Of a stretch of DNA of 53,762 nt, positions 1 through 53,762 are shown in pieces (position 1 is the first letter of the stretch; every line of letters begins with the position of its first letter). The DNA is from an uncultured Ignavibacteriales bacterium (lineage in GTDB: Bacteria > Bacteroidota > Ignavibacteria > Ignavibacteriales > Ignavibacteriaceae). The position numbers and the translations under genes were made by a program. A model generated the notes under the pieces. The model was not told where the DNA came from. It worked only from the letters and a program-made list of their open reading frames with translations, and ran no database searches. The DNA is taken from assembly GCA_903929035.1 (NCBI GenBank), contig CAIYTF010000022.1, positions 1 through 53,762 of the forward strand. The letters run 5' to 3'.

Positions 1-235
1 CGCCAAGGTCGCAAAGATAAATAAAACTTTTTTCTTTTTCCTTACTTTGCGTGCTTTGCGCCTTCGCGTGACATTATTCTAAATTTATTCTCACGCGAAG
101 ACGCCAAGGTCGCAAAGATAAATAAGGCTTTTTTCATTTTCCTTACTTAGCGTGCTTTGCGCCTTCGCGTGACATTATTCTAAATTTATTCTCACGCGAA
201 GACGCTAAGGAAAAATAAGGCTTTTTTCTCATAGT
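1..235. repeat. Tandem 101-bp palindromic repeat (2.3 units)
   Basis: Two complete units (about 1-101 and 102-202) and a partial third (203-235) follow each other directly and differ at only a few positions. Each unit contains a large inverted repeat: an arm ending in CTTCGCGTGA, a 19-nt AT-rich loop, and an arm beginning TCACGCGAAG; the imperfect pairing extends to about 27 nt on each side. The same core recurs as short fragments at about 4741-4766 and 38873-38893, so this is a dispersed family. No ORF is apparent in it. It lies downstream of the PEGA gene and may end its transcript; that role is inferred. Confidence 0.85.
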
Positions 236-237
236 TT

Positions 238-1581
238 TTAATTTGTTGGTCTGCCCGGAGGTGAAGGAATAGTTTTTATACTTTCAGTGGTTTTCGGTTT
301 CAATAATATAATTGCTGCTGCGCCGCCAATAATCGCACCGCCGGTCCAAACGTACCAAGATATTCCGCCGCTTTCTTTTTCGGCAGCCTGGAGACTAATA
401 TCTTCCGCTGTTGTTTCATCGTGCTTGATAATAATTGTTTTCGAGATTGGTAAATAGCCGTCCAATCTGCACCGAAGCGTATATGTTCCCGCGTGCAAAT
501 CATCAATAATTTTTAATCCTTTCCAACTTTTTACCTGCCCGCTTTCATCTGAAAGTTCCACTTCTGCTTCTAACGGATATACCGCGAACTGCAGTTTACC
601 TGTCAAAGCCTGCAGAATGTATTTTTTTGTAATACTGCCTGTTTCCGAAATTTCAACATTTTCGGATTGCGGCTGATAGCCTTCTTTTTGTAACTCGATT
701 AAATGCTTCCCGAGAGGAAGACTTATTTTTTGCTGACCGGTGTAATCCTCTCTATCTATCATCACGGAAGCATCCGCGGGTGAAACATCAATAGATAGTT
801 CTACGGAGTTTTTATTCAAATGAAAAGAAAACACTTGATTTGGAGTATCTTTTACTTCAATCACCGTGTCAATAGAAGTGTATCCAGATAACTGCAATTT
901 AAGACGGTGTGTTTCAGGATAGAGAAAAAGAGCGCGATTGGTCAAACCCCGATCCACGTCATCAAGCAATATCTGAGCTTTTTGCGGAATTGATTGTATC
1001 TGTATTCCCACCTGCTCGATTTTTTGCAGAGTATAGCTGAATAATGTTTTATTCTCGCTGACCTCGATAGGCATTTCTATCCGCTTAAACCCTGTTTTTT
1101 CCAATATCAAAGTATGAACTCCGGGCGTAAGTTTCTGCTGGGAAGTTGTACCCGCGAGATTTCCATCCAAGTAAATTATTGCTCCCTGCGGGGTTGTAAT
1201 AATATTAACAGGCAGCTGCGCGAGCCCCGCGGATTTTTCCTCTACCTTAAAATACCGCGCCTCTTTTGATTTGACAGTCATCAACGGAAATTTAGATTCG
1301 ATATAACCGGGTTTTTTCACCGTGATAATTTGGGTTTCAGGTTTAAGAAAGAGAGTATATTTCCCGCTTTCCTCTTTAATATCGTCTATCGTGTTGTTAT
1401 TCGAATCAAACACCAACCCGGGAACCGATGAATAAAGAATTAGCGTGCCGTCATCAGGGTGACTTCGCATTATCGGCGGAAACTGAGTCGGCGCGGGCAT
1501 TTCACTAAGGGTAAATTCTTTCAGCTGCGCGTATCCCGCGCATACAAACAGGAGGAAAAAGACAGGTATATATTTTTTCAT
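238..1581 (-). CDS. PEGA-domain surface/periplasmic protein
   Basis: A 447-residue protein of unknown specific function. The N-terminus (MKKYIPVFFLLFVCAGYAQ) is a signal peptide. The body is a string of about four PEGA-type beta modules (roughly residues 60-125, 125-190, 190-255, 260-325 and 330-395), recognisable by recurring segments such as PQGAIIYLDGNLAGTT, and by lysine- and glycine-rich turns where LILEKTGF, LIELQKEGY and LRCRLDGY repeat. Near the C-terminus there is one hydrophobic segment (about 408-427, YVWTGGAIIGGAAAIILL), so it is probably membrane-anchored at the C-terminal end. PEGA domains occur in envelope and S-layer-associated proteins and are thought to mediate protein or carbohydrate contacts. 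It stands alone, flanked by repeats on one side and a pseudogene-bearing gap on the other. Confidence 0.75.
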   Translation of the reverse strand: MKKYIPVFFLLFVCAGYAQLKEFTLSEMPAPTQFPPIMRSHPDDGTLILYSSVPGLVFDSNNNTIDDIKEESGKYTLFLKPETQIITVKKPGYIESKFPLMTVKSKEARYFKVEEKSAGLAQLPVNIITTPQGAIIYLDGNLAGTTSQQKLTPGVHTLILEKTGFKRIEMPIEVSENKTLFSYTLQKIEQVGIQIQSIPQKAQILLDDVDRGLTNRALFLYPETHRLKLQLSGYTSIDTVIEVKDTPNQVFSFHLNKNSVELSIDVSPADASVMIDREDYTGQQKISLPLGKHLIELQKEGYQPQSENVEISETGSITKKYILQALTGKLQFAVYPLEAEVELSDESGQVKSWKGLKIIDDLHAGTYTLRCRLDGYLPISKTIIIKHDETTAEDISLQAAEKESGGISWYVWTGGAIIGGAAAIILLKPKTTESIKTIPSPPGRPTN

Positions 1582-1692
1582 AAATTCATTCTATCGTAAA
1601 ATTATAGTACTCTTTTTTTATAGAACATTTATCAGCCAATGATTTTGCACGAGAACAAAATTTAATTTGCCGGTGTATTTATATCGTATAAA

Positions 1693-1843
1693 TTACAAAG
1701 CAATTTCAAGACACTCCGCACACGCATCCCCGATAAAGATTATGAGCTGTGCTTTCAGGTTGGAATAGCTTTTATTTCGTCCAACGCCAAGTATCCTTTC
1801 ACTTGTTCTATGCCGGCAGACCTGACTTCATCGAGTTTGCCGG
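1693..1843 (-). pseudogene. Frameshifted C-terminal gene fragment, paralogous to 53399-53554
   Basis: Read on the minus strand this encodes KLDEVRSAGIEQVKGYLALD and then a frameshift (one base missing near 1757-1760 relative to the sister copy). In the next frame it continues as NLKAQLIIFIGDACAECLEI and a stop. The copy at 53399-53554 has the same protein without the frameshift. The pattern (GIEQ, KGYL, then a beta strand LIIF) recalls the C-terminus of PD-(D/E)XK-type nuclease domains in AAA-linked proteins, but I cannot assign the family. Upstream sequence has stops in all frames, so this is a relic. Confidence 0.6.
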
Positions 1844-2190
1844 AATTTTCTTTTTTAAGGTATTTAGGGTCTCCTGAAAAAGTCAAAAGAGCGATATTGT
1901 ACAATAATAACGCGGTTCAAATGGATTTAGATAATTTATAGGAACACGCTTTTTGACCATAATCTGCATTTTTCCGTGTATTTGATAGAAATCAATTAAA
2001 TCCAACGGAATGCGAATCAATAACCTAAATTAACCTGACTTTGAAGTTTAAACTTGTTTAGCTATCAAAATGCACTTTTCCTGCATTTTTTTATGAAGCA
2101 AATCAATACTTTGGCACCGGTTTGTCTGCACCGATGAACAGATGGCAGGCAATTTGGTGCCATTTAGGAACGGCGAATTAACCTTTTAAT
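1844..2190. other. Intergenic region without a recognisable gene
   Basis: AT-rich sequence between the gene relic and rplS. The only structure I see is a weak dyad, GGCACC at 2113-2118 with GGTGCC at 2156-2161, downstream of rplS, without a T-run. No ORF with coding character and no tRNA is visible. Confidence 0.5.
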
Positions 2191-2616
2191 TTATTCTTCG
2201 CTCAGCGGCTTAGAAACTTCTGTGACCACCGATTCAACTTCAGCTTCAGCTTTCACTTTCTTTGATGAACGATTCAAATCCTTTGATTTGATTCTTGCAG
2301 CCTTTCCGGAAAGTCCGCGTAAGTAGAACAATTTCGCTCTGCGTACTTTTCCCTCTTTCAAGAGTTCGATTTTTGCAATCTTAGGTGATTGAAACGGGAA
2401 AATTCTTTCCACTCCGACACCGTTGGATATTTTTCTGACGATAAATGTCTTGCTTTCTTTGCTGCCGCGAATGCTGATTACATCGCCTTCAAACGGCTGA
2501 ATTCTTTCCTTGTCACCTTCTTTAACACGAACGTGAACACGGATATGATCTCCTGAACGAAAACTTGGATATTCAACAGGATTTTCAATCGGTGATATAT
2601 CTTCTATGGTAAACAT
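2191..2616 (-). CDS. rplS: 50S ribosomal protein L19
   Basis: Large-subunit ribosomal protein at the 30S-50S interface. The family core is intact: [20 protein letters not shown], then [15 protein letters not shown] and [20 protein letters not shown]. The N-terminal helix of the usual protein is short or absent, since the protein starts at [13 protein letters not shown], and about 30 extra residues rich in Lys, Glu and Val extend the C-terminus (141 residues in all). The start is supported by AGGAGT a few bases upstream. It is the last gene of the rpsP-khpA-rimM-trmD-rplS block, starting 9 nt after the trmD stop, the conserved order in many bacteria. Confidence 0.95.
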
Positions 2617-2625
2617 ATTTTACTC

Positions 2626-3306
2626 CTATAAATTATTAATTTTTTTCCATTGCTCTGTAAAACTTTGGGATTGTTTTGCTTTCCATTCAGCTATTGCTTT
2701 ATGATTTCCTTCAAGCAACACTTCCGGCACTGTTATTCCCTCCAATACCGCCGGTCTGGTATAGGTCGGTGCTCCTATCATCTCTCCATCCTGAAATGAA
2801 TCAGAAAGAGCGGATTCGCTGTCATTCAATACCCCCGGAATTACTCTCACGATCGCATCAACCATCAATAAAGCCGGCAGCTCTCCGCCGCTTAATACAA
2901 AATTCCCTACAGAGTATTCTTCTCCGGGAAATTTTTGGCAGACCCGCTCATCAATTCCTTTATAATGACCCAATATAAAAAGTAAATTCCCGTGCAATGA
3001 AAGCCTGTTAGCGTCACTCTGCGAAAATATTTTCCCTCGCGGAGAGGGATATATAACTGTGTCATAAACTCTTTCAGAACTCAGTTTTCTTATACACTCG
3101 AAAAACGGTTCTGCTTTCAATGTCATTCCCGCGCCACCGCCAAATGGTTTATCATCTATTAAACGGTGTTTATCGTGAGTATAATCACGTAAACTATGAA
3201 TTTCAATAGTCAGTAATCCCTTAGTCTGCGCACGCTTCATAATACTTGTATTCAGCGGGCTGACTAATAATTCAGGAACAGCAGAAATTAAATCAATTCT
3301 CATCAT
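2626..3306 (-). CDS. trmD: tRNA (guanine-N1)-methyltransferase
   Basis: Makes m1G37 in tRNAs reading CNN/GGN codons, using S-adenosylmethionine, which prevents +1 frameshifting. The SPOUT trefoil-knot signature is present: GHYKGIDERV, then SVGNFVLSGGELPALLMVDA. An N-terminal LRDYTHDKHRLIDDKPFGGG segment and GAPTYTRP in the C-terminal half are also typical. Length (226 residues) is normal. Two adjacent ATGs are possible starts (MMRID). It overlaps the end of rimM by 14 nt, which suggests translational coupling. Confidence 0.96.
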   Translation of the reverse strand: MMRIDLISAVPELLVSPLNTSIMKRAQTKGLLTIEIHSLRDYTHDKHRLIDDKPFGGGAGMTLKAEPFFECIRKLSSERVYDTVIYPSPRGKIFSQSDANRLSLHGNLLFILGHYKGIDERVCQKFPGEEYSVGNFVLSGGELPALLMVDAIVRVIPGVLNDSESALSDSFQDGEMIGAPTYTRPAVLEGITVPEVLLEGNHKAIAEWKAKQSQSFTEQWKKINNL

Positions 3307-3811
3307 TAAAGAACGATTTTTTCACTTTCAGAATTAACTGATTATTCTCTTTGTCAAAGCGGTCAATAACTTCCTTGACAGCAGGAACAAGAAACTCATT
3401 TCCCTCCGGAGTTTCAACCGTGTAAACATCATTAGCAGGAAGAAGCATTACATCCGTAATTTTACCAGCCACAGAGTTTTCTATCACGACATCACTTCCT
3501 ATCAAATCGTGAATATAATACTCATCTTCCGGAAGAACTTTTAAATCTTTTTCAGGGATAAAAACGTGTTTATCAACAAAAACTTCGCATACATCGGGAG
3601 TATCAAAATTCTTTATCTTTATAAGAAAACTTTGTTTTTCCCTGTAACTTTCTTCAATTTCTTGTTTATTCGGTCTGCCATCGGAAAACTCAAAAAAGAC
3701 AGAGTTTCCAACATCAAAACGTTCCGGAAAATCAGTTAAGACCTGAACCCTTAATAGCGGACTATCGCGATAAACAGACTGAACAAAGCCAATCGAAACA
3801 TAACCGTCCAA
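3293..3811 (-). CDS. rimM: Ribosome maturation factor RimM
   Basis: Assists 16S rRNA processing and assembly of the 30S head, binding S19. It has an N-terminal RimM barrel (YVSIGFVQSVYRDSPLLRV, about residues 4-90) and a C-terminal PRC barrel (IGSDVVIENSVAGKITDVML, about 100-165). The N-terminal segment is divergent: the usual HGxxGEV stretch is replaced by YRDSPLLRV, so the assignment rests on the PRC part, the length (172 residues) and the position between khpA and trmD. Confidence 0.88.
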   Translation of the reverse strand: MDGYVSIGFVQSVYRDSPLLRVQVLTDFPERFDVGNSVFFEFSDGRPNKQEIEESYREKQSFLIKIKNFDTPDVCEVFVDKHVFIPEKDLKVLPEDEYYIHDLIGSDVVIENSVAGKITDVMLLPANDVYTVETPEGNEFLVPAVKEVIDRFDKENNQLILKVKKSFFNDEN

Positions 3812-3823
3812 TTGCCTTTGCAG

Positions 3824-4057
3824 TTAGTCCGCGATTTCTAGAATGGCACGCTTGCCCTCCTTCGCGGCAATCGCCTGAAGAAGCGTTCTTATTGCTTGAG
3901 CGGTTTTCCCTTGTTTGCCAATAACTTTACCGACATCGCCGGCAGCCACTTTCAAAGCAAAAACAACCTTTTTATCCTCGATATTTTTTTCTTCAACAAT
4001 CACGTTCTCCGGATTGTCAACGATACTTTTAGCAATATATTCTACGAACTCTTTCAT
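3824..4057 (-). CDS. khpA: KH-domain RNA-binding protein KhpA
   Basis: A 77-residue single KH domain. The GxxG loop that contacts RNA is VIGKQGKTAQAIRTLL, preceded by the usual strand VVFALKVAAGDVGKVIG. KhpA-type proteins bind many RNAs and occur between rpsP and rimM in many genomes, as here. An AGGAGGT-like ribosome site lies just before the start (GGTACCTCC complement at 4060-4070). Confidence 0.93.
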   Translation of the reverse strand: MKEFVEYIAKSIVDNPENVIVEEKNIEDKKVVFALKVAAGDVGKVIGKQGKTAQAIRTLLQAIAAKEGKRAILEIAD

Positions 4058-4117
4058 ATAGTACCTCCTGGATTAGAACAAGGGAGCTTTTGATTATTGA
4101 TATACAGTAGCGACAGA

Positions 4118-4537
4118 TTATTCTGCCGCGGATACGGCGGAAGTAGCACCCTTTACTTCAGCTGTACCGGTATCAGACTTTGCTTTTTTTCCCTGCCCTT
4201 TTTTCTTCAAGGCAGAAGCTTCTTTCAGGCTTAACCATTTTGCAAATTCTAATTCAACTTGCTCTTCGGTTAATCCGCGTTTAATCAATTCTTTTTTTAA
4301 TGTTACGCCTGTTTGCCGTAAAATACTTTTCACGGTATCCGTGGGCTGCGCTCCGTTTTTCAACCAATATAATGTACGATCCTCATTCAAAATAATCGTA
4401 TGTGGATTTACCATAGGATTGTATGAGCCAAGAGCTTCAAGATATTTACCATCTCTCGGTGATCTTGCATCAGCCACTATAATTTTATAAAAAGGCTGTC
4501 TCTTTTTGCCCATTCGGCGCAATCTAATTTTAACCAA
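4118..4537 (-). CDS. rpsP: 30S ribosomal protein S16
   Basis: Small-subunit assembly protein. It begins [20 protein letters not shown], diagnostic of S16, followed by [19 protein letters not shown]. At 139 residues it is longer than the usual 80-90: a C-terminal tail rich in Lys, Ala, Ser and Glu follows residue about 105, as is common in Bacteroidota relatives. It is the first gene of the translation block, and an AGG-rich site (GGAGG complement near 4545) supports the start. Confidence 0.96.
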
Positions 4538-4740
4538 TTAATTAACCTCCGTTAAATATATTATTCTAAACTGTAATTTACTCAAAATTGCGATTTAAAT
4601 CCAACTTTATTAATTCGCGGCTATTTTTTCGCGGCAAAAACCTAGCACAGCGAAACTATTATAGCGAGTGGTCATTGGGTAACACCTAAATGCCGCTTAC
4701 TCTGTTGGTTATCAAAACCTATAATCTTCTAAAGATAAAC

Positions 4741-4766
4741 CTTTCGCGGTCTTCGCGTGAGAAATT
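4741..4766. repeat. Fragment of the CTTCGCGTGA dispersed repeat
   Basis: The sequence TCTTCGCGTGAGAA within the rpsP-ffh gap matches one arm of the palindromic 101-bp repeat at 1-235. The rest of the 254-bp gap shows no gene or RNA I recognise. Confidence 0.5.
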
Positions 4767-4791
4767 GTTAAAGTTATTTCTAAACAGGTAC

Positions 4792-6090
4792 TTATCTAAA
4801 TCCGCCGCGTTTAGTCATTCGGCTCATCATAGTCTGCATATCGCCAAACTGCTTTACAAGACGATTCACATCCTGAATTGATGTGCCGCTTCCGCGGGCT
4901 ATTCTGCTTCGGCGGCTGCCATTCAGTATTTTTGGCTTCATCCGCTCTTCTTTTGTCATCGAACGAATAATCGCTTCAATTCTCACCAATGCATTATCAT
5001 CAATATTTGCATTTTTCAACTGCGCTGGAATACCAGGTATCATTGCCATTATTGATGAAAGCGACCCCATTTTTTTAATCATTTTTATCTGCTTCAGAAA
5101 ATCTTCAAAATCGAACTTATTCTTTCGTAGTTTTTCTTCAAGTTCTTCAGCTTCGCTTTCGTCAAACTCCGACTGAACTTTTTCAACTAAGCTGACAACA
5201 TCACCTTTGCCCAAAATTCGAGATGCTAATCTATCGGGGAAAAACACTTCTAACGCATCAACTTTTTCACCATTGCTGATATATTTAATTGGTTTACCAA
5301 CCACCGATCGAATTGATAACGCGCATCCGCCTTTTGCATCGCCATCCATTTTTGTAAGAACAATACCATCAAAATCAACTTGATCGTGAAATGCTTTTGC
5401 CGAGTTGACCGCATCCTGTCCGGTCATTGAGTCAACCACGAATAAAATTTCCTGCGGCTGCACAATCTCTTTAATGTCAACAATTTCTTTCATCAAGGCT
5501 TCGTCCACGTGCAGACGTCCGGCAGTATCAATAATAACCGTGTTATGCCCTTTTGCAATTGCTTCCTGAACTGATTCCCTTGCTATTTTCCGTGCATCTT
5601 TTTCTTCTAATCTGAATACAGGAACAGAAATTGCATCGCCAAGAGCAACCAGCTGTTCAATAGCTGCAGGGCGGTAAATATCTGCCGCGACTAAAAGAGG
5701 CTTTCTGCCTTGCCCTTTCAATTTATTAGCAAGTTTTCCGCAAAATGTTGTTTTACCGGAACCCTGCAAACCTACAACCATTATAACAGTGACTCCGGTC
5801 GCGTTTAACTTAAGAGAAACATTTTCAGTTCCAAGGAGTGTAACTAATTCATCGAAAAATATTTTGGTGAGAAGCTGTCCGGGAGATAATGACGCGAGAA
5901 CTTCCTGCCCCATTGCCTTTATAGAAACAGACTCAATAAATTCTTTTGTTACTTTAAAATTTACATCCGCGTCAAGCAGAATTCTTCGAATCTCGCGAAT
6001 GGTATCTGAAATATTTTTTTCTGTAAGTTTCCCCTGTCCGGTAACCTTTTTAAGAATTTTATCGAATTTGAGCGATAGATCTTGAAGCAT
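4792..6090 (-). CDS. ffh: Signal recognition particle protein Ffh
   Basis: GTPase of the signal recognition particle; with 4.5S RNA it captures signal peptides of membrane proteins and hands ribosomes to FtsY. The NG domain covers about residues 1-295: the P-loop is GLQGSGKTTFCGKL, then DTAGRLHVD (G3) and TKMDGDAKGG (G4/closing loop). The methionine-rich M domain follows (about 325-432) with GSRRSRIARGSGTSIQDVN, the RNA-binding helix-turn-helix, and ends MMSRMTKRGGFR. Length (432) is slightly short because the Gly/Met-rich tail is minimal. It lies 21 nt after atpG, at the end of the long minus-strand unit. Confidence 0.97.
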   Translation of the reverse strand: MLQDLSLKFDKILKKVTGQGKLTEKNISDTIREIRRILLDADVNFKVTKEFIESVSIKAMGQEVLASLSPGQLLTKIFFDELVTLLGTENVSLKLNATGVTVIMVVGLQGSGKTTFCGKLANKLKGQGRKPLLVAADIYRPAAIEQLVALGDAISVPVFRLEEKDARKIARESVQEAIAKGHNTVIIDTAGRLHVDEALMKEIVDIKEIVQPQEILFVVDSMTGQDAVNSAKAFHDQVDFDGIVLTKMDGDAKGGCALSIRSVVGKPIKYISNGEKVDALEVFFPDRLASRILGKGDVVSLVEKVQSEFDESEAEELEEKLRKNKFDFEDFLKQIKMIKKMGSLSSIMAMIPGIPAQLKNANIDDNALVRIEAIIRSMTKEERMKPKILNGSRRSRIARGSGTSIQDVNRLVKQFGDMQTMMSRMTKRGGFR

Positions 6091-6111
6091 TATATAGAAT
6101 ATCTCATAGTA

Positions 6112-6990
6112 TTAACTTTTTTTAAGAGCATTTGAACCTGAAACTATCTCTAGAATTTCTTTAGTAATCGCTGCTTGCCGTTCTTTATTATATTTAACTT
6201 TTAAACCCCTGATAAGTTCGCCGGCATTAATTGTTGCATTTTCCATCGCGGTCATTTTCGCGCCAAATTCGGATGCATTTGACTCTAAGAAAAATCGCCA
6301 TAATTGAGTTTTAAGATACTGCGGAAGTACCTGTTGGAAAATAGACTGCTGGTTTTCCTCGTAAATGTACCAAGTATCGCGATTCTCTTTCTTTGCTGTG
6401 TCGGCAGGAAAAGCAACCGGCAAATATTGCTCTGTTATTACTTTTTGGGAAACCACTGATTTAAATTCGTTGGTAACAACATAAACTTTATCAAACTTGC
6501 CTGAAATAAATAATTCAATCAATTCATCGGAAACAGAAGATGCCGCATCAAACTTTAATTTTTTGAACAACCCGATATGATGCCCTGCAATCGAATAGTT
6601 TCTTTTCCGGAAGAACTCATAGCCTTTTTTTCCTATACAATATAGAGAACTTGTATAACCTTTAGACTTTAGTTCATCATCAACCATTCTCGCGGCTTCT
6701 TTGATGAGGTTCGTGTTAAATGAGCCGCAAAGCCCGCGGTCCGCGGTAAGCACTACTACTAACGCGTTCTTTCCTTCTCGCTCGATCAAGAAAGGATTAG
6801 CCGCGCGGTCTTCGTCAGTAATAAGATTATTCAGCAATTGCCCGATTTTCGCTGCAAAAGGTCTCGCGTTAATGATTGCTTCTTGCGCGCGGCGGAGTTT
6901 AGCCGCAGCCACCATCTTCATAGCCTTGGTAATTTTTTGGGTGCTTTGCGCGCCTTTTATTCTACCGCGTATATCACGTAGCGTTGCCAT
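6112..6990 (-). CDS. atpG: ATP synthase F1 gamma subunit
   Basis: The rotating central stalk of F1. The N-terminal helix is typical (LRDIRGRIKGAQSTQKITKA, then MKMVAAAKLRRAQ), as are TADRGLCGSFNTN and the C-terminal helix MTAMENATINAGELI. Length is 292 residues, normal. It follows atpA by 15 nt and precedes ffh. The beta and epsilon genes do not follow, so they must lie elsewhere in the genome. Confidence 0.97.
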   Translation of the reverse strand: MATLRDIRGRIKGAQSTQKITKAMKMVAAAKLRRAQEAIINARPFAAKIGQLLNNLITDEDRAANPFLIEREGKNALVVVLTADRGLCGSFNTNLIKEAARMVDDELKSKGYTSSLYCIGKKGYEFFRKRNYSIAGHHIGLFKKLKFDAASSVSDELIELFISGKFDKVYVVTNEFKSVVSQKVITEQYLPVAFPADTAKKENRDTWYIYEENQQSIFQQVLPQYLKTQLWRFFLESNASEFGAKMTAMENATINAGELIRGLKVKYNKERQAAITKEILEIVSGSNALKKS

Positions 6991-7005
6991 CGGATGCCTT
7001 CTCTG

Positions 7006-8553
7006 TTAGCTCTTCTTGAATATGCTTAAGAACTCATCCGCTGCTTTTTTAATGAGCGAGGACGTTTCGTCCGAGAGTTGTTTTGATTCGCGAATTGATT
7101 TATACATTTCAGGATATTTCTGTTCCGCGAATTCGTGAAATTCTTTTTCAAATTTTTTCACTTCATCAACCGCGAGAACATCCATCAATCCGTTGATTCC
7201 AAGAAACACCGATATAACCTGCTTCTCTACCGGTACCGGAGCATACTGCCCTTGTTTCAACAATTCAACAAGCCGCGCACCGCGGGAAAGTGTTTTTGTA
7301 GTAGAAGCATCCAAATCAGAACCGAATTTAGCAAATGCTTCCAGCTCACGATATTGAGCTAGATCAAGCTTCAAACTTCCGGCAACTTTGCGCATAGCTT
7401 TAATCTGGGCACTGCCGCCAACACGGGATACGGAAATACCCACGTTAATTGCAGGACGAACACCGGCATTAAATAAGTTTGGTTCAAGATAAATCTGACC
7501 ATCGGTAATTGAAATAACATTCGTTGGGATATAAGCTGAAACATCACCTTGCTGCGTTTCAATAATCGGGAATGCTGTCAGCGAACCGCCGCCCAATTCA
7601 GCACTCAATTTTGATGCGCGCTCAAGCAAACGTGAATGAACATAAAACACATCACCCGGATAAGCTTCACGTCCCGGGGGTCTTCTTAATAAAAGCGAAA
7701 GCTCGCGATATGCCGCCGCTTGTTTTGAAAGATCATCATAGACAACTAAAGCGTGCTTACCGTTATCGCGGAAATACTCTCCAAGTGTCGCGCCTGAATA
7801 TGGAGCGATAAACTGCAGCGGTGCAGGGTCTGATGCTGATGCTGTAATTACAGTCGTGTATTCCATCGCACCATAATCGCGCAGCTTAGCAACCACTTGT
7901 GCCACTGTCGAACTTTTTTGCCCGATAGCAACATAAATACAATAAACCGGTTCAATGCCAAGAGCCTTTGCTTCAGCAGTGTGTGTATATTTTTGATTGA
8001 CAATAGCATCTAATGCAACTGCTGTCTTTCCTGTTTGGCGGTCGCCAATAATAAGTTCGCGCTGTCCGCGTCCGATTGGAATCATAGAATCAATTGCAGT
8101 AATACCGGTCTGCAAAGGTTCTTTCACCGGATGGCGTTGAATTACACCCAATGCCTTGCGTTCAATTGGCAGTGTTTTGGTGGTATTTATAGGTCCTTTT
8201 CCGTCAAGAGGAGCACCAAGCGGAGTTATTACTCTGCCAAGCATCGCGTCACCAACAGGAATAGAAGTAACTTTTCCTGTTCGTTTAACGGTATCACCTT
8301 CTTTAACTAATTTCGATTCACCAAAAAGCACGCATCCTACGCTGTCCTCTTCAAGGTTCAAAACCATTCCAAAAACACCATTCGGGAATTCAACCAATTC
8401 ACTCGCCATAACTCTTGTTAGCCCGTAAATACGGGCTATACCGTCACCGACTTGTAAAACAGTCCCGACTTCATAAACATCTGCCTCACCGGAATATCCG
8501 GAAAGTTGTTTTCTTATTATCGCGCTAATTTCATCAGGTTTAATTTCAACCAT
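7006..8553 (-). CDS. atpA: ATP synthase F1 alpha subunit
   Basis: Non-catalytic nucleotide-binding subunit of F1. The P-loop [16 protein letters not shown], the signature [17 protein letters not shown] and the N-terminal beta barrel ([10 protein letters not shown]) are all intact. A TTG six bases upstream would add two residues, but the ATG at 8553 has AGGAAA at proper distance, so I use it (515 residues). It sits 25 nt after atpH in the atpB-E-F-H-A-G order. Confidence 0.97.
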
Positions 8554-8578
8554 CTTCAATTTCCTTTTATAATATCTT

Positions 8579-9133
8579 TCAGTTTAATGACAAACCGGAG
8601 TTGATTAACTTCTTTTTGACCTGTAAGAGTTGATTCTTTATTGATGCATCAATAATAGTATCACCAACAGTAACAACAAACCCGCCAATGATATCCTCAT
8701 CAATGGATTCACTCAGGATAATTTTCTTTTCAAACTTATTTTCAAGTCTTTGTAAAATCTCTTTTCGCTGTTCATTGGAAAGCGGTGCAGCTGATTTCAC
8801 ATCCGATCGTACCACGCCTTCTTTCACGTCTTTCAAAACCGAGTAAGCGTGTAATATCTCTATCAATGAATCGATTCTATTCTTTTCGCCTAAAAAATTG
8901 ACAAACCGCTCTGTAACAGAAGAAACTCTACCTGTAAGAACTTCAATAAGAATAGAAATTTTTGCTGAAGGTTTGACGATAGGACTCTTGATAGTCCGTT
9001 CTAATTCAGGACTGCCCTTGACAATTTCAAGTATTTTTGCAACATCTTTCGTTACCTCATCTACTTTTCCTTGAGCAAGCGCGAAATCAAAATATGAATT
9101 CGCGTAAACGGTAGCTACTTTTGAAAACCTCAT
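8579..9133 (-). CDS. atpH: ATP synthase delta subunit
   Basis: Peripheral-stalk subunit linking the b subunits to the top of F1. Sequence landmarks are [18 protein letters not shown] at the N-terminus and the C-terminal family signature [20 protein letters not shown], with IDASIKNQL. Length is 184 residues, normal. Two nt separate it from atpF, so the genes are certainly co-translated. Confidence 0.95.
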
Positions 9134-9135
9134 CG

Positions 9136-9693
9136 TTAATTTTTCTCGATTGACTTCAAATAATCATTGACCAAAGTTTTTTGAGTTTCGCTGTCAAGGT
9201 TTTTCTTGATTATCTTTTCAGCCAGTTCAATAGAAAGCTCAACCGTAAAATTTTTCAGTTCCTGTGTTGCTTCTTTTGCTTTTTCTTCAATGCGCGAAGA
9301 GGCATCTTCAATAATTTTTTCAGCAGCTTTTTTACTGTCCTCAATCATTTTGGACTTTAGTTCTTCCGCGAACTTTCTGCTTTCACTAATAATCGCGCGA
9401 GCCTCTTCCTGAGCTTGCGCGATAATTACTTTATTAGCTTCAAGCTTCTCAGAGGCTTCTTTTCTTGCCTTATCGGCAAGTTCCAATGCCTCCTGAATTT
9501 GTTTCTCGCGTTCATCAAGAGCTGCCAATATTGGCTTCCACGCAACTTTTCGCAGAATTATCAACAGAATAACAAATGTCAATACTGTCCAAAATGCCAA
9601 TCCGGGATTTACAGAAAGCAAGCCTCCGCCGCCACCTTCATTGGCACCGGATTCATTTAAGCGGGCAGTAAATGCCAAGATATATGCCATCAT
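9136..9693 (-). CDS. atpF: ATP synthase F0 b subunit
   Basis: Peripheral-stalk subunit: one membrane helix (about residues 32-50, [19 protein letters not shown]) followed by a long charged coiled coil to residue 185. The [18 protein letters not shown] segment after the helix is typical. A Gly-rich stretch (NEGGGGG) precedes the membrane helix. Two consecutive ATGs are possible starts. A single b gene (no b-prime) is present. Confidence 0.95.
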
Positions 9694-9792
9694 TCTTTAT
9701 ACCTTTTATTTGTCCCAATTACTTGGGGAAAAATGTTTAAGGGAGCGATTCTCGCGAGCCGCTCCGAATCAAAAAGAATTACTATTCTCTAG

Positions 9793-10014
9793 TTATGCTT
9801 TTCCTGCTAAGATAAAGCAGATAACGAGAGCAAAAAGCGAAATACCTTCGATAAGTGCCGCGGCAATAATCATCGAAATACGAATAGGGCCTGCTGCTTC
9901 CGGTTGACGACCGCTTGCTTCCATTGCTGAAGCAGCTAATTTACCGATACCTAAAGCACCGCCGATAATTGTTAATCCTGCACCGATTCCGGCTGCTAAG
10001 TGAGCTAAGTTCAT
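9793..10014 (-). CDS. atpE: ATP synthase F0 c subunit
   Basis: Proteolipid of the rotor ring, 73 residues in two membrane helices. The polar loop is ASGRQPEAAG and the ion-carrying carboxylate is Glu56 in AALIEGISLF. The residue after Glu56 is Gly and not Ser/Thr, and Gln is missing from the first helix, which argues for protons rather than sodium as coupling ion (inference from known Na-binding motifs). About 100 nt of spacer separates it from atpF. Confidence 0.95.
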   Translation of the reverse strand: MNLAHLAAGIGAGLTIIGGALGIGKLAASAMEASGRQPEAAGPIRISMIIAAALIEGISLFALVICFILAGKA

Positions 10015-10069
10015 AAGTACACTCCTGTATAGAATAATGATTTATGTTGTGTTAATAATAAAAAAATAA

Positions 10070-10963
10070 TTAATGATCCTGATGTACTGCCATACCTATA
10101 AACAGTGATGACAACATCGTAAATATATATGCCTGCAATAAAGCAACTAAGATTTCAAGAAAATAGACAAATAATGCCATCGGGATTGATAAACCTGCCA
10201 TACCGTAAGATTTACTGGCAAATATCAAACTGATAAGGGCGTATATAACTATATGCCCCGCTGTCATATTCGCGAAAAGACGAATTGCCAAGGCAAAAGG
10301 TTTTGTAAGCAGCCCTATAAACTCTAACAATGCAATCACCGGTACTAAAAGAACGGGAATACCGTGAGGGACTAAACCCTTAAAGTAACCGAAAAACCCG
10401 TTTTTCATTATTCCGCCAATTTGGATAACAAAAAATGAGAATACCGCCAATACCGCTGTCACCGTAATGTTGCTTGTTACCGTAGCAGTATAGGGTATTA
10501 ACCCTAAGAAATTCGAAAATAGTATAAAAAAGAAAGCTGTCAAAAGAAACGGAAGAAATTTCTCATATCCTTTCCCGATAGTGGACTTTGCAATTTCATC
10601 GCGGACAAACACGATAAACATCTCCATAGCATTGGTAATACCTTTGGGTATCAACGATTTTTTATATTGCCGCGCGACATAACTCAAAGTAATTATCAAT
10701 ATTGCCACCACTAACCACATAAATACCACGTGCTTGGTAATGGAAATATCGTATCCAAAAGCGTGTAATCGCGGCAGGTTGATATGACCAAACGGAGCAA
10801 ATTCCAATACATTACCATCCGAGATGTGTTCCATTATCCAATCGCCTTCAGCAGCTTTATGAGCTGTCTCGGCAAATTGTGCAACGGTATCGTGCATCAC
10901 CGCGGCACTATGCTCCATTGCTTGCCTTAGTGTATCAGTTGTTGTTAGTATTGTACCTGTCAT
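10070..10963 (-). CDS. atpB: ATP synthase F0 a subunit
   Basis: Stator subunit forming the ion half-channels. The essential arginine is in ALAIRLFANMTAGH, and the C-terminal helix region ends LVALLQAYIFTMLSSLFIG. An N-terminal extension of about 70 residues, rich in His, Ala and Thr, precedes the first membrane helix, as in Bacteroidota/Chlorobi a subunits. It overlaps the upstream small membrane protein gene by 4 nt (ATGA), so the two are translationally coupled. Confidence 0.96.
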   Translation of the reverse strand: MTGTILTTTDTLRQAMEHSAAVMHDTVAQFAETAHKAAEGDWIMEHISDGNVLEFAPFGHINLPRLHAFGYDISITKHVVFMWLVVAILIITLSYVARQYKKSLIPKGITNAMEMFIVFVRDEIAKSTIGKGYEKFLPFLLTAFFFILFSNFLGLIPYTATVTSNITVTAVLAVFSFFVIQIGGIMKNGFFGYFKGLVPHGIPVLLVPVIALLEFIGLLTKPFALAIRLFANMTAGHIVIYALISLIFASKSYGMAGLSIPMALFVYFLEILVALLQAYIFTMLSSLFIGMAVHQDH

Positions 10964-11355
10964 TTCTCAAACTTTAATAGTTTATTCGCATTTTTTGTTA
11001 AATACCAAATTTCCAAAGCCATAAAGAATATGTAAAATATAAGTGTACTAAATATAAGATAAATAAAATTAAGTTTCAAGATGTAAATGCAAAATAAAAA
11101 TATTCCGCTAATAAAAAATAATCTAACCGCCATTCCGCCAAAAACATATATCATAAAAATTTCCTGCGGTTTATTCAAACCTTTCACGTTTAGCTTCATT
11201 CCTATAATGAAATGTACTGTCATTATAAGTTTCGCGAAGACTGCAGCAATTAACTGCTCTCTGCTTAATAACCCCAAATAATATATTGCCATCAATAAAA
11301 CCAAAATCGCGAGCAGCATATAGCTGACTTTATTAATAAATCGCTTAGAATTCAT
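10960..11355 (-). CDS. Small membrane protein in the ATP synthase operon (AtpI-like position)
   Basis: A 131-residue protein with about four predicted membrane helices (approximately 10-28, 34-52, 68-92 and 95-115) and a basic C-terminus. It has no motif I recognise. It overlaps atpZ upstream and atpB downstream by 4 nt each, so it is made together with F0. In other bacteria this slot holds AtpI, a chaperone or Mg/Ca-transport-related helper of c-ring assembly; the similarity here is positional and topological only. Confidence 0.65.
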   Translation of the reverse strand: MNSKRFINKVSYMLLAILVLLMAIYYLGLLSREQLIAAVFAKLIMTVHFIIGMKLNVKGLNKPQEIFMIYVFGGMAVRLFFISGIFLFCIYILKLNFIYLIFSTLIFYIFFMALEIWYLTKNANKLLKFEK

Positions 11356-11615
11356 TCTTTCTTCTTCTTTTCATAATCATTTACTGTCCTAATCAGATTA
11401 TAGATGCCGGCACTCAACCCTATCGCGGAGCAAAGAATCACGAATAAAGGCTGTTTTCCAAATCGTTCATCTAACCAGTTACCCAAAAATACCATCAATA
11501 CCATAGCTGCAGCTAATTGCGCTCCAATACCAAGCAGCGGGCTTATTTCAGCATATATTGATTTTAGTGTTTCCGGCTTTTTTTTATCTCTTTCATCAAC
11601 CGGCAATTTACTCAC
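11352..11615 (-). CDS. atpZ: ATP synthase accessory protein AtpZ (ATPase gene 1 family)
   Basis: 87 residues with a charged N-terminus, then two membrane helices separated by a short loop: AAAMVLMVFLGNWLDERFG and FVILCSAIGLSAGIYNLIR. The GNWLDERFG loop followed by a glycine-containing second helix is characteristic of the family. It is usually the first gene of atp operons and assists F0 assembly. It overlaps bactofilin (upstream) and the small membrane protein (downstream) by 4 nt each. Confidence 0.88.
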   Translation of the reverse strand: MSKLPVDERDKKKPETLKSIYAEISPLLGIGAQLAAAMVLMVFLGNWLDERFGKQPLFVILCSAIGLSAGIYNLIRTVNDYEKKKKE

Positions 11616-12058
11616 GAATTAATATTAACTTTAGCTTCGGAAGCAGCCTCTTTTTTCACACCAGCACCATCAGGGAAACTCTGTTTCGGATGCTTCTTGT
11701 TTTCTTCATTCCCGGCCTGCTTCATATCACAATAGCCTATATAACTCGCGCCTTCTTCAATAATGAGAATTTTAGCGACAATATCTCCGGTAAGCTCGCA
11801 GCCTGATTCCAAAACCAATTTTTCACTGACCGTAACACCGCCAAAAACTTTACCGCCAATTGTCATTGTTTTGGATTGTAAATCGCCTGTGACAATACCT
11901 TTATCTCCAATAGTAACATTACCTGCTGCAACAATGTGCCCGGTAACTTCACCATCTACGCGAATGTTACCTTTAGTTTCTATTGAACCGTCAATTTTCA
12001 TTCCTTCGCTTATTATGCTGACATCATCCAATGATTCGTGCTTGATGTACTTGAACAA
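11612..12058 (-). CDS. Bactofilin
   Basis: Polymer-forming cytoskeletal protein. The central right-handed beta-helix repeat is evident (about residues 18-110): ISEGMKIDGSIETKGNIRVD, then GHIVAAGNVTIGDKGIVTGD and so on. The flanking tails are disordered and charged. In many bacteria bactofilin genes adjoin M23 peptidases and position them for cell-shape control; the same pairing is seen here (M23 gene 3 nt upstream). Length is 148 residues. Confidence 0.93.
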   Translation of the reverse strand: MFKYIKHESLDDVSIISEGMKIDGSIETKGNIRVDGEVTGHIVAAGNVTIGDKGIVTGDLQSKTMTIGGKVFGGVTVSEKLVLESGCELTGDIVAKILIIEEGASYIGYCDMKQAGNEENKKHPKQSFPDGAGVKKEAASEAKVNINS

Positions 12059-12061
12059 TTT

Positions 12062-12931
12062 TTAATTTCCTTTCTTTGTGGAAATGAATTTTAGCGGGTC
12101 CAAAGGGACCCCATTTTGCCATATTTCAAAGTGTAAATGCGGACCATACGATAATCGGCCTGTATTACCCGTCAATGCTATTTGTTCACCCTCAAAAACA
12201 GGCTGCCGACTGCATTTCAGAAAGCTTTCACAATGCTTGTAAACCGTAATAAACCCGTCATCGTGACCAATAATTACCATATTGCCGTCATCCGCCGTGA
12301 AATCAGAGAATATTATATAGCCATTCGCCGAGGCATAGACAGGGGTTCCTGTCTTCGCCGCGAAATCAAGTCCATAATGCCCGTTATAAGGATCGAATAA
12401 ATTCGACTTGTATCCATCACACGGTGTACGAAACGATATGGAATTGTTTCCTAAATTTACACCAAACTTTTCTAATAATAAATCAAATCCTAAAAAAATA
12501 TTTCCGCCAATCTTTGAACGGTTTTGAAATTTATTTAGTGCCGTAGAATCTCCAAGTAGAATTGCTTTCCTTAAATCGCGGTTCTGTTTCTTTAAGTTTT
12601 CAATCTCTCTGTCTAAATAAATCACTTTATCCCGGAAACTTCGCAATTCTTTCACTTGATAATGAGAAAGCTGCACGGTCTTGCTAAAGAAAAATGAATT
12701 AAGCGGCGTATAAACCATAAGCAGCGCGGTAACAACCATAGTCGCACCCATCAGCAGCAATAAAAATGTCGTGACTACCCACGAATGAAATGTCGCGGGT
12801 TTCAAAAACGATACACCTGAGGGAACGATAGTCACAGAGAATTTTATCCTTGAGTATATCGCGGTAATTTTCTTCCAGTCATATCCTTTGACAAAACCGG
12901 TAATTTTTCCAACCAACGCCGGAACGGTCAT
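12062..12931 (-). CDS. M23-family peptidoglycan endopeptidase, membrane-anchored
   Basis: A LytM-type zinc metallopeptidase that cuts peptide cross-links in the cell wall, 289 residues. One membrane helix (about 52-75, FLLLLMGATMVVTALLMVYT) is followed by a short coiled coil (about 88-115), and the M23 domain is C-terminal (about 175-285). Zinc ligands are in HYGLDFAAKTGTPVYA and GPHLHFEIWQNGVPLDP. It overlaps sua5 by 4 nt and precedes bactofilin, forming the known bactofilin/M23 functional pair. Confidence 0.92.
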   Translation of the reverse strand: MTVPALVGKITGFVKGYDWKKITAIYSRIKFSVTIVPSGVSFLKPATFHSWVVTTFLLLLMGATMVVTALLMVYTPLNSFFFSKTVQLSHYQVKELRSFRDKVIYLDREIENLKKQNRDLRKAILLGDSTALNKFQNRSKIGGNIFLGFDLLLEKFGVNLGNNSISFRTPCDGYKSNLFDPYNGHYGLDFAAKTGTPVYASANGYIIFSDFTADDGNMVIIGHDDGFITVYKHCESFLKCSRQPVFEGEQIALTGNTGRLSYGPHLHFEIWQNGVPLDPLKFISTKKGN

Positions 12932-13599
12932 CTGCTCACCCGCTGCTCATATTGTACAAACACCCTCTGGAATTCCTGCATAATGTATTCAAAAGGTATC
13001 CGCCCTTTTCTTACCAAAACCGGAATCATTCGTGTTAGATTAATTACAGTAGATGAGATTGGCATTTGCTTTTTCCGCGTGAAGAATAGGGCGTCAATTT
13101 CGTTTCTGAATTCCTGAAGTATCGCGTCAGGGTCATTCAAATGCGGCTCACCGCTCCGATTCACGCTCGTTGAAACTACCGGCGTTTCTATCCTCTCTAA
13201 CAAATGATTGCAGAAACTGTGCGCGGGAATCCTGAATGCAATTTCATTTGTTTCCAAAATGTCAGATACTTCATCCGCTGCCGGCAGCACAACCGAAATA
13301 GGGTTAGGCCAAACTGCCATAAGGAAATCTATATGTATATCGTGAATTGGTTTTACATATTTTAATAATGTCTCAACACTCTGTATCAGCAAAATAAATT
13401 TCTTGCCTTCATCGCGTTGTTTCAACTTTGTAATTTCATTCAGAGCATCTCTGTTAAACGGATTTGCCGCGAAACCATAAATCGTGTCCGTCGGGTGTAT
13501 AAAAACGCCGCCGTTAAAATAAATTTTATTTGCTAATGATACTGCTTTTTCTAATTCTTCATCAATATTTACCAAGGAAGTTTGTTTACTTTCCTTCAA
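12928..13599 (-). CDS. L-threonylcarbamoyladenylate synthase (YrdC/Sua5)
   Basis: Makes threonylcarbamoyl-AMP from threonine, bicarbonate and ATP for t6A37 in ANN-decoding tRNAs. The YrdC core shows HPTDTIYGFAANPFN, KLKQRDEGKKFILL and RIPAHSFCNHLLERIETPVV, with SVNRSGEPH. Length is 223 residues, the short YrdC/TsaC form without the Sua5 C-terminal domain. It overlaps the GT9 gene by 14 nt. Confidence 0.92.
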   Translation of the reverse strand: MKESKQTSLVNIDEELEKAVSLANKIYFNGGVFIHPTDTIYGFAANPFNRDALNEITKLKQRDEGKKFILLIQSVETLLKYVKPIHDIHIDFLMAVWPNPISVVLPAADEVSDILETNEIAFRIPAHSFCNHLLERIETPVVSTSVNRSGEPHLNDPDAILQEFRNEIDALFFTRKKQMPISSTVINLTRMIPVLVRKGRIPFEYIMQEFQRVFVQYEQRVSR

Positions 13600-14602
13600 T
13601 CATATTCTCCATTCTCTCAATAACTGTTTCGGGTTTCAATAAATGAGCGCAATTAAAGTGACCAAGCGGACACTTTTTGAATCCGTGAATACCGCAAGGC
13701 TTGCAGTCCAATCCATCATACCCGATAAAATCGCTTTTGTTGTTGTAGGGATAAAACCCAATCTCCGGAACAGTTGAACAATAGACTGTCAACGTTTTCG
13801 CGTTAGCTGCCATTCCAATATGCGTACTCGCGCTGTCGTTTGTAAGCAGTAATTCTGTACGCTCCATCACGCCGCGGGATTCAACAATAGAAATCTTGCC
13901 CGCGAGATTATGCACATTTCTATTCACTGTCAAACGGTTACATAACTCCGCTTCATTTTTCCCTCCAAGCAGCACTATCTTAAAACCTTTAATACAAAAA
14001 TAATCTATTATTCTCATATAATATACATCGGGGTATCTTTTTGTTTGCCATACCGAACCGGGCGCGATAGCAATAATCCTATCAGACGCTTCAAAAACCA
14101 AAAGTTCTCTTTTGATATTTTTCTGCAGGTCGTCACTCAAGTGCATTTCGGGCAGTACACGCCAATTTCTAATAAGACTTTCATCGTCTAAAAAAACAAA
14201 ATGCCGCTGCACCTCGTGAAAATCTTTTATGTAAGGTATTCTATGTTTATAGGCAATAGCGCAGGCACTTGTAGAATATCCATAGGTTTCTTTCACTCCT
14301 GAAAAAAAGGCAATCACCGTGCTGCGGAAAGAACGATGCAGTGAATATATTTTAGTATATGAATATTTCCCAAGTGACCTCGCGAATGCAATTGTTGCCC
14401 ATAAGCTTTTGTGCTTTACTTTCTTATCTAATATATGAATAACAGACACCGCGGGACAAGATGCAAATATCTCGACATTTGCAGGAATTGTCACAACATC
14501 AATTTGCGCGCCTGTCTTTTGCTTTAGTATTTGAATAAACGGAAGGCTCAATACCGCATCACCAAGAAATGCAGTTTGAATTACTAATATTTTTTTAGGC
14601 AT
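13586..14602 (-). CDS. Glycosyltransferase family 9 (LPS heptosyltransferase-like)
   Basis: A 338-residue GT-B transferase of the ADP-heptose:LPS heptosyltransferase family. The N-terminal domain begins KKILVIQTAFLGDAVLSLPF, typical of the family; the C-terminal domain has IAIAPGSVWQTKRYP, GGKNEAELC and LTNDSASTHIGMAANAKTL, which bind the sugar nucleotide. A Cys-containing segment (CKPCGIHGFKKCPLGHFNC) follows. The homology to a partial second copy at 19022-19515 begins at the start codon, and the sequence upstream of this copy is unrelated. It thus seems to have lost its original leader and now stands 152 nt after the type II R-M cassette. Confidence 0.93.
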   Translation of the reverse strand: MPKKILVIQTAFLGDAVLSLPFIQILKQKTGAQIDVVTIPANVEIFASCPAVSVIHILDKKVKHKSLWATIAFARSLGKYSYTKIYSLHRSFRSTVIAFFSGVKETYGYSTSACAIAYKHRIPYIKDFHEVQRHFVFLDDESLIRNWRVLPEMHLSDDLQKNIKRELLVFEASDRIIAIAPGSVWQTKRYPDVYYMRIIDYFCIKGFKIVLLGGKNEAELCNRLTVNRNVHNLAGKISIVESRGVMERTELLLTNDSASTHIGMAANAKTLTVYCSTVPEIGFYPYNNKSDFIGYDGLDCKPCGIHGFKKCPLGHFNCAHLLKPETVIERMENMIEGK

Positions 14603-14754
14603 TGGGGCAGTATTGTGAATATTTATTTTGGTGAAATCTTGATATATTATGAGCGTAAAATTATATGTTTATTAATTTATTTTGTCAGGTTTTGGGATTC
14701 ACACCTCACTGCTACAAACAGTGGGAATTTATTATGAGAGATTAAAACCACAAA

Positions 14755-16557
14755 TCACTTGACTACAATTTTATAGACGATGGGAAAATTTGTGTTACCT
14801 TCGATAGTAGGAATAAGATTTCTTAATTCCTGATTAAAAATCCCAATCGCCCATTTGTCCCGATTGGTTATGCGAAAAATAAAATCGACCTCATTTGGCT
14901 TCCAAGTAGTTGGTGTATCAGAATTTACACCAAAAGCAATTCCAATTAAAATATTTCTAACAGTTTCATTCGCATCGATTACTTGTGCAGCAATCAGTGT
15001 GTCCTTCAATGCCTGCTGAAGATTCTTATCCGATTTGTAACGAAGCATCTTTGAAGTATCTTTTTCTACTTCAGATTGCCGAAACATTCCTTTACTCTCA
15101 TTCAGCAATACATCTATTTTAGCATTCTTAGTCGGCGGTAAAGCAATGATATCAGGATACTCACGAGGTTGCGCTTTACCCAGCTTGGGATTAGGCAATA
15201 TCGCACCACCGCCTTGAGAACCAGGATATGATAATGAAACAATTCTAAAATTATTGGGGATTAACACTCGATGGGTAATTATGTAAGTGACTTCATCTTC
15301 GTCAACTTCACTTGTTTCTTCGATAATTCGAATGGTGGAGGAAAGAGTTGAAAAATGATAATAATCTTTTAATAATTCTAAAAATTCGCCTTTGTCTCCA
15401 CCTAAAATTTTCCGCCTGTCCCAGACAAGTTTAATGCCATTATTATTCAAATACATACCATCAAGAAAATGGGCGATAGTCGCCACAACCTTGTTTTCAG
15501 ATATTTTATATTTATTTCTCTCCCAAAAAGATTGAATGTCAATAGTTTGATTTATTGAAGTTGCAGAGTTCGCAATATTTATTAATTCATCAGTGAACCA
15601 TTTGGGGACACCCCCGGAATCTTTATTAATTGCTTCCTTTAATTTAGCTCTCAAAGAAGAAATACTATCCATTTTCCCCTTTAATATTTTATTTGCTCTT
15701 GGCCGAACAAGCGCATAAATACCATATATCTTGTGAGTGTGCGAAAACAAAAAAGAGATGAATATTAAAATACCTCTATCTGGGTCCATAGCGTGACTAA
15801 AACGATTGATTTTTGCTCCAATCCATTCTTTGCTAACAAAATATCTCAACCTATCAAGATTACTATTTCTATTCTCCATGGCTTTCCATTCATTTAAGAG
15901 TTCATTCGAACCCGCCGCACAATCAACAATTTTACGAAACGCCTGATATGATTCTGTTTCCTTAAGTCGTACTAACGAATTGTTAAACCAATCTATTTCA
16001 GAAGCGGAAAAGGCTTGAATTGCTTTCTGAATGGTATCATTCAAAATAGATATTATTGGGGGACAAGCAGGTAAATTAGTATGCTTTCGTAAATTACATT
16101 TATTGATTCCATCAGTTTCCCAATCTGCAATTATATAACCCTCATATCCAAAATCATCAATTAATATTTTTGGTGTTGAAAAAGGGTTATATTCAGCTCC
16201 TCCAAACTCTTTTTCGCTTTCTTTATGTCCGGAAACTTTAATATAGTATATTCCCGCAAGATATGCCGCAACTCCTCCATATGTGCGCTGGAGTTCGTGA
16301 TCCTCTGTTTTAACAGCTTCTGTAAATTCAATTAGAGCAATTGGGTATTCCTGTCCATTCTTCACTGCTGAAATTAATGCATCGGGAGTAGTCAAGGAAA
16401 GGATTGCAAAAAGTGAACCAAATGGAAGTTGATTAGCTTTCCTTGGACGCTTAATAAGGCGAATAACGGTGTCATTTGGCACAGCCATTTGGATCATAGG
16501 GAGTAAATAATCATTAGCCTGCTCTAAACATTCATAGTAGAGACGGTATTCTATCAC
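14755..16557 (-). CDS. Putative type II restriction endonuclease (PD-(D/E)XK-like)
   Basis: A 600-residue protein with no family I recognise, called a nuclease from context and motif. A PD-(D/E)XK candidate lies near the C-terminus: Pro468-Asp469 in EYPDIIALPP, and Glu487-Ser-Lys489 in VLLNESKGMF. A second conserved-looking block is at residues 77-91 (EFTEAV and TEDHELQR). It overlaps the downstream-facing methyltransferase by 4 nt, so endonuclease and methyltransferases are one unit, with the endonuclease last, as in many R-M systems. Recognition sequence unknown. An alternative is a non-nuclease effector tied to the two methyltransferases. Confidence 0.6.
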   Translation of the reverse strand: MIEYRLYYECLEQANDYLLPMIQMAVPNDTVIRLIKRPRKANQLPFGSLFAILSLTTPDALISAVKNGQEYPIALIEFTEAVKTEDHELQRTYGGVAAYLAGIYYIKVSGHKESEKEFGGAEYNPFSTPKILIDDFGYEGYIIADWETDGINKCNLRKHTNLPACPPIISILNDTIQKAIQAFSASEIDWFNNSLVRLKETESYQAFRKIVDCAAGSNELLNEWKAMENRNSNLDRLRYFVSKEWIGAKINRFSHAMDPDRGILIFISFLFSHTHKIYGIYALVRPRANKILKGKMDSISSLRAKLKEAINKDSGGVPKWFTDELINIANSATSINQTIDIQSFWERNKYKISENKVVATIAHFLDGMYLNNNGIKLVWDRRKILGGDKGEFLELLKDYYHFSTLSSTIRIIEETSEVDEDEVTYIITHRVLIPNNFRIVSLSYPGSQGGGAILPNPKLGKAQPREYPDIIALPPTKNAKIDVLLNESKGMFRQSEVEKDTSKMLRYKSDKNLQQALKDTLIAAQVIDANETVRNILIGIAFGVNSDTPTTWKPNEVDFIFRITNRDKWAIGIFNQELRNLIPTIEGNTNFPIVYKIVVK

Positions 16558-17696
16558 TTGATCTTTTCCATTATAATTATATGTTCTTTCTTACCTTTTT
16601 GAGCATATGTCGGATTGAAAATTTTTGAGTGACCCGCTAAATCAGAAGTTAATATATCATTCACTCTAAATCCGATTATAGGCGCAAAAATCGATATTTC
16701 TTTTTCGATTTTTACTAATTCTTTTTTTATAACGCTATCACCAATTATCACGAACGCTAAATGATTCATTTTTAATACTCTATGCATTTCTTTGAAGCAC
16801 TTAATAAGATCGACATTCCATTTTTCTTTATTTTCCTTCAAACTTGAATACTCTCGACGCGATCCAATTTCATTATATTGGGCAAATTTGACATCTAAAT
16901 CAAGCCAACGTTTTCTAAATTTATGATACAAATAATAGTCGTAAGTATTGGCATAAGGAGGTGATGTAATTATCAAATCAATTGAATTACCGTCAATAAA
17001 ATCAAGATTTCTGCTATCCGCGTTAAAAAGCTTTAGCTCTGTCTTATCATCCACAAGTTTTGAATATGCCGACATCCGAGAATTATATTCCTTTGCTTTC
17101 TTACAATATATTTCCAAAGTGTAACAATCACTGATGTTTTTTTTTATCGCGGCAAATCTAGTGTCACTGTCTTGGTTGGATACTCGAACAATAATCGATG
17201 ATAAAACAATCTTCAAATAGTTTTTTACGTTGCAATCATTAAGAAGTTCAATGCTATTAAGGAGAAAAGTGATTTCTTCCGAAACATTCTGCTGAAACCA
17301 ATGTGATTGCCCCTCAATTTCTTTAACAATAATTGCAGGCCTACCTGACAACTTCCAATGAATAATTTCACCATCAATTTTCGAAATAAACCGCTCAATT
17401 TGGTCAAACTGTTCTGGATAAAGTTGGGTGGCTTTTACTTGTGAAAGTAGAACGGAAAGACCATTTACATCTACACCTATTGCATTGGCGCCAAATAGTC
17501 TTGCTTCTACCAACGTAGTTCCGGAACCACAAAATGGATCGAGAACAGATTGTCCTTTTATAGCATAATTTTGTAAAATTAATTTTGGAAGTTGTGGTGG
17601 AAACTTAGCGGGATAAGGGTGCATTGAATGCGAAAGATATGAAGTATCCGCACCATTAAGATCGGATTGGATTTCTCGTATTGTCTTTACCATCAC
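16554..17696 (-). CDS. Site-specific DNA methyltransferase (SPPY type)
   Basis: A 380-residue amino-methyltransferase. The SAM-binding motif I is DPFCGSGTT (residues 53-61), preceded by HPYPAKFPPQL, and the catalytic motif IV is TSPPYANTYDYY (from residue 244). Motif I comes first, and the TSPPY form suggests N4-cytosine or N6-adenine methylation. VSNQDSDTR at about 172-180 is a family-typical segment. It overlaps both neighbours by 4 nt. Together with the next methyltransferase it probably protects the two strands of an asymmetric site (inference). Confidence 0.85.
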   Translation of the reverse strand: MMVKTIREIQSDLNGADTSYLSHSMHPYPAKFPPQLPKLILQNYAIKGQSVLDPFCGSGTTLVEARLFGANAIGVDVNGLSVLLSQVKATQLYPEQFDQIERFISKIDGEIIHWKLSGRPAIIVKEIEGQSHWFQQNVSEEITFLLNSIELLNDCNVKNYLKIVLSSIIVRVSNQDSDTRFAAIKKNISDCYTLEIYCKKAKEYNSRMSAYSKLVDDKTELKLFNADSRNLDFIDGNSIDLIITSPPYANTYDYYLYHKFRKRWLDLDVKFAQYNEIGSRREYSSLKENKEKWNVDLIKCFKEMHRVLKMNHLAFVIIGDSVIKKELVKIEKEISIFAPIIGFRVNDILTSDLAGHSKIFNPTYAQKGKKEHIIIMEKIK

Positions 17697-18838
17697 TTTG
17701 ATTTTCTAAATACAACTATAAACGAACAATTCTGATTTACATAAAAAATTGAGGGATAGCCTAATAGTACTAATCTCCTTTGGCCTGTTTGATCCCAAAT
17801 AAGCAAGTCGTGATAAAGCCATCCTGCATCTTGTCCAACATTTGCAAGATCAGAATGAAAAGGAATATATGGTATTTTATTTTTAGTGTCCCTATAATCT
17901 TTTACTACCCAGCAAGAATAACCACCCGGTTTTGTTACCTCGAAATTATCCTTTAGGATATTTTTAATTTCCAATAAAAAATCATTATATGGCAGGTTTC
18001 CGAAATCCTGTTTATGATCGCTATATGGTTTTACCGTACTATTATTTTCATAGGTTATAACTGATGTTTTATGCGTTGTGCTTCTATCTTTGACCGATTT
18101 ATGTATGAAATCGGCATAAGGTGGGGAGGTTACCGTGAGTTGAATTTTATCTTTGCGGATATGAGTTAACATATTACGGCAATCATCGTTGAAAATCTTA
18201 TAGACTTTATCATTCTTAAAAAGCCCTTGGACATCATCGAGCCATTGTTGCGCGATTTCTGAAAACCTTGGATTTAATTCAATACCAACACTATGTCTAT
18301 TCTGCGACTGAGCCGCTATTATCGTTGAACCGATACCTAGAAAAGGGTCAAATACTGTATCATTTGTAGCAGAATACATTTTAATTAATCGTTCGGCAAG
18401 CTTTACGGGGTAAACTGCCCCGTGTTCCAACTGATATTTGTTTCTTGGAGAAGATAAATCATTCCATACAGGATTAAATATATCATTTTCGTTAATTACA
18501 TTCTTTGAAAGAAGTGCCCACTCACTTGGGGTCAAGTTATTAAAACCAAGTTTTGACTTTTTTTCTTCTTTCTCAATCTCTCTGCTTGGGACATAATTCA
18601 CTTCCGGCTCGGTGATAATTGTGCTTTTTTCTTGACGCTCAAAATTTATTTTTTCAACAAAAGTATCCCAAACATCATTCCTTATTATTCGTCTGGCTCC
18701 TCCTATTTTTACAGATGGAATAACTTCTTTTGCAACATATCTCTTTATAGTAATTTCAGAAACTTTCAGTAATTCAGACGCTTCTTTTACCGTAAGTAGT
18801 TCATCGTTTGAGATTTGTTTTTTCTTTTTGGTTATCAT
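17693..18838 (-). CDS. DNA methyltransferase with N-terminal excisionase-type HTH
   Basis: 381 residues. Residues 14-60 form a MerR/excisionase-like helix-turn-helix (LTVKEASELLKVSEITIKRY and then VIPSVKIGGARRI). After a charged linker (65-100) comes an amino-methyltransferase domain: motif I DPFLGIGSTIIAA (164-176) and motif IV TSPPYADFI (237-245). It is the first gene of the type II cassette, so the HTH may let the enzyme bind its own promoter region or help find its site; this is inference. The start is the ATG at 18838. Confidence 0.83.
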   Translation of the reverse strand: MITKKKKQISNDELLTVKEASELLKVSEITIKRYVAKEVIPSVKIGGARRIIRNDVWDTFVEKINFERQEKSTIITEPEVNYVPSREIEKEEKKSKLGFNNLTPSEWALLSKNVINENDIFNPVWNDLSSPRNKYQLEHGAVYPVKLAERLIKMYSATNDTVFDPFLGIGSTIIAAQSQNRHSVGIELNPRFSEIAQQWLDDVQGLFKNDKVYKIFNDDCRNMLTHIRKDKIQLTVTSPPYADFIHKSVKDRSTTHKTSVITYENNSTVKPYSDHKQDFGNLPYNDFLLEIKNILKDNFEVTKPGGYSCWVVKDYRDTKNKIPYIPFHSDLANVGQDAGWLYHDLLIWDQTGQRRLVLLGYPSIFYVNQNCSFIVVFRKSK

Positions 18839-18929
18839 TTTCGATCTTTATAATTAGTATCAATTAGTATCACAAAGATACAATTAATAATTAATTCATC
18901 AAATATTTCTCCCATTCACAATTTATAGG

Positions 18930-19021
18930 CTGCTGTCGAATTTTAGTTTCATTCAGCTTCCTGCTTAAATAATGATTCACGTTCCCACCCCTTCGGGAAT
19001 CCCATTGCAGTAACATCGGTA
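18930..19021. repeat. Direct repeat, copy A: duplicated abi/res junction
   Basis: This 92-bp stretch is about 95% identical to 22481-22572, in the same orientation. It contains the end of abi and the first seven codons of res on the minus strand (MKLKFDS), after which the res reading frame stops. On its high-coordinate side it runs without a gap into the truncated GT9 copy. The joint falls in the short homology GATATTT shared by both parents. Confidence 0.9.
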
Positions 19022-19515
19022 TTTTGATATTTTTCTGCAGGTCGTCACTCAAGTGCATTTCCGGCAGTACACGCCAATTTCTAATTAGACTTTCATCGTC
19101 TAAAAAAACAAAATGCCGCTGCACCTCGTGATAATCTTTTCTGTAAGGTATTCTGTGTTTATAGGCAATCGCGCAGGCACTTGTAGAATAGCCATAGGTT
19201 TCTTTCACTCCTGAAGAAAAGGCAATCACCGTGCTGCGGAAAGAACGATGCAGTGAATATATTTTAGTATATGAATATTTCCGGAGTGACCTCGCGAATG
19301 CAATTGTTGCCCATAAACTTTTGTGCTTTCCCTTCTTATCTAAATATATGAATAACAGACACCGCGGGACAAGATGCAAATATCTCGACATTTACAGGAA
19401 TGGTAACAACGTCAATTTGCGCGCCTGTCTTTTGCTTTAGTATTTGAATAAACGGAAAGCTCAATACCGCATCACCAAGAAATGCAGTTTGAATTACTAA
19501 TATTTTTTTAGGCAT
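19022..19515 (-). pseudogene. Truncated, frameshifted copy of the GT9 glycosyltransferase
   Basis: Codes for roughly the first 165 residues of the GT9 protein at 13586-14602, over 90% identical in protein. It starts at the same ATG (19515), carries an inserted A near 19343 that breaks the frame after SVIHI, and stops matching after LSDDLQKNIK, where the abi/res junction repeat begins. The C-terminal nucleotide-sugar-binding domain is absent, so it cannot be active. The 53 nt between it and the res stop presumably show the ancestral res-GT9 spacing. Confidence 0.92.
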
Positions 19516-19568
19516 TAACACCAGCCCGATAACAAGATAATCATAAAGTAAGTTTCCATAAGTAAAAC

Positions 19569-22502
19569 TTACACATCCGATGCTCTTGTTACAACCGCGA
19601 GGTCCATATCCAAGGCACGGAAATGTTTTTGACCGCACCGCACTTTATCTGCTTCGGAATTTCTTAATTTCAAATAATCACGATTCCCTTTTGTCTCTTT
19701 AACAAGGTAAATCGTTTGTTCATCCTGCTTAACTATTGCCCAATCAGGATTATATTCACCAATAGGTGTTTCCACTATAAACCAGCGTGGTAGTTTGACA
19801 AACAGCTTAATGTCTTCGCGTTTATCTAATTCTTCCGCGAAGTTTTTTTCGATTTCACTGTCATAAACTACAGCATCATACACCGATTTTTTAACTTCGA
19901 GTCTGTTACTGAGATAGCTAAAAATTTCTTTGTCCTTGAACAATTGCATACTCCATTCCTGAAATGCAATTTTTTCATATTTAATACCGTCAATCATCAA
20001 CCGATGCAATTCATTTCGTATTATGGACACAACCGAATCCATATACTTTTGCGGGTTAATGATATATTCCGCGAGACGGTTACTCTTTGTAACTATTTCA
20101 TAGATTGTTTTACGGGTGAGTTCAGTTTCGCTCTGTATATAACTGAGCATATCGGGCAGCGGACCTGAATATCTTACGTCCGTTGTATATGAACGGGTTT
20201 CCTCTGAAACAATGCCTTTTGGCTGAACCTGTAGTTGCCCCTCCCTGTAAAGTATTTTAACGGGTGCTATCCTGTCCATTTTTATTATAGCTTTTACACA
20301 GTTAGCAATCAAATCTTCCGTTGTAAAATTCACTTGATATGTGGTTTTATGCTTGATCCTATTCCAAAGCTGTTTAAATTCTGTATCTAAGTCTTGCTCG
20401 GATAATTCTTTTTGAGATTTGAGCCTCAGCTTACGCGGTTCCTCATCTCGTTTGATATGCCTGTCAAGACGGTAAGTCTGCATTACGGCAATTATATCCT
20501 GTTCAACATCAAAAAACTCTTTTGAGAGTTTTAGTGTAAAATCTTTTGTCTCAGGTGCAAAAGCACTTTGTATTTTGCCCTTATCGTCAATGAAATCATT
20601 CTTTGAAAGTTCATTCCATATCTGCACCGAGTTATCACGCCCGACTGTTTGTTCAATATCTTCAACTATACGGCTCACTTTAGCAAATGCAAATAATGGT
20701 ATCTTACCAAAAGTAACTCCGCAATCTTCTTCATATTCAGTTTGCAGGTTCTTGGCAAACTCTTCATAACTTTCGTTGGCAATAACGGTAAGTTTATTCA
20801 GGTTGTCATCGAATACACGCTCTCCAAGTTGATTGACGGGCAAGCGCAATCCTCGACCGATTTCCTGCCGTTTTTTCATTCCCGAGCGGGTTTCGTTGAG
20901 AGTGCAAATCTGGAAAACATTCGGATTATCCCAACCTTCTCGTAATGCTGAGTGCGAGAAAATGAATTTCAGCGGTTCATCAAGTGAAAGCAATTGCTCT
21001 TTGTTTCGCATAATTTTGGCATAGGTATCATCGTCATCTTTAGTGGATCCGGAAGTATCTTTCATAATTCCCTTTTTGTCCTGAGAAAAATATCCATCGT
21101 GTATTTTGTCTACTGGGAATAAATCAAGTTCCTTGTATTGAGGAAGTTTTATGAGGTCAAGATAATGTTTCTCAAATAGTGTAGAGAATTTACCCTGAAC
21201 AGTTTTCCATTCTTCGTTATATGAACGATAGTTTGCAACTCGGTCAATGAAGAACAGAGAAAGTATTTTGATACCTCTGTCTTTAAACTGCAATTCCTTA
21301 TCGAGATGCTTTTTGATTGTATTTCGAATCTGTACACTTGATATATCATCCCGAAGACCGCCGCGCTCCTGTCCCAAAGCTAATCTGCCTGCATTAAAAT
21401 CTATATACTCGTTTCCCTGTTCAGCATTAATTTCTAATACTTCAAAACCGTTTTTGTATGCAGCCCGCTCATTCGATAGCGTGAAGAGATCAGTGTTTTG
21501 TTTTACCCAAAAATCTTTCTCAGTAACGCCATTCTTAGATTGGATATGTATTCTAATCTTGGCTTTGATTCCTTTTTTGTTATCAACGGCAAGCAATTTT
21601 ATATATGCCTCATTTTGGTCACCTTTGCCGCTAACTTCCGCCACGATAATTTGTTTCACTAATTTAAGCTCAAATGCCTTAACCGGATCAAGTTTGTAAA
21701 CTTGATTAAATAAGTTTCTATGAGTGGCGGAGTATCTGAAAATACAAAGCGGGCTGAGAGATTTTATTGCATCCTGCGCCCTTGGTGTATTATCAACAGA
21801 TTGGGGCTCATCTATAATCACTATCGGGTTTGCAGCTTGGACAAATTCGATAGGTTTGTGTCCGGACAGCTTATCGTTTTCCTTAAAAATTACATTGCTT
21901 TTTTTGTCATCATCACTGTTTGAAAAATCCTTGCGAAAAGCATCAATGTTTATAATCATTATCTGCAATTGATTGCTTGCAGCGAACTGCCGCAGGCGGT
22001 TGGATTTCTTTGAATCATAAACGAAATGCTCAAACTCAATATTGTTATAGAGTGCAAGAAAGTGTTCGCGAGTTACCTGAATATTTTTCAGGGTTCCTTC
22101 TCTGATAGCAACACTTGGCACTACAATAATAAATTTCTTGAACCCATACTTTTGGCACAGCTCGAAAATAGTACGAAGATATACATAAGTTTTACCTGTA
22201 CCTGTTTCCATTTCAACCGAAAAATTAAGACCGTTAATCGCGAATTGATGATAAGAGGTTAAATCCAAGTCAGATTTTTGCTGAATCTGGTTTAGATTTT
22301 TATGCATTGCCTCTGAGTTTAGGAGGAGATTATTGCCAATACCTTGCTCATTTTGCAGAATACTTGTCTGACCAACTGCTGCGGCTGTATAAATCTCTAT
22401 TGAAAAGTCACTCTTGTTGAGCGGCTGCCCGTCAAATAATTCGACTAAACTGTTTACCGCGTCAATTTGGTATTGCTGGTTGCTGTCGAATTTTAGTTTC
22501 AT
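19569..22502 (-). CDS. res: Type III restriction endonuclease subunit Res
   Basis: Helicase-nuclease of a type III R-M system, acting in complex with Mod. The SF2 helicase core has motif I METGTGKTY (98-106), a DEPQ Walker B in VIIDEPQSVDN, the SAT-like FRYSATHRN, and the C-terminal RecA motifs SHSALREGWDNPNVFQIC and RQEIGRGLRLPVN. The nuclease motif PD-(D/E)XK is at the C-terminus: Pro919-Asp920 (YNPDWAIV) and Glu936-Thr-Lys938 (VKETKGN). At 977 residues it is full length and intact. It overlaps abi by ATGA, so its translation is coupled to abi and not directly to mod. Confidence 0.95.
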   Translation of the reverse strand: MKLKFDSNQQYQIDAVNSLVELFDGQPLNKSDFSIEIYTAAAVGQTSILQNEQGIGNNLLLNSEAMHKNLNQIQQKSDLDLTSYHQFAINGLNFSVEMETGTGKTYVYLRTIFELCQKYGFKKFIIVVPSVAIREGTLKNIQVTREHFLALYNNIEFEHFVYDSKKSNRLRQFAASNQLQIMIINIDAFRKDFSNSDDDKKSNVIFKENDKLSGHKPIEFVQAANPIVIIDEPQSVDNTPRAQDAIKSLSPLCIFRYSATHRNLFNQVYKLDPVKAFELKLVKQIIVAEVSGKGDQNEAYIKLLAVDNKKGIKAKIRIHIQSKNGVTEKDFWVKQNTDLFTLSNERAAYKNGFEVLEINAEQGNEYIDFNAGRLALGQERGGLRDDISSVQIRNTIKKHLDKELQFKDRGIKILSLFFIDRVANYRSYNEEWKTVQGKFSTLFEKHYLDLIKLPQYKELDLFPVDKIHDGYFSQDKKGIMKDTSGSTKDDDDTYAKIMRNKEQLLSLDEPLKFIFSHSALREGWDNPNVFQICTLNETRSGMKKRQEIGRGLRLPVNQLGERVFDDNLNKLTVIANESYEEFAKNLQTEYEEDCGVTFGKIPLFAFAKVSRIVEDIEQTVGRDNSVQIWNELSKNDFIDDKGKIQSAFAPETKDFTLKLSKEFFDVEQDIIAVMQTYRLDRHIKRDEEPRKLRLKSQKELSEQDLDTEFKQLWNRIKHKTTYQVNFTTEDLIANCVKAIIKMDRIAPVKILYREGQLQVQPKGIVSEETRSYTTDVRYSGPLPDMLSYIQSETELTRKTIYEIVTKSNRLAEYIINPQKYMDSVVSIIRNELHRLMIDGIKYEKIAFQEWSMQLFKDKEIFSYLSNRLEVKKSVYDAVVYDSEIEKNFAEELDKREDIKLFVKLPRWFIVETPIGEYNPDWAIVKQDEQTIYLVKETKGNRDYLKLRNSEADKVRCGQKHFRALDMDLAVVTRASDV

Positions 22503-22572
22503 TCAGCTTCCTGCTTAAATACTAATTCACGTTCCCACCCCTTCGGGAATCCCATTGCAGTAACGTCGGTAT
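22481..22572. repeat. Direct repeat, copy B: native abi/res junction
   Basis: The parental copy of the 92-bp repeat at 18930-19021. Here both genes continue on either side, so this is the original junction and the other copy is the duplicate. Confidence 0.9.
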
Positions 22573-23404
22573 GTGGATATTTACTTAATAATGATTTGAA
22601 CTTCGAAATAAAATCATTTGTGGGAGAAATGATTGACAAAAAATGAGATATTATCGAGATAACAATATAGATACGCTTATTATTGATTTCTAAGTTTTCC
22701 AGCCAACCAGTAATTTCTGCCTTTGGCAGAACAGGGATGACACCAAGTCTTCTATTCCACAAACGTGCATGATGGGCACTTAAATTTCTTACATACGCGA
22801 GAGTATGAATCCAAGATGAAAATACCTGATACGGTAGATTATATAATTTTGCTACGTTTTTTTGAATTTTCCGCACATTGATATTTTCAAACAATTGAGA
22901 GATAGTCCCAAATGAAGCGATTTCAAGGCTCATCCAAACTGGCGGGATTTCATCGGAGTATTTACTAAAGAAATGAACCAAAAATTCTTCATCTGAGCGG
23001 GCAAGTTCATCCTTTAGTTTTGAAAGATGACTTGAATACCTTTTCTGATTGTAAAAGATCGAATTGTTTGTGATCCAAAATGCACCATAATTATAAGCAA
23101 GCTCATATAGTATATTTGTTCTGACAGAAACTTCTATTTCAGCAATTGCACTAAAAACGAGACTTCTTAATCCTTTATCAAAAGCATATAAATCTAAAAT
23201 ATTTTGGAATTCTGTTCCGTTCTTAAAAATGTGATTGGGCTTATCTTCAAGAAAGGGAAACATATATGCTGAAAGTCTATAATAATTGACATGTGAAAGA
23301 GTGTGTTCAGCAAAATCATCATCAGGAATTATTAGTCCTCTTTTCTTTAGTAAGGAGACTTGTTCGGGATATGAAAGGACGGGTTTTGTGTAGGCAATCT
23401 TCAT
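22499..23404 (-). CDS. Abi_2-family (AbiD/AbiF-like) HEPN RNase
   Basis: 301 residues, the usual length. The family is recognised by the N-terminal LSYPEQVSLLKKRGLIIPDD, HVNYYRLSAYMFPF (38-51), the helix AIAEIEVSVRTNILYELAY (87-104) and the C-terminal YVRNLSAHHARLWNRRLG. Arg206-x4-His211 in RNLSAH is the HEPN RNase motif. AbiD/AbiF proteins abort phage infection, and AbiF-type proteins have been proposed as relatives of the Cas13 ancestor (general knowledge). Three promoter-hairpin units stand directly upstream; the last U-tract ends about 6 nt before the ATG. The gene overlaps res by ATGA. Confidence 0.9.
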   Translation of the reverse strand: MKIAYTKPVLSYPEQVSLLKKRGLIIPDDDFAEHTLSHVNYYRLSAYMFPFLEDKPNHIFKNGTEFQNILDLYAFDKGLRSLVFSAIAEIEVSVRTNILYELAYNYGAFWITNNSIFYNQKRYSSHLSKLKDELARSDEEFLVHFFSKYSDEIPPVWMSLEIASFGTISQLFENINVRKIQKNVAKLYNLPYQVFSSWIHTLAYVRNLSAHHARLWNRRLGVIPVLPKAEITGWLENLEINNKRIYIVISIISHFLSIISPTNDFISKFKSLLSKYPHTDVTAMGFPKGWERELVFKQEAE

Positions 23405-23410
23405 ATTATT

Positions 23411-23463
23411 AAAAAGAAAAAGCCCACCTATTTGAGCATCGTTGAGAGGCTTGGCGGGCGCGT
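23411..23463 (-). ncRNA. Small hairpin RNA, unit 1 (abi-proximal)
   Basis: Predicted transcript of about 50 nt starting near 23463. The hairpin (23422-23459) pairs GCCCGCC with GGTGGGC, followed by TTTTTCTTTTT and, a few bases later, the abi ATG. An inner stem CGAU/AUCG seen in the other two units has one pair lost here (G to U on the plus strand, at 23430-23431). Read-through of this weakest unit would carry transcription into abi and res. Confidence 0.7.
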
Positions 23464-23468
23464 TGATA

Positions 23469-23500
23469 CAAATATAATACTACATTATTAGAAAACCAAA
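23469..23500 (-). promoter_or_regulatory. Bacteroidota-type promoter of unit 1
   Basis: On the minus strand TTTG (23497-23500), a 20-bp spacer and TATATTTG (23469-23476) match the Bacteroidota sigma consensus TTTG-N19/20-TAnnTTTG. Predicted start is near 23463. Confidence 0.7.
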
Positions 23501-23544
23501 TATTGCAACAGTTAAATATGTGAAAATATTTCTGCCCCATAGAA

Positions 23545-23598
23545 AAAAAAGAAAATGCCCACCGATTTGAGCATCGTTGAGAGGCTTGGCGGGCGTGT
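23545..23598 (-). ncRNA. Small hairpin RNA, unit 2
   Basis: Hairpin 23557-23594 with the outer stem GCCCGCC/GGTGGGC, a 5'-side bulge, and an inner stem CGAU-GCUCAA-AUCG that stacks on it, followed by a long U-rich tract. Predicted length about 50 nt. Confidence 0.7.
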
Positions 23599-23603
23599 TG
23601 ATA

Positions 23604-23635
23604 CAAATATAATACTAAATTATTGGAAAACCAAA
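23604..23635 (-). promoter_or_regulatory. Bacteroidota-type promoter of unit 2
   Basis: TTTG (23632-23635), 20-bp spacer, TATATTTG (23604-23611) on the minus strand; same geometry as the other two units, although the surrounding bases differ. Confidence 0.7.
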
Positions 23636-23679
23636 CATTGCAAGAGGAAAATATGTGAAAATATTTTTGCCCCATAGAA

Positions 23680-23733
23680 AAGAAAGAAAAAGCCCACCGA
23701 TTTGAGCATCGTTGAGAGGCTTGGCGGGCACAT
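23680..23733 (-). ncRNA. Small hairpin RNA, unit 3 (abi-distal)
   Basis: Hairpin 23692-23729, identical to unit 2 over its 38 nt, followed by TTTTTCTTTCTTTTCT. Predicted length about 50 nt. It is the first unit downstream of the AlbA_2 gene. Confidence 0.7.
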
Positions 23734-23738
23734 TGATA

Positions 23739-23770
23739 CAAATATAATACTACATTATTGGAAAACCAAA
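23739..23770 (-). promoter_or_regulatory. Bacteroidota-type promoter of unit 3
   Basis: TTTG (23767-23770), 20-bp spacer, TATATTTG (23739-23746) on the minus strand. Homology between units ends just upstream of this TTTG, so the repeated unit is exactly promoter plus hairpin plus tail. Confidence 0.7.
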
Positions 23771-23808
23771 TAATGCTAACACACGACCAAAAAATAAGAT
23801 TCAAATTA

Positions 23809-24978
23809 TCACCCACCTTTTTTTTCAATCTGTGTAATTCGTTCTATCTTTACAGTAAATTGTTCTGCTTCAATATCGTTTATAAATTCAATGCGCGGAT
23901 ATGCTTTTGAAGCACGCAAAATTCCGCTGCCCGCGCCGCGGTATGCCAATAAATCGGGAGCAAAAGAAGCTATTATATTATTACGCGTGCGTCTTATCCC
24001 TAGTTTTATCTGCGGCACCGTTAGATTATTAGGGAGTTTCCCCGGGTTAATTATTTCTATCCTGTTTTCAAAAATAAATATTTTTATCGAATCATTAATA
24101 AAATAATCCCTGTGGATTAACGCGTTAACTAATAACTCGGAGAACACCACTTCCGGTATTTCTAAAATACCGATACTATTGAAAGATTGTCCGCCTTGTC
24201 TTCTTTGTAATTTCGAGATAATAAAGTCGAATCCCTTACTATAAATATCGTCCAACGATCCAATTAAATTATCACTGCTTAGATATTGTGTATCTTCTAT
24301 ATTATTTCCGGGGAACCATATAGCTGTTATAAAAAAAGCAGGCAGCAACCGCTGGAGATTCCTCCCAAATAATAATGCACCCGCGGCATTTAAATGCCCG
24401 TCCTCACCCAGACGCAAATTGGCAATATGCCGCGGTAATTCGCTTGGTTCACACGGTTCATTATATTTTTTTTCAAAGAATGTCCTGAATTTCTCGAAAT
24501 TCAAATCACGGAGAGTGCTGTGCGGAATGATTCTCTCCTCGGCATAAAGATTTCCGCTGCTTTGAAGTAAACGGGCAAGTTCTTCCCTGCTTGTAACCTT
24601 CCTTTTATCCGACCCGTTCTTTAAGAATATTAGTCCGTCCTTATCACAATGGGGTTTATCTGTACCTTGTGGAACAGTAACCACAATTATTTTTTTATTA
24701 TTTACACTGACTGTTTCAGTCGATATAATTATGGAAGATTTCACGTGCTCTTGCGCGGCAGTGGTCAACAGGTTGTTTATCCGCTGAATATCCTGAAACG
24801 TAAGCCCTATAATATCACCGGTTTTATCATTCACCCCGATAATTATCGATCCGCCTGAACTATTTGCGAAAGCGACTATTTCTTGGGATATACTAACGGC
24901 ATTATTTACATCCTGCTTAAACTGAACTTTGCTTGTTTCGCCGCCGCTGATTATGCCAAGTATTTCTTGTGTTTCCAT
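23809..24978 (-). CDS. AlbA_2/Schlafen-type ATP-binding protein
   Basis: 389 residues with two domains. The N-terminal AlbA_2 domain (about 10-120) shows SKVQFKQDV, EIVAFANSSGGSIIIGVND and DKPHCDKDGLIFLKNGSDKR. The C-terminal half (about 260-385) is a GHKL/HATPase_c_4-like domain with ELLVNALIHRDYF, IEIINPGKLP and GAGSGILRA. Such proteins are annotated as putative transcriptional regulators or helicase-like ATP-binding proteins and are common in defence islands; their role in R-M loci is not known to me. It follows a shortened relative by 50 nt and precedes the RNA array. Confidence 0.85.
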   Translation of the reverse strand: METQEILGIISGGETSKVQFKQDVNNAVSISQEIVAFANSSGGSIIIGVNDKTGDIIGLTFQDIQRINNLLTTAAQEHVKSSIIISTETVSVNNKKIIVVTVPQGTDKPHCDKDGLIFLKNGSDKRKVTSREELARLLQSSGNLYAEERIIPHSTLRDLNFEKFRTFFEKKYNEPCEPSELPRHIANLRLGEDGHLNAAGALLFGRNLQRLLPAFFITAIWFPGNNIEDTQYLSSDNLIGSLDDIYSKGFDFIISKLQRRQGGQSFNSIGILEIPEVVFSELLVNALIHRDYFINDSIKIFIFENRIEIINPGKLPNNLTVPQIKLGIRRTRNNIIASFAPDLLAYRGAGSGILRASKAYPRIEFINDIEAEQFTVKIERITQIEKKGG

Positions 24979-25028
24979 ATATCATAAAATATATTTTTGT
25001 GTTTAAATAGCTTCGGGTGTATAAAACA

Positions 25029-25865
25029 TTATTGTTCTTGCCATCTTTCACTCATTGGTATCTTTACTGAAAATTTGGTCATTAGTGAAATATTAAATTC
25101 TGCAGAACCATTGCCATTCTCTATCAGTAATTGCTGCGCGTACCTGATTCCGAAATTGTATTTATTTACATATCCCAATACCTTCATAGCTTCAGCTAAT
25201 ACCGGATTGCGGTAATCACTTGCATTTGGAAAATTTTCAGGTCGTACATCTCCATACAATCCCCCGGGATTAATAATCTCAATCCTGTCATCAAATTCAT
25301 ACAAGTATATAGGCGCATTTGATTGATAATCACGATGCATAATGGCATTCATTACAAGTTCACGCATTGCCCATAACGGAAAGTTTTCAACAACAGATTC
25401 CCTCATACCTGAACTTCGCACGCTCTTGGATTGAATTACAATAATTTTAAAGAAATTATCAATATCTTTTAATACATCCACTAATGCACCGGAAAACCGT
25501 TTGTCAACCGGTTCAGGAGAAATGTCCTTTCCTTTATATCGTAAATACTGAATATAGGCACCGGGGAAAAAATATAACGGATTTGTTCCAAATAAAAGAA
25601 TTCCTGCATTTGTTGGACAATCATATACATTGTCATAAATACGCAGAGAGGCTAATTGTTGTTTTAAATCGCGGTTATTTGCCGCTATGCTTTCCTTATC
25701 TATCGCTTTGGGTTGATAGGTGTTTTTAAATAAATTAATATCCAAATCGTTCAATGAACTTTCTCTGCAGGGCTGCATATCAAAATTTTTAACGGATAGA
25801 GTACGTTCAATCCTATCTGACTCAATATTTCCGATTAATACTAATAGTTCTTCGTTAGTCAACAT
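25029..25865 (-). CDS. AlbA/HATPase-type protein with internal deletion
   Basis: 278 residues, about 150-200 fewer than relatives. The start LTNEELLVLIGNIESDRIER and following SVKNF resemble the beginning of an AlbA_2 domain, but the sequence then jumps to FDMQPCRESSLNDLD, normally found well beyond that domain. The central AlbA_2 core (FANxxGG, IIGVND) is missing, in frame. The C-terminal ATP-binding half is intact: ELVMNAIMHRDYQ, IEIINPGGLYG and NFGIRYAQQLL. It sits 12 nt downstream of mod. It may be an ATP-binding remnant or a partner of the adjacent full-length relative. Confidence 0.75.
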   Translation of the reverse strand: MLTNEELLVLIGNIESDRIERTLSVKNFDMQPCRESSLNDLDINLFKNTYQPKAIDKESIAANNRDLKQQLASLRIYDNVYDCPTNAGILLFGTNPLYFFPGAYIQYLRYKGKDISPEPVDKRFSGALVDVLKDIDNFFKIIVIQSKSVRSSGMRESVVENFPLWAMRELVMNAIMHRDYQSNAPIYLYEFDDRIEIINPGGLYGDVRPENFPNASDYRNPVLAEAMKVLGYVNKYNFGIRYAQQLLIENGNGSAEFNISLMTKFSVKIPMSERWQEQ

Positions 25866-25877
25866 ATTTTTTCCTTC

Positions 25878-27836
25878 CTACACCGTCTGAAATTTTAACA
25901 CTTCATTACTCTTCATTATCAGCACCGCGTTTGCCTTGAGCTGGTCATCATTCTGAAATCCTTCATCAAGACAGATAACTCGAACCGGCTTTCTCTCTGC
26001 TATCGCTTTTATGAGTTCGTGGGTTAGTTTTTTTTCAAGGCATATCAGCAGCGCGCCGTCTAATATTGAAAAAACCTGATAGTCTTCAATTTGAAATTTT
26101 TCAATTTTGGCGGTTAAACTGAAACCTGATTTAAGAAGCAGTTCATACAGAATTGATTCTTGCTCAGCTTCAGGTGAAATGTGTTCAAGATGTAGAGCAA
26201 GTTGTTCCCGAATTGCATCCTGTGTTTTTTCTATATTGGCATTCCAAATATTGAAATTTGATTTTTGAAGTTTGAATACTTTGAAACCTAAGTCTTGTGA
26301 ATTGCTAATCTTGCTTTCGGAAGTCTCAAATAATCGCGGGGTATTTTGCCGGCTTTCAGCATTTTGGGATTCTTCTTCATTCAGCTTTTTAATTACTCTG
26401 CGTATCCGTTCCTTTCCTATATCGGCAATTGTTTTGTAGCCGGATTTTTCAGCCAAACTTCCTTTTCCTAAAGTCTCTGGGAGCTGAACACAAATAAAAT
26501 TTCGACTTCCACCATCGTCCTTATTTTGTTCGATTACAGCCTGCGCAGTGGAACAAGAACCTGCAAAAAAATCAAGCACTATTTGTTCATCAGAAAAATT
26601 ACATTTTATTAGGTTTTTCAATAACTTTAATGGCTTATTATATTCAAAGTATTCGGAAGTATTAAATATTTGAATCAGTTCATTTTCGCTCTCTTGATTG
26701 TCGCCCCACTCACTAAGCAATAAATCGGTTATAGATTTACGCTTCCCTATTTCCTCGATTGATACATCCCTGCGCAATCCTTTTTGCGATGTAATAAATA
26801 ATAAATCATTTTTAATATACTCATCTATACTTTGTTGGCTTACTGAAAATTTAGAAACAACTTCCACATTATTTATCGTCTTTCCATTTTTGAAGTTTAC
26901 ATCCGATAAATACTCTACCTCCATAGTTCTGATTTTATATCTTCCTTTAGGAATAACACCTGAGCCATTTAACTTAACCCTAACACCCTCCTTAAATATG
27001 CGTTTGCATTCCTTATTCGATACATTAATAACTTTTTTTGTTGAATCTGATGTGCCGTCAATCGATAATTTTTCCAAGGATAATTTATCTTTGGAAAAGA
27101 TAAGAACATATTCCATCATTTTTGCGGTATGTGTCGCAAGAAAAGAAGGCTGCTTTTTTCTTTTCCACTTTAGAATATCAATAAAATTTTGTTCGCCAAA
27201 TATCTCATTGCACAAAGCTCTTAAATTTTGAACTTCATTATCGTCAATACTAATAAAAATGACCCCGTCTTCCTTCAACAAATTTTTGGCAAGAAATAAC
27301 CGCGGATACATCATACTCATCCATTTACTATGGAATCGCCCGTCAGTATCCGTGTTTGTGCTGAATTTCCGTCCTTCGCCGTCAATTTGTCCCGTATATT
27401 CGAGGTAAGTATCGAGGCTTTCGGAGTAGTTATCGGGATATATGAACTCATTTCCTGTATTATATGGCGGGTCAATGTATATCATTTTTATTTTACCGAT
27501 ATACGATTTCTGCAAAAGTTTCAGAACCTCAAGGTTGTCGCCTTCAATAAATAGATTTTCCGTTGTATCGAAATTTACGCTTTCTTCTCTGACGGGAACA
27601 AGGGTTGCTATGCTCGGCTGCTGAATGGTTTTGAAGCAATCGGATTTCCCGGGCCAATTCATACCGTACCGCTCCTTGCCGGCATCCACGTCTTCGCCGA
27701 GAGTTAGTTTCAGCCTGTCCCAGTCAATTTTATTTCCTTCGGTAAAAGCTTCGGGGAATAACTGCTTTAGCTTAGTTATCTGTTCTTCTTTAATATCCAT
27801 TGAGGTTAACGGTAATTTTTCAATATCTAATTTCAT
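25878..27836 (-). CDS. mod: Type III DNA methyltransferase subunit Mod
   Basis: Adenine-N6 methyltransferase and recognition subunit of the type III system. Beta-class order: catalytic motif IV IDPPYNTGNEFIY (about residues 121-133 from the chosen start), a central target-recognition region (about 230-400), then motif I as DFFAGSCSTAQAV. A GTG at 27851 would add five residues but overlaps the upstream gene; the ATG at 27836 begins MKLDIEKLPL, the usual N-terminus, and follows GGTGGAAG. About 652 residues. Its partner res lies 3.4 kb further on, after three other genes. Confidence 0.93.
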   Translation of the reverse strand: MKLDIEKLPLTSMDIKEEQITKLKQLFPEAFTEGNKIDWDRLKLTLGEDVDAGKERYGMNWPGKSDCFKTIQQPSIATLVPVREESVNFDTTENLFIEGDNLEVLKLLQKSYIGKIKMIYIDPPYNTGNEFIYPDNYSESLDTYLEYTGQIDGEGRKFSTNTDTDGRFHSKWMSMMYPRLFLAKNLLKEDGVIFISIDDNEVQNLRALCNEIFGEQNFIDILKWKRKKQPSFLATHTAKMMEYVLIFSKDKLSLEKLSIDGTSDSTKKVINVSNKECKRIFKEGVRVKLNGSGVIPKGRYKIRTMEVEYLSDVNFKNGKTINNVEVVSKFSVSQQSIDEYIKNDLLFITSQKGLRRDVSIEEIGKRKSITDLLLSEWGDNQESENELIQIFNTSEYFEYNKPLKLLKNLIKCNFSDEQIVLDFFAGSCSTAQAVIEQNKDDGGSRNFICVQLPETLGKGSLAEKSGYKTIADIGKERIRRVIKKLNEEESQNAESRQNTPRLFETSESKISNSQDLGFKVFKLQKSNFNIWNANIEKTQDAIREQLALHLEHISPEAEQESILYELLLKSGFSLTAKIEKFQIEDYQVFSILDGALLICLEKKLTHELIKAIAERKPVRVICLDEGFQNDDQLKANAVLIMKSNEVLKFQTV

Positions 27837-27838
27837 AC

Positions 27839-27904
27839 TCAATACTTCCACCTGTTATGCAGCCAAAGCCACGCTTCAGGCTGCTGCCTGATTGCATCTT
27901 CAAG
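27839..27904 (-). pseudogene. Remnant of an LpxL/HtrB lipid A acyltransferase 3' end
   Basis: The reading frame encodes PEAWLWLHNRWK followed by one residue and a stop, which is how lauroyl/myristoyl acyltransferases of lipid A synthesis end (PEQWxWxHRRWK). No other part of such a gene is seen nearby. Its presence next to a defence island that ends at an LPS glycosyltransferase suggests an ancestral lpxL-GT9 order (inference). Confidence 0.7.
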
Positions 27905-29038
27905 CAGCAGAGAACGTATAATCGGATTGATTTTCGAAGGGAAAATACCTTTTAAATGAGGTTTGCCTGAAGATAATTCTTCAAAAGAAACATCGCGGAT
28001 AACGGTCGAATTTTTTGCATCTATATGAAACAAATGCTGAATGTCCGCGCTTCTAATAAGTGCTTCGTTATGAGTCGATATAAATATTTGATTGCTCTTG
28101 GAAAATGCGGTGAGAACGGTGATAAGCCTGCTCTGAATATCCCTGTGTATATGACTGTCCGGTTCGTCCAAAAGAACTATATTCATATCTTTGACAGATT
28201 CGCCGGGATGGTACAGTGCTAATATAATTTCAATTATCTGCAATGAGCCGCTGCCTAAGAGTGCAATATCTTTTTCTACTACATCGTTGCCGATTCTAAA
28301 AACAAAAGTCACTTCGAGATCACGCTGAATATCACTATTGGTGTAAATCGCTATGGAATCGGTATTATTATACAGAATGAAAGACAAGTTTTCAAGAAAT
28401 CCGGCAAAGAGTGAACTATCAGAATGGCGGTACAATCTATAGAGCCTGTTCCGTAAGACCGAAACGGACCGCCGGCTATGAGTGAACTCTTTAATTTGGG
28501 GATCAGTTATGAAATTTTCGACTTTTTCAATGGCGGAAAAGGGGGATGCAAAGTATAGACCAATGGCATCCGGTAATTTGGTGAAATATTTGTTAAACAC
28601 ATCGAAATTATACTCGGAGAAATTAATAAGTTCAACTATATAATTTGTTCCCGAAGCACCAATTGAAAAACCGATATTCAATTTACTTTTATTATGCTCA
28701 AGCTCCGCGCATAATTCGATTCCGTTTATACTTTCCCTGTTATAGAATATATCTTCAAAATTCGGACTTCGGACACTGCTAATTCGATCAAACGGGAAAT
28801 ACTTATCCCGAACGCGGGCAGTACCAAGAATATAATCGTCTTTTTTATAATTCTTTCCGTTTCGCTTTGCTTTTCCTATTCGCTTATCGAAGCATTCTCG
28901 CCATAATGAAATTGCTTCCAAAAGAGTGGTCTTGCCTGAATTATTGGTGCCAGTAAAAATATTTATGTCTTGATTAAAATTAATTGTCAGTTCTTTGAAT
29001 GACTTAAAGTTCTTTATGACAAACTTGTTTATATGCAT
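27839..29038 (-). CDS. AAA/OLD-like ATPase with an LpxL-derived C-terminus
   Basis: 399 residues. It has an ABC-type ATPase core: Walker A TGTNNSGKTTLLEAI (about 29-43), a signature-like LLGSGSLQIIEIIL, Walker B NIVLLDEPDSHIH and the His-switch region IFISTHNEAL. This is the RecF/OLD-like class seen in defence islands, though without a TOPRIM nuclease domain. The last 20 residues (EDAIRQQPEAWLWLHNRWKY) do not belong to the family; they are the C-terminal signature of LpxL/HtrB acyltransferases. The gene therefore ends in a chimeric joint and may have lost its own C-terminus. Confidence 0.8.
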   Translation of the reverse strand: MHINKFVIKNFKSFKELTINFNQDINIFTGTNNSGKTTLLEAISLWRECFDKRIGKAKRNGKNYKKDDYILGTARVRDKYFPFDRISSVRSPNFEDIFYNRESINGIELCAELEHNKSKLNIGFSIGASGTNYIVELINFSEYNFDVFNKYFTKLPDAIGLYFASPFSAIEKVENFITDPQIKEFTHSRRSVSVLRNRLYRLYRHSDSSLFAGFLENLSFILYNNTDSIAIYTNSDIQRDLEVTFVFRIGNDVVEKDIALLGSGSLQIIEIILALYHPGESVKDMNIVLLDEPDSHIHRDIQSRLITVLTAFSKSNQIFISTHNEALIRSADIQHLFHIDAKNSTVIRDVSFEELSSGKPHLKGIFPSKINPIIRSLLLEDAIRQQPEAWLWLHNRWKY

Positions 29039-29388
29039 TTCAGATTCATTATATTTAATGATATAATATAATTATTATTTACAGGTATTCTGAACCGTAC
29101 CCCAATGGTTGGACACAAAAATAATATAATTGCAGGTATAATACAAATTATATACGCCGCCCTGCGCCACGAAGTGAAGCGTAGCAAAATTAATCCTTTT
29201 TTTTGTCTGGTTTTTGCGGTATAGCTCAATGTAAAGGTTATTTCTTTACAAGGACTCAGTTGGTGAATATGATAGTTGTTGACAACAAAAATTGAAAAAT
29301 TTCAAGAAAGTTGTTTATATTATCGTATAATTCTTTAGTGTTTTTATATTTTTTTTCAACATCATTTACACGGAGAACGGCATTACTG
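29039..29388. other. Divergent intergenic region between the island and hisA
   Basis: No gene-like ORF; a 66-codon frame on the minus strand lacks coding character. It contains the 32-nt sequence (29197-29228) repeated upstream of serA, and the boundary of the defence island is somewhere here. A ribosome-site-like GGAG precedes the hisA start. Confidence 0.55.
29197..29228. repeat. Dispersed 31-32 nt motif, copy 1
   Basis: TTTGTCTGGTTTTTGCGGTA followed by TAGCTCA, after a T-run. Near-identical to 40687-40717 (TTTGTCCGGTTTTTGGGGTA and TAGCTCA). Both lie 120-160 bp upstream of plus-strand genes, in the same orientation as those genes. Confidence 0.7.
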
Positions 29389-30138
29389 ATGTTTATATTA
29401 GTCATTCCTTCCATTGATATTCTCAACGGGAAAACTGTACGCGTTGTTCAGGGCATTGCTGAGCTGAATGTCTTGGAATACGGAAATGACCCTTCAGAGA
29501 TGGCTGCAATATGGCGCACTGAAAATGCAAAAATGATTCACGTTGTTGACTTTGACGGATTTAAATACCATTCCGACACTAACCTTGAAATCATTTCTGA
29601 AATTTGTTCATCGGTCATTATACCCGTTGAATATTCCGGCGGAATTCGCTCATATCAAGATGCAAAGAAAATTTTTTCTACCGGAGTTGCCAGAATTACT
29701 ATCGCGACTCTAATAGTGGAAAACCCGTTTGAATTTGAAAAAATACTCGATAATTTTGGACCAAAGAAAGTTGTAGCATCTCTTGATGTTATTGAAAATG
29801 AAATTGTAATTAGCGGACGCAAAGTAAAGACCGGAATTTCTCCCGTCCAATTAGCATTGCAGTTGAAGGCAAAAGGAATTGAAAGGTTCCTTGTAACCGA
29901 TGTAATGAAAAATGGCACTATTGGCGGTCCAAACATAGAACTTACAAAATCGATAGCTGAGGCAACAGGATGTAAAGTCACTCATTCCGGCGGAGTTCGT
30001 AACAAAGATGAACTTATGGATTTGCAAGCTCTGGTGCCTATCGGTGTAGATTCAGTTATTATCGGACGCGCGCTTTACGAGAACAGGTTTCCTTGTCAAA
30101 TACTTTGGCGGATTGCAGAAACCGGATTGTTTAATTAG
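29389..30138 (+). CDS. hisA: HisA-family isomerase (ProFAR isomerase)
   Basis: A TIM-barrel enzyme of histidine synthesis that converts ProFAR to PRFAR, 249 residues from the ATG at 29389, preceded by GGAG. (An in-frame upstream extension of 26 residues exists but looks non-coding.) Family landmarks: VIPSIDILNGKTVRV with the first catalytic Asp, VVDFDGFKYHSDTN, EYSGGIRSYQDAKK, ASLDVIENEIVISGR with the second Asp, and TDVMKNGTIGGPN. It diverges from bacterial consensus in places (EYSGGIRS for QVGGGIRS) and stands outside a his operon, so a related sugar isomerase role is possible. Confidence 0.85.
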   Translation: MFILVIPSIDILNGKTVRVVQGIAELNVLEYGNDPSEMAAIWRTENAKMIHVVDFDGFKYHSDTNLEIISEICSSVIIPVEYSGGIRSYQDAKKIFSTGVARITIATLIVENPFEFEKILDNFGPKKVVASLDVIENEIVISGRKVKTGISPVQLALQLKAKGIERFLVTDVMKNGTIGGPNIELTKSIAEATGCKVTHSGGVRNKDELMDLQALVPIGVDSVIIGRALYENRFPCQILWRIAETGLFN

Positions 30139-30149
30139 AAAGATACATT

Positions 30150-30710
30150 ATGGGCAATGACTTAAATCAAAATATTCATTCAAGTTTCTGGTCAAATGTT
30201 TTCAAAAAGAATTTGCATCGTTCTGATTTGATTGATATTCTCTCAGAGATACCGCCATTTGCCGATCTTCTTCCGCGAACAGCGCAAGAGCTATTCGCGT
30301 CAATGCACCAGCGTCAGTTCATTGCAGGTGAATATATTTTTTTGCAAGACGATCCCGGGCTCGGGTTATATATCATTACCGCGGGCGAAGTGCAGATTGA
30401 AATTAATGATAACACCGGCAAAAAACTTATAATCGCGGAATTTGGCAAGGGTGATTTTTTTGGTGAACTAGCGTTATTAGATGGCGAAAATCGTTCTGCT
30501 TCCGCGAAAGCAAAAACAGATGCTAAAGTTTCCGTTCTCTTTAAACCTGACTTAGATAATATTATTAAACGTCATCCGAAAGACGGCGTTAATATACTTT
30601 CACGTTTCACAAAAATTATTATTACCCGCCTGCGTAACCTAAATCAAGAATATTTTCAGCTATATAATGAAAACCTAAATCTAAAGGAAATACAAAATGC
30701 TAAATCTTAA
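30150..30710 (+). CDS. Cyclic nucleotide-binding domain protein
   Basis: 186 residues, mainly one cNMP-binding beta-roll (about 40-155): QRQFIAGEYIFLQDDPGLGL, YIITAGEVQIEI and the phosphate-binding cassette FGELALLDGENRSASAKA, where RS replaces the arginine-alanine/threonine pair of strict cAMP binders. There is no HTH, so it is not a CRP-type regulator on its own. It overlaps the next gene (usp) by 14 nt. Confidence 0.88.
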   Translation: MGNDLNQNIHSSFWSNVFKKNLHRSDLIDILSEIPPFADLLPRTAQELFASMHQRQFIAGEYIFLQDDPGLGLYIITAGEVQIEINDNTGKKLIIAEFGKGDFFGELALLDGENRSASAKAKTDAKVSVLFKPDLDNIIKRHPKDGVNILSRFTKIIITRLRNLNQEYFQLYNENLNLKEIQNAKS

Positions 30711-31179
30711 AAACATTCTCATACCGATTGATTTCTCAGCCAACTCAAAAAATGCACTGCTGTATTCAGTTGAATTAGCTGAAAAATTCAACTCTTCTCT
30801 TCATTTGCTCTATATTATCGAACCGGTTGTTTATGCTCCTGATTTCAGTATGGGACAAATTACCGTCCCTGCAGTTGAAACCTACGAAGTAGAAAAACGG
30901 GCAATGGATGAATTGGAAAAAATATCCAAACAGTATATCCCTGAAAGCATTGTTTGTACATTTGCAGTAAAAATCGGAAAACCTTTTAGCGAAATTGTAG
31001 ATGCTGCTAAAGAACAAAATATTGATCTCATTGTAATTTCATCGCACGGGCACAGCACGGTTGAGCATATTTTCTTCGGAAGTACTTCTGAAAAGGTAGT
31101 AAAGAAAGCCCCCTGCCCCGTCCTCACGTTACGTGAACCTTTGAAAGGGTTTGACTATAAGGAAGCTTTAGTCCGGTAG
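30697..31179 (+). CDS. Universal stress protein (UspA family)
   Basis: 160 residues of the Usp fold: LKNILIPIDFSANSKNALLY at the N-terminus and SSHGHSTVEHIFFGSTSEKV and KKAPCPVLTLRE at the end. The ATP-binding pattern G-2x-G-9x-GS/T is only partly kept (the second Gly is Thr), so nucleotide binding is uncertain. Translation appears coupled to the cNMP-binding gene by the overlap. The pair faces the polyprenyl synthase gene with 6 nt between stops. Confidence 0.9.
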   Translation: MLNLKNILIPIDFSANSKNALLYSVELAEKFNSSLHLLYIIEPVVYAPDFSMGQITVPAVETYEVEKRAMDELEKISKQYIPESIVCTFAVKIGKPFSEIVDAAKEQNIDLIVISSHGHSTVEHIFFGSTSEKVVKKAPCPVLTLREPLKGFDYKEALVR

Positions 31180-31185
31180 GATTTT

Positions 31186-32208
31186 TTAATTCGCGCGGTT
31201 AGTAACAAAATCGACTAATTTTAATAATGCCTTTTTTGCATCCGAATCAGGCAGGAGTAAGAGGTTGTGCTTAGCCTTTTCACCATATTGATATGCTATG
31301 TTTTCAGCATAAGCTAATCCGCCTTTTTCGATTACAAAGTCAATCACTTCATTCAGGTTGGATTTTTTTGTGCTGTTTTTTATCAAGCCCTTTATTTTAG
31401 CTCGTTCAGACTTGCCAACCAAATTAAGTGCATAAATAAGCGGGAGAGTAATTTTCTTTTCTTTAATATCTCCGCCAATCGGTTTCCCGAATAACTTAGA
31501 AGATGTACCATAATCTAAAATATCATCGCGAATCTGAAATGCTATACCAAGCATCTCGCCAAAATCGTTCATTGCAGTACGAATTGCAGTATTATCGGTT
31601 GCGCTTTGCGCGCCAATTATACAGCAGGTTTGAAACAGAGAGGCCGTTTTATCCGAGATAATACGAAAATAAGTTTCAAAGTCTATGTCAAGTTTTCTTG
31701 TTTTTTGAATCTGTAGCAACTCCCCTTCCGACATCCGTTTGACAGTGTTGGTCATAACCTCTAAAAAGTCATAGTCTTTGTTTTCAACCGAAATGAGTAA
31801 CCCGCGAGCAAGAAGATAATCGCCCATTAACACCGCTATTTTATTCTTCCACACTGCATTTATCGATGGCAATCCTCTTCTCTTATCAGCATTATCAACA
31901 ACATCATCGTGTACTAACGTGGCAGTATGCAGGAGTTCAACAAGCGCGGCACCGCGATACGTTCGTTCGTTGACACCACCGCAGGCTTTCGCGGAAAGCA
32001 GTGCTAACAGCGGACGGATTTTTTTTCCCTTTTGCTTAAGTATATACGATGCTATAAGATCAACAAGGCTTATTTTAGACTTTACCGTGTTTTTAAATAT
32101 CGATTCAAAGGTCTTTAATTCATCTTTTACGGGTTTTGAAATGTCACTAAGCGGATTCAAGATTACCTTTTTTTGCCGAATACTTTGATACAAAAATGCT
32201 AATTTCAT
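31186..32208 (-). CDS. Polyprenyl diphosphate synthase
   Basis: Trans-prenyltransferase making the long side chain of quinones. Both Asp-rich Mg sites are present: LVHDDVVDNADKRRG (DDxxD at about 101-105) and FQIRDDILDYG; KKIRPLLALL binds substrate. About 340 residues. The ATG start overlaps tatC by 62 nt; the family normally begins nearer LSDISKPVKDEL, so a TTG at 32162 may be the real start. Chain length (hepta-, octa- or longer) cannot be read from the sequence by eye. Confidence 0.9.
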   Translation of the reverse strand: MKLAFLYQSIRQKKVILNPLSDISKPVKDELKTFESIFKNTVKSKISLVDLIASYILKQKGKKIRPLLALLSAKACGGVNERTYRGAALVELLHTATLVHDDVVDNADKRRGLPSINAVWKNKIAVLMGDYLLARGLLISVENKDYDFLEVMTNTVKRMSEGELLQIQKTRKLDIDFETYFRIISDKTASLFQTCCIIGAQSATDNTAIRTAMNDFGEMLGIAFQIRDDILDYGTSSKLFGKPIGGDIKEKKITLPLIYALNLVGKSERAKIKGLIKNSTKKSNLNEVIDFVIEKGGLAYAENIAYQYGEKAKHNLLLLPDSDAKKALLKLVDFVTNRAN

Positions 32209-32911
32209 AGAGTACTAAAAGGGGCACCGCGAGAATGATTTGTGAAACAGGGTCTGTCCCCGGTGATAATATAGCTGCAAGAATCATTATTATCACGATC
32301 GCGTGCCGTCTATATTTTCTCATAAATACGGCTGTTAAAATACCTATTTTACTAAGCACGAACGAGATCATCGGCAATTCAAAAACAACACCGCAGGCAA
32401 GCATAATGCTGATAATAATTTCAATATATTCATCTATAGCGAATTGGTTCTTGATTATAGTTTGCGCGCCAAATTGAACTGCAAATTGCAATGTCATAGG
32501 AAGCATCACATAATAGGCAAATGCTATCCCGCAAAAAAAGCTCGATGACGAAATCACGACAAATTTAGCAAGATATTTTTTCTCTGTATCGCGCAGCGCG
32601 GGCGAAATAAATTTCCAAAATTGAAAAAAAATGTTAGGAAGACTAACGATAACTCCACCGACAAACGCGACTTGGAAATACAAAAACACCAATCCAAAGG
32701 GACGCAAGTTCTGCAGGCTCATATTAGCATTTTTTGCAGGAAGCAATAAAACATTTTCCACTAACCAATTGATAAAAAAAAGGCAACCGAACAGACCAAT
32801 GACAATCCCCAGCAAAGCTCTCATTATTCTGCCTCTCAACTCACCAAGGTGATCGAAAAACGACATTTCCGCTTCCGGCTTTTTATCCCCAATGGTTTTG
32901 CTGTCAGCCAA
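32147..32911 (-). CDS. tatC: Twin-arginine translocase subunit TatC
   Basis: The receptor of the Tat export pathway for folded proteins: 254 residues with six membrane helices. Landmarks are SFFDHLGELRGRIMRALLGI at the N-terminus (binding site for the RR motif), WKFISPALRDTEKKY and FELPMISFVLSKIGILT. It overlaps polyprenyl synthase and lies 17 nt after glyA. tatA is not in the window. Confidence 0.95.
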   Translation of the reverse strand: MADSKTIGDKKPEAEMSFFDHLGELRGRIMRALLGIVIGLFGCLFFINWLVENVLLLPAKNANMSLQNLRPFGLVFLYFQVAFVGGVIVSLPNIFFQFWKFISPALRDTEKKYLAKFVVISSSSFFCGIAFAYYVMLPMTLQFAVQFGAQTIIKNQFAIDEYIEIIISIMLACGVVFELPMISFVLSKIGILTAVFMRKYRRHAIVIIMILAAILSPGTDPVSQIILAVPLLVLYEISIFVSKYSAKKGNLESA

Positions 32912-32928
32912 ATAAATCGACTCTTATT

Positions 32929-34218
32929 TTATGCAAAAAGCGGAAAGCGAGAACACAAAGTCTTAACTTCTTCTGCTATTTGCAGTAATACATTTTCATC
33001 CTTATGAACAGTAATGGCTTTATCAATCAATGCCGCGATTTCTTTCATTTCATTTTCTTTCATACCCCTGGTAGTTACTGCAGGAGTACCGATACGAATA
33101 CCGCTCGTTACAAAAGGACTCTTCTCATCAAAGGGCACCATATTTTTATTTGTTGTTATTCCTGCAAGCTCTAAAATGATTTCAGCGGCTTTGCCCGTAA
33201 TATTTTTATTGCTCAAATCAATCAGCATTAAGTGATTATCAGTTCCGCCTGAAATAATTGAATAACCTCTTTCTGTCAAAGCACCTGCCAAAGTTCTCGC
33301 GTTTTTTACAATCTGTCTGCAATATTCTTTAAATTCGGGTTTCAAAGCTTCACCAAATGCAACAGCCTTCGCGGCAATCACGTGCATTAAAGGACCGCCT
33401 TGAATTCCCGGCATCACCGTGCTGTCAATAATTTCCGACATTAATTTCAGTCGTTCCCCTTTTGGGGTTTTAATTCCCATCCGATTCTCGAAATCTTTCC
33501 CCATTAGAATTATTCCGCCGCGAGGACCGCGCAATGTTTTGTGGGTTGTTGACGTTACCACGTGGCAATATTCAAGAGGATTATTCAAAAGTCCGCTCGC
33601 GATTAAACCTGCAGGATGCGCCATATCGCACATAAGGATAGCCCCAATTGAATCGGCAATCTCGCGGAATCGTTTGTAATCCCATTCACGCGAGTAAGCA
33701 CTTCCACCTGCAATTATCATTTTCGGACGATGCTCCTTTGCCATCTTTTCAATAAGATTATAATTCAGCAACCCGGTTTCTTTGTCCAAAGAATAACCTA
33801 CTGCTTTATATAATTGTCCTGAAAAATTAACAGGTGAACCGTGAGTTAAATGTCCGCCGTGTGCCAGATTTAAGCCCATAAAGAGATCACCGGGCTTAAT
33901 GAAAGCCATAAACACAGCCATATTTGCCTGTGAACCGCTATGCGGCTGAACATTGGCGTATTTAGCGTTAAAAAGCTTTTTAACGCGTTCACGCGCTAGA
34001 TTTTCCACCTGATCAACAAATTCACATCCGCCGTAATACCGTTTACCCGGGTATCCCTCTGCATATTTATTTGTCATAATGCTTCCGGCTGCATCAAGTA
34101 CCGAATTACTCACGAAATTTTCCGAAGCAATTAATTCTAATTTTGTCAATTGACGATTTGCCTCTGCATTAATAATTAATGCAATCTCGGAGTCTGTTTT
34201 AATTAAATCTGTTAACAT
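32929..34218 (-). CDS. glyA: Serine hydroxymethyltransferase
   Basis: PLP enzyme converting serine and tetrahydrofolate to glycine and methylene-THF. [16 protein letters not shown] and the PLP lysine in [14 protein letters not shown] are present. Start chosen at MLTDLIK (34218), preceded by GGAAAGGTAGG; an upstream in-frame start at 34263 would run into the neighbouring gene. 429 residues, normal. SerA on the other strand at 40837 supplies the same serine pathway. Confidence 0.96.
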
Positions 34219-34228
34219 ATTTTTATGC

Positions 34229-35455
34229 CTACCTTTCCTGTTGAATAAACCATAATTCACCAAAGCTCAATCCAAGACTAAATCGCAGGAATGATTCTTT
34301 TATCTGCCCTGTTTCTTTAGAACCGCGCATTCCATAGGCTAAAGCCATATCTATATGATTCTGATACGACAATGAGAATGATGCGCCTGTTGAAAAAGTA
34401 ATTTGATTGATACCTGTTCCGGATACACTTATTGGCAATTGTTCGTAACTGAATCCGGCACGAAATACTGACTTATTAAAATCAAAAGCTGCATCTTTTA
34501 CAGGACGATATTCAATTCCCGCGGAAATTCTTTTATAGGCTCTGCCGGAATTAGCAGAAACCCTGTAACCGGCTGCACTGCTCCAATCCTGAGAAGCATA
34601 TTCTAAAAGTCCCCGATATACATCTGCAAACCGGAATGAAAGTCCTGCAACAATTTTCATTGGTATCTTATTATCTCCCTGCCCGCTTGAAATTGTATCA
34701 TTCACCAGCGTTGAAGTTCTTGTCAGCATAGAATCACTTTTAAGTGTAAACTTGCCGTCAAGGGTAAGTCCAAACCGTATTTTATCGAAAACGCCATACT
34801 GAAAATCCGGTGATATCGCGCCAACACTGAATCCGCTTCCGTGCTCTTCATACGAAGTGGTATATTCTGCATCAGAAAAGCTTAAATTACCAAAACTTAC
34901 TTTCGAAGAATACTTCGTGTTGCCAAAATAGTATTTATAACCGAGACCAACTTTAATATTGTAGGGGGCAATATAAGATGAAGACATAAAAATTGTACTC
35001 AATCCGCCCCGAAGACTAACCTCATTAGTTGTTGAACCGTAAGCAGGATTTGAATTATCTTGAAATTTCAAATCATACTTAGCATTCGTGTAAGGAGTGA
35101 TGCCGGCAAGGAAACCAACTCCATAAGTCTTAGATATTGGGAACGAAAATGAAAATCCGCCAAACTCGCCGTTTGAATAATATTTCTTCAAATCAGTTGT
35201 AGAACTGAAAACGCCATTCAAAGTTGTAAAAGCCTCAATCTTTGCCATCTCTAATTGAGTAAGCCCCGCGGGGTTCTGCAAGTTCAGATAATCTGGATCA
35301 TCTAAAGTTGACGCGGTACTTGAAAGCCCAATGTTGCGGACAGACTTAAACTCGTTAGGCAGTCCAAATCCGATAGCTGAATAGGAAGAAGGAGTTTGTG
35401 AATAGGAATTAAATGCAAAAACACCAGCCAATAATAAGATTACTATATTTTTCAT
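34229..35455 (-). CDS. Outer-membrane beta-barrel protein (FadL/PorV-like)
   Basis: 408 residues with a signal peptide ([19 protein letters not shown]). The body alternates hydrophobic and polar residues, and the last strand ends with aromatic residues ([13 protein letters not shown]) as in outer-membrane barrels. The N-terminal [18 protein letters not shown] resembles the plug region of FadL/PorV-type proteins, where NPAxL follows a short acidic turn. It overlaps the upstream lipoprotein gene by 1 nt, and the two are probably made together. Cargo unknown. Confidence 0.75.
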
Positions 35456-36555
35456 CAGTTACCTCTTTTGGAATAGTAAATTTTGAGCAGAGGCCTTTTA
35501 GTTGAATCGGCATCAGTACTAAAGAAATTCTTTCGTTCCACGCCATTATAGTAATTGGTATTCCGCAGAATAAAATTGATGTTATTCCCCTTATTGTAGA
35601 CCAGACTTTGTACATTGGCAGTATAGATACTATCTTTCAAAAGAAGAGTGGCTGAAGCAGAGTCATTAATTGTATATGCAGCTGAATCAGAACTGTTATA
35701 TACAATAACAGCAGATGAATCATATGAACCGTATCTGCTATCAGGAACTATACTCAAAGAAGCATTATTAATTATTGCATTCTTTGGCAATGCACTAATA
35801 TTAAAATGTAATAATGATTTTGAGATAAAACCATTACGAATCGAGATGCCTTTCTGCGGAGTACTACCTCCATTGCGGCAAACAATATGTGTTTTCATAT
35901 TAGTTATATAACTTGTATCAAACGCGACTCCGTTTTTGTGCCCAAATATTTTTAAAATAGGCTGATTCGCGTAGCCAACAATCTTATTTGTTACAGCCGA
36001 AGGTTTCAGTAACAATCCAAAATTGTTAGTTCCTAATGTATCTTGCAGCCAAGTGCGAATAACCGCGGTGTCAATTACCATACTATAGAGAGAAGTATCC
36101 AAAGAATGAGACGTAATAATATTACTATCTGTTATCTTGCCAATACTGTCAGCAGTGAAAGTAGATGAACTCCAAGAACTTTTTATAGGGGAAGCCTCAA
36201 TTCCAAATTTAGCACTGCTTTCACCATACAGGTATTGTTGTGTTATCAATATTTTTGCACTATCAATTATATTTATATTGTCCTGATATCCTGCTATTTT
36301 CGGTAAAAACCGAAGAAGAGTCAATGCTTCAACTGTATCATCTGTACTATATTTTCCAACAAGGATATAATCCGCATTTCCTAGTGGAACAGGCGTAAAC
36401 TTTGTAGTAGCAGAATTGGCATAAATATCCATTGTTTCAACTTTCAATCCTTGCCCTGAAAATAACTCTTTGCCCAGCGAAGCGGGGTCATCACTGCACC
36501 CTGTCAAATAAACCAAGGCAGGAAGGATAAATAAAAATAAATAAATATTACGCAT
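35455..36555 (-). CDS. Lipoprotein with DNRLRE-like beta domains
   Basis: About 366 residues from the ATG at 36555, which directly precedes a lipoprotein signal (NIYLFLFILPALVYLTGC; lipobox LTGC). An upstream start at 36588 adds eleven polar residues before the signal and is unlikely. The mature part shows repeated patterns of LLRFLP, INIIDSAKILIT, FGLLLKPS and LLHFNISALPKNAIINNASL, typical of DNRLRE-type beta-sandwich modules found in surface proteins. It overlaps gmhB by 8 nt. Function unknown; an outer-membrane partner of the next gene is plausible. Confidence 0.7.
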   Translation of the reverse strand: MRNIYLFLFILPALVYLTGCSDDPASLGKELFSGQGLKVETMDIYANSATTKFTPVPLGNADYILVGKYSTDDTVEALTLLRFLPKIAGYQDNINIIDSAKILITQQYLYGESSAKFGIEASPIKSSWSSSTFTADSIGKITDSNIITSHSLDTSLYSMVIDTAVIRTWLQDTLGTNNFGLLLKPSAVTNKIVGYANQPILKIFGHKNGVAFDTSYITNMKTHIVCRNGGSTPQKGISIRNGFISKSLLHFNISALPKNAIINNASLSIVPDSRYGSYDSSAVIVYNSSDSAAYTINDSASATLLLKDSIYTANVQSLVYNKGNNINFILRNTNYYNGVERKNFFSTDADSTKRPLLKIYYSKRGN

Positions 36556-37120
36556 TAATGTCCGATTGAATAAATTTTGCGGCTTCAAGTAAATTCTCTG
36601 CTATAAAGTTAGGGGTATCATCAATGGTTAGATGATTTTTTTCGTGTTCGGTTCCATAGCCTGTTTTGACCAAAATTGTTTTTAATCCGGCTCGTTTCCC
36701 GCACCTGATATCGTTAGCGGTATCGCCTACAAAATACGATTTGCTCATATCAACTGAATGGGCTTCAGCGGCTTTAAGCACTAATTCAGGTGAGGGCTTA
36801 CGGCACCCGCATTTTTCCGCGGGACTAAACTCGGGATGAAACGGGCAAAAATAGAAATGATCAATTGTTGCCCCGTAAGGAGAAAGTAATTCATTTAGTC
36901 TCTCGTTAACCAAGACAACATCTTCTTCTGTCATTATCCCTCTGGAAATACCGGATTGATTTGAAATAACAATCAGCATAAATCCTAATTGGTTTTTGAG
37001 CAAAGCAATTGCTTCCCCAGCACCTGCAAGCAGTTCAACAATATCAGGATTCCCAATATATCCGGGGTCGTGATTAATTGTGCCGTCTCTATCTAAAAAT
37101 ATGGCTGGAAATTTCATCAA
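36548..37120 (-). CDS. gmhB: D-glycero-D-manno-heptose 1,7-bisphosphate phosphatase
   Basis: HAD-family phosphatase of ADP-heptose synthesis for LPS. FLDRDGTINHDPGYI contains the nucleophile and acid/base Asp (residues 10 and 12), ISNQSGISRG is motif II, and FVGDTANDIRCG is motif IV. The zinc-binding pattern CPFHPEFSPAEKCGCRKP is the GmhB hallmark against HisB. 190 residues. It fits with the heptosyltransferase-like GT9 gene in this window. Confidence 0.9.
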   Translation of the reverse strand: MMKFPAIFLDRDGTINHDPGYIGNPDIVELLAGAGEAIALLKNQLGFMLIVISNQSGISRGIMTEEDVVLVNERLNELLSPYGATIDHFYFCPFHPEFSPAEKCGCRKPSPELVLKAAEAHSVDMSKSYFVGDTANDIRCGKRAGLKTILVKTGYGTEHEKNHLTIDDTPNFIAENLLEAAKFIQSDINA

Positions 37121-37123
37121 CTG

Positions 37124-38617
37124 TTACCCTAGAATTTTCTTATATAATTCGATATATGCTTTCGCGGATGATTGCCAGCTAAAATCGGCTTTCATTCCAT
37201 TCTTCATAACTTTATGCCAATTTTTTTTATCTTTGAATATTTTCAACGCGCGGAGTATTTCTTTCATCAAGGCTTCAGCTTTATAATCTTTGAAAATAAA
37301 TCCTGTTCCCTCACCTGTCTTTTCACTAAATTTCTCAACGGTATCAACAAGCCCCCCTGTTTCGCGGACAATAGGAACCGTCCCGTAAACTTGGCTATAC
37401 ATTTGGTTCAGACCGCAAGGCTCATATTTCGACGGCATCAGGAATATATCCGCGCCTGCTTCAATCCAGTGAGCAAGTTCATCGCTAAAGCCAAGATAAA
37501 GAGCGAACTTATCAGGATACTTTTGTCCGAATTTTTCAAATATCCGGTGATATTTTTTTTCACCCGTTCCAAGCAGCAGAACTCTCACGTTTTCTTCCAT
37601 CAATTTAGGAAATATTTCCGCCACAAGGTCAATTCCCTTGCTGTCATTCAAACGCGATATTAAACCAATAACAGGAACATTCTCTTCATATTTGAGTCCG
37701 AATCGTTCCAATAATGCTTTTGTATTTTCAATTTTTTCCTCAATGTTTTTTGAACTGAACTGCTTGAAAATATACTTATCTTTTTCAGGGTTCCATTCAT
37801 CGGTATCAATACCGTTCACCACGCCGGAAAGGATACTCTTTTTCTTTTCAAGTATCTTGTTCAAACCGCCGGTCATATCTTTGTCTTTTATGATGTCTTT
37901 AGAATAGTTTGGACTAACAGTATTGATACTATCGGCAAACATCAAAGCACTCTTCATAAAATTAACTTTACCGTTAAACAAAATACCCTTTTCATCGTTC
38001 ATCAAAGATTCCGGCAACCCGGTTTTCTCAAATGTTGATTTCGGGAAAATTCCCTGCTCCGCTAGGTTGTGGATAGTGAAAAGAATTTTAAATTGCGAAA
38101 ACTGAGGTTCATCTTTATACAATGTTTTTAAATACGCGGGTGCAAGACCAAGCTGCCAGTCATTGCAATGGATTATATCAGGGATCCAACCCAATTTTGA
38201 TATCAACTCAAAAACAGCTCTGCTCAGCATAATAAAACGTTCATCATTATCCTGATAGTCTAAACCCGAAATAGGGTCAATGTAAAGACTTTTTCTTGAC
38301 CCGAAATATTCTAGGTTGTCAAGAAAATAGATTTGCACTTTCACCTTTGGAGAAGGAAGAAACGATGAACGAACGGAGAAGAGAGCTTCTTTATCACCAA
38401 TCTTAACAGGAATATCTTTGAGGCGCACTACATCGTGTATTTTATACTTTCTATTGTCAATTGCACCGTGTCTTGGGACAAGAATACGTACTTCGTGACC
38501 GAGTTCTGCAAGCATTTGAGGTAACGCGGCAGAAACATCAGCTAAACCACCTGTTTTAATAAATGGGAAAAGTTCTGAAGTAACAAATAATATCTTAAAC
38601 CGTCTTGCCGAAGCCAT
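37124..38617 (-). CDS. glgA: Glycogen synthase (ADP-glucose type)
   Basis: GT5 transferase extending alpha-1,4-glucan from ADP-glucose. The N-terminal KILFVTSELFPFIKTGGLAD carries the KTGGL motif that binds ADP-glucose; the C-terminal domain has LISRLNDSKGIDLV and PSKYEPCGLNQMYSQVYGTV with the E-x7-E region. The ATG at 38617 (MASARRFKI) is chosen over a TTG ten codons earlier. About 497 residues. It follows gmhB by 3 nt. Confidence 0.95.
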   Translation of the reverse strand: MASARRFKILFVTSELFPFIKTGGLADVSAALPQMLAELGHEVRILVPRHGAIDNRKYKIHDVVRLKDIPVKIGDKEALFSVRSSFLPSPKVKVQIYFLDNLEYFGSRKSLYIDPISGLDYQDNDERFIMLSRAVFELISKLGWIPDIIHCNDWQLGLAPAYLKTLYKDEPQFSQFKILFTIHNLAEQGIFPKSTFEKTGLPESLMNDEKGILFNGKVNFMKSALMFADSINTVSPNYSKDIIKDKDMTGGLNKILEKKKSILSGVVNGIDTDEWNPEKDKYIFKQFSSKNIEEKIENTKALLERFGLKYEENVPVIGLISRLNDSKGIDLVAEIFPKLMEENVRVLLLGTGEKKYHRIFEKFGQKYPDKFALYLGFSDELAHWIEAGADIFLMPSKYEPCGLNQMYSQVYGTVPIVRETGGLVDTVEKFSEKTGEGTGFIFKDYKAEALMKEILRALKIFKDKKNWHKVMKNGMKADFSWQSSAKAYIELYKKILG

Positions 38618-38979
38618 CGTAAATATTTTCTTTCTTTTAACTATCAAATTTACGAAAATAGCTGTTCATTATCAATTATTTTCTTATAGCAAACAAGGCT
38701 GTTTCAAATGAAGAACTGGAATTTTAGAGTTGTATTTGTTGGATACAAGCATAGCAGTTCAAAACTATTCCTAAAATTTCCTGCTATTGCCATAGCAAAA
38801 GAGAAAGTATAGAGAACAAGTTAGTCAGAGTTTCACAATTAAGGAATCGTTAAGAAATAACATTAACACTTTCTCAGGCGAAGACGCGAAGGTTAGATTT
38901 AGAAGATGTATGTTATTCTTTACAATTACTAAGTAAAACGCGATTATGAAGTACTGATCAAATCAATAAGCTATAATAT
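38618..38979. other. Intergenic region between pfk and glgA
   Basis: AT-rich with no ORF of coding character. A fragment of the dispersed palindromic repeat (GGCGAAGACGCGAAGG, about 38877-38892) is embedded. The pfk and glgA genes point the same way; no clear promoter was identified. Confidence 0.5.
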
Positions 38980-40359
38980 TTATGCTGTCTCGTGATCAAT
39001 ATCCGGTTTCTTTTTGTGTTTATGAGAGTGTGATGTTGAATGATGTACAATATTCATTTCTGCACCCTCTATCTTTACATTGCTATTTTTATTGCTGCTA
39101 AAGAGCATATCTCTCTCGATGAGATAATAGAACTGCTGCCTGAATGCATCTAAAGAAATTCCGCAAGTGGCAGCATATTTTGCTAATTCGTGAGGATCCT
39201 CAAAATCACTTTCATTCAGGCGCAGCATATATCTTCTCGCGATATAGAAAGATTCAGAAGATGGATCTACCATCCGTACTTTTGTTTTCTTAGTTAGCGG
39301 ATCAAGCATATCTCGAAAATATAATGGAACAAAATGACCGTTTTGGATGGAAACCATTGCTCCGTTTCCGTCATTCAAAATAAATTGTGCTGCCGAATAA
39401 CCTAAATCGCGGGTATATTCCATATCAAAAGGAATTGGATCAGCGCAGCGCAATTCATAACCGATATTCTTGGCAACAACAGTTACTTTCAAATTAAAAT
39501 CTTTAAGTCTTTGCTGCACTTTTGCTTTAAGAATTTCACCGAAATTTATTTCCGCGATTCTGATGTTATCGTGCGCGTCACGTTCAACATTTACCAGCCC
39601 CTGCAGGTCCATCGGATCAAGATGTTCAACTAATCCTTCCGCTAGAATCGCGACACCATCAGATTTACCATAGCTATACCGCTTAATTATTGAACCAACA
39701 AGTATATCCACGATGTGAGAAATCTTAATTGTGCCTTCCGGAAACTCTTCAGGAATAAGCGTGATAGTTGCACCGGTCGCTTTACCAATGCCTAAAGCAA
39801 GGTGTCCTGCTTTTCTACCCATTGTAATAACAAAATACCACCGCGATGTTGTCTGTGCATCTACCATTAGGCTTTTTACAATATCAACACCAAGATGACG
39901 GGCAGTTTGAAATCCAAAAGTGGGAATCCCGTGAGGAAGATCAAGATCATTATCAATTGTCTTGGGAACGTGAACAACTTTAATACGTCCCGCTGCCATT
40001 TCTTCCACTTTCATCGCGCTGAACGCGGTATCATCGCCGCCAATAGTGATGAGTCTATCAACATTCAACCTAAGAAGTGAGGTGACAGTATTTTCAAGGA
40101 GTTTATTATCTTTGGTTGGATTACTGCGGGAGATGCCGATATACGAACCTCCGCGAAAATGGATTCGGCTGACATTTTGGATTGTTAACTCTTTCACGTG
40201 TGAAATATCCCCTTCAGAGATCCACTTGAAACCATCTTTAATTCCAATGACTTCAATGCCTTCAATTGCAGCCCTGATAGTTGCCGCGCCTATTACACTG
40301 TTAATTCCCGGTGCAGGTCCGCCGCCAACTAAAATTGCCAATCTTTTAGGAGCTATCAT
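38980..40359 (-). CDS. 6-phosphofructokinase, pyrophosphate-type signature
   Basis: Phosphorylates fructose 6-phosphate. LVGGGPAPGINSVIGA begins the fold. The donor-site residues are GGDDT (107-111) and PKTIDNDLD (132-140). In this family GGDD with PKTIDND marks pyrophosphate users, while ATP users have GGDG and GTIDND. MGRKAGHLALGIG supplies the F6P site. 459 residues, with a His/Lys-rich tail (SHSHKHKKKPDIDHETA). PPi specificity is inferred from motifs; a reversible glycolysis/gluconeogenesis enzyme is implied. Confidence 0.9.
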   Translation of the reverse strand: MIAPKRLAILVGGGPAPGINSVIGAATIRAAIEGIEVIGIKDGFKWISEGDISHVKELTIQNVSRIHFRGGSYIGISRSNPTKDNKLLENTVTSLLRLNVDRLITIGGDDTAFSAMKVEEMAAGRIKVVHVPKTIDNDLDLPHGIPTFGFQTARHLGVDIVKSLMVDAQTTSRWYFVITMGRKAGHLALGIGKATGATITLIPEEFPEGTIKISHIVDILVGSIIKRYSYGKSDGVAILAEGLVEHLDPMDLQGLVNVERDAHDNIRIAEINFGEILKAKVQQRLKDFNLKVTVVAKNIGYELRCADPIPFDMEYTRDLGYSAAQFILNDGNGAMVSIQNGHFVPLYFRDMLDPLTKKTKVRMVDPSSESFYIARRYMLRLNESDFEDPHELAKYAATCGISLDAFRQQFYYLIERDMLFSSNKNSNVKIEGAEMNIVHHSTSHSHKHKKKPDIDHETA

Positions 40360-40480
40360 ACGTTTACCTCTTTATTCAAAATGATTTTTAATTACACACT
40401 TAAATTTAACATTAAATTTTAATTCCCAAAATAAATATCTTAAAAGCAGAATAGGTCAAATTGCTCTTATCAAGCATCGT

Positions 40481-40543
40481 TCGTTGAGCGAAGCCGAAAC
40501 ACGCACTCCCGCTATTCCGCTGTTTCGGCTTCGCTCAACGAAT
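40481..40543. repeat. Perfect 21-bp inverted repeat
   Basis: Arms TTCGTTGAGCGAAGCCGAAA plus C (40481-40501) and the exact reverse complement (40523-40543), with a 21-nt loop. No T-run follows. The shape is that of dispersed REP/MITE-like palindromes. Confidence 0.85.
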
Positions 40544-40686
40544 GGCAATCAAAATACCGGACAATTTGTCCTACACCCATCATATCACGTTGAGAATGCC
40601 GTATGTTAGAAAAGCTATTATTTCATTTAATCCTCATTTTTATTGCTCTATATCGATATTTTGACTTTTCTGGAGACCTTATTTAC

Positions 40687-40717
40687 TTTTTTTGTCCGGT
40701 TTTTGGGGTATAGCTCA
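40687..40717. repeat. Dispersed 31-32 nt motif, copy 2
   Basis: Near-identical to 29197-29228, in the same orientation, 120 bp upstream of serA. Confidence 0.7.
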
Positions 40718-40836
40718 CATTTTTATTTTTCATTTGAGAATGCCAAAATTTTTTCGGATATTTACACTGAATTTATGCTGCAAGTGAGTAGTATTTCTTT
40801 CTGTTTACATTGAAACTATTGATAACAACAAAATAA

Positions 40837-42429
40837 ATGGACGCTATGAAAAAAATCATCATTACCGATGCCGTTGATCAAAAAGCAGTTACCGTTCTTG
40901 AGAAGGCAGGCTTTGAAGTTGCCTATAGACCCGGTATAAAGAAAAACGATCTGGAAACTGTCATTGCACTATATCACGGACTTATTGTCCGCGGTGATAC
41001 AAAAGCAACGCCGGAATTAATATCGAAAATGGCCTCGATGGAAGTTATCGGCAGAGCCGGCGCGGGAGTTGATAATATTGACATTCCTGCCGCGACTCGG
41101 AAAGGCATTATCGTGATGAACACTCCCGGCGGAAATACTATTTCAACAGCCGAGCATACTTTCACGCTGATGCTTTCGCTATGCAGAAATATTGCACAGG
41201 CAGATGCTTCCATAAAGGCGGGCAAATGGGATAGAAAATCTTTCAAGGGTACTGAGGTTTATGGAAAAACACTCGGCATTTTTGGTTTGGGAAAAATCGG
41301 ACGCGAGGTTGCAATTCGCGCTAAAGCATTTGGTATGCACGTTATTGGCTACGATCCTGTTCTTTCCGATGAAATGTCAATAAAACTTGGAATTGAATTG
41401 GCAGATATCAATACTATCTTTGAACGGTCAGATATTATCACTGTCCACGTGCCGCTTGATGAAAATACACGGAACTTACTCCGCGAAGAAACTTTTGAAC
41501 TTTGCAAAGACGGTGTGAAAATAATCAACTGCGCGCGCGGAGGAATCGTCAATGAAGATGATTTAGTTGAGGCATTAAATTCAGGTAAAGTATCCGGTGC
41601 CGCGCTTGATGTCTTTGCAGTAGAACCGCCGGAGTTTTCACATCCACTATTTAGCCATCCAAAAGTGATCACAACGCCGCATCTTGGCGCATCTACGGAA
41701 GAGGCACAGGAAAAAGTGGCTATACAAATCGCGGAACAGATAGTTGAGTTATTTAAAACACGCGAAGTAAAAGGTGCAGTTAATGCTGCCGCCCTTTCAG
41801 CATTTGCAGATAAAGAATTTTCCCCTTATGTTCAGCTCGCTGTTGCAGTCGGCGGACTACTCGCCCAATTTACAAATCAAAAAGCAAAAGAACTGAAAGT
41901 AACTCTTTCCGGTGAATTATTGGCTACATCCGATGGATTGATATTAACTGCCGCACTCAAGGGTTTTCTTTCCAATCTCGTTCACGACCCGATTAATCTT
42001 ATCAACGCGGCTATTATGGCTAAGGAATACGGTTTATCGCATCAGGAAAGCATATCAAGCATCAAGACCGACTATGCAAATTTAGTTACTGTAGAAATAG
42101 ATACCGGAAAAGCAAAACATAGTATTTCCGGAACAGTATTCAGCGCATCCGATTTTAGGATTGTTCAAATAGATAAATTCAAATTGGAAATCAAGCCTGA
42201 AGGAAATATGTTGTTTTATACCAACATTGATAAACCGGGTATGCTTGCAGCAGTTGGGAAACTCCTTTCGGAAGCTAATGTTAATATAGCAGGACTTTCT
42301 CTCGGTCGATTAGGCGAAGGCTTAGAGGCTCTCACTATTATTTCGGTTGATAGCAGGATAGATAAAGTCACCTTGAAAAAAATTGCATCTATCGATGGCG
42401 TGAAAAACGTAATTACTGCAGCGATATAG
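40837..42429 (+). CDS. serA: D-3-phosphoglycerate dehydrogenase
   Basis: First enzyme of serine synthesis, 530 residues, the long form. Rossmann motif GIFGLGKIGREVAIRAKAFG, catalytic NCARGGIVNEDDLVEALNSG and PHLGASTEEAQEKVA with the His/Glu pair. After the catalytic part come the intervening ASB domain (about 320-450) and a C-terminal ACT domain (about 458-530, FYTNIDKPGMLAAVGKLL), which in relatives binds serine for feedback control. An ATG three codons in (MKKIIITDAV) is an equally possible start. Confidence 0.96.
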   Translation: MDAMKKIIITDAVDQKAVTVLEKAGFEVAYRPGIKKNDLETVIALYHGLIVRGDTKATPELISKMASMEVIGRAGAGVDNIDIPAATRKGIIVMNTPGGNTISTAEHTFTLMLSLCRNIAQADASIKAGKWDRKSFKGTEVYGKTLGIFGLGKIGREVAIRAKAFGMHVIGYDPVLSDEMSIKLGIELADINTIFERSDIITVHVPLDENTRNLLREETFELCKDGVKIINCARGGIVNEDDLVEALNSGKVSGAALDVFAVEPPEFSHPLFSHPKVITTPHLGASTEEAQEKVAIQIAEQIVELFKTREVKGAVNAAALSAFADKEFSPYVQLAVAVGGLLAQFTNQKAKELKVTLSGELLATSDGLILTAALKGFLSNLVHDPINLINAAIMAKEYGLSHQESISSIKTDYANLVTVEIDTGKAKHSISGTVFSASDFRIVQIDKFKLEIKPEGNMLFYTNIDKPGMLAAVGKLLSEANVNIAGLSLGRLGEGLEALTIISVDSRIDKVTLKKIASIDGVKNVITAAI

Positions 42430-42459
42430 AATTATAATATGAGTTAATGGCGGATGCAG

Positions 42460-42479
42460 GGGCGACCGGACGGTCGCCC
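42460..42479. repeat. GC-rich hairpin after serA
   Basis: GGGCGACC-GGAC-GGTCGCCC, eight perfect pairs, 30 nt past the serA stop. It lacks a T-run, so it may slow transcription or be a dispersed repeat rather than a proper terminator. Confidence 0.6.
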
Positions 42480-42522
42480 GCTCCGTGACTGCCTGTACAT
42501 TTAAATATAAAGAATAATAATT

Positions 42523-43878
42523 ATGCCCACTTTAATGGTAAGTATCTCCGGTATCCGTGGAATAGTCGGTGACGGTTTAGACCCAAAAACAATTGTTGAA
42601 TTTGCTTCGGCGTATGCCGATTTTATTGGTGAAGGTAAAATTGTCATTGGACGTGATTCCCGCGTTACCGGTGAAATGGTAAAGAGCTTGCTTATAGGCA
42701 CTCTTACCGCGAAAGGATTAGATGTAATTGATATCGGCATCTGTCCAACGCCAACAGTTCAGCTTACAGTAAAAAACCTCAAAGCGAATGGCGGCATTGC
42801 AATATCCGCTTCTCACAATCCTAATCAGTGGAACGCTCTGAAACTATTGAATAGCACGGGACAGTTTATGACGCCTGATGAGCATCAACAATTGAAAACT
42901 AAACTTGGTTCTGATATTTATGTTTACAAAACTTGGGAGAAAGTTGGAAAAGTTACTTTATACCCCGAGGCTATTGAAGAACATATCAAAGCAGTAATGG
43001 GTATTTCCTGTATTGATGTTGAAGCAATCAGGAAGCGAAAATTCCGCATCCTTGCTGATTGCGTTAATGGAGCAGGATATGACTGCATCCCTGAGCTATT
43101 AGAACGATTTGGCTGTGAAGTAATAAAAATGGATTGTGAAAAGACAGGAATATTTCCCCGACTGCCGGAGCCAATTCCGGAAAATTTAGGCGAAACGTTC
43201 CGGCGGGTTAAAGAGTCAAAAGCTGATATCGGTATCATCGTGGACCCTGATGTTGATCGGCTGGTTCTTGTTACCGAAAAAGGAGAACCATTCATTGAAG
43301 AAAACACTATCACGCAGGCTGTGAAATTCTATCTCTCCAAGAAAAAAGGGGCAGTTGTCGTAAATCTTTCAACTACCAGAGCAGTACGAGATATTGCCGC
43401 GCAAAATGGATGCAAGTCGTATATGTCAGCAGTTGGAGAGGCAAATGTTGTGCAAAAAATGAAAGAAACCAATGCAATAATTGGCGGTGAAGGAAGCGGC
43501 GGTGTGATTCTTCCTGAAGTTCATTACGGAAGAGATGCCTTGATTGGTATTGCCCTTACACTTCAGCATTTACTTGAGTTTGGCGGGACAATGTCAGAGT
43601 TAAAACAATCACTCCCGCGGTATGAAATTGCCAAACGGAAAATTGAACTAACAAAGCAATCCCCCGCTGCTATTTTTGCTGTTTTGAAAGAAAAAAGTGT
43701 TGGAGCTGTAATTAATGAAGAAGACGGCTTGCATCTGGATTTCCCAGATTATTGGGTACACTGCAGAGCATCAAACACAGAACCTATTATTAGAATCATT
43801 TGCGAAGCAAGAGACCGTACTGCAGCAGACAGGATTGCCGATGAGTATAAAAAAACAGTAACGCTTTTCCCAATTTGA
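42523..43878 (+). CDS. Phosphohexomutase (GlmM/ManB-like)
   Basis: 451-residue alpha-D-phosphohexomutase. The phosphoserine loop is AISASHNPNQWNALK, the Mg loop VDPDVDRLVLV, the sugar loop GGEGSGGVILPEVHYGRD and the phosphate-binding C-terminal CRASNTEPIIRIICEA. The N-terminus LMVSISGIRGIVGDGL is closest in style to GlmM-like enzymes that make glucosamine 1-phosphate for peptidoglycan and LPS, but phosphomannomutase/phosphoglucomutase activity cannot be excluded. Confidence 0.9.
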   Translation: MPTLMVSISGIRGIVGDGLDPKTIVEFASAYADFIGEGKIVIGRDSRVTGEMVKSLLIGTLTAKGLDVIDIGICPTPTVQLTVKNLKANGGIAISASHNPNQWNALKLLNSTGQFMTPDEHQQLKTKLGSDIYVYKTWEKVGKVTLYPEAIEEHIKAVMGISCIDVEAIRKRKFRILADCVNGAGYDCIPELLERFGCEVIKMDCEKTGIFPRLPEPIPENLGETFRRVKESKADIGIIVDPDVDRLVLVTEKGEPFIEENTITQAVKFYLSKKKGAVVVNLSTTRAVRDIAAQNGCKSYMSAVGEANVVQKMKETNAIIGGEGSGGVILPEVHYGRDALIGIALTLQHLLEFGGTMSELKQSLPRYEIAKRKIELTKQSPAAIFAVLKEKSVGAVINEEDGLHLDFPDYWVHCRASNTEPIIRIICEARDRTAADRIADEYKKTVTLFPI

Positions 43879-44025
43879 TACTTTTTCTCATTATGAGACA
43901 GTGTATTGTTGTTATGTACCCATTTATAGGTTAATTTTCAAACATTTTTGATGGCCCAATAGTTGATACATAGCTAATGTTAGAAGATAACACATATTTA
44001 AACTATTATTATAAGGAATACAACA

Positions 44026-46317
44026 ATGAAACAAGCTTGCCTACTAATGGTTTTAGCTATTATGGTCTTATTGACCTCAGCCCCCAGAGCAGATACGAAG
44101 AGCATTGCTACTGTTACAAGTGTACATAAAGTTATCACTGTGACATTACCTGCTCCTTATAACGAAACAGTTTATGCCGGTACTTTCAACGCGGTTATCA
44201 ATAATGTACCCGTGAATCTTTATTGTGTCGATATTTCGCATAATCTCGCGTTTAACGAGTCATATCAAGACGTTTCAGCTACAGATAGTGTAATGACTTA
44301 TGTTTTAAATAATTACTATCCGTTCAAAGCATATCCATATACCGGATCATTGAATACTGTTGAAAAAGAAGCCGGTGCAGTGCAAATAGCTTTATGGCAT
44401 CTTTCCGATGGATTGGATATTAACTTATGCTCCAATGTTGATGCTTCAGTAAAGATAAGAGCATTGGAAATTTTGTCGGACGCAGCCGCTAACGCTCACG
44501 TCTTCAGCCTCAATTCGTTTTTCATTGATATACCAAATCAATCATTCAATATAGGCTCACCGATTACTTTCACCGTGAAAGCATTTGATAATATGGGTAT
44601 TGCTATGCCTAACGTTAATATCACTCTTTCAACGGGTGCAGGTTCGCTTAGCACAACAACTGTTACTACCGGTGCAAACGGTGTATCTCCTTCTGTTACT
44701 CTTACTCCAACAGGAAATATGACCACTGCAAATATTACCGCCTCAGGCACAGTTGGAATTCCTGCAGGAACAAAGTATTTCCATTTGGCGGATCCAAACG
44801 GTAAACAAAAATTAATTCTTGCTACGCCTACAATAGCATCAAGAACTATTTCAAGAACTATAAGTTGGTATAATCAAATCCAATTAGTTGTTACAAAAAA
44901 AGCAGACAAATCAACAGTTAACGATGGTGATTTTATTAATTACACGTTAACAGTTAAGAATATAGGGGCAGTAAACGCTCAGAATGTTAAGGTTTCAGAT
45001 CAGCTTCCTGCAGTACTTGATTATGTTTCCTGCACGCCAAGCGGCGTTTTCAACAGTGGAACCGGCATTTGGTCGGCAGGTGACTTAAACGCGGGTGACT
45101 CAACAGTTGTAGTTATTAATACAAAAACTAATTATTCTCATTCAAATGCAAATCCATTTAACTTCGGTGAGGCTCAAGACTTCAATCTATTTGTTATTGA
45201 TACTCTTATCCAGCCTTCTGCAGATACCCAAGGCAAACTTGCTGTAGGTGGTTATGCAAGTCTTTCAGGTTACAGTGTAGGCGATCAATTACCTCCTAAT
45301 TCAGGAAATGTATTAGTTTGCGGGAATCACCTTACCTTTATGGTAGGACGTGTTTATAACGGCAAAGCACTCTATCAAGAATATATTACATCTACTATGA
45401 GTTTTTCAGCCGATGATGGTATATATAAAGACAGTGTTGTCAACTTCGCAGGGGCTAAATTGCATCTAAATAATTTATCTGAGCAATTAGCCTCGTTATC
45501 GCGAACAGATACTGTTGCCCAATCTTATTTTGCTTTAACTTTAAACGGAAGCAAACCGGGATTGAATGTTTTCTATCTTGACGGCAGTAAATTGTTAAAT
45601 AGTAACGGATTTACTATTAACGCTCCTGCAGGTTCATCAGTGATAGTAAATATTTCAGGTGACAGCACAAGACTATTTGGAGGCTTTGAAGTAAACGGTA
45701 CGACAAAAGATAAAGTGCTATTAAACTTCTATCAAGCAACAAAATTGAATATTTCCGGAATTAATGTTCTCGCTTCCGTTCTTGCTCCAAAAGCAAAACT
45801 TGATTTCCCTGCAGGTGTTGTTACCGGACAATTAATTGTTCGTTATATGTATGGTTCAGGTCAAGTAAATTTGTGCCAATTCACCGGAAGATTAACTCCT
45901 GACACTTCTATTACCAACCTTGCAACAATGATTGGAGCAAACCAACGGAATATGCCCAGTTTCTTTAATGCCCCTGTTGCAGGCAGATCCGTTGTAGCTG
46001 GATTGAAAAGTACAGTTGCAGGAATCAAATATTCATCTTTTGCTGAAGTTCCTAAAGAATTCAAATTAGAACGCAATTATCCAAATCCGTTCAATCCTTC
46101 AACAGTCGTGAAATTCTCTATTCCCGTCACAACTTCTGTCAAAGTGGAAGTATTTTCTGTAACAGGAGAGCTTATCAGCACGCTTGTTGACCAAGTTCTA
46201 ACCGCTGGAACACACGAAGTTTCTTTCGATGCCGGCAATCTTTCGAGTGGTATTTACTTCTGCCAAATGAAAGCTGGAAGTTTCAACCGGATTCAGAAAA
46301 TGATTTTGATGAAATAA
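44026..46317 (+). CDS. T9SS-exported thioester-domain adhesin-like protein
   Basis: 763 residues in five parts. (1) Signal peptide, about 1-22. (2) A thioester-type domain (about 30-160): Cys67 in NLYCVDISHNL and Gln120 in GAVQIALWHLSDG are placed as in TIE/TQXA domains, where they form an internal thioester that bonds to host or surface groups. (3) A Big-like domain (about 168-250) and a DUF11 domain (about 287-370, VVTKKADKSTVNDGDFINYT). (4) A choice-of-anchor A beta domain (about 375-630). (5) A type IX sorting domain (about 680-763, LERNYPNPFNPSTVVKFSIP). Probably secreted across the outer membrane and attached to the surface. Domain names are by eye. Confidence 0.82.
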   Translation: MKQACLLMVLAIMVLLTSAPRADTKSIATVTSVHKVITVTLPAPYNETVYAGTFNAVINNVPVNLYCVDISHNLAFNESYQDVSATDSVMTYVLNNYYPFKAYPYTGSLNTVEKEAGAVQIALWHLSDGLDINLCSNVDASVKIRALEILSDAAANAHVFSLNSFFIDIPNQSFNIGSPITFTVKAFDNMGIAMPNVNITLSTGAGSLSTTTVTTGANGVSPSVTLTPTGNMTTANITASGTVGIPAGTKYFHLADPNGKQKLILATPTIASRTISRTISWYNQIQLVVTKKADKSTVNDGDFINYTLTVKNIGAVNAQNVKVSDQLPAVLDYVSCTPSGVFNSGTGIWSAGDLNAGDSTVVVINTKTNYSHSNANPFNFGEAQDFNLFVIDTLIQPSADTQGKLAVGGYASLSGYSVGDQLPPNSGNVLVCGNHLTFMVGRVYNGKALYQEYITSTMSFSADDGIYKDSVVNFAGAKLHLNNLSEQLASLSRTDTVAQSYFALTLNGSKPGLNVFYLDGSKLLNSNGFTINAPAGSSVIVNISGDSTRLFGGFEVNGTTKDKVLLNFYQATKLNISGINVLASVLAPKAKLDFPAGVVTGQLIVRYMYGSGQVNLCQFTGRLTPDTSITNLATMIGANQRNMPSFFNAPVAGRSVVAGLKSTVAGIKYSSFAEVPKEFKLERNYPNPFNPSTVVKFSIPVTTSVKVEVFSVTGELISTLVDQVLTAGTHEVSFDAGNLSSGIYFCQMKAGSFNRIQKMILMK

Positions 46318-46351
46318 TTCATCAAAGTATATTGATAACATTTATAAAAAA

Positions 46352-46380
46352 GGCTGCTCCCAAAATGAGCAGCCTTTTTT
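46352..46380. terminator. Bidirectional intrinsic terminator
   Basis: GGCTGCTC (46352-46359), loop CCAAAAT, GAGCAGCC (46367-46374), then TTTTTT; preceded by AAAAAA on the other side, so it works in both directions between the convergent T9SS gene and ruvX. Confidence 0.92.
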
Positions 46381-46804
46381 ATTGTTCACAACTTCTCAAA
46401 TAATCTTCCAGTATTACAACAGCGGCGTGAATATCAAGTAAGGATTTATCACGCCGTTTCATTTTCTTGGTAACACTCTGCTGCACTCTATCGGCTGCAA
46501 CACTTGATGAAAAACTTTCATCTATAAATATTACCGGAAGAGCAAATCGTTTTTCCAATTCAATTTTGAATAGTTTTATTTTTCTCGTTATGATAGTTTC
46601 TTCACCATCACCGCGGTATGGAAATCCAAGGATGATCTTTTCAATATGTTTTTCCGCGATAATGGCGGCAAGACGAGGAAAACATTGTTGATCATTAACT
46701 ATAAACTCAAAAGGTTGTGCAATTATTTTCAGAGGATCTGAAATTGCTGTGCCAATTCTTTTCTCACCAAAATCAATAGCCAATATTCGTGTTTCTTTAG
46801 CCAC
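46379..46804 (-). CDS. ruvX: Pre-16S rRNA nuclease / RuvX (YqgF)
   Basis: 141-residue RNase H-like nuclease. ILAIDFGEKRIGTAISDPL has the first acidic residue, IILGFPYRGDGEE the GxPxxxDG block and VIFIDESFSSSVAADRVQ the middle Glu. Family role: 5'-end maturation of 16S rRNA, earlier called a Holliday resolvase. It follows rel/spoT by 4 nt. Confidence 0.93.
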   Translation of the reverse strand: MAKETRILAIDFGEKRIGTAISDPLKIIAQPFEFIVNDQQCFPRLAAIIAEKHIEKIILGFPYRGDGEETIITRKIKLFKIELEKRFALPVIFIDESFSSSVAADRVQQSVTKKMKRRDKSLLDIHAAVVILEDYLRSCEQ

Positions 46805-46808
46805 GCTT

Positions 46809-48986
46809 TTATACTTCTAATCGTTTTACCGTAGCAACACCCTTAATTTTTTTCAGTCGTTCAATAATCCGGTTCAAGTGCTCAATATTCTGTACAAAAA
46901 GCGTTACTGAGCCTTCAAAGAAAGAATCTTGCGTTCCAATACTGATTGCTTTAATATTGGTGTTTTTGAAACTCACAATTTGATGTGCTATTTCATTCAA
47001 CAAACCCGGGAAATCTTCACCTTGAAGGCTTAGTCCTACAATAAAACTTGAACTTTCAATCTCAGGCCATTGTATTGAAACAATTTTTTCCGGTTCGCGT
47101 TTTGAGATATCCACCAGATTTTTGCAGGTTTTCCGGTGAATTTTTATCCCGTCACCAGTAGTGATATACCCAGCCACAGCATCTCCGGGAATCGGATTAC
47201 AGCACTTTGAATATGAGACCAACATATCTGACTGCATTCCATTAACAACCATTCCCCCGCCCGTTGCACGTGCAAATTTGGTGAACTTATCAAAAGAAAT
47301 TTGCGCATCTGGAGAATCTTTTTTCTTCTCTTTCTCATCCGCCTGTTTTATTAATTCTTCAACCTCAACTTTGCCCTGCCCTATTTCTTTGAACAAATTT
47401 CGGCTATTTTCAAATTTTTGCTCTATCGCAAATTTTAAAGTATCGTCCGGCGTATAAGAAAGCTTCAACTTTTTTAACTTTTTTTCCCAAATTTCTTTAC
47501 CCTTTGTAACTAAAATATCTTCTTCTTTATTGAGCCATTTCCGAATATCCGATTTTGCTTTTTGAGTCTGAACAAATTTTAGCCAGTTTTTATTTGGATG
47601 TTGATTTTTGGAAATAATTACATCAACCATATCACCGCTATGTATGATAGTATCTAATGGTACAATTCGTCCATTAACTTTAGCTCCAATGCAATGAGAC
47701 CCAACCTCGCTATGTACAGAAAAAGCAAAGTCAACAGGTGTCGAGTTTAATGGAAGGCGTTTCAGTTCTCCCTTGGGTGTGAAAACATATATCTCATCGG
47801 TATAAAGGTTCAATCGGAAGTTCTCAATAATACTTTTCCGAAGCTCATCTCCGCCGTTAGCATCAAGTAAATCGCGGATCCAATTCACATACTGATCAAT
47901 TATTTTGTCATCTTCAGTCTTGCCTTCTTTATACCGCCAATGTGCTGCTACCCCCTGATCGGCAATCTCGTGCATTTTCCGTGTTCTTATTTGCACTTCA
48001 ATCGGTTTTCCTTCAGGACCAATAACGGTGGTGTGCAAAGATTGATAACCGTTAGCTTTTGGGATAGCAATATAATCTTTAAATCTATCTGGAATTGGCG
48101 TGAAGCTGCTGTTAACAAATCCAAAAACTGTATAGCAATCATTAGCATCGTCAGTATCAAGAATCACACGCACAGCGAACAAATCAAAAATTTCCTCGAA
48201 CGGTTTGCTTCGCTTCACCATTTTTTTATAAATACTGTAAAGATGTTTCGCGCGCGCGCTAATTTCAAATTTAAGATTATCCTCTGTCAATTTTTCGGCG
48301 AGCGGTTTCCTGAAACGTTCCAGATACTCCTCCCTATCCTCACGGCGCGTATTAACTTTACGTTTCAAGTCCTCATAAGCCTGGCGATTCAATTCCTTAA
48401 ATGTCAAGTCCTCTAATTCAATTTTCAGTTTTCCAAGACCGAATCTATTTGCAAGCGGCGCATAAATCTCTACTGTTTCCTGAGCGATACGTTTTCGTTT
48501 GTCGGGCGGAAGAAACTCTAATGTTCGCATATTGTGAAGACGATCGGCAAACTTAACAATAATGACCCTCACGTCTTTCGTGACGCTCATCAGGAGCTTA
48601 CGATAATTTTCCGATTGATCAATATCGGTGCCTTTGAAAATATTGGTAACTTTTGTTAGTCCGTTAACAATTTCAGCGACTTCTGCACCAAATGCTTTCC
48701 GAATCATTTCAAGAGTATAATCTTTATTATTTTCCAAAACATCGTGCATTAACGCGCTTGCTACAGAAACATCATCGAATGGAATTTCGTTTGCAAGAAT
48801 TTTTGCCACTGCAAGCGGATGAGTAAGATATGGTTCATCAGACTTCCGCGATTCATTCGAGTGGGCGGCCGCGGCAAATTCAAATGCCTTTTCAATTAGC
48901 TTTTCATCAACCGAAATAAGATTTTTCCGGCACAATTCAAGCAGTTCTTCTAACCCGGTTTTTTTAATTGCGTCAAGTAGAGTCAT
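46809..48986 (-). CDS. Bifunctional (p)ppGpp synthase/hydrolase (RelA/SpoT)
   Basis: Makes and degrades the alarmone (p)ppGpp. The N-terminal HD hydrolase domain is intact (ALMHDVLENN with His81-Asp82), so it is of the bifunctional Rel/SpoT kind. The synthase domain follows (about 230-350: DLFAVRVILDTDDANDCYTV, AIPKANGYQSLHTTVIG), then TGS (about 390-450, IYVFTPKGELKRLPLNST), a zinc-finger-like region and C-terminal ACT (about 650-725). 725 residues, normal. Confidence 0.95.
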   Translation of the reverse strand: MTLLDAIKKTGLEELLELCRKNLISVDEKLIEKAFEFAAAAHSNESRKSDEPYLTHPLAVAKILANEIPFDDVSVASALMHDVLENNKDYTLEMIRKAFGAEVAEIVNGLTKVTNIFKGTDIDQSENYRKLLMSVTKDVRVIIVKFADRLHNMRTLEFLPPDKRKRIAQETVEIYAPLANRFGLGKLKIELEDLTFKELNRQAYEDLKRKVNTRREDREEYLERFRKPLAEKLTEDNLKFEISARAKHLYSIYKKMVKRSKPFEEIFDLFAVRVILDTDDANDCYTVFGFVNSSFTPIPDRFKDYIAIPKANGYQSLHTTVIGPEGKPIEVQIRTRKMHEIADQGVAAHWRYKEGKTEDDKIIDQYVNWIRDLLDANGGDELRKSIIENFRLNLYTDEIYVFTPKGELKRLPLNSTPVDFAFSVHSEVGSHCIGAKVNGRIVPLDTIIHSGDMVDVIISKNQHPNKNWLKFVQTQKAKSDIRKWLNKEEDILVTKGKEIWEKKLKKLKLSYTPDDTLKFAIEQKFENSRNLFKEIGQGKVEVEELIKQADEKEKKKDSPDAQISFDKFTKFARATGGGMVVNGMQSDMLVSYSKCCNPIPGDAVAGYITTGDGIKIHRKTCKNLVDISKREPEKIVSIQWPEIESSSFIVGLSLQGEDFPGLLNEIAHQIVSFKNTNIKAISIGTQDSFFEGSVTLFVQNIEHLNRIIERLKKIKGVATVKRLEV

Positions 48987-49484
48987 ATATTATATAGGAA
49001 TTATTGTTCAAATATGTACTTAGTTAAACATTTTTGATGCTCAACCGAAAAACATTATACAAAATTTATTGATAAAATGCTTGAAAAAATTCAGTATTTT
49101 TTATTTTAAAATCGGTGTAATTCCTTAGCCACTATAACTGTTTGAAAATTATATATTTACAAATATTCAATTAACCCAGCTCAAGTATGAACCTCTACTG
49201 CTGCAAAGAAGCATTAGAAAATCATCTCTCCCGTAAAACCAATGAACTATTTGATAAAGGGGGCACTAATACCAAACCGCCATCAGGTTAAACTTTACTA
49301 TGAATATTAACTCATTATAAATAAAGTATTTATCGCATTGTATTCTATTCATCTTGATAGCAATTTGGTATGAGAAGTTACATTATTTTTCTCATTTAAT
49401 TTTTTGGGAAACCTCTACCCATTTTTTTTGTATTGTTTATGTCCGATTCTATTTGTAAACTTTGATATTAATTTTTGAGATTTT
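48987..49484. other. AT-rich intergenic region upstream of two divergent genes
   Basis: 498 bp with no gene of clear coding character. It contains one short possible ORF on the plus strand (49187-49291, listed separately) and no structured RNA I can recognise. Confidence 0.5.
49187..49291 (+). CDS. Possible small ORF, 34 residues, doubtful
   Basis: ATG to TAA encoding a peptide starting MNLYCCKEALENHLSRKTNE. It has a Cys pair and is more charged than random AT-rich sequence would predict, but there is no good ribosome site. It may be a remnant or chance. Confidence 0.2.
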   Translation: MNLYCCKEALENHLSRKTNELFDKGGTNTKPPSG

Positions 49485-49964
49485 ATGAAAAAACTAATTT
49501 TGGCAGCAGTATTACTTTCAACCTTGAGTTTCGCCCAGTTTAAAGATCAAAATGTTTTTAAACCAAGTGTTGCTGATGGACTGGTTGATCGTTCCAATAA
49601 CTATATTTTGGGAATTTTTGATCCATCAAAATTTTCTATGTCACAATCCTATTCAATGTCATACTCGGCATCCGGCAGCGCGGGATTGGCACTTGGTGTT
49701 TATACTAATGCAATGATGTATCGTTTCAGCAACGACCTTAATTTACAGGTTGATGCCTCGCTGATGCACTCACCATATAACACATTCGGTAAAAATTTTC
49801 AAAGTAATCTGAATGGTATCTATGTTAGCCGCGCCCAACTGAACTACTCACTATCCAAAGATTTTCATATAAGCCTGCTTTATAATAATGTTCCACGGGC
49901 AGCATACTACTCTCGCGGAGCTTTAGGTTACGATCCGTTTTATGACTTTATGAGAAATCCATAA
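49485..49964 (+). CDS. Secreted protein of unknown function, barrel-like
   Basis: 159 residues with a signal peptide (MKKLILAAVLLSTLSFAQ). The remainder is rich in Ser, Tyr and Asn with alternating strands (FSMSQSYSMSYSASGSAGLA, then LQVDASLMHSPY and LSKDFHISLLYNNVP), suggesting an outer-membrane or periplasmic beta protein. It lies 7 nt before the LytR_C gene and is probably co-transcribed with it and rsfS. Confidence 0.7.
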   Translation: MKKLILAAVLLSTLSFAQFKDQNVFKPSVADGLVDRSNNYILGIFDPSKFSMSQSYSMSYSASGSAGLALGVYTNAMMYRFSNDLNLQVDASLMHSPYNTFGKNFQSNLNGIYVSRAQLNYSLSKDFHISLLYNNVPRAAYYSRGALGYDPFYDFMRNP

Positions 49965-49971
49965 TTTAGAA

Positions 49972-50436
49972 ATGGCTGATTTTTTTCAAAAAGTCGAGAT
50001 TTATTACAGACAACACAAAAAACTTGTTCAGTATTCGGTTATTGCTGCTCTTATTTTGCTGAATATTTATTTAGTCATCTTGGTAATATTTGAAGCTATA
50101 CCAAAAAAAACAGTACTTCCGGGTACTGAAAAAGCAGAAGTCAAGGTTAAAGGGGTAATAGAAGTACTAAATGGCTCCGGTAAACGCGGGTATAACGAGA
50201 AAATAGTTGATTTTTTGCGGCAGAAAGGAATGGATGTCGTACATTCCAGCAACTACCGGCTTTCAAATGTTCCTGAAACTATTATTATTCTGCGTAATGA
50301 CAATTCTATCCCCGCTTATTATATTGCAAGTTTACTTTCAATCGATTCCGCTCGTGTGGTGAACATCCGTAACAAAGACCTTTATTTGGATGCAACAGTC
50401 ATCCTTGGAAAAGATATTTCATATAAAACCTATTAA
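49972..50436 (+). CDS. LytR C-terminal-domain membrane protein
   Basis: 154 residues with one N-terminal membrane helix (about 23-43, SVIAALILLNIYLVILVIF) and a LytR_C domain (about 60-150): VIEVLNGSGKRGYNEKIVDF, VVHSSNYRLSNVPETIIIL and LDATVILGKDI. The NGSG motif is the hallmark. It lacks the LCP catalytic domain, so it does not transfer cell-wall polymers itself. Upstream of rsfS, as in many relatives. Confidence 0.85.
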   Translation: MADFFQKVEIYYRQHKKLVQYSVIAALILLNIYLVILVIFEAIPKKTVLPGTEKAEVKVKGVIEVLNGSGKRGYNEKIVDFLRQKGMDVVHSSNYRLSNVPETIIILRNDNSIPAYYIASLLSIDSARVVNIRNKDLYLDATVILGKDISYKTY

Positions 50437-50443
50437 CGCGAGG

Positions 50444-50806
50444 ATGTATTTGTCTCCGGAACTATTAAACCAAAGAATTGCCGAACTTATTTTTGAAAAA
50501 AAAGGCAGTGATGTAAAACTCATTGAACTTCACAAAGTAACAACAATGACCGACTATTTTATTATTTGCTCCGCCGATTCTGATGTGCAGGTCAGAGCAA
50601 TTGCCGATCACGTGGAAAAACAACTGCGTAATGAAGGAAAAAAAGTCTGGTTTAAAGAAGGTTACAAATCTGCCGGATGGATTCTCCTTGATTATATTGA
50701 CGTGGTGGTTCATATCTTTTCCACTGAAGTCCGCGCTTTTTACAGCCTTGAGAAGTTGTGGAGCGATGCCCCTACACGCGAACTCAAAGACGAACTAACA
50801 GACTAA
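50444..50806 (+). CDS. rsfS: Ribosomal silencing factor RsfS
   Basis: Binds L14 and blocks subunit joining when nutrients run out. The Iojap fold is clear: KGSDVKLIELHKVTTMTDYF, IICSADSDVQVRAIADHVEK and AGWILLDYIDVVVHIFSTEV with YSLEKLWSDAP. The start is uncertain: ATG at 50444 lies just after the LytR_C stop, an in-frame start at 50390 would overlap that gene by 47 nt, and a TTG at 50450 has GAGG at better distance. About 120 residues. Confidence 0.9.
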   Translation: MYLSPELLNQRIAELIFEKKGSDVKLIELHKVTTMTDYFIICSADSDVQVRAIADHVEKQLRNEGKKVWFKEGYKSAGWILLDYIDVVVHIFSTEVRAFYSLEKLWSDAPTRELKDELTD

Positions 50807-51019
50807 TTGTTAATGATTAATGGTTAATTATGAATAAATTACTCAAAATTGACTTTATCATTCATAATTAATCATTAACAATTTACCATTAATAACTGAA
50901 GTTACGCAAAATATAGAATAATGCCCTGTTTTGAAGACAAAAACTAAACAATATTAGCCGCATTTTGCGTAACGTGAGTTAATCATTAACAATTCATAAT
51001 TTACCATTAATAATTAACT
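50807..51019. repeat. AT-rich direct and inverted repeats with an inserted 73-bp element
   Basis: Around 50810-50900 and 50977-51017 the sequence TTAATCATTAACAATT followed by TACCATTAATAA recurs directly and, at the left end, inverted. A 73-bp element (listed separately) interrupts it. Confidence 0.7.
50901..50973. mobile_element. MITE-like element with 12-bp terminal inverted repeats
   Basis: GTTACGCAAAAT (50901-50912) and its perfect reverse complement ATTTTGCGTAAC (50962-50973) bound 73 bp without an ORF, inserted in an AT-rich repeat upstream of argS. No target duplication is evident. Confidence 0.55.
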
Positions 51020-52654
51020 ATGAGCTTACGAAATTACCTTCATTCTTTAATTACGCCCGCGCTGAATAGCGAGATGCTATTTGGCAATGAACCCATTGTT
51101 CTTGAGATTCCACAGCAAACTTCACACGGTGATTTTTCTACGAACATCGCGTTGCTGCTTGCAAAGAAAGCAAATAAAAATCCGCGCGCCCTTGCCCAAA
51201 CTATTGCTGCATCACTTCAGCCTGATGAAGCTGTTATAGAAAAGATAGAAATTGCCGGTCCGGGGTTCATTAATTTCTTTTTCAAAAAAGAATATCTTGC
51301 AAATTCTTTAAAAGATATTTTTATTCAAAATGAATCTTACGGAAAATCCCAAAAGTATATTGGTAAAAAAGCAAATGTTGAATTTGTTTCTGCAAATCCA
51401 ACGGGTCCGCTTACAGTGGGACACGGACGCAACGCGGTAATCGGCGATACCATTGCCGCGCTACTTGAGTGGGTTGGCTATTCTGTTGACCGCGAGTATT
51501 ACTTTAATAACGCCGGCAGGCAAATGCGTATGCTTGGCGATTCAGTCAAGCTGAGATACTTACAGCAGCTTGGCGATGAATTTGAATTTCCGGAGGGACA
51601 CTATCAAGGCGGTTATATAAGCGATATTGCAAAACAGCTTTTAGCCGAGTTTGGTGATTCTTTACGCGATGAACCTGTTGAAGGAAAATTCAAAGAAGCT
51701 GCTGAACGGGAAATATTTAAAGAACTAAAAGGGACTTTGAAACGACTCGGTATCGAGCATAAGGCATTTTATAATGAAAATTCCCTGTATGAAGAAGGTA
51801 AAATTTCATCACTTCTTGATCACTTCCAAAAAACAGGATTAAGCTATGAACAAGAAGGCGCGATATGGCTGAAACTTGCCGAACTCGGGAATGACGCGGA
51901 TAAAGTAATTGTGAAGTCAACAGGCGAGCCTACATACCGGCTTCCCGACATTGCTTACCATATTACTAAGTTTGAACGCGGCTATGATTTAATCATTGAC
52001 TTGTTTGGGTCTGACCACAAGGCAACTTATCCGGATGTGCTTGCCGCGCTGAAATCGCTTGGATATCCGGTTGAACGCGTTCAAGTATTAATACATCAAT
52101 TTGTTACGATTATCAAAGATGGCGAAGTGGTAAAAATGTCCACTCGTAAAGCTAATTACGTGACGTTGGATGAGCTTGTTGATGAAGTTGGTGTTGATGT
52201 TACAAGATATTTCTTTAATATGCGCTCTATTGGTTCGCATATGAATTTTGATCTGGACTTGGCAAAGAAACAATCCGATGAGAATCCGGTATTCTATCTC
52301 CAGTACGCGCACGCGCGAATCTGTTCAATTATTCGCAATGCAGAAGAAGCGGGCTTAGAGTCATCGACTGATTCTCTTTACATCTTGCAAAGTCCTGAAG
52401 AACAAGCCCTGATTAAAGAACTGTTATTGTTTCCTGATGTTGTTCTCTATGCCGCGGAAATATTTGAAGCACAAAAAGTGACAACATATTTGCGCGAAGC
52501 AGCAGAAGCATTTCATAAGTTCTATACGTTCTGCCGCATTATAGGTGTAGAAAAAAATCTCTCACGGGCAAGGTTATCACTTGCTATTGCCGCGAAGATA
52601 GTTATCAGCAACGGTTTGCGATTGCTTGGCGTTTCTGCTCCCGAAAGAATGTAA
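51020..52654 (+). CDS. argS: Arginyl-tRNA synthetase
   Basis: Class I synthetase charging tRNA-Arg. HIGH-type motif in SANPTGPLTVGHGRNAVIG, KMSK-type motif in VVKMSTRKANYVTLDEL, N-terminal tRNA D-loop-binding domain (1-90) and C-terminal anticodon-binding DALR domain (about 430-544, ending LRLLGVSAPERM). 544 residues. LFGSDHKATYPDVLAALKSL is family-typical. No clear ribosome site; the start is immediately after the AT-rich repeats. Confidence 0.96.
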   Translation: MSLRNYLHSLITPALNSEMLFGNEPIVLEIPQQTSHGDFSTNIALLLAKKANKNPRALAQTIAASLQPDEAVIEKIEIAGPGFINFFFKKEYLANSLKDIFIQNESYGKSQKYIGKKANVEFVSANPTGPLTVGHGRNAVIGDTIAALLEWVGYSVDREYYFNNAGRQMRMLGDSVKLRYLQQLGDEFEFPEGHYQGGYISDIAKQLLAEFGDSLRDEPVEGKFKEAAEREIFKELKGTLKRLGIEHKAFYNENSLYEEGKISSLLDHFQKTGLSYEQEGAIWLKLAELGNDADKVIVKSTGEPTYRLPDIAYHITKFERGYDLIIDLFGSDHKATYPDVLAALKSLGYPVERVQVLIHQFVTIIKDGEVVKMSTRKANYVTLDELVDEVGVDVTRYFFNMRSIGSHMNFDLDLAKKQSDENPVFYLQYAHARICSIIRNAEEAGLESSTDSLYILQSPEEQALIKELLLFPDVVLYAAEIFEAQKVTTYLREAAEAFHKFYTFCRIIGVEKNLSRARLSLAIAAKIVISNGLRLLGVSAPERM

Positions 52655-52685
52655 ATTTTAAGCTAACTGCTCTATCTGAAACATC

Positions 52686-53141
52686 TTATCTGAAAAGATT
52701 AACCATCTCGATAACAGATAAAGCTGCATCCCATCCTTTATTTCCTGCCTTGGTTCCTGCACGCTCGATAGCTTGTTCTATTGAGTCAGTTGTAAGTATT
52801 CCAAATGATATCGGGAGCGTATGTTTTAGAGAGATATTTGCAATTCCTTTGCTTACTTCCGAAGCAATGTAATCAAAATGCGGTGTGCTGCCGCGAATTA
52901 CCACCCCGAGACAAATAAGTCCATCATATTTTCCGGATTGGGCTGTTTTTTCTGTCATTACGGGAATCTCAAAAGCACCGGGAACTTTATATAACGAAAT
53001 ATTATTTTCTAAAGCACCGTGCCGTTTGAGGCAATCTACCGCCCCCTCGATAAGCCGAGCAACTATAAAATCATTAAATCTGCTTGCAATAATGGCAACA
53101 TTGCAATTTTTAGCATCTAAGTTTCCTTCAAAAACATTCAT
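52686..53141 (-). CDS. ribH: 6,7-dimethyl-8-ribityllumazine synthase
   Basis: Penultimate step of riboflavin synthesis. The N-terminus has [29 protein letters not shown] and [20 protein letters not shown], with the catalytic His, form the active site. 151 residues. It converges on argS with 31 nt between the stops; there is no rib operon. Confidence 0.95.
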
Positions 53142-53398
53142 TCCGTATTTCTTTCAATTGGTTTTCTAAAATTACTGAAAATAAGTTAAAAAGCATAAGG
53201 GCTTGTTTACAAATAAGACTGACAAATCCTCACGCGAAAAAGCCGAGTAGGCAAAATATATAGTGCCTGCACGAGAAAGCATAAGATATGAGAATTTATA
53301 GGAATATTCTGCTAAAAAAAGCTGAAAAAAAAGAGTTAAATTTGGGTAACAGCCTGTTCTTGAATTTAGTCCCGTTGGCACATAATATCCGTACCGTA

Positions 53399-53554
53399 TC
53401 ACAAAACAATTTCCCTACACTCCGCGCAAACATCACCTGTAAAGATTATTAGCCAAGCTTTCAAGTTGGATATCGCTTTAATTTCCTCCAATGCCAAATA
53501 TCCTTTCACTTGTTCTATTCCGGCAGTTATAACTTCATCCAGTTTTGTCAACAA
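53399..53554 (-). pseudogene. C-terminal gene fragment, sister of 1693-1843
   Basis: An open frame ending in TGA, encoding TKLDEVITAGIEQVKGYLAL, EEIKAISNLKAWLIIFTGD and CAECREIVL. It is about 80% identical to the frameshifted copy at 1693-1843, in the same orientation. It lacks a start and joins the GGGGAATAAG repeats upstream. Probably the tail of a disrupted gene; family unassigned. Confidence 0.6.
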
Positions 53555-53640
53555 CCATCTTACTTCCCCCACTAAAAGGCAAAAACGACCAACTTATTCC
53601 CCATAGCAGGGTCAGCTTATTCCCCCACCCAAAAAGAAAA
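53551..53640. mobile_element. IS21-like terminal repeats (remnant)
   Basis: Three close copies of a motif: CATCTTACTTCCCCC, CCAACTTATTCCCC and TCAGCTTATTCCCCC. Such multiple subterminal repeats are typical of IS21-type ends, but no IstA or IstB coding sequence is in the window, so this is a remnant or the edge of an element continuing outside. Confidence 0.4.
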
Positions 53641-53762
53641 TAAATAATTTAAGAACAGGCATTTTATACTTCGTATGTAACTACTCAGCCTCCTGAAATC
53701 AAGAAAATATACGGTACTGATATTATGTCCCAAAGGGACTAAATTTGAATAACCGTGAGTGA

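Follow-up and report, generated by a model that had tools for sequence, protein, structure and literature searches.

Three tandem abiF RNA units precede an AbiF-type HEPN gene within a type III restriction-modification operon of an Ignavibacteriales bacterium

Anatomy of the array and its operon

The window, by which we mean the whole stretch of 53,762 nt analysed here, derives from an uncultured Ignavibacteriales bacterium and carries a type III restriction-modification (R-M) operon, in which mod and res lie on one strand with accessory genes in between. On the minus strand the order is an AAA ATPase gene, the methyltransferase gene mod (25878..27851; PADLOC MTase_III, 2.7e-194), a HATPase_c_4 (RecG-C-like) accessory gene (25029..25865; Pfam), a Schlafen/AlbA_2 gene with a RecG-C-like ATPase part (23809..24978; Pfam), which is likewise an accessory of the operon and sits just upstream of the array, then the RNA array itself, abiF (22499..23404) and finally res (19569..22502; PADLOC REase_III, 1.8e-301). 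The abiF stop and the res start overlap (ATG/TGA).

The array comprises three tandem minus-strand units with a period of exactly 135 nt, and the promoter-like sequence, hairpin and U-tract that the initial annotation had described recur in every one. From 5' to 3' a unit consists of a promoter-like -33/-7 element TTTG-N20-TATATTTG, an interval of about 11 nt, a hairpin of 37 nt and a U-rich tail. The promoter-like element is present in 3/3 units, with minus-strand starts at 23770, 23635 and 23500. Unit 1, the gene-distal copy (23682..23770), is made up of the promoter-like element (23739-23770), the hairpin (23692-23728) and a U-rich tail at about 23682-23691; unit 2 (23546..23635) has its element at 23604-23635 and its hairpin at 23557-23593, and the gene-proximal unit 3 (23411..23500) at 23469-23500 and 23422-23458, each again followed by a U-rich tail. 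The near-identity of the hairpins, also claimed at the outset, is confirmed: a single position of the 37 varies, position 30, which is changed from C to A in unit 3 (C30A) and varies freely in the abiF RNA family. Each hairpin is predicted to fold at -15.0 to -15.3 kcal/mol (z -1.7 to -2.6), and terminator-like sites, composed of a hairpin and a U-tract, number three against an expected 0.3. On the same strand, 17 nt separate the third hairpin from the abiF start codon. Units 2 and 3 are identical at 125/135 positions, and tandem duplication of the units accounts for the regular 135-nt spacing. Pairwise differences between units amount to 10-37 of 135 positions, which makes misassembly of identical repeats unlikely. 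When the array was compared at the DNA level with a plasmid collection, only two partial matches were returned.

The product of abiF, 301 aa in length, is an Abi_2 HEPN ribonuclease and the putative toxin; it matches Abi_2 in Pfam (PF07751, 2.5e-54), AbiD in PADLOC (3.2e-80) and, as its sole solved relative, PDB entry 8vz6 (Abi family protein, 3.8e-71), identified in a review as the PbAbiF-ncRNA complex (PMC12737573). A toxin of the ToxN/AbiQ kind was considered and set aside, since Abi_2 and AbiD were the only Pfam and PADLOC assignments. The Rx4H catalytic motif of the HEPN domain is present as RNLSAH at residues 206-211, and R206 and H211 align to R210 and H215 of PbAbiF, whose R210/H215 double mutant is inactive (PMC12373285). 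An abi gene with the motif RNLSAHH does follow directly on the array, as first noted, the motif being AbiF residues 206-212. An AlphaFold2 prediction for AbiF, run with no alignment, gave a mean pLDDT of 38 and the model was left out. Downstream of res, on the minus strand at 18952-19035, lies a 28-aa remnant of an AbiF C-terminus with 82% identity to residues 274-301.

Two other genera, G035 (locus L199) and G460 (L203), also have AbiF immediately ahead of res, with one RNA each and mod upstream. Across 22 res loci of the order, the window counted, the gene directly upstream is AbiF in three and a Schlafen-like gene in three (L211, L215, L222); thus accessory genes recur in the gap that separates mod from res. 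Abi_2 proteins 'embedded in R-M operons' have been listed earlier (PMC3710099). An abiF RNA with an extended apical stem, 48 nt as against 37, occurs at L199 (9700-9747) and at L200 (9498-9545), the latter without an adjoining abiF.

RNA family and selection on the hairpin

All three hairpins belong to Rfam family RF03085, 'abiF RNA', with scores of 56.2, 56.2 and 55.1 bits against a cut-off of 37, so that the gathering score is exceeded by 18-19 bits in 3/3 cases; the window motif shows no difference from the family. It had been proposed that the hairpins are better conserved than the sequence between them, and here the direction was right but the strength within the array is marginal. In the three-way comparison one of 37 hairpin positions is variable and nine of 57 in the flanks (Fisher p=0.08), and by pair the contrast gives p=0.036 for units 1 and 2 and p=0.29 for units 2 and 3; the linkers are themselves part of the recent duplication.

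Selection on the RNA, marginal within the window, is clear across species. In 29 motifs all six outer stem pairs (6/6) have two-sided changes, with a covariation score of 0.423 versus 0.162 when shuffled. This set had been picked for well-formed stems, and the pair count was therefore redone on an unpicked set of all 18 distinct motifs beside an intact abiF, in which 97/108 outer pairs are formed as against 83.6 expected and a maximum of 92 in 2000 shuffles. The stem is kept by compensatory change across homologues, and the initial annotation, which had staked its reading on hairpins being conserved upstream of related abi genes, is borne out on this point by hairpins that are both conserved and covarying. 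Positions 10, 13, 14, 17, 20, 22, 23, 25, 26, 28 and 29 are invariant in 145 motifs among the matches listed, part of this invariance being a consequence of the exact-core search described below. In the genus of genome G276, RF03085 had no match in 65 genomes, several of them with AbiF homologues; some AbiF proteins therefore lack an RF03085 RNA that can be recognised, and the AbiF of that genus perhaps has a different antitoxin RNA.

abiF RNA genes in other genomes and in phages

We surveyed the layout of 29 loci from viral contigs and at least 119 from genome contigs, retrieved with the exact core CCTCTCAACGATGCTCAAAT; with this core fixed, the sample leans to the abiF RNA subtype of the window. 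Among the matches listed, 87 of 138 distinct upstream sequences have a -7 box TAnnTTTG within 70 nt, which in 73 of the 87 starts exactly at -19 from the hairpin, and 58 of the 138 combine TAnnTTTG with TTTG at a spacing of 18-22 nt. Single-copy abiF RNAs therefore normally have a Bacteroidota promoter immediately ahead of the hairpin and, at loci with an intact abiF, are normally followed by a U-tract and, usually 10-25 nt downstream, the start codon. The initial annotation had regarded a promoter and terminator for every RNA as the special feature of the array; this is instead the normal Bacteroidota single-copy layout, seen doubled at loci L107 and L154, and what remains out of the ordinary is that there are three units and that the local duplication is recent.

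Among the matches listed, 47 motif matches adjoin an intact abiF and 44 of these have at least 400 nt upstream, 42 being single and two double; after removal of repeats about 39 distinct loci are left, some 37 single, two double and none triple. Searching those loci with the covariance model for further RNA copies found none. Of 399 genomes from one family, sampled independently, 129 had matches, and among the matches listed there was one same-strand RNA pair less than 1 kb apart (G607), in which the doubled RNA is accompanied by no more than a short remnant of abiF; a candidate in G618 was rejected because its three RNAs lie 1.3 and 2.8 kb apart. No triple unit was found elsewhere among the matches listed for the surveyed loci and the 399-genome sample, nor did the literature covered, outside which fall Weinberg 2017 and Zilberzwige-Tal 2025, yield any account of an abiF RNA array with several promoters. 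AbiF paired with abiF RNA is a known kind of toxin-antitoxin system, of which the array of three separate units is a rare local variant.

At L107 and L154 there are two units each, every unit with its own -7 box, and the doubled 37-nt hairpins are identical within each locus, with flanks agreeing at 51/83 and 46/83 positions. Selection on doubled units is better supported by these loci than by the window, although gene conversion could also have made their hairpins identical, and the upstream unit of L154 may be the residue of a second abiF cassette. Elsewhere (L105, L134, L151, L155 and others) the RNA and promoter are kept and abiF has decayed, by in-frame internal deletion (76-147 aa left) or truncation. 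At L098, L114 and L139 an abiF RNA with the usual promoter is followed, 18 nt on, by the start of another protein, MENQGEIILYQPDNEVKLEVRLE..., which by eye is RhuM-like.

Stand-alone abiF RNAs also occur in phage sequence, at L012-L018, L020-L038 and L040 (IMG/VR) and at L232, L233, L234 and L235 in named phages; the named phages with an abiF RNA are Aeromonas phage T7-Ah, Roseobacter phage CRP-143, Synechococcus phage S-SZBM1 and mycobacteriophage Thibault. A profile built from 57 AbiF proteins detected no AbiF in the stretch examined at 27/29 of the viral-contig loci. Several viral abiF RNAs adjoin tRNA genes (L014, L015, L016, L025, L026), and viral contigs L027 and L031 each have two abutting abiF hairpins with 38-nt spacing and no AbiF. 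By name, no phage group that carries the RNA is also among those in which tblastn finds AbiF, except for unnamed 'Bacteriophage' records. One cyanophage abiF sRNA has been reported, without a decoy reading (PMC9964418); judged from the sequences, it is plausible that the stand-alone RNAs of phages act as decoy antitoxins against AbiF.

Proposed function and competing explanations

RF03085 hairpins, the match to Abi_2 and PbAbiF, and the catalytic R/H pair together identify an AbiF/abiF-RNA toxin-antitoxin pair, with the RNA directly upstream of abiF and on the same strand. An RNA antitoxin joined to an AbiF HEPN toxin was the main inference of the initial annotation; such pairs have been demonstrated in relatives (PMC12373285; PMC12737573), and the inference is therefore right and was already established there. 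AbiFCd of C. difficile is toxic and is neutralised in cis and in trans by RCd22, which binds it directly, and its message arises by read-through of a terminator between RNA and toxin gene (PMC12373285). In the PbAbiF structure, as summarised in a review, one RNA is bound per monomer (PMC12737573), and the link of AbiF to Cas13 and to RF03085 has already been noted (PMC12165695).

The reading we favour, at a probability of roughly three in four, proceeds from the anatomy, RNA and protein family membership, covariation, promoter conservation and operon position observed here, and holds that the locus encodes an AbiF toxin whose RNA antitoxin is present in triplicate, every unit being a small RNA gene complete in itself. 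Transcription in each unit would start at a promoter of the Bacteroidota type and yield a predicted RNA of about 50 nt; its one abiF hairpin would bind the toxin and, together with the U-tract, serve as terminator. By analogy with relatives in which toxicity, RNA-protein binding and neutralisation have been demonstrated, and with AbiFCd-RCd22 in particular (PMC12373285), the RNA would bind to the HEPN dimer of AbiF, each monomer taking one RNA as in PbAbiF, and hold off the ribonuclease. The abiF-res message may come only from occasional read-through of the last unit's terminator, so that toxin would stay low relative to antitoxin; we infer that res, like abiF, is gated by the hairpin terminators. 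Shut-off of RNA synthesis or loss of the short RNA, as in phage infection, could then free AbiF to cut RNA. Having three units would probably raise the antitoxin dose and place three serial terminators between the mod part and abiF-res, although nearly all relatives have one unit; moreover, read-through from unit to unit may give longer transcripts than separate RNAs.

It is possible, if less probable, that the pair works and that its multiplicity has no role, one unit sufficing and two being a recent neutral tandem duplication. The exact 135-nt period and the 125/135 identity of units 2 and 3 agree with this, as do the single units of about 37 of 39 distinct intact loci among the matches listed and of L199 and L203, the closest relatives in the same R-M setting; against it, 3/3 hairpins and 3/3 promoter boxes are intact, the lone hairpin difference falls where the family varies freely, and the doubled units of L107 and L154 are older and still intact. 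The stronger claim of a selected design, in which three independently transcribed antitoxin genes set the dose and serial terminators tie the release of AbiF and restriction subunit to one RNA switch, is doubtful. A duplication as young as this one could be neutral. Between dose with serial terminators on one side and neutrality on the other, the data favour neither.

That the hairpins are mainly cis attenuators in series for abiF-res, with AbiF binding secondary, we consider improbable. Every unit does end in a terminator-like hairpin and U-tract, the last 17 nt before abiF, and termination at RCd22 also lowers downstream expression (PMC12373285), but loop and bulge conservation goes far beyond what a terminator needs (partly an effect of the exact-core search), RCd22 acts in trans by direct binding (PMC12373285), and phages have abiF RNAs with no abiF nearby. 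There is just as little to recommend a classical type III system, in which, as in ToxIN, the toxin cleaves one long three-repeat transcript to release single antitoxins: three tandem repeats do precede a ribonuclease gene and a review states that AbiF processes its RNA (PMC12737573), yet each unit carries a promoter-like element of its own and ends like a terminator, the repeats are spaced at 135 nt, not 34-36 nt, and no cleavage between motifs was observed in RCd22 (PMC12373285). A CRISPR-like precursor array guiding AbiF to targets is rejected as extremely improbable, despite the relation of AbiF to the Cas13 ancestor (PMC12165695) and the speculation of Saunier et al. that doubled motifs resemble an early array, because the sequences between hairpins are near-identical repeats with no varied spacers and lie outside the predicted RNA, and membership in CRISPR-Cas13 fails further on a single Abi_2 domain where the effector has two HEPN domains.

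Set against known systems, the toxin and triplicated antitoxin of the window resemble AbiFCd-RCd22 of Clostridioides difficile in having abiF motifs upstream of abiF, a promoter before the RNA, a terminator between and read-through (predicted here); RCd22, however, has two motifs in one transcript and a separate terminator (PMC12373285), whereas each unit of the window has one motif and one promoter and its hairpin would double as terminator. PbAbiF of Prevotellaceae (Zilberzwige-Tal et al., via PMC12373285 and PMC12737573) is a homologous 300-aa AbiF with the same catalytic R/H; these second-hand accounts mention no tandem RNA array, whereas the window has three units in tandem, within a type III R-M operon. 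ToxIN, AbiQ and CptIN likewise have a repeated RNA antitoxin before a ribonuclease toxin, but their repeats of 34-50 nt lie in one transcript, unlike units 135 nt apart with their own promoters, and their toxins are unrelated to the HEPN Abi_2 protein. PrrC is also a HEPN ribonuclease embedded in an R-M operon, EcoprrI, but that system is type I and PrrC is held by R-M proteins, whereas AbiF in its type III operon is proposed to be held by RNA.

AbiF is the proposed ancestor of Cas13, and multiplication of its antitoxin RNA bears on the question of how a lone RNA becomes a repeat array. In the window, L107 and L154 whole transcription units have been multiplied, whereas in C. difficile the motifs are multiplied within one transcript. 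In three genera one and the same RNA terminator precedes both the toxin gene and that of the restriction subunit, a testable coupling of two defences; if the array were a selected design, restriction and abortive infection would be controlled together.

Follow-up and report, generated by a model that had tools for sequence, protein, structure and literature searches.

Does a bacterium of the Ignavibacteriales, a lineage which we take to be Gram-negative, carry a thioester adhesin on its surface, and which residues would make the bond? The question is raised by one open reading frame (ORF) in the window, which is the whole stretch of 53,762 nucleotides that was analyzed. The first-pass annotation had placed a protein-coding frame here, and the ORF and its translation confirm it exactly, on the plus strand and with 763 amino acids (Table 1). 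On the opposite strand across this region, the displayed frame is riddled with stops. It appears that the protein consists of an N-terminal class II thioester domain (TED), a DUF11 linker, a choice-of-anchor A (CAA) domain, and a C-terminal tail of the type IX secretion system (T9SS), an arrangement that is supported by both sequence and prediction. We regard it as fairly probable that the protein works as a class II thioester-domain adhesin and that the T9SS displays it. Support is good for the family, the class, and the assignment of the residues; the bond, the display, the reaction, and the target are what we infer. In the survey of Walden 2015, TED matches were found exclusively in Gram-positives (PMC4450167), and Monzon 2022 adds TED-like clusters (PMC9210967).

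Table 1. Features of the thioester-domain locus, with positions counted in the window.
Feature	Position	Strand	Basis
Whole ORF, 763 aa: T9SS-type protein with class II TED, DUF11, and CAA	44026..46317	+	ORF call, Pfam, NCBIfam
Probable signal peptide, aa 1-23	44026..44094	+	Hydrophobic N-terminus, judged by eye
Class II thioester domain, ~aa 24-268	44095..44829	+	Pfam TED at aa 65-137, model, fold matches; limits from model and alignment
Cys67, likely thioester Cys, within LYCVD	44224..44226	+	Kept in 110/110 scorable
Gln120-Trp124, TQxxW-type motif, in the model's second helix; not the bond Gln	44383..44397	+	Both kept in 111/111; role from PMC6194298
Ig-like beta-sandwich inserted in the TED, ~aa 165-245	44518..44760	+	Model strands between helix 3 and late hairpin; intimin/invasin matches
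Gln261, proposed thioester Gln, within GKQKLILATP	44806..44808	+	Kept in 111/111; aligns with bond Gln of 5a0g and 5a0l
DUF11 (CLIPPER-like) domain, aa 287-374	44884..45147	+	Pfam, 74.3 bits; CLIPPER 9ifr Z 9.1, equal with integrin chains
Choice-of-anchor A / ice-binding-like adhesive domain, aa 380-621	45163..45888	+	Pfam, NCBIfam; ice-binding folds, Z <=18.4
Type IX (type A) C-terminal sorting domain, aa 685-760	46078..46305	+	Pfam, NCBIfam, genome-wide tail search

The domains were explored through Pfam and NCBIfam. The TED model of Pfam (PF08341) matches aa 65-137 with 27.6 bits against a cut-off of 22, and the same protein scores 31.9 bits in the search of its own genome. The TQXA model of NCBIfam stays below its threshold (12.3 versus 30.4 bits). 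DUF11 and CAA domains had been named in the first-pass annotation and both are present. DUF11 scores 74.3 bits, and the CAA domain is found as pAdhesive_15 in Pfam (PF20597, aa 380-615, 158.5 bits against 23.8) and as choice_anch_A in NCBIfam (TIGR04215, aa 384-621, 156.2 bits against 29). The type IX sorting signal is there as well, encoded as a Por_Secre_tail at aa 685-760 (40.4 bits against 27), and the tail model of NCBIfam gives 36.4 bits against 23. The original proposal of a thioester-type domain on a T9SS-type protein finds support in the Pfam match, the conservation, the fold prediction, and the sorting tail. Its Big-like domain stands in part: an intimin/invasin-like Ig fold is found, but it is no separate domain and sits within the class II TED in the model, and Big_1 (aa 179-240) is below threshold in Pfam (20.1 versus 34.9 bits).

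An AlphaFold model was made on alignment A2, which holds aa 24-290 of the window protein and 79 of 80 loci; L041, an incomplete sequence, was left out. The model (pLDDT 92.3, pTM 0.81) contains a barrel, three helices, a sandwich, and a late hairpin. The beta-sandwich is an insert, with strands at model residues 142-222, between the helix at 117-133 and the strands at 226-242. In class II TEDs, the beta-sandwich is formed nearly entirely by an insertion of ~75 residues between helix 3 and the late hairpin (PMC6194298). Foldseek returned six matches at E <=0.001, and all are TEDs: EfmTIE86 (two chains), BaTIE (two chains), SaTIE, and a Cpa mutant. VIA-align gave Z 17.1 to BaTIE (6fwv_B, 246 aligned, rmsd 9.1 A) and Z 14.8 to EfmTIE86 (6fwy_A, 240 aligned, rmsd 7.1 A). 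Matches to class I heads included 5a0g_A with Z 12.3 (141 aligned, 3.0 A) and 5a0l_A with Z 11.2 (147 aligned, 3.7 A). The high rmsd to the class II structures may reflect a different orientation of head and sandwich in the model. The stretch at ~aa 165-245 matches intimin and invasin, which is an Ig fold; since it lies inside the class II TED in the model, the TED extends to ~aa 268.

Searches by sequence gave less. With phmmer, aa 25-171 returned four chains among the solved structures, none of them a TED. The A2 profile ranked intimin/invasin and phage-tail chains first, on the insert, and reached TED chains only at E 0.037 (5dcq_D) and 0.13 (4c0z_A). Because these sequence-only searches are weak, the connection to solved TEDs is drawn from Pfam, from the fold, and from where the Cys and Gln lie. 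The N-terminal domain is almost certainly a class II TED.

The conservation of the candidate residues was counted over the window protein and 110 homologous loci, that is, 30 TED loci from its own genome and relatives and 80 loci from titled genome contigs (the best 80 of 119). Of the two patterns used to fetch the 80 loci, one was the TQxxW motif, and neither includes Cys67 or Gln261. The Pfam TED model, with which the other 30 were found, spans Cys67 and stops well short of Gln261. Alignment A1 holds the window protein and 28 of the 30 loci; the two left out, L005 and L025, retain the Cys, Gln120, and Gln261. L038, L050, L062, L066, and L082 are included in the count of 111. All 110 sequences that are scorable at Cys67 have the Cys (L041 is truncated and does not reach the site), and Gln261 is kept in 111 of 111. 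Gln120 and Trp124 are each kept in 111 of 111, a conservation that is partly by construction since the motif was a fetch pattern. The first-pass annotation had named homologues lacking Cys67 or Gln120 as a point against the domain, and no such homologue was found. The set contains some mutually duplicate loci. With one sequence per 90% identity, each of Cys67, Gln120, Trp124, and Gln261 is kept in 89/89, and with one per 50% identity in 24/24. In a set of 92 distinct TED sequences, all 91 that are scorable at Cys67 have the Cys, and all 92 have Gln120 and Gln261; for comparison, Gln81 is retained by 14 of the 92, and Gln172 by 72 of the 91 scorable there. Gln172, the next Gln past the motif, was considered as the bond Gln and ruled out, being kept in only 90 of the 111.

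Cys67 and Gln120 were originally placed as in TIE/TQXA domains. The positions are right and Gln120 lies in a TQxA-type motif, VQIALW, but it is the motif Gln and not the bond Gln. In this motif, Val replaces Thr, and the Gln and Trp (model residues 97 and 101) lie within the helix at 89-105. The implied bond between Cys67 and Gln120 is not supported, as the motif's Gln and Trp are non-essential for the bond and the bond Gln is on a later strand (PMC4450167, PMC6194298). The partner of Cys67 is predicted to be, most likely, Gln261. Going by its sequence context, Cys67 is likely the thioester Cys; YCVD fits the [YFL]C-hydrophobic-hydrophilic motif of class II TEDs. The late conserved Gln is also present after the insert, preceded by Lys and not by a hydrophobic residue, so that the weak published motif is partly kept. 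Gln261 (model residue 238) directly precedes the predicted strand at 240-242. It is 194 residues from Cys67, and in BaTIE the thioester joins Cys71 and Gln266, 195 apart (PMC6194298). The structural alignments end at model residues 246 and 247, opposite chain residues 275 (5a0g) and 270 (5a0l). Counting back to their bond Gln, at 267 and 261, leads in both cases to model residue 238, which is window Gln261; this count to the bond Gln of CpTIE and SfbI presumes that the last eight or nine residues are free of gaps. A TED in which the Cys was changed to Ala retains essentially its native structure (PMC4450167). The fold is thus independent of the bond, and by itself would not explain the invariance of Cys67 and Gln261. 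With good confidence, a thioester is predicted to form in this TED.

The linker and the putative docking domain were modeled as well. Alignment A3 contains the window protein and 62 of 63 fragments; the fragment of L076 was left out, as it is upstream of that locus' TED ORF. The second model (window aa 281-626 and 62 loci) has a pLDDT of 91.7. Its CAA part matches ice-binding proteins with Z up to 18.4. Its DUF11 part matches CLIPPER (9ifr) with Z 9.1, level with integrin and other chains. CLIPPER has a Lys-Asn isopeptide bond with an Asp nearby (PMC12617251), and the Lys and Asp of its reactive site are conserved in the window protein's family: Lys291 is kept in 77/77, and position 325 is Asp in 73 and Glu in 4 of the 77 sequences that passed the length filter, from 80 loci hit. 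The Asn is where the two differ. CLIPPER 9IFR has an Asn partner, whereas none is found inside the DUF11 domain of the window protein. The sole candidate, and the sole invariant Asn late in the stretch, is Asn387, which already belongs to the beginning of the CAA domain. This residue, at the DUF11-CAA junction (window 45148-45195), is invariant in 77/77 and lies 96 residues after Lys291. Judging by the alignment, Asn387 may serve as an isopeptide partner from beyond the domain boundary, or it may be a plain CAA residue whose conservation has nothing to do with a bond.

From the literature search came a single functional lead for CAA, Jonah(1), a CAA-bearing lectin of Acanthamoeba that binds cellulose (PMC6541295). 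The Jonah lectins have the CAA domain in common with the window protein; they differ from it in being eukaryotic cyst-wall proteins with no TED. By this analogy, the CAA domain could dock on polysaccharide, a putative role to which we give slightly less than even chances.

Signs of type IX export are present in the genome. It contains 56 Por_Secre_tail matches, 52 of them above the cut-off, and a SprA_N match of 143.1 bits, SprA being the sole component of the T9SS machinery that was searched. Among L032-L111, 66 ORFs are 3'-complete, and 65 of these have a motif of the NYPNPFNP type within 110 residues of the C-terminus. Only L078 does not, and it comes from a bin labelled Anaerolineae. Pfam was run on seven of the 3'-complete proteins; the tail was found in six and was absent from L078. 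At the C-terminus of the window protein, no LPXTG anchor was seen by eye, and the T9SS tail is there. The protein is predicted, with high probability, to be displayed on the surface. The presence of a T9SS fits with a Gram-negative lineage.

The TED is widespread in the order. It was found in 36 of 59 genomes, comprising the protein's own and 58 relatives of the genus, family, and order, and in 33 of a phylum sample of 395 genomes (own included). These fall into 31 of 40 sampled Ignavibacteriales genomes versus 2 of 355 others of the phylum, a split in which 342 unlisted misses are counted outside the Ignavibacteriales, the list being ordered from near to far. The TED was found in 0 of 14 control genomes. 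The best 80 of 119 loci bear the titles Ignavibacteria, Ignavibacteriae, Ignavibacteriales, Ignavibacteriaceae, Ignavibacterium, Melioribacter(aceae), and Stygiobacter; the others among them are unresolved Bacteroidetes, Bacteroidota, Chlorobiota, Chlorobiaceae, and "bacterium" bins, and one Anaerolineae. L117, outside the order and in the same phylum, keeps the Cys and a late Gln in an ORF that reaches the contig edge. No pointer to host association was found in the record titles, where the named relatives are mostly environmental MAGs.

The proposed mechanism would run as follows. After export to the periplasm and folding, Cys67 would attack the side chain of Gln261, releasing ammonia and forming a buried Cys67-Gln261 thioester. 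Gln120 and Trp124, in the second helix, would pack against the Cys as they do in solved TEDs. The T9SS would carry the protein across the outer membrane, with its C-terminal end held at the cell and the TED distal. The CAA domain would dock on a surface, with polysaccharide as the best guess from the cellulose-binding amoeba lectin, and a nucleophile of the target would react with the TED, leaving the two durably joined by a covalent bond. Covalent adhesion by the window protein may well occur, although we would put it lower than the formation of the bond itself.

Other readings of the N-terminal domain have to be weighed against this one. It is very improbable that the TED match is spurious and that an unrelated beta-rich domain holds a Cys and a Gln by chance. 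The modest Pfam score, the sub-threshold TQXA match, and the weak sequence-only matches to solved TEDs would fit with this, but PF08341 scores reach 58.3 bits in relatives, the best matches by fold are TEDs, aligned along the full length, and three expected motifs are invariant. A thioester between Cys67 and Gln120 is just as improbable. It could draw on the complete conservation of Gln120 and on the solved TEDs, in which the motif Gln adjoins the thioester and hydrogen-bonds with the Cys backbone (PMC6194298). That conservation comes in part from the fetch pattern, however, and the bond Gln of solved TEDs is on the late strand Q; Gln261, moreover, is also invariant and occupies the structural position of the bond Gln.

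If the TED is accepted, its use can still be read in other ways. The TED fold may have been kept while no lasting covalent link is made, so that the head binds non-covalently and the CAA domain does the adhesion. The CAA domain by itself may bind glycans, and BaTIE itself has no known target (PMC6194298). We consider this quite unlikely, as neither Cys67 nor Gln261 varies in alignment A2, where column identity averages 44%, an invariance for which the fold alone would not account. The thioester may also serve the bacterium's own surface, linking to its own glycan or proteins or to sister cells in aggregates and not to a foreign target. This is unlikely as well, but it is the rival that we take most seriously. 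The lineage has no known host here, and two TED proteins in the protein's own genome together with the lineage-wide spread would agree with a general role at the surface. In Bacillus subtilis, a class II TED works between bacterial cells in conjugation (PMC8092201). On the other hand, SfbI, a TED whose target has been identified, reacts with a protein of the host (PMC6194298), and the TED of the window protein is N-terminal and distant from the anchor, which suits an outward reach.

The preferred reading, a displayed class II thioester adhesin, can be compared with known systems. The predicted fold is like those of the class II TEDs of TIE proteins (BaTIE 6FWV, EfmTIE86 6FWY, and SaTIE 6FX6) in its barrel, three helices, Ig-like insert, and late hairpin, at a sequence identity of 11-15%. 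Gram-positive TIE proteins and the window protein both have the TED at the N-terminus and the anchor at the C-terminus. The TIE proteins in Walden 2015 almost always have an LPXTG cell-wall anchor, and most have isopeptide or ester domains (PMC4450167). In the window protein, a T9SS tail is found in place of the LPXTG anchor, and DUF11 and CAA domains in place of the CnaB-type stalk. Its anatomy is thus TIE-like, with a reactive head far out and a C-terminal anchor, without the sortase anchor and with another export route. TIEpLS20, the class II TED adhesin of the Bacillus subtilis plasmid pLS20 that acts between bacterial cells in conjugation, has its Cys and late Gln 188 residues apart, at Cys57 and Gln245 in the frame of the record (68 and 256 in the paper, minus 11; PMC8092201). 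The late Gln is in the context YQRLM there and in the similar KQKLI in the window protein. TIEpLS20 differs in being Gram-positive, in its role in conjugation, and in having no TQxxW match in its first 300 residues. The profile gave nothing usable against the single TIEpLS20 sequence.

In the open-licence literature, nothing was found that joins a thioester domain with type IX secretion, and nothing on a thioester adhesin in Ignavibacteria. Open-licence papers on PF08341, TQXA, or thioester domain-containing proteins include none on the window lineage, going by titles and the start of abstracts. Since the Pfam model finds these proteins, automatic domain databases very likely list them already. 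What is new here is the lineage, the architecture, and the residue assignment; the family itself is known. The correction of the Gln identifies which Gln a decisive mutation should target. Should the bond form, the range over which covalent adhesion is known would take in outer-membrane bacteria with no known host, and the question arises of how a reactive thioester passes through the periplasm and the T9SS pore. A wider reading is tentative and somewhat unlikely. In free-living, Gram-negative Ignavibacteriales, these proteins could be lineage-wide covalent lectins, in which the CAA beta-solenoid sits on a polysaccharide, the class II TED bonds to it or to a neighbour, and the T9SS provides the hold on the outer membrane. 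If this were true, covalent adhesion would no longer be limited to Gram-positives and would serve generally for attachment to surfaces in the environment or to cells; the cargo of the T9SS would then include a folded protein bearing a reactive thioester.

The surroundings and the architecture of the TED proteins vary. Six neighbour proteins, presumably serA, PGM, yqgF, relA, PFK, and argS, were compared by tblastn with the fetched loci (except L002 and L116), and one match was found, a PGM relative in L081. As many loci have short flanks, the absence of synteny is weakly shown. A tblastn search of plasmids with the TED of the own genome's second TED protein (L001) found no match. DUF11 and CAA domains were found in 62 of the 66 3'-complete ORFs, with profiles built from A3, which was itself drawn from the same loci. 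Four ORFs are without them, so these domains are not obligatory partners of the TED. A minimal form is present in L086:5893-7347 (+), a frame of 499 aa with a TED and a T9SS tail motif and without DUF11 or CAA. L052 and L056 encode long TED proteins (frames of 1929 and 2061 aa) with the T9SS tail motif and no DUF11 or CAA match. L118, from genome G205 in the same phylum and outside the order, is an ORF of 228 aa with a weak TED (23.7 bits) and an end that looks PEP-CTERM-like by eye; it is too short to hold the class II insert. In the phylum of L078, the TED was found in 2 of 201 genomes, that of L078 counted. The TED proteins from two genomes of that phylum, L078:4129-5793 (+) and L122, are without a T9SS tail; one has a TED and GEVED and the other a long TP repeat. 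The second TED protein of the own genome, L119:3727-10017 (+) on contig C6, is 2097 aa long from its first ATG. It possesses SdrD_B repeats, DUF11, CAA, and a T9SS tail, with the same Cys, motif, and late Gln.
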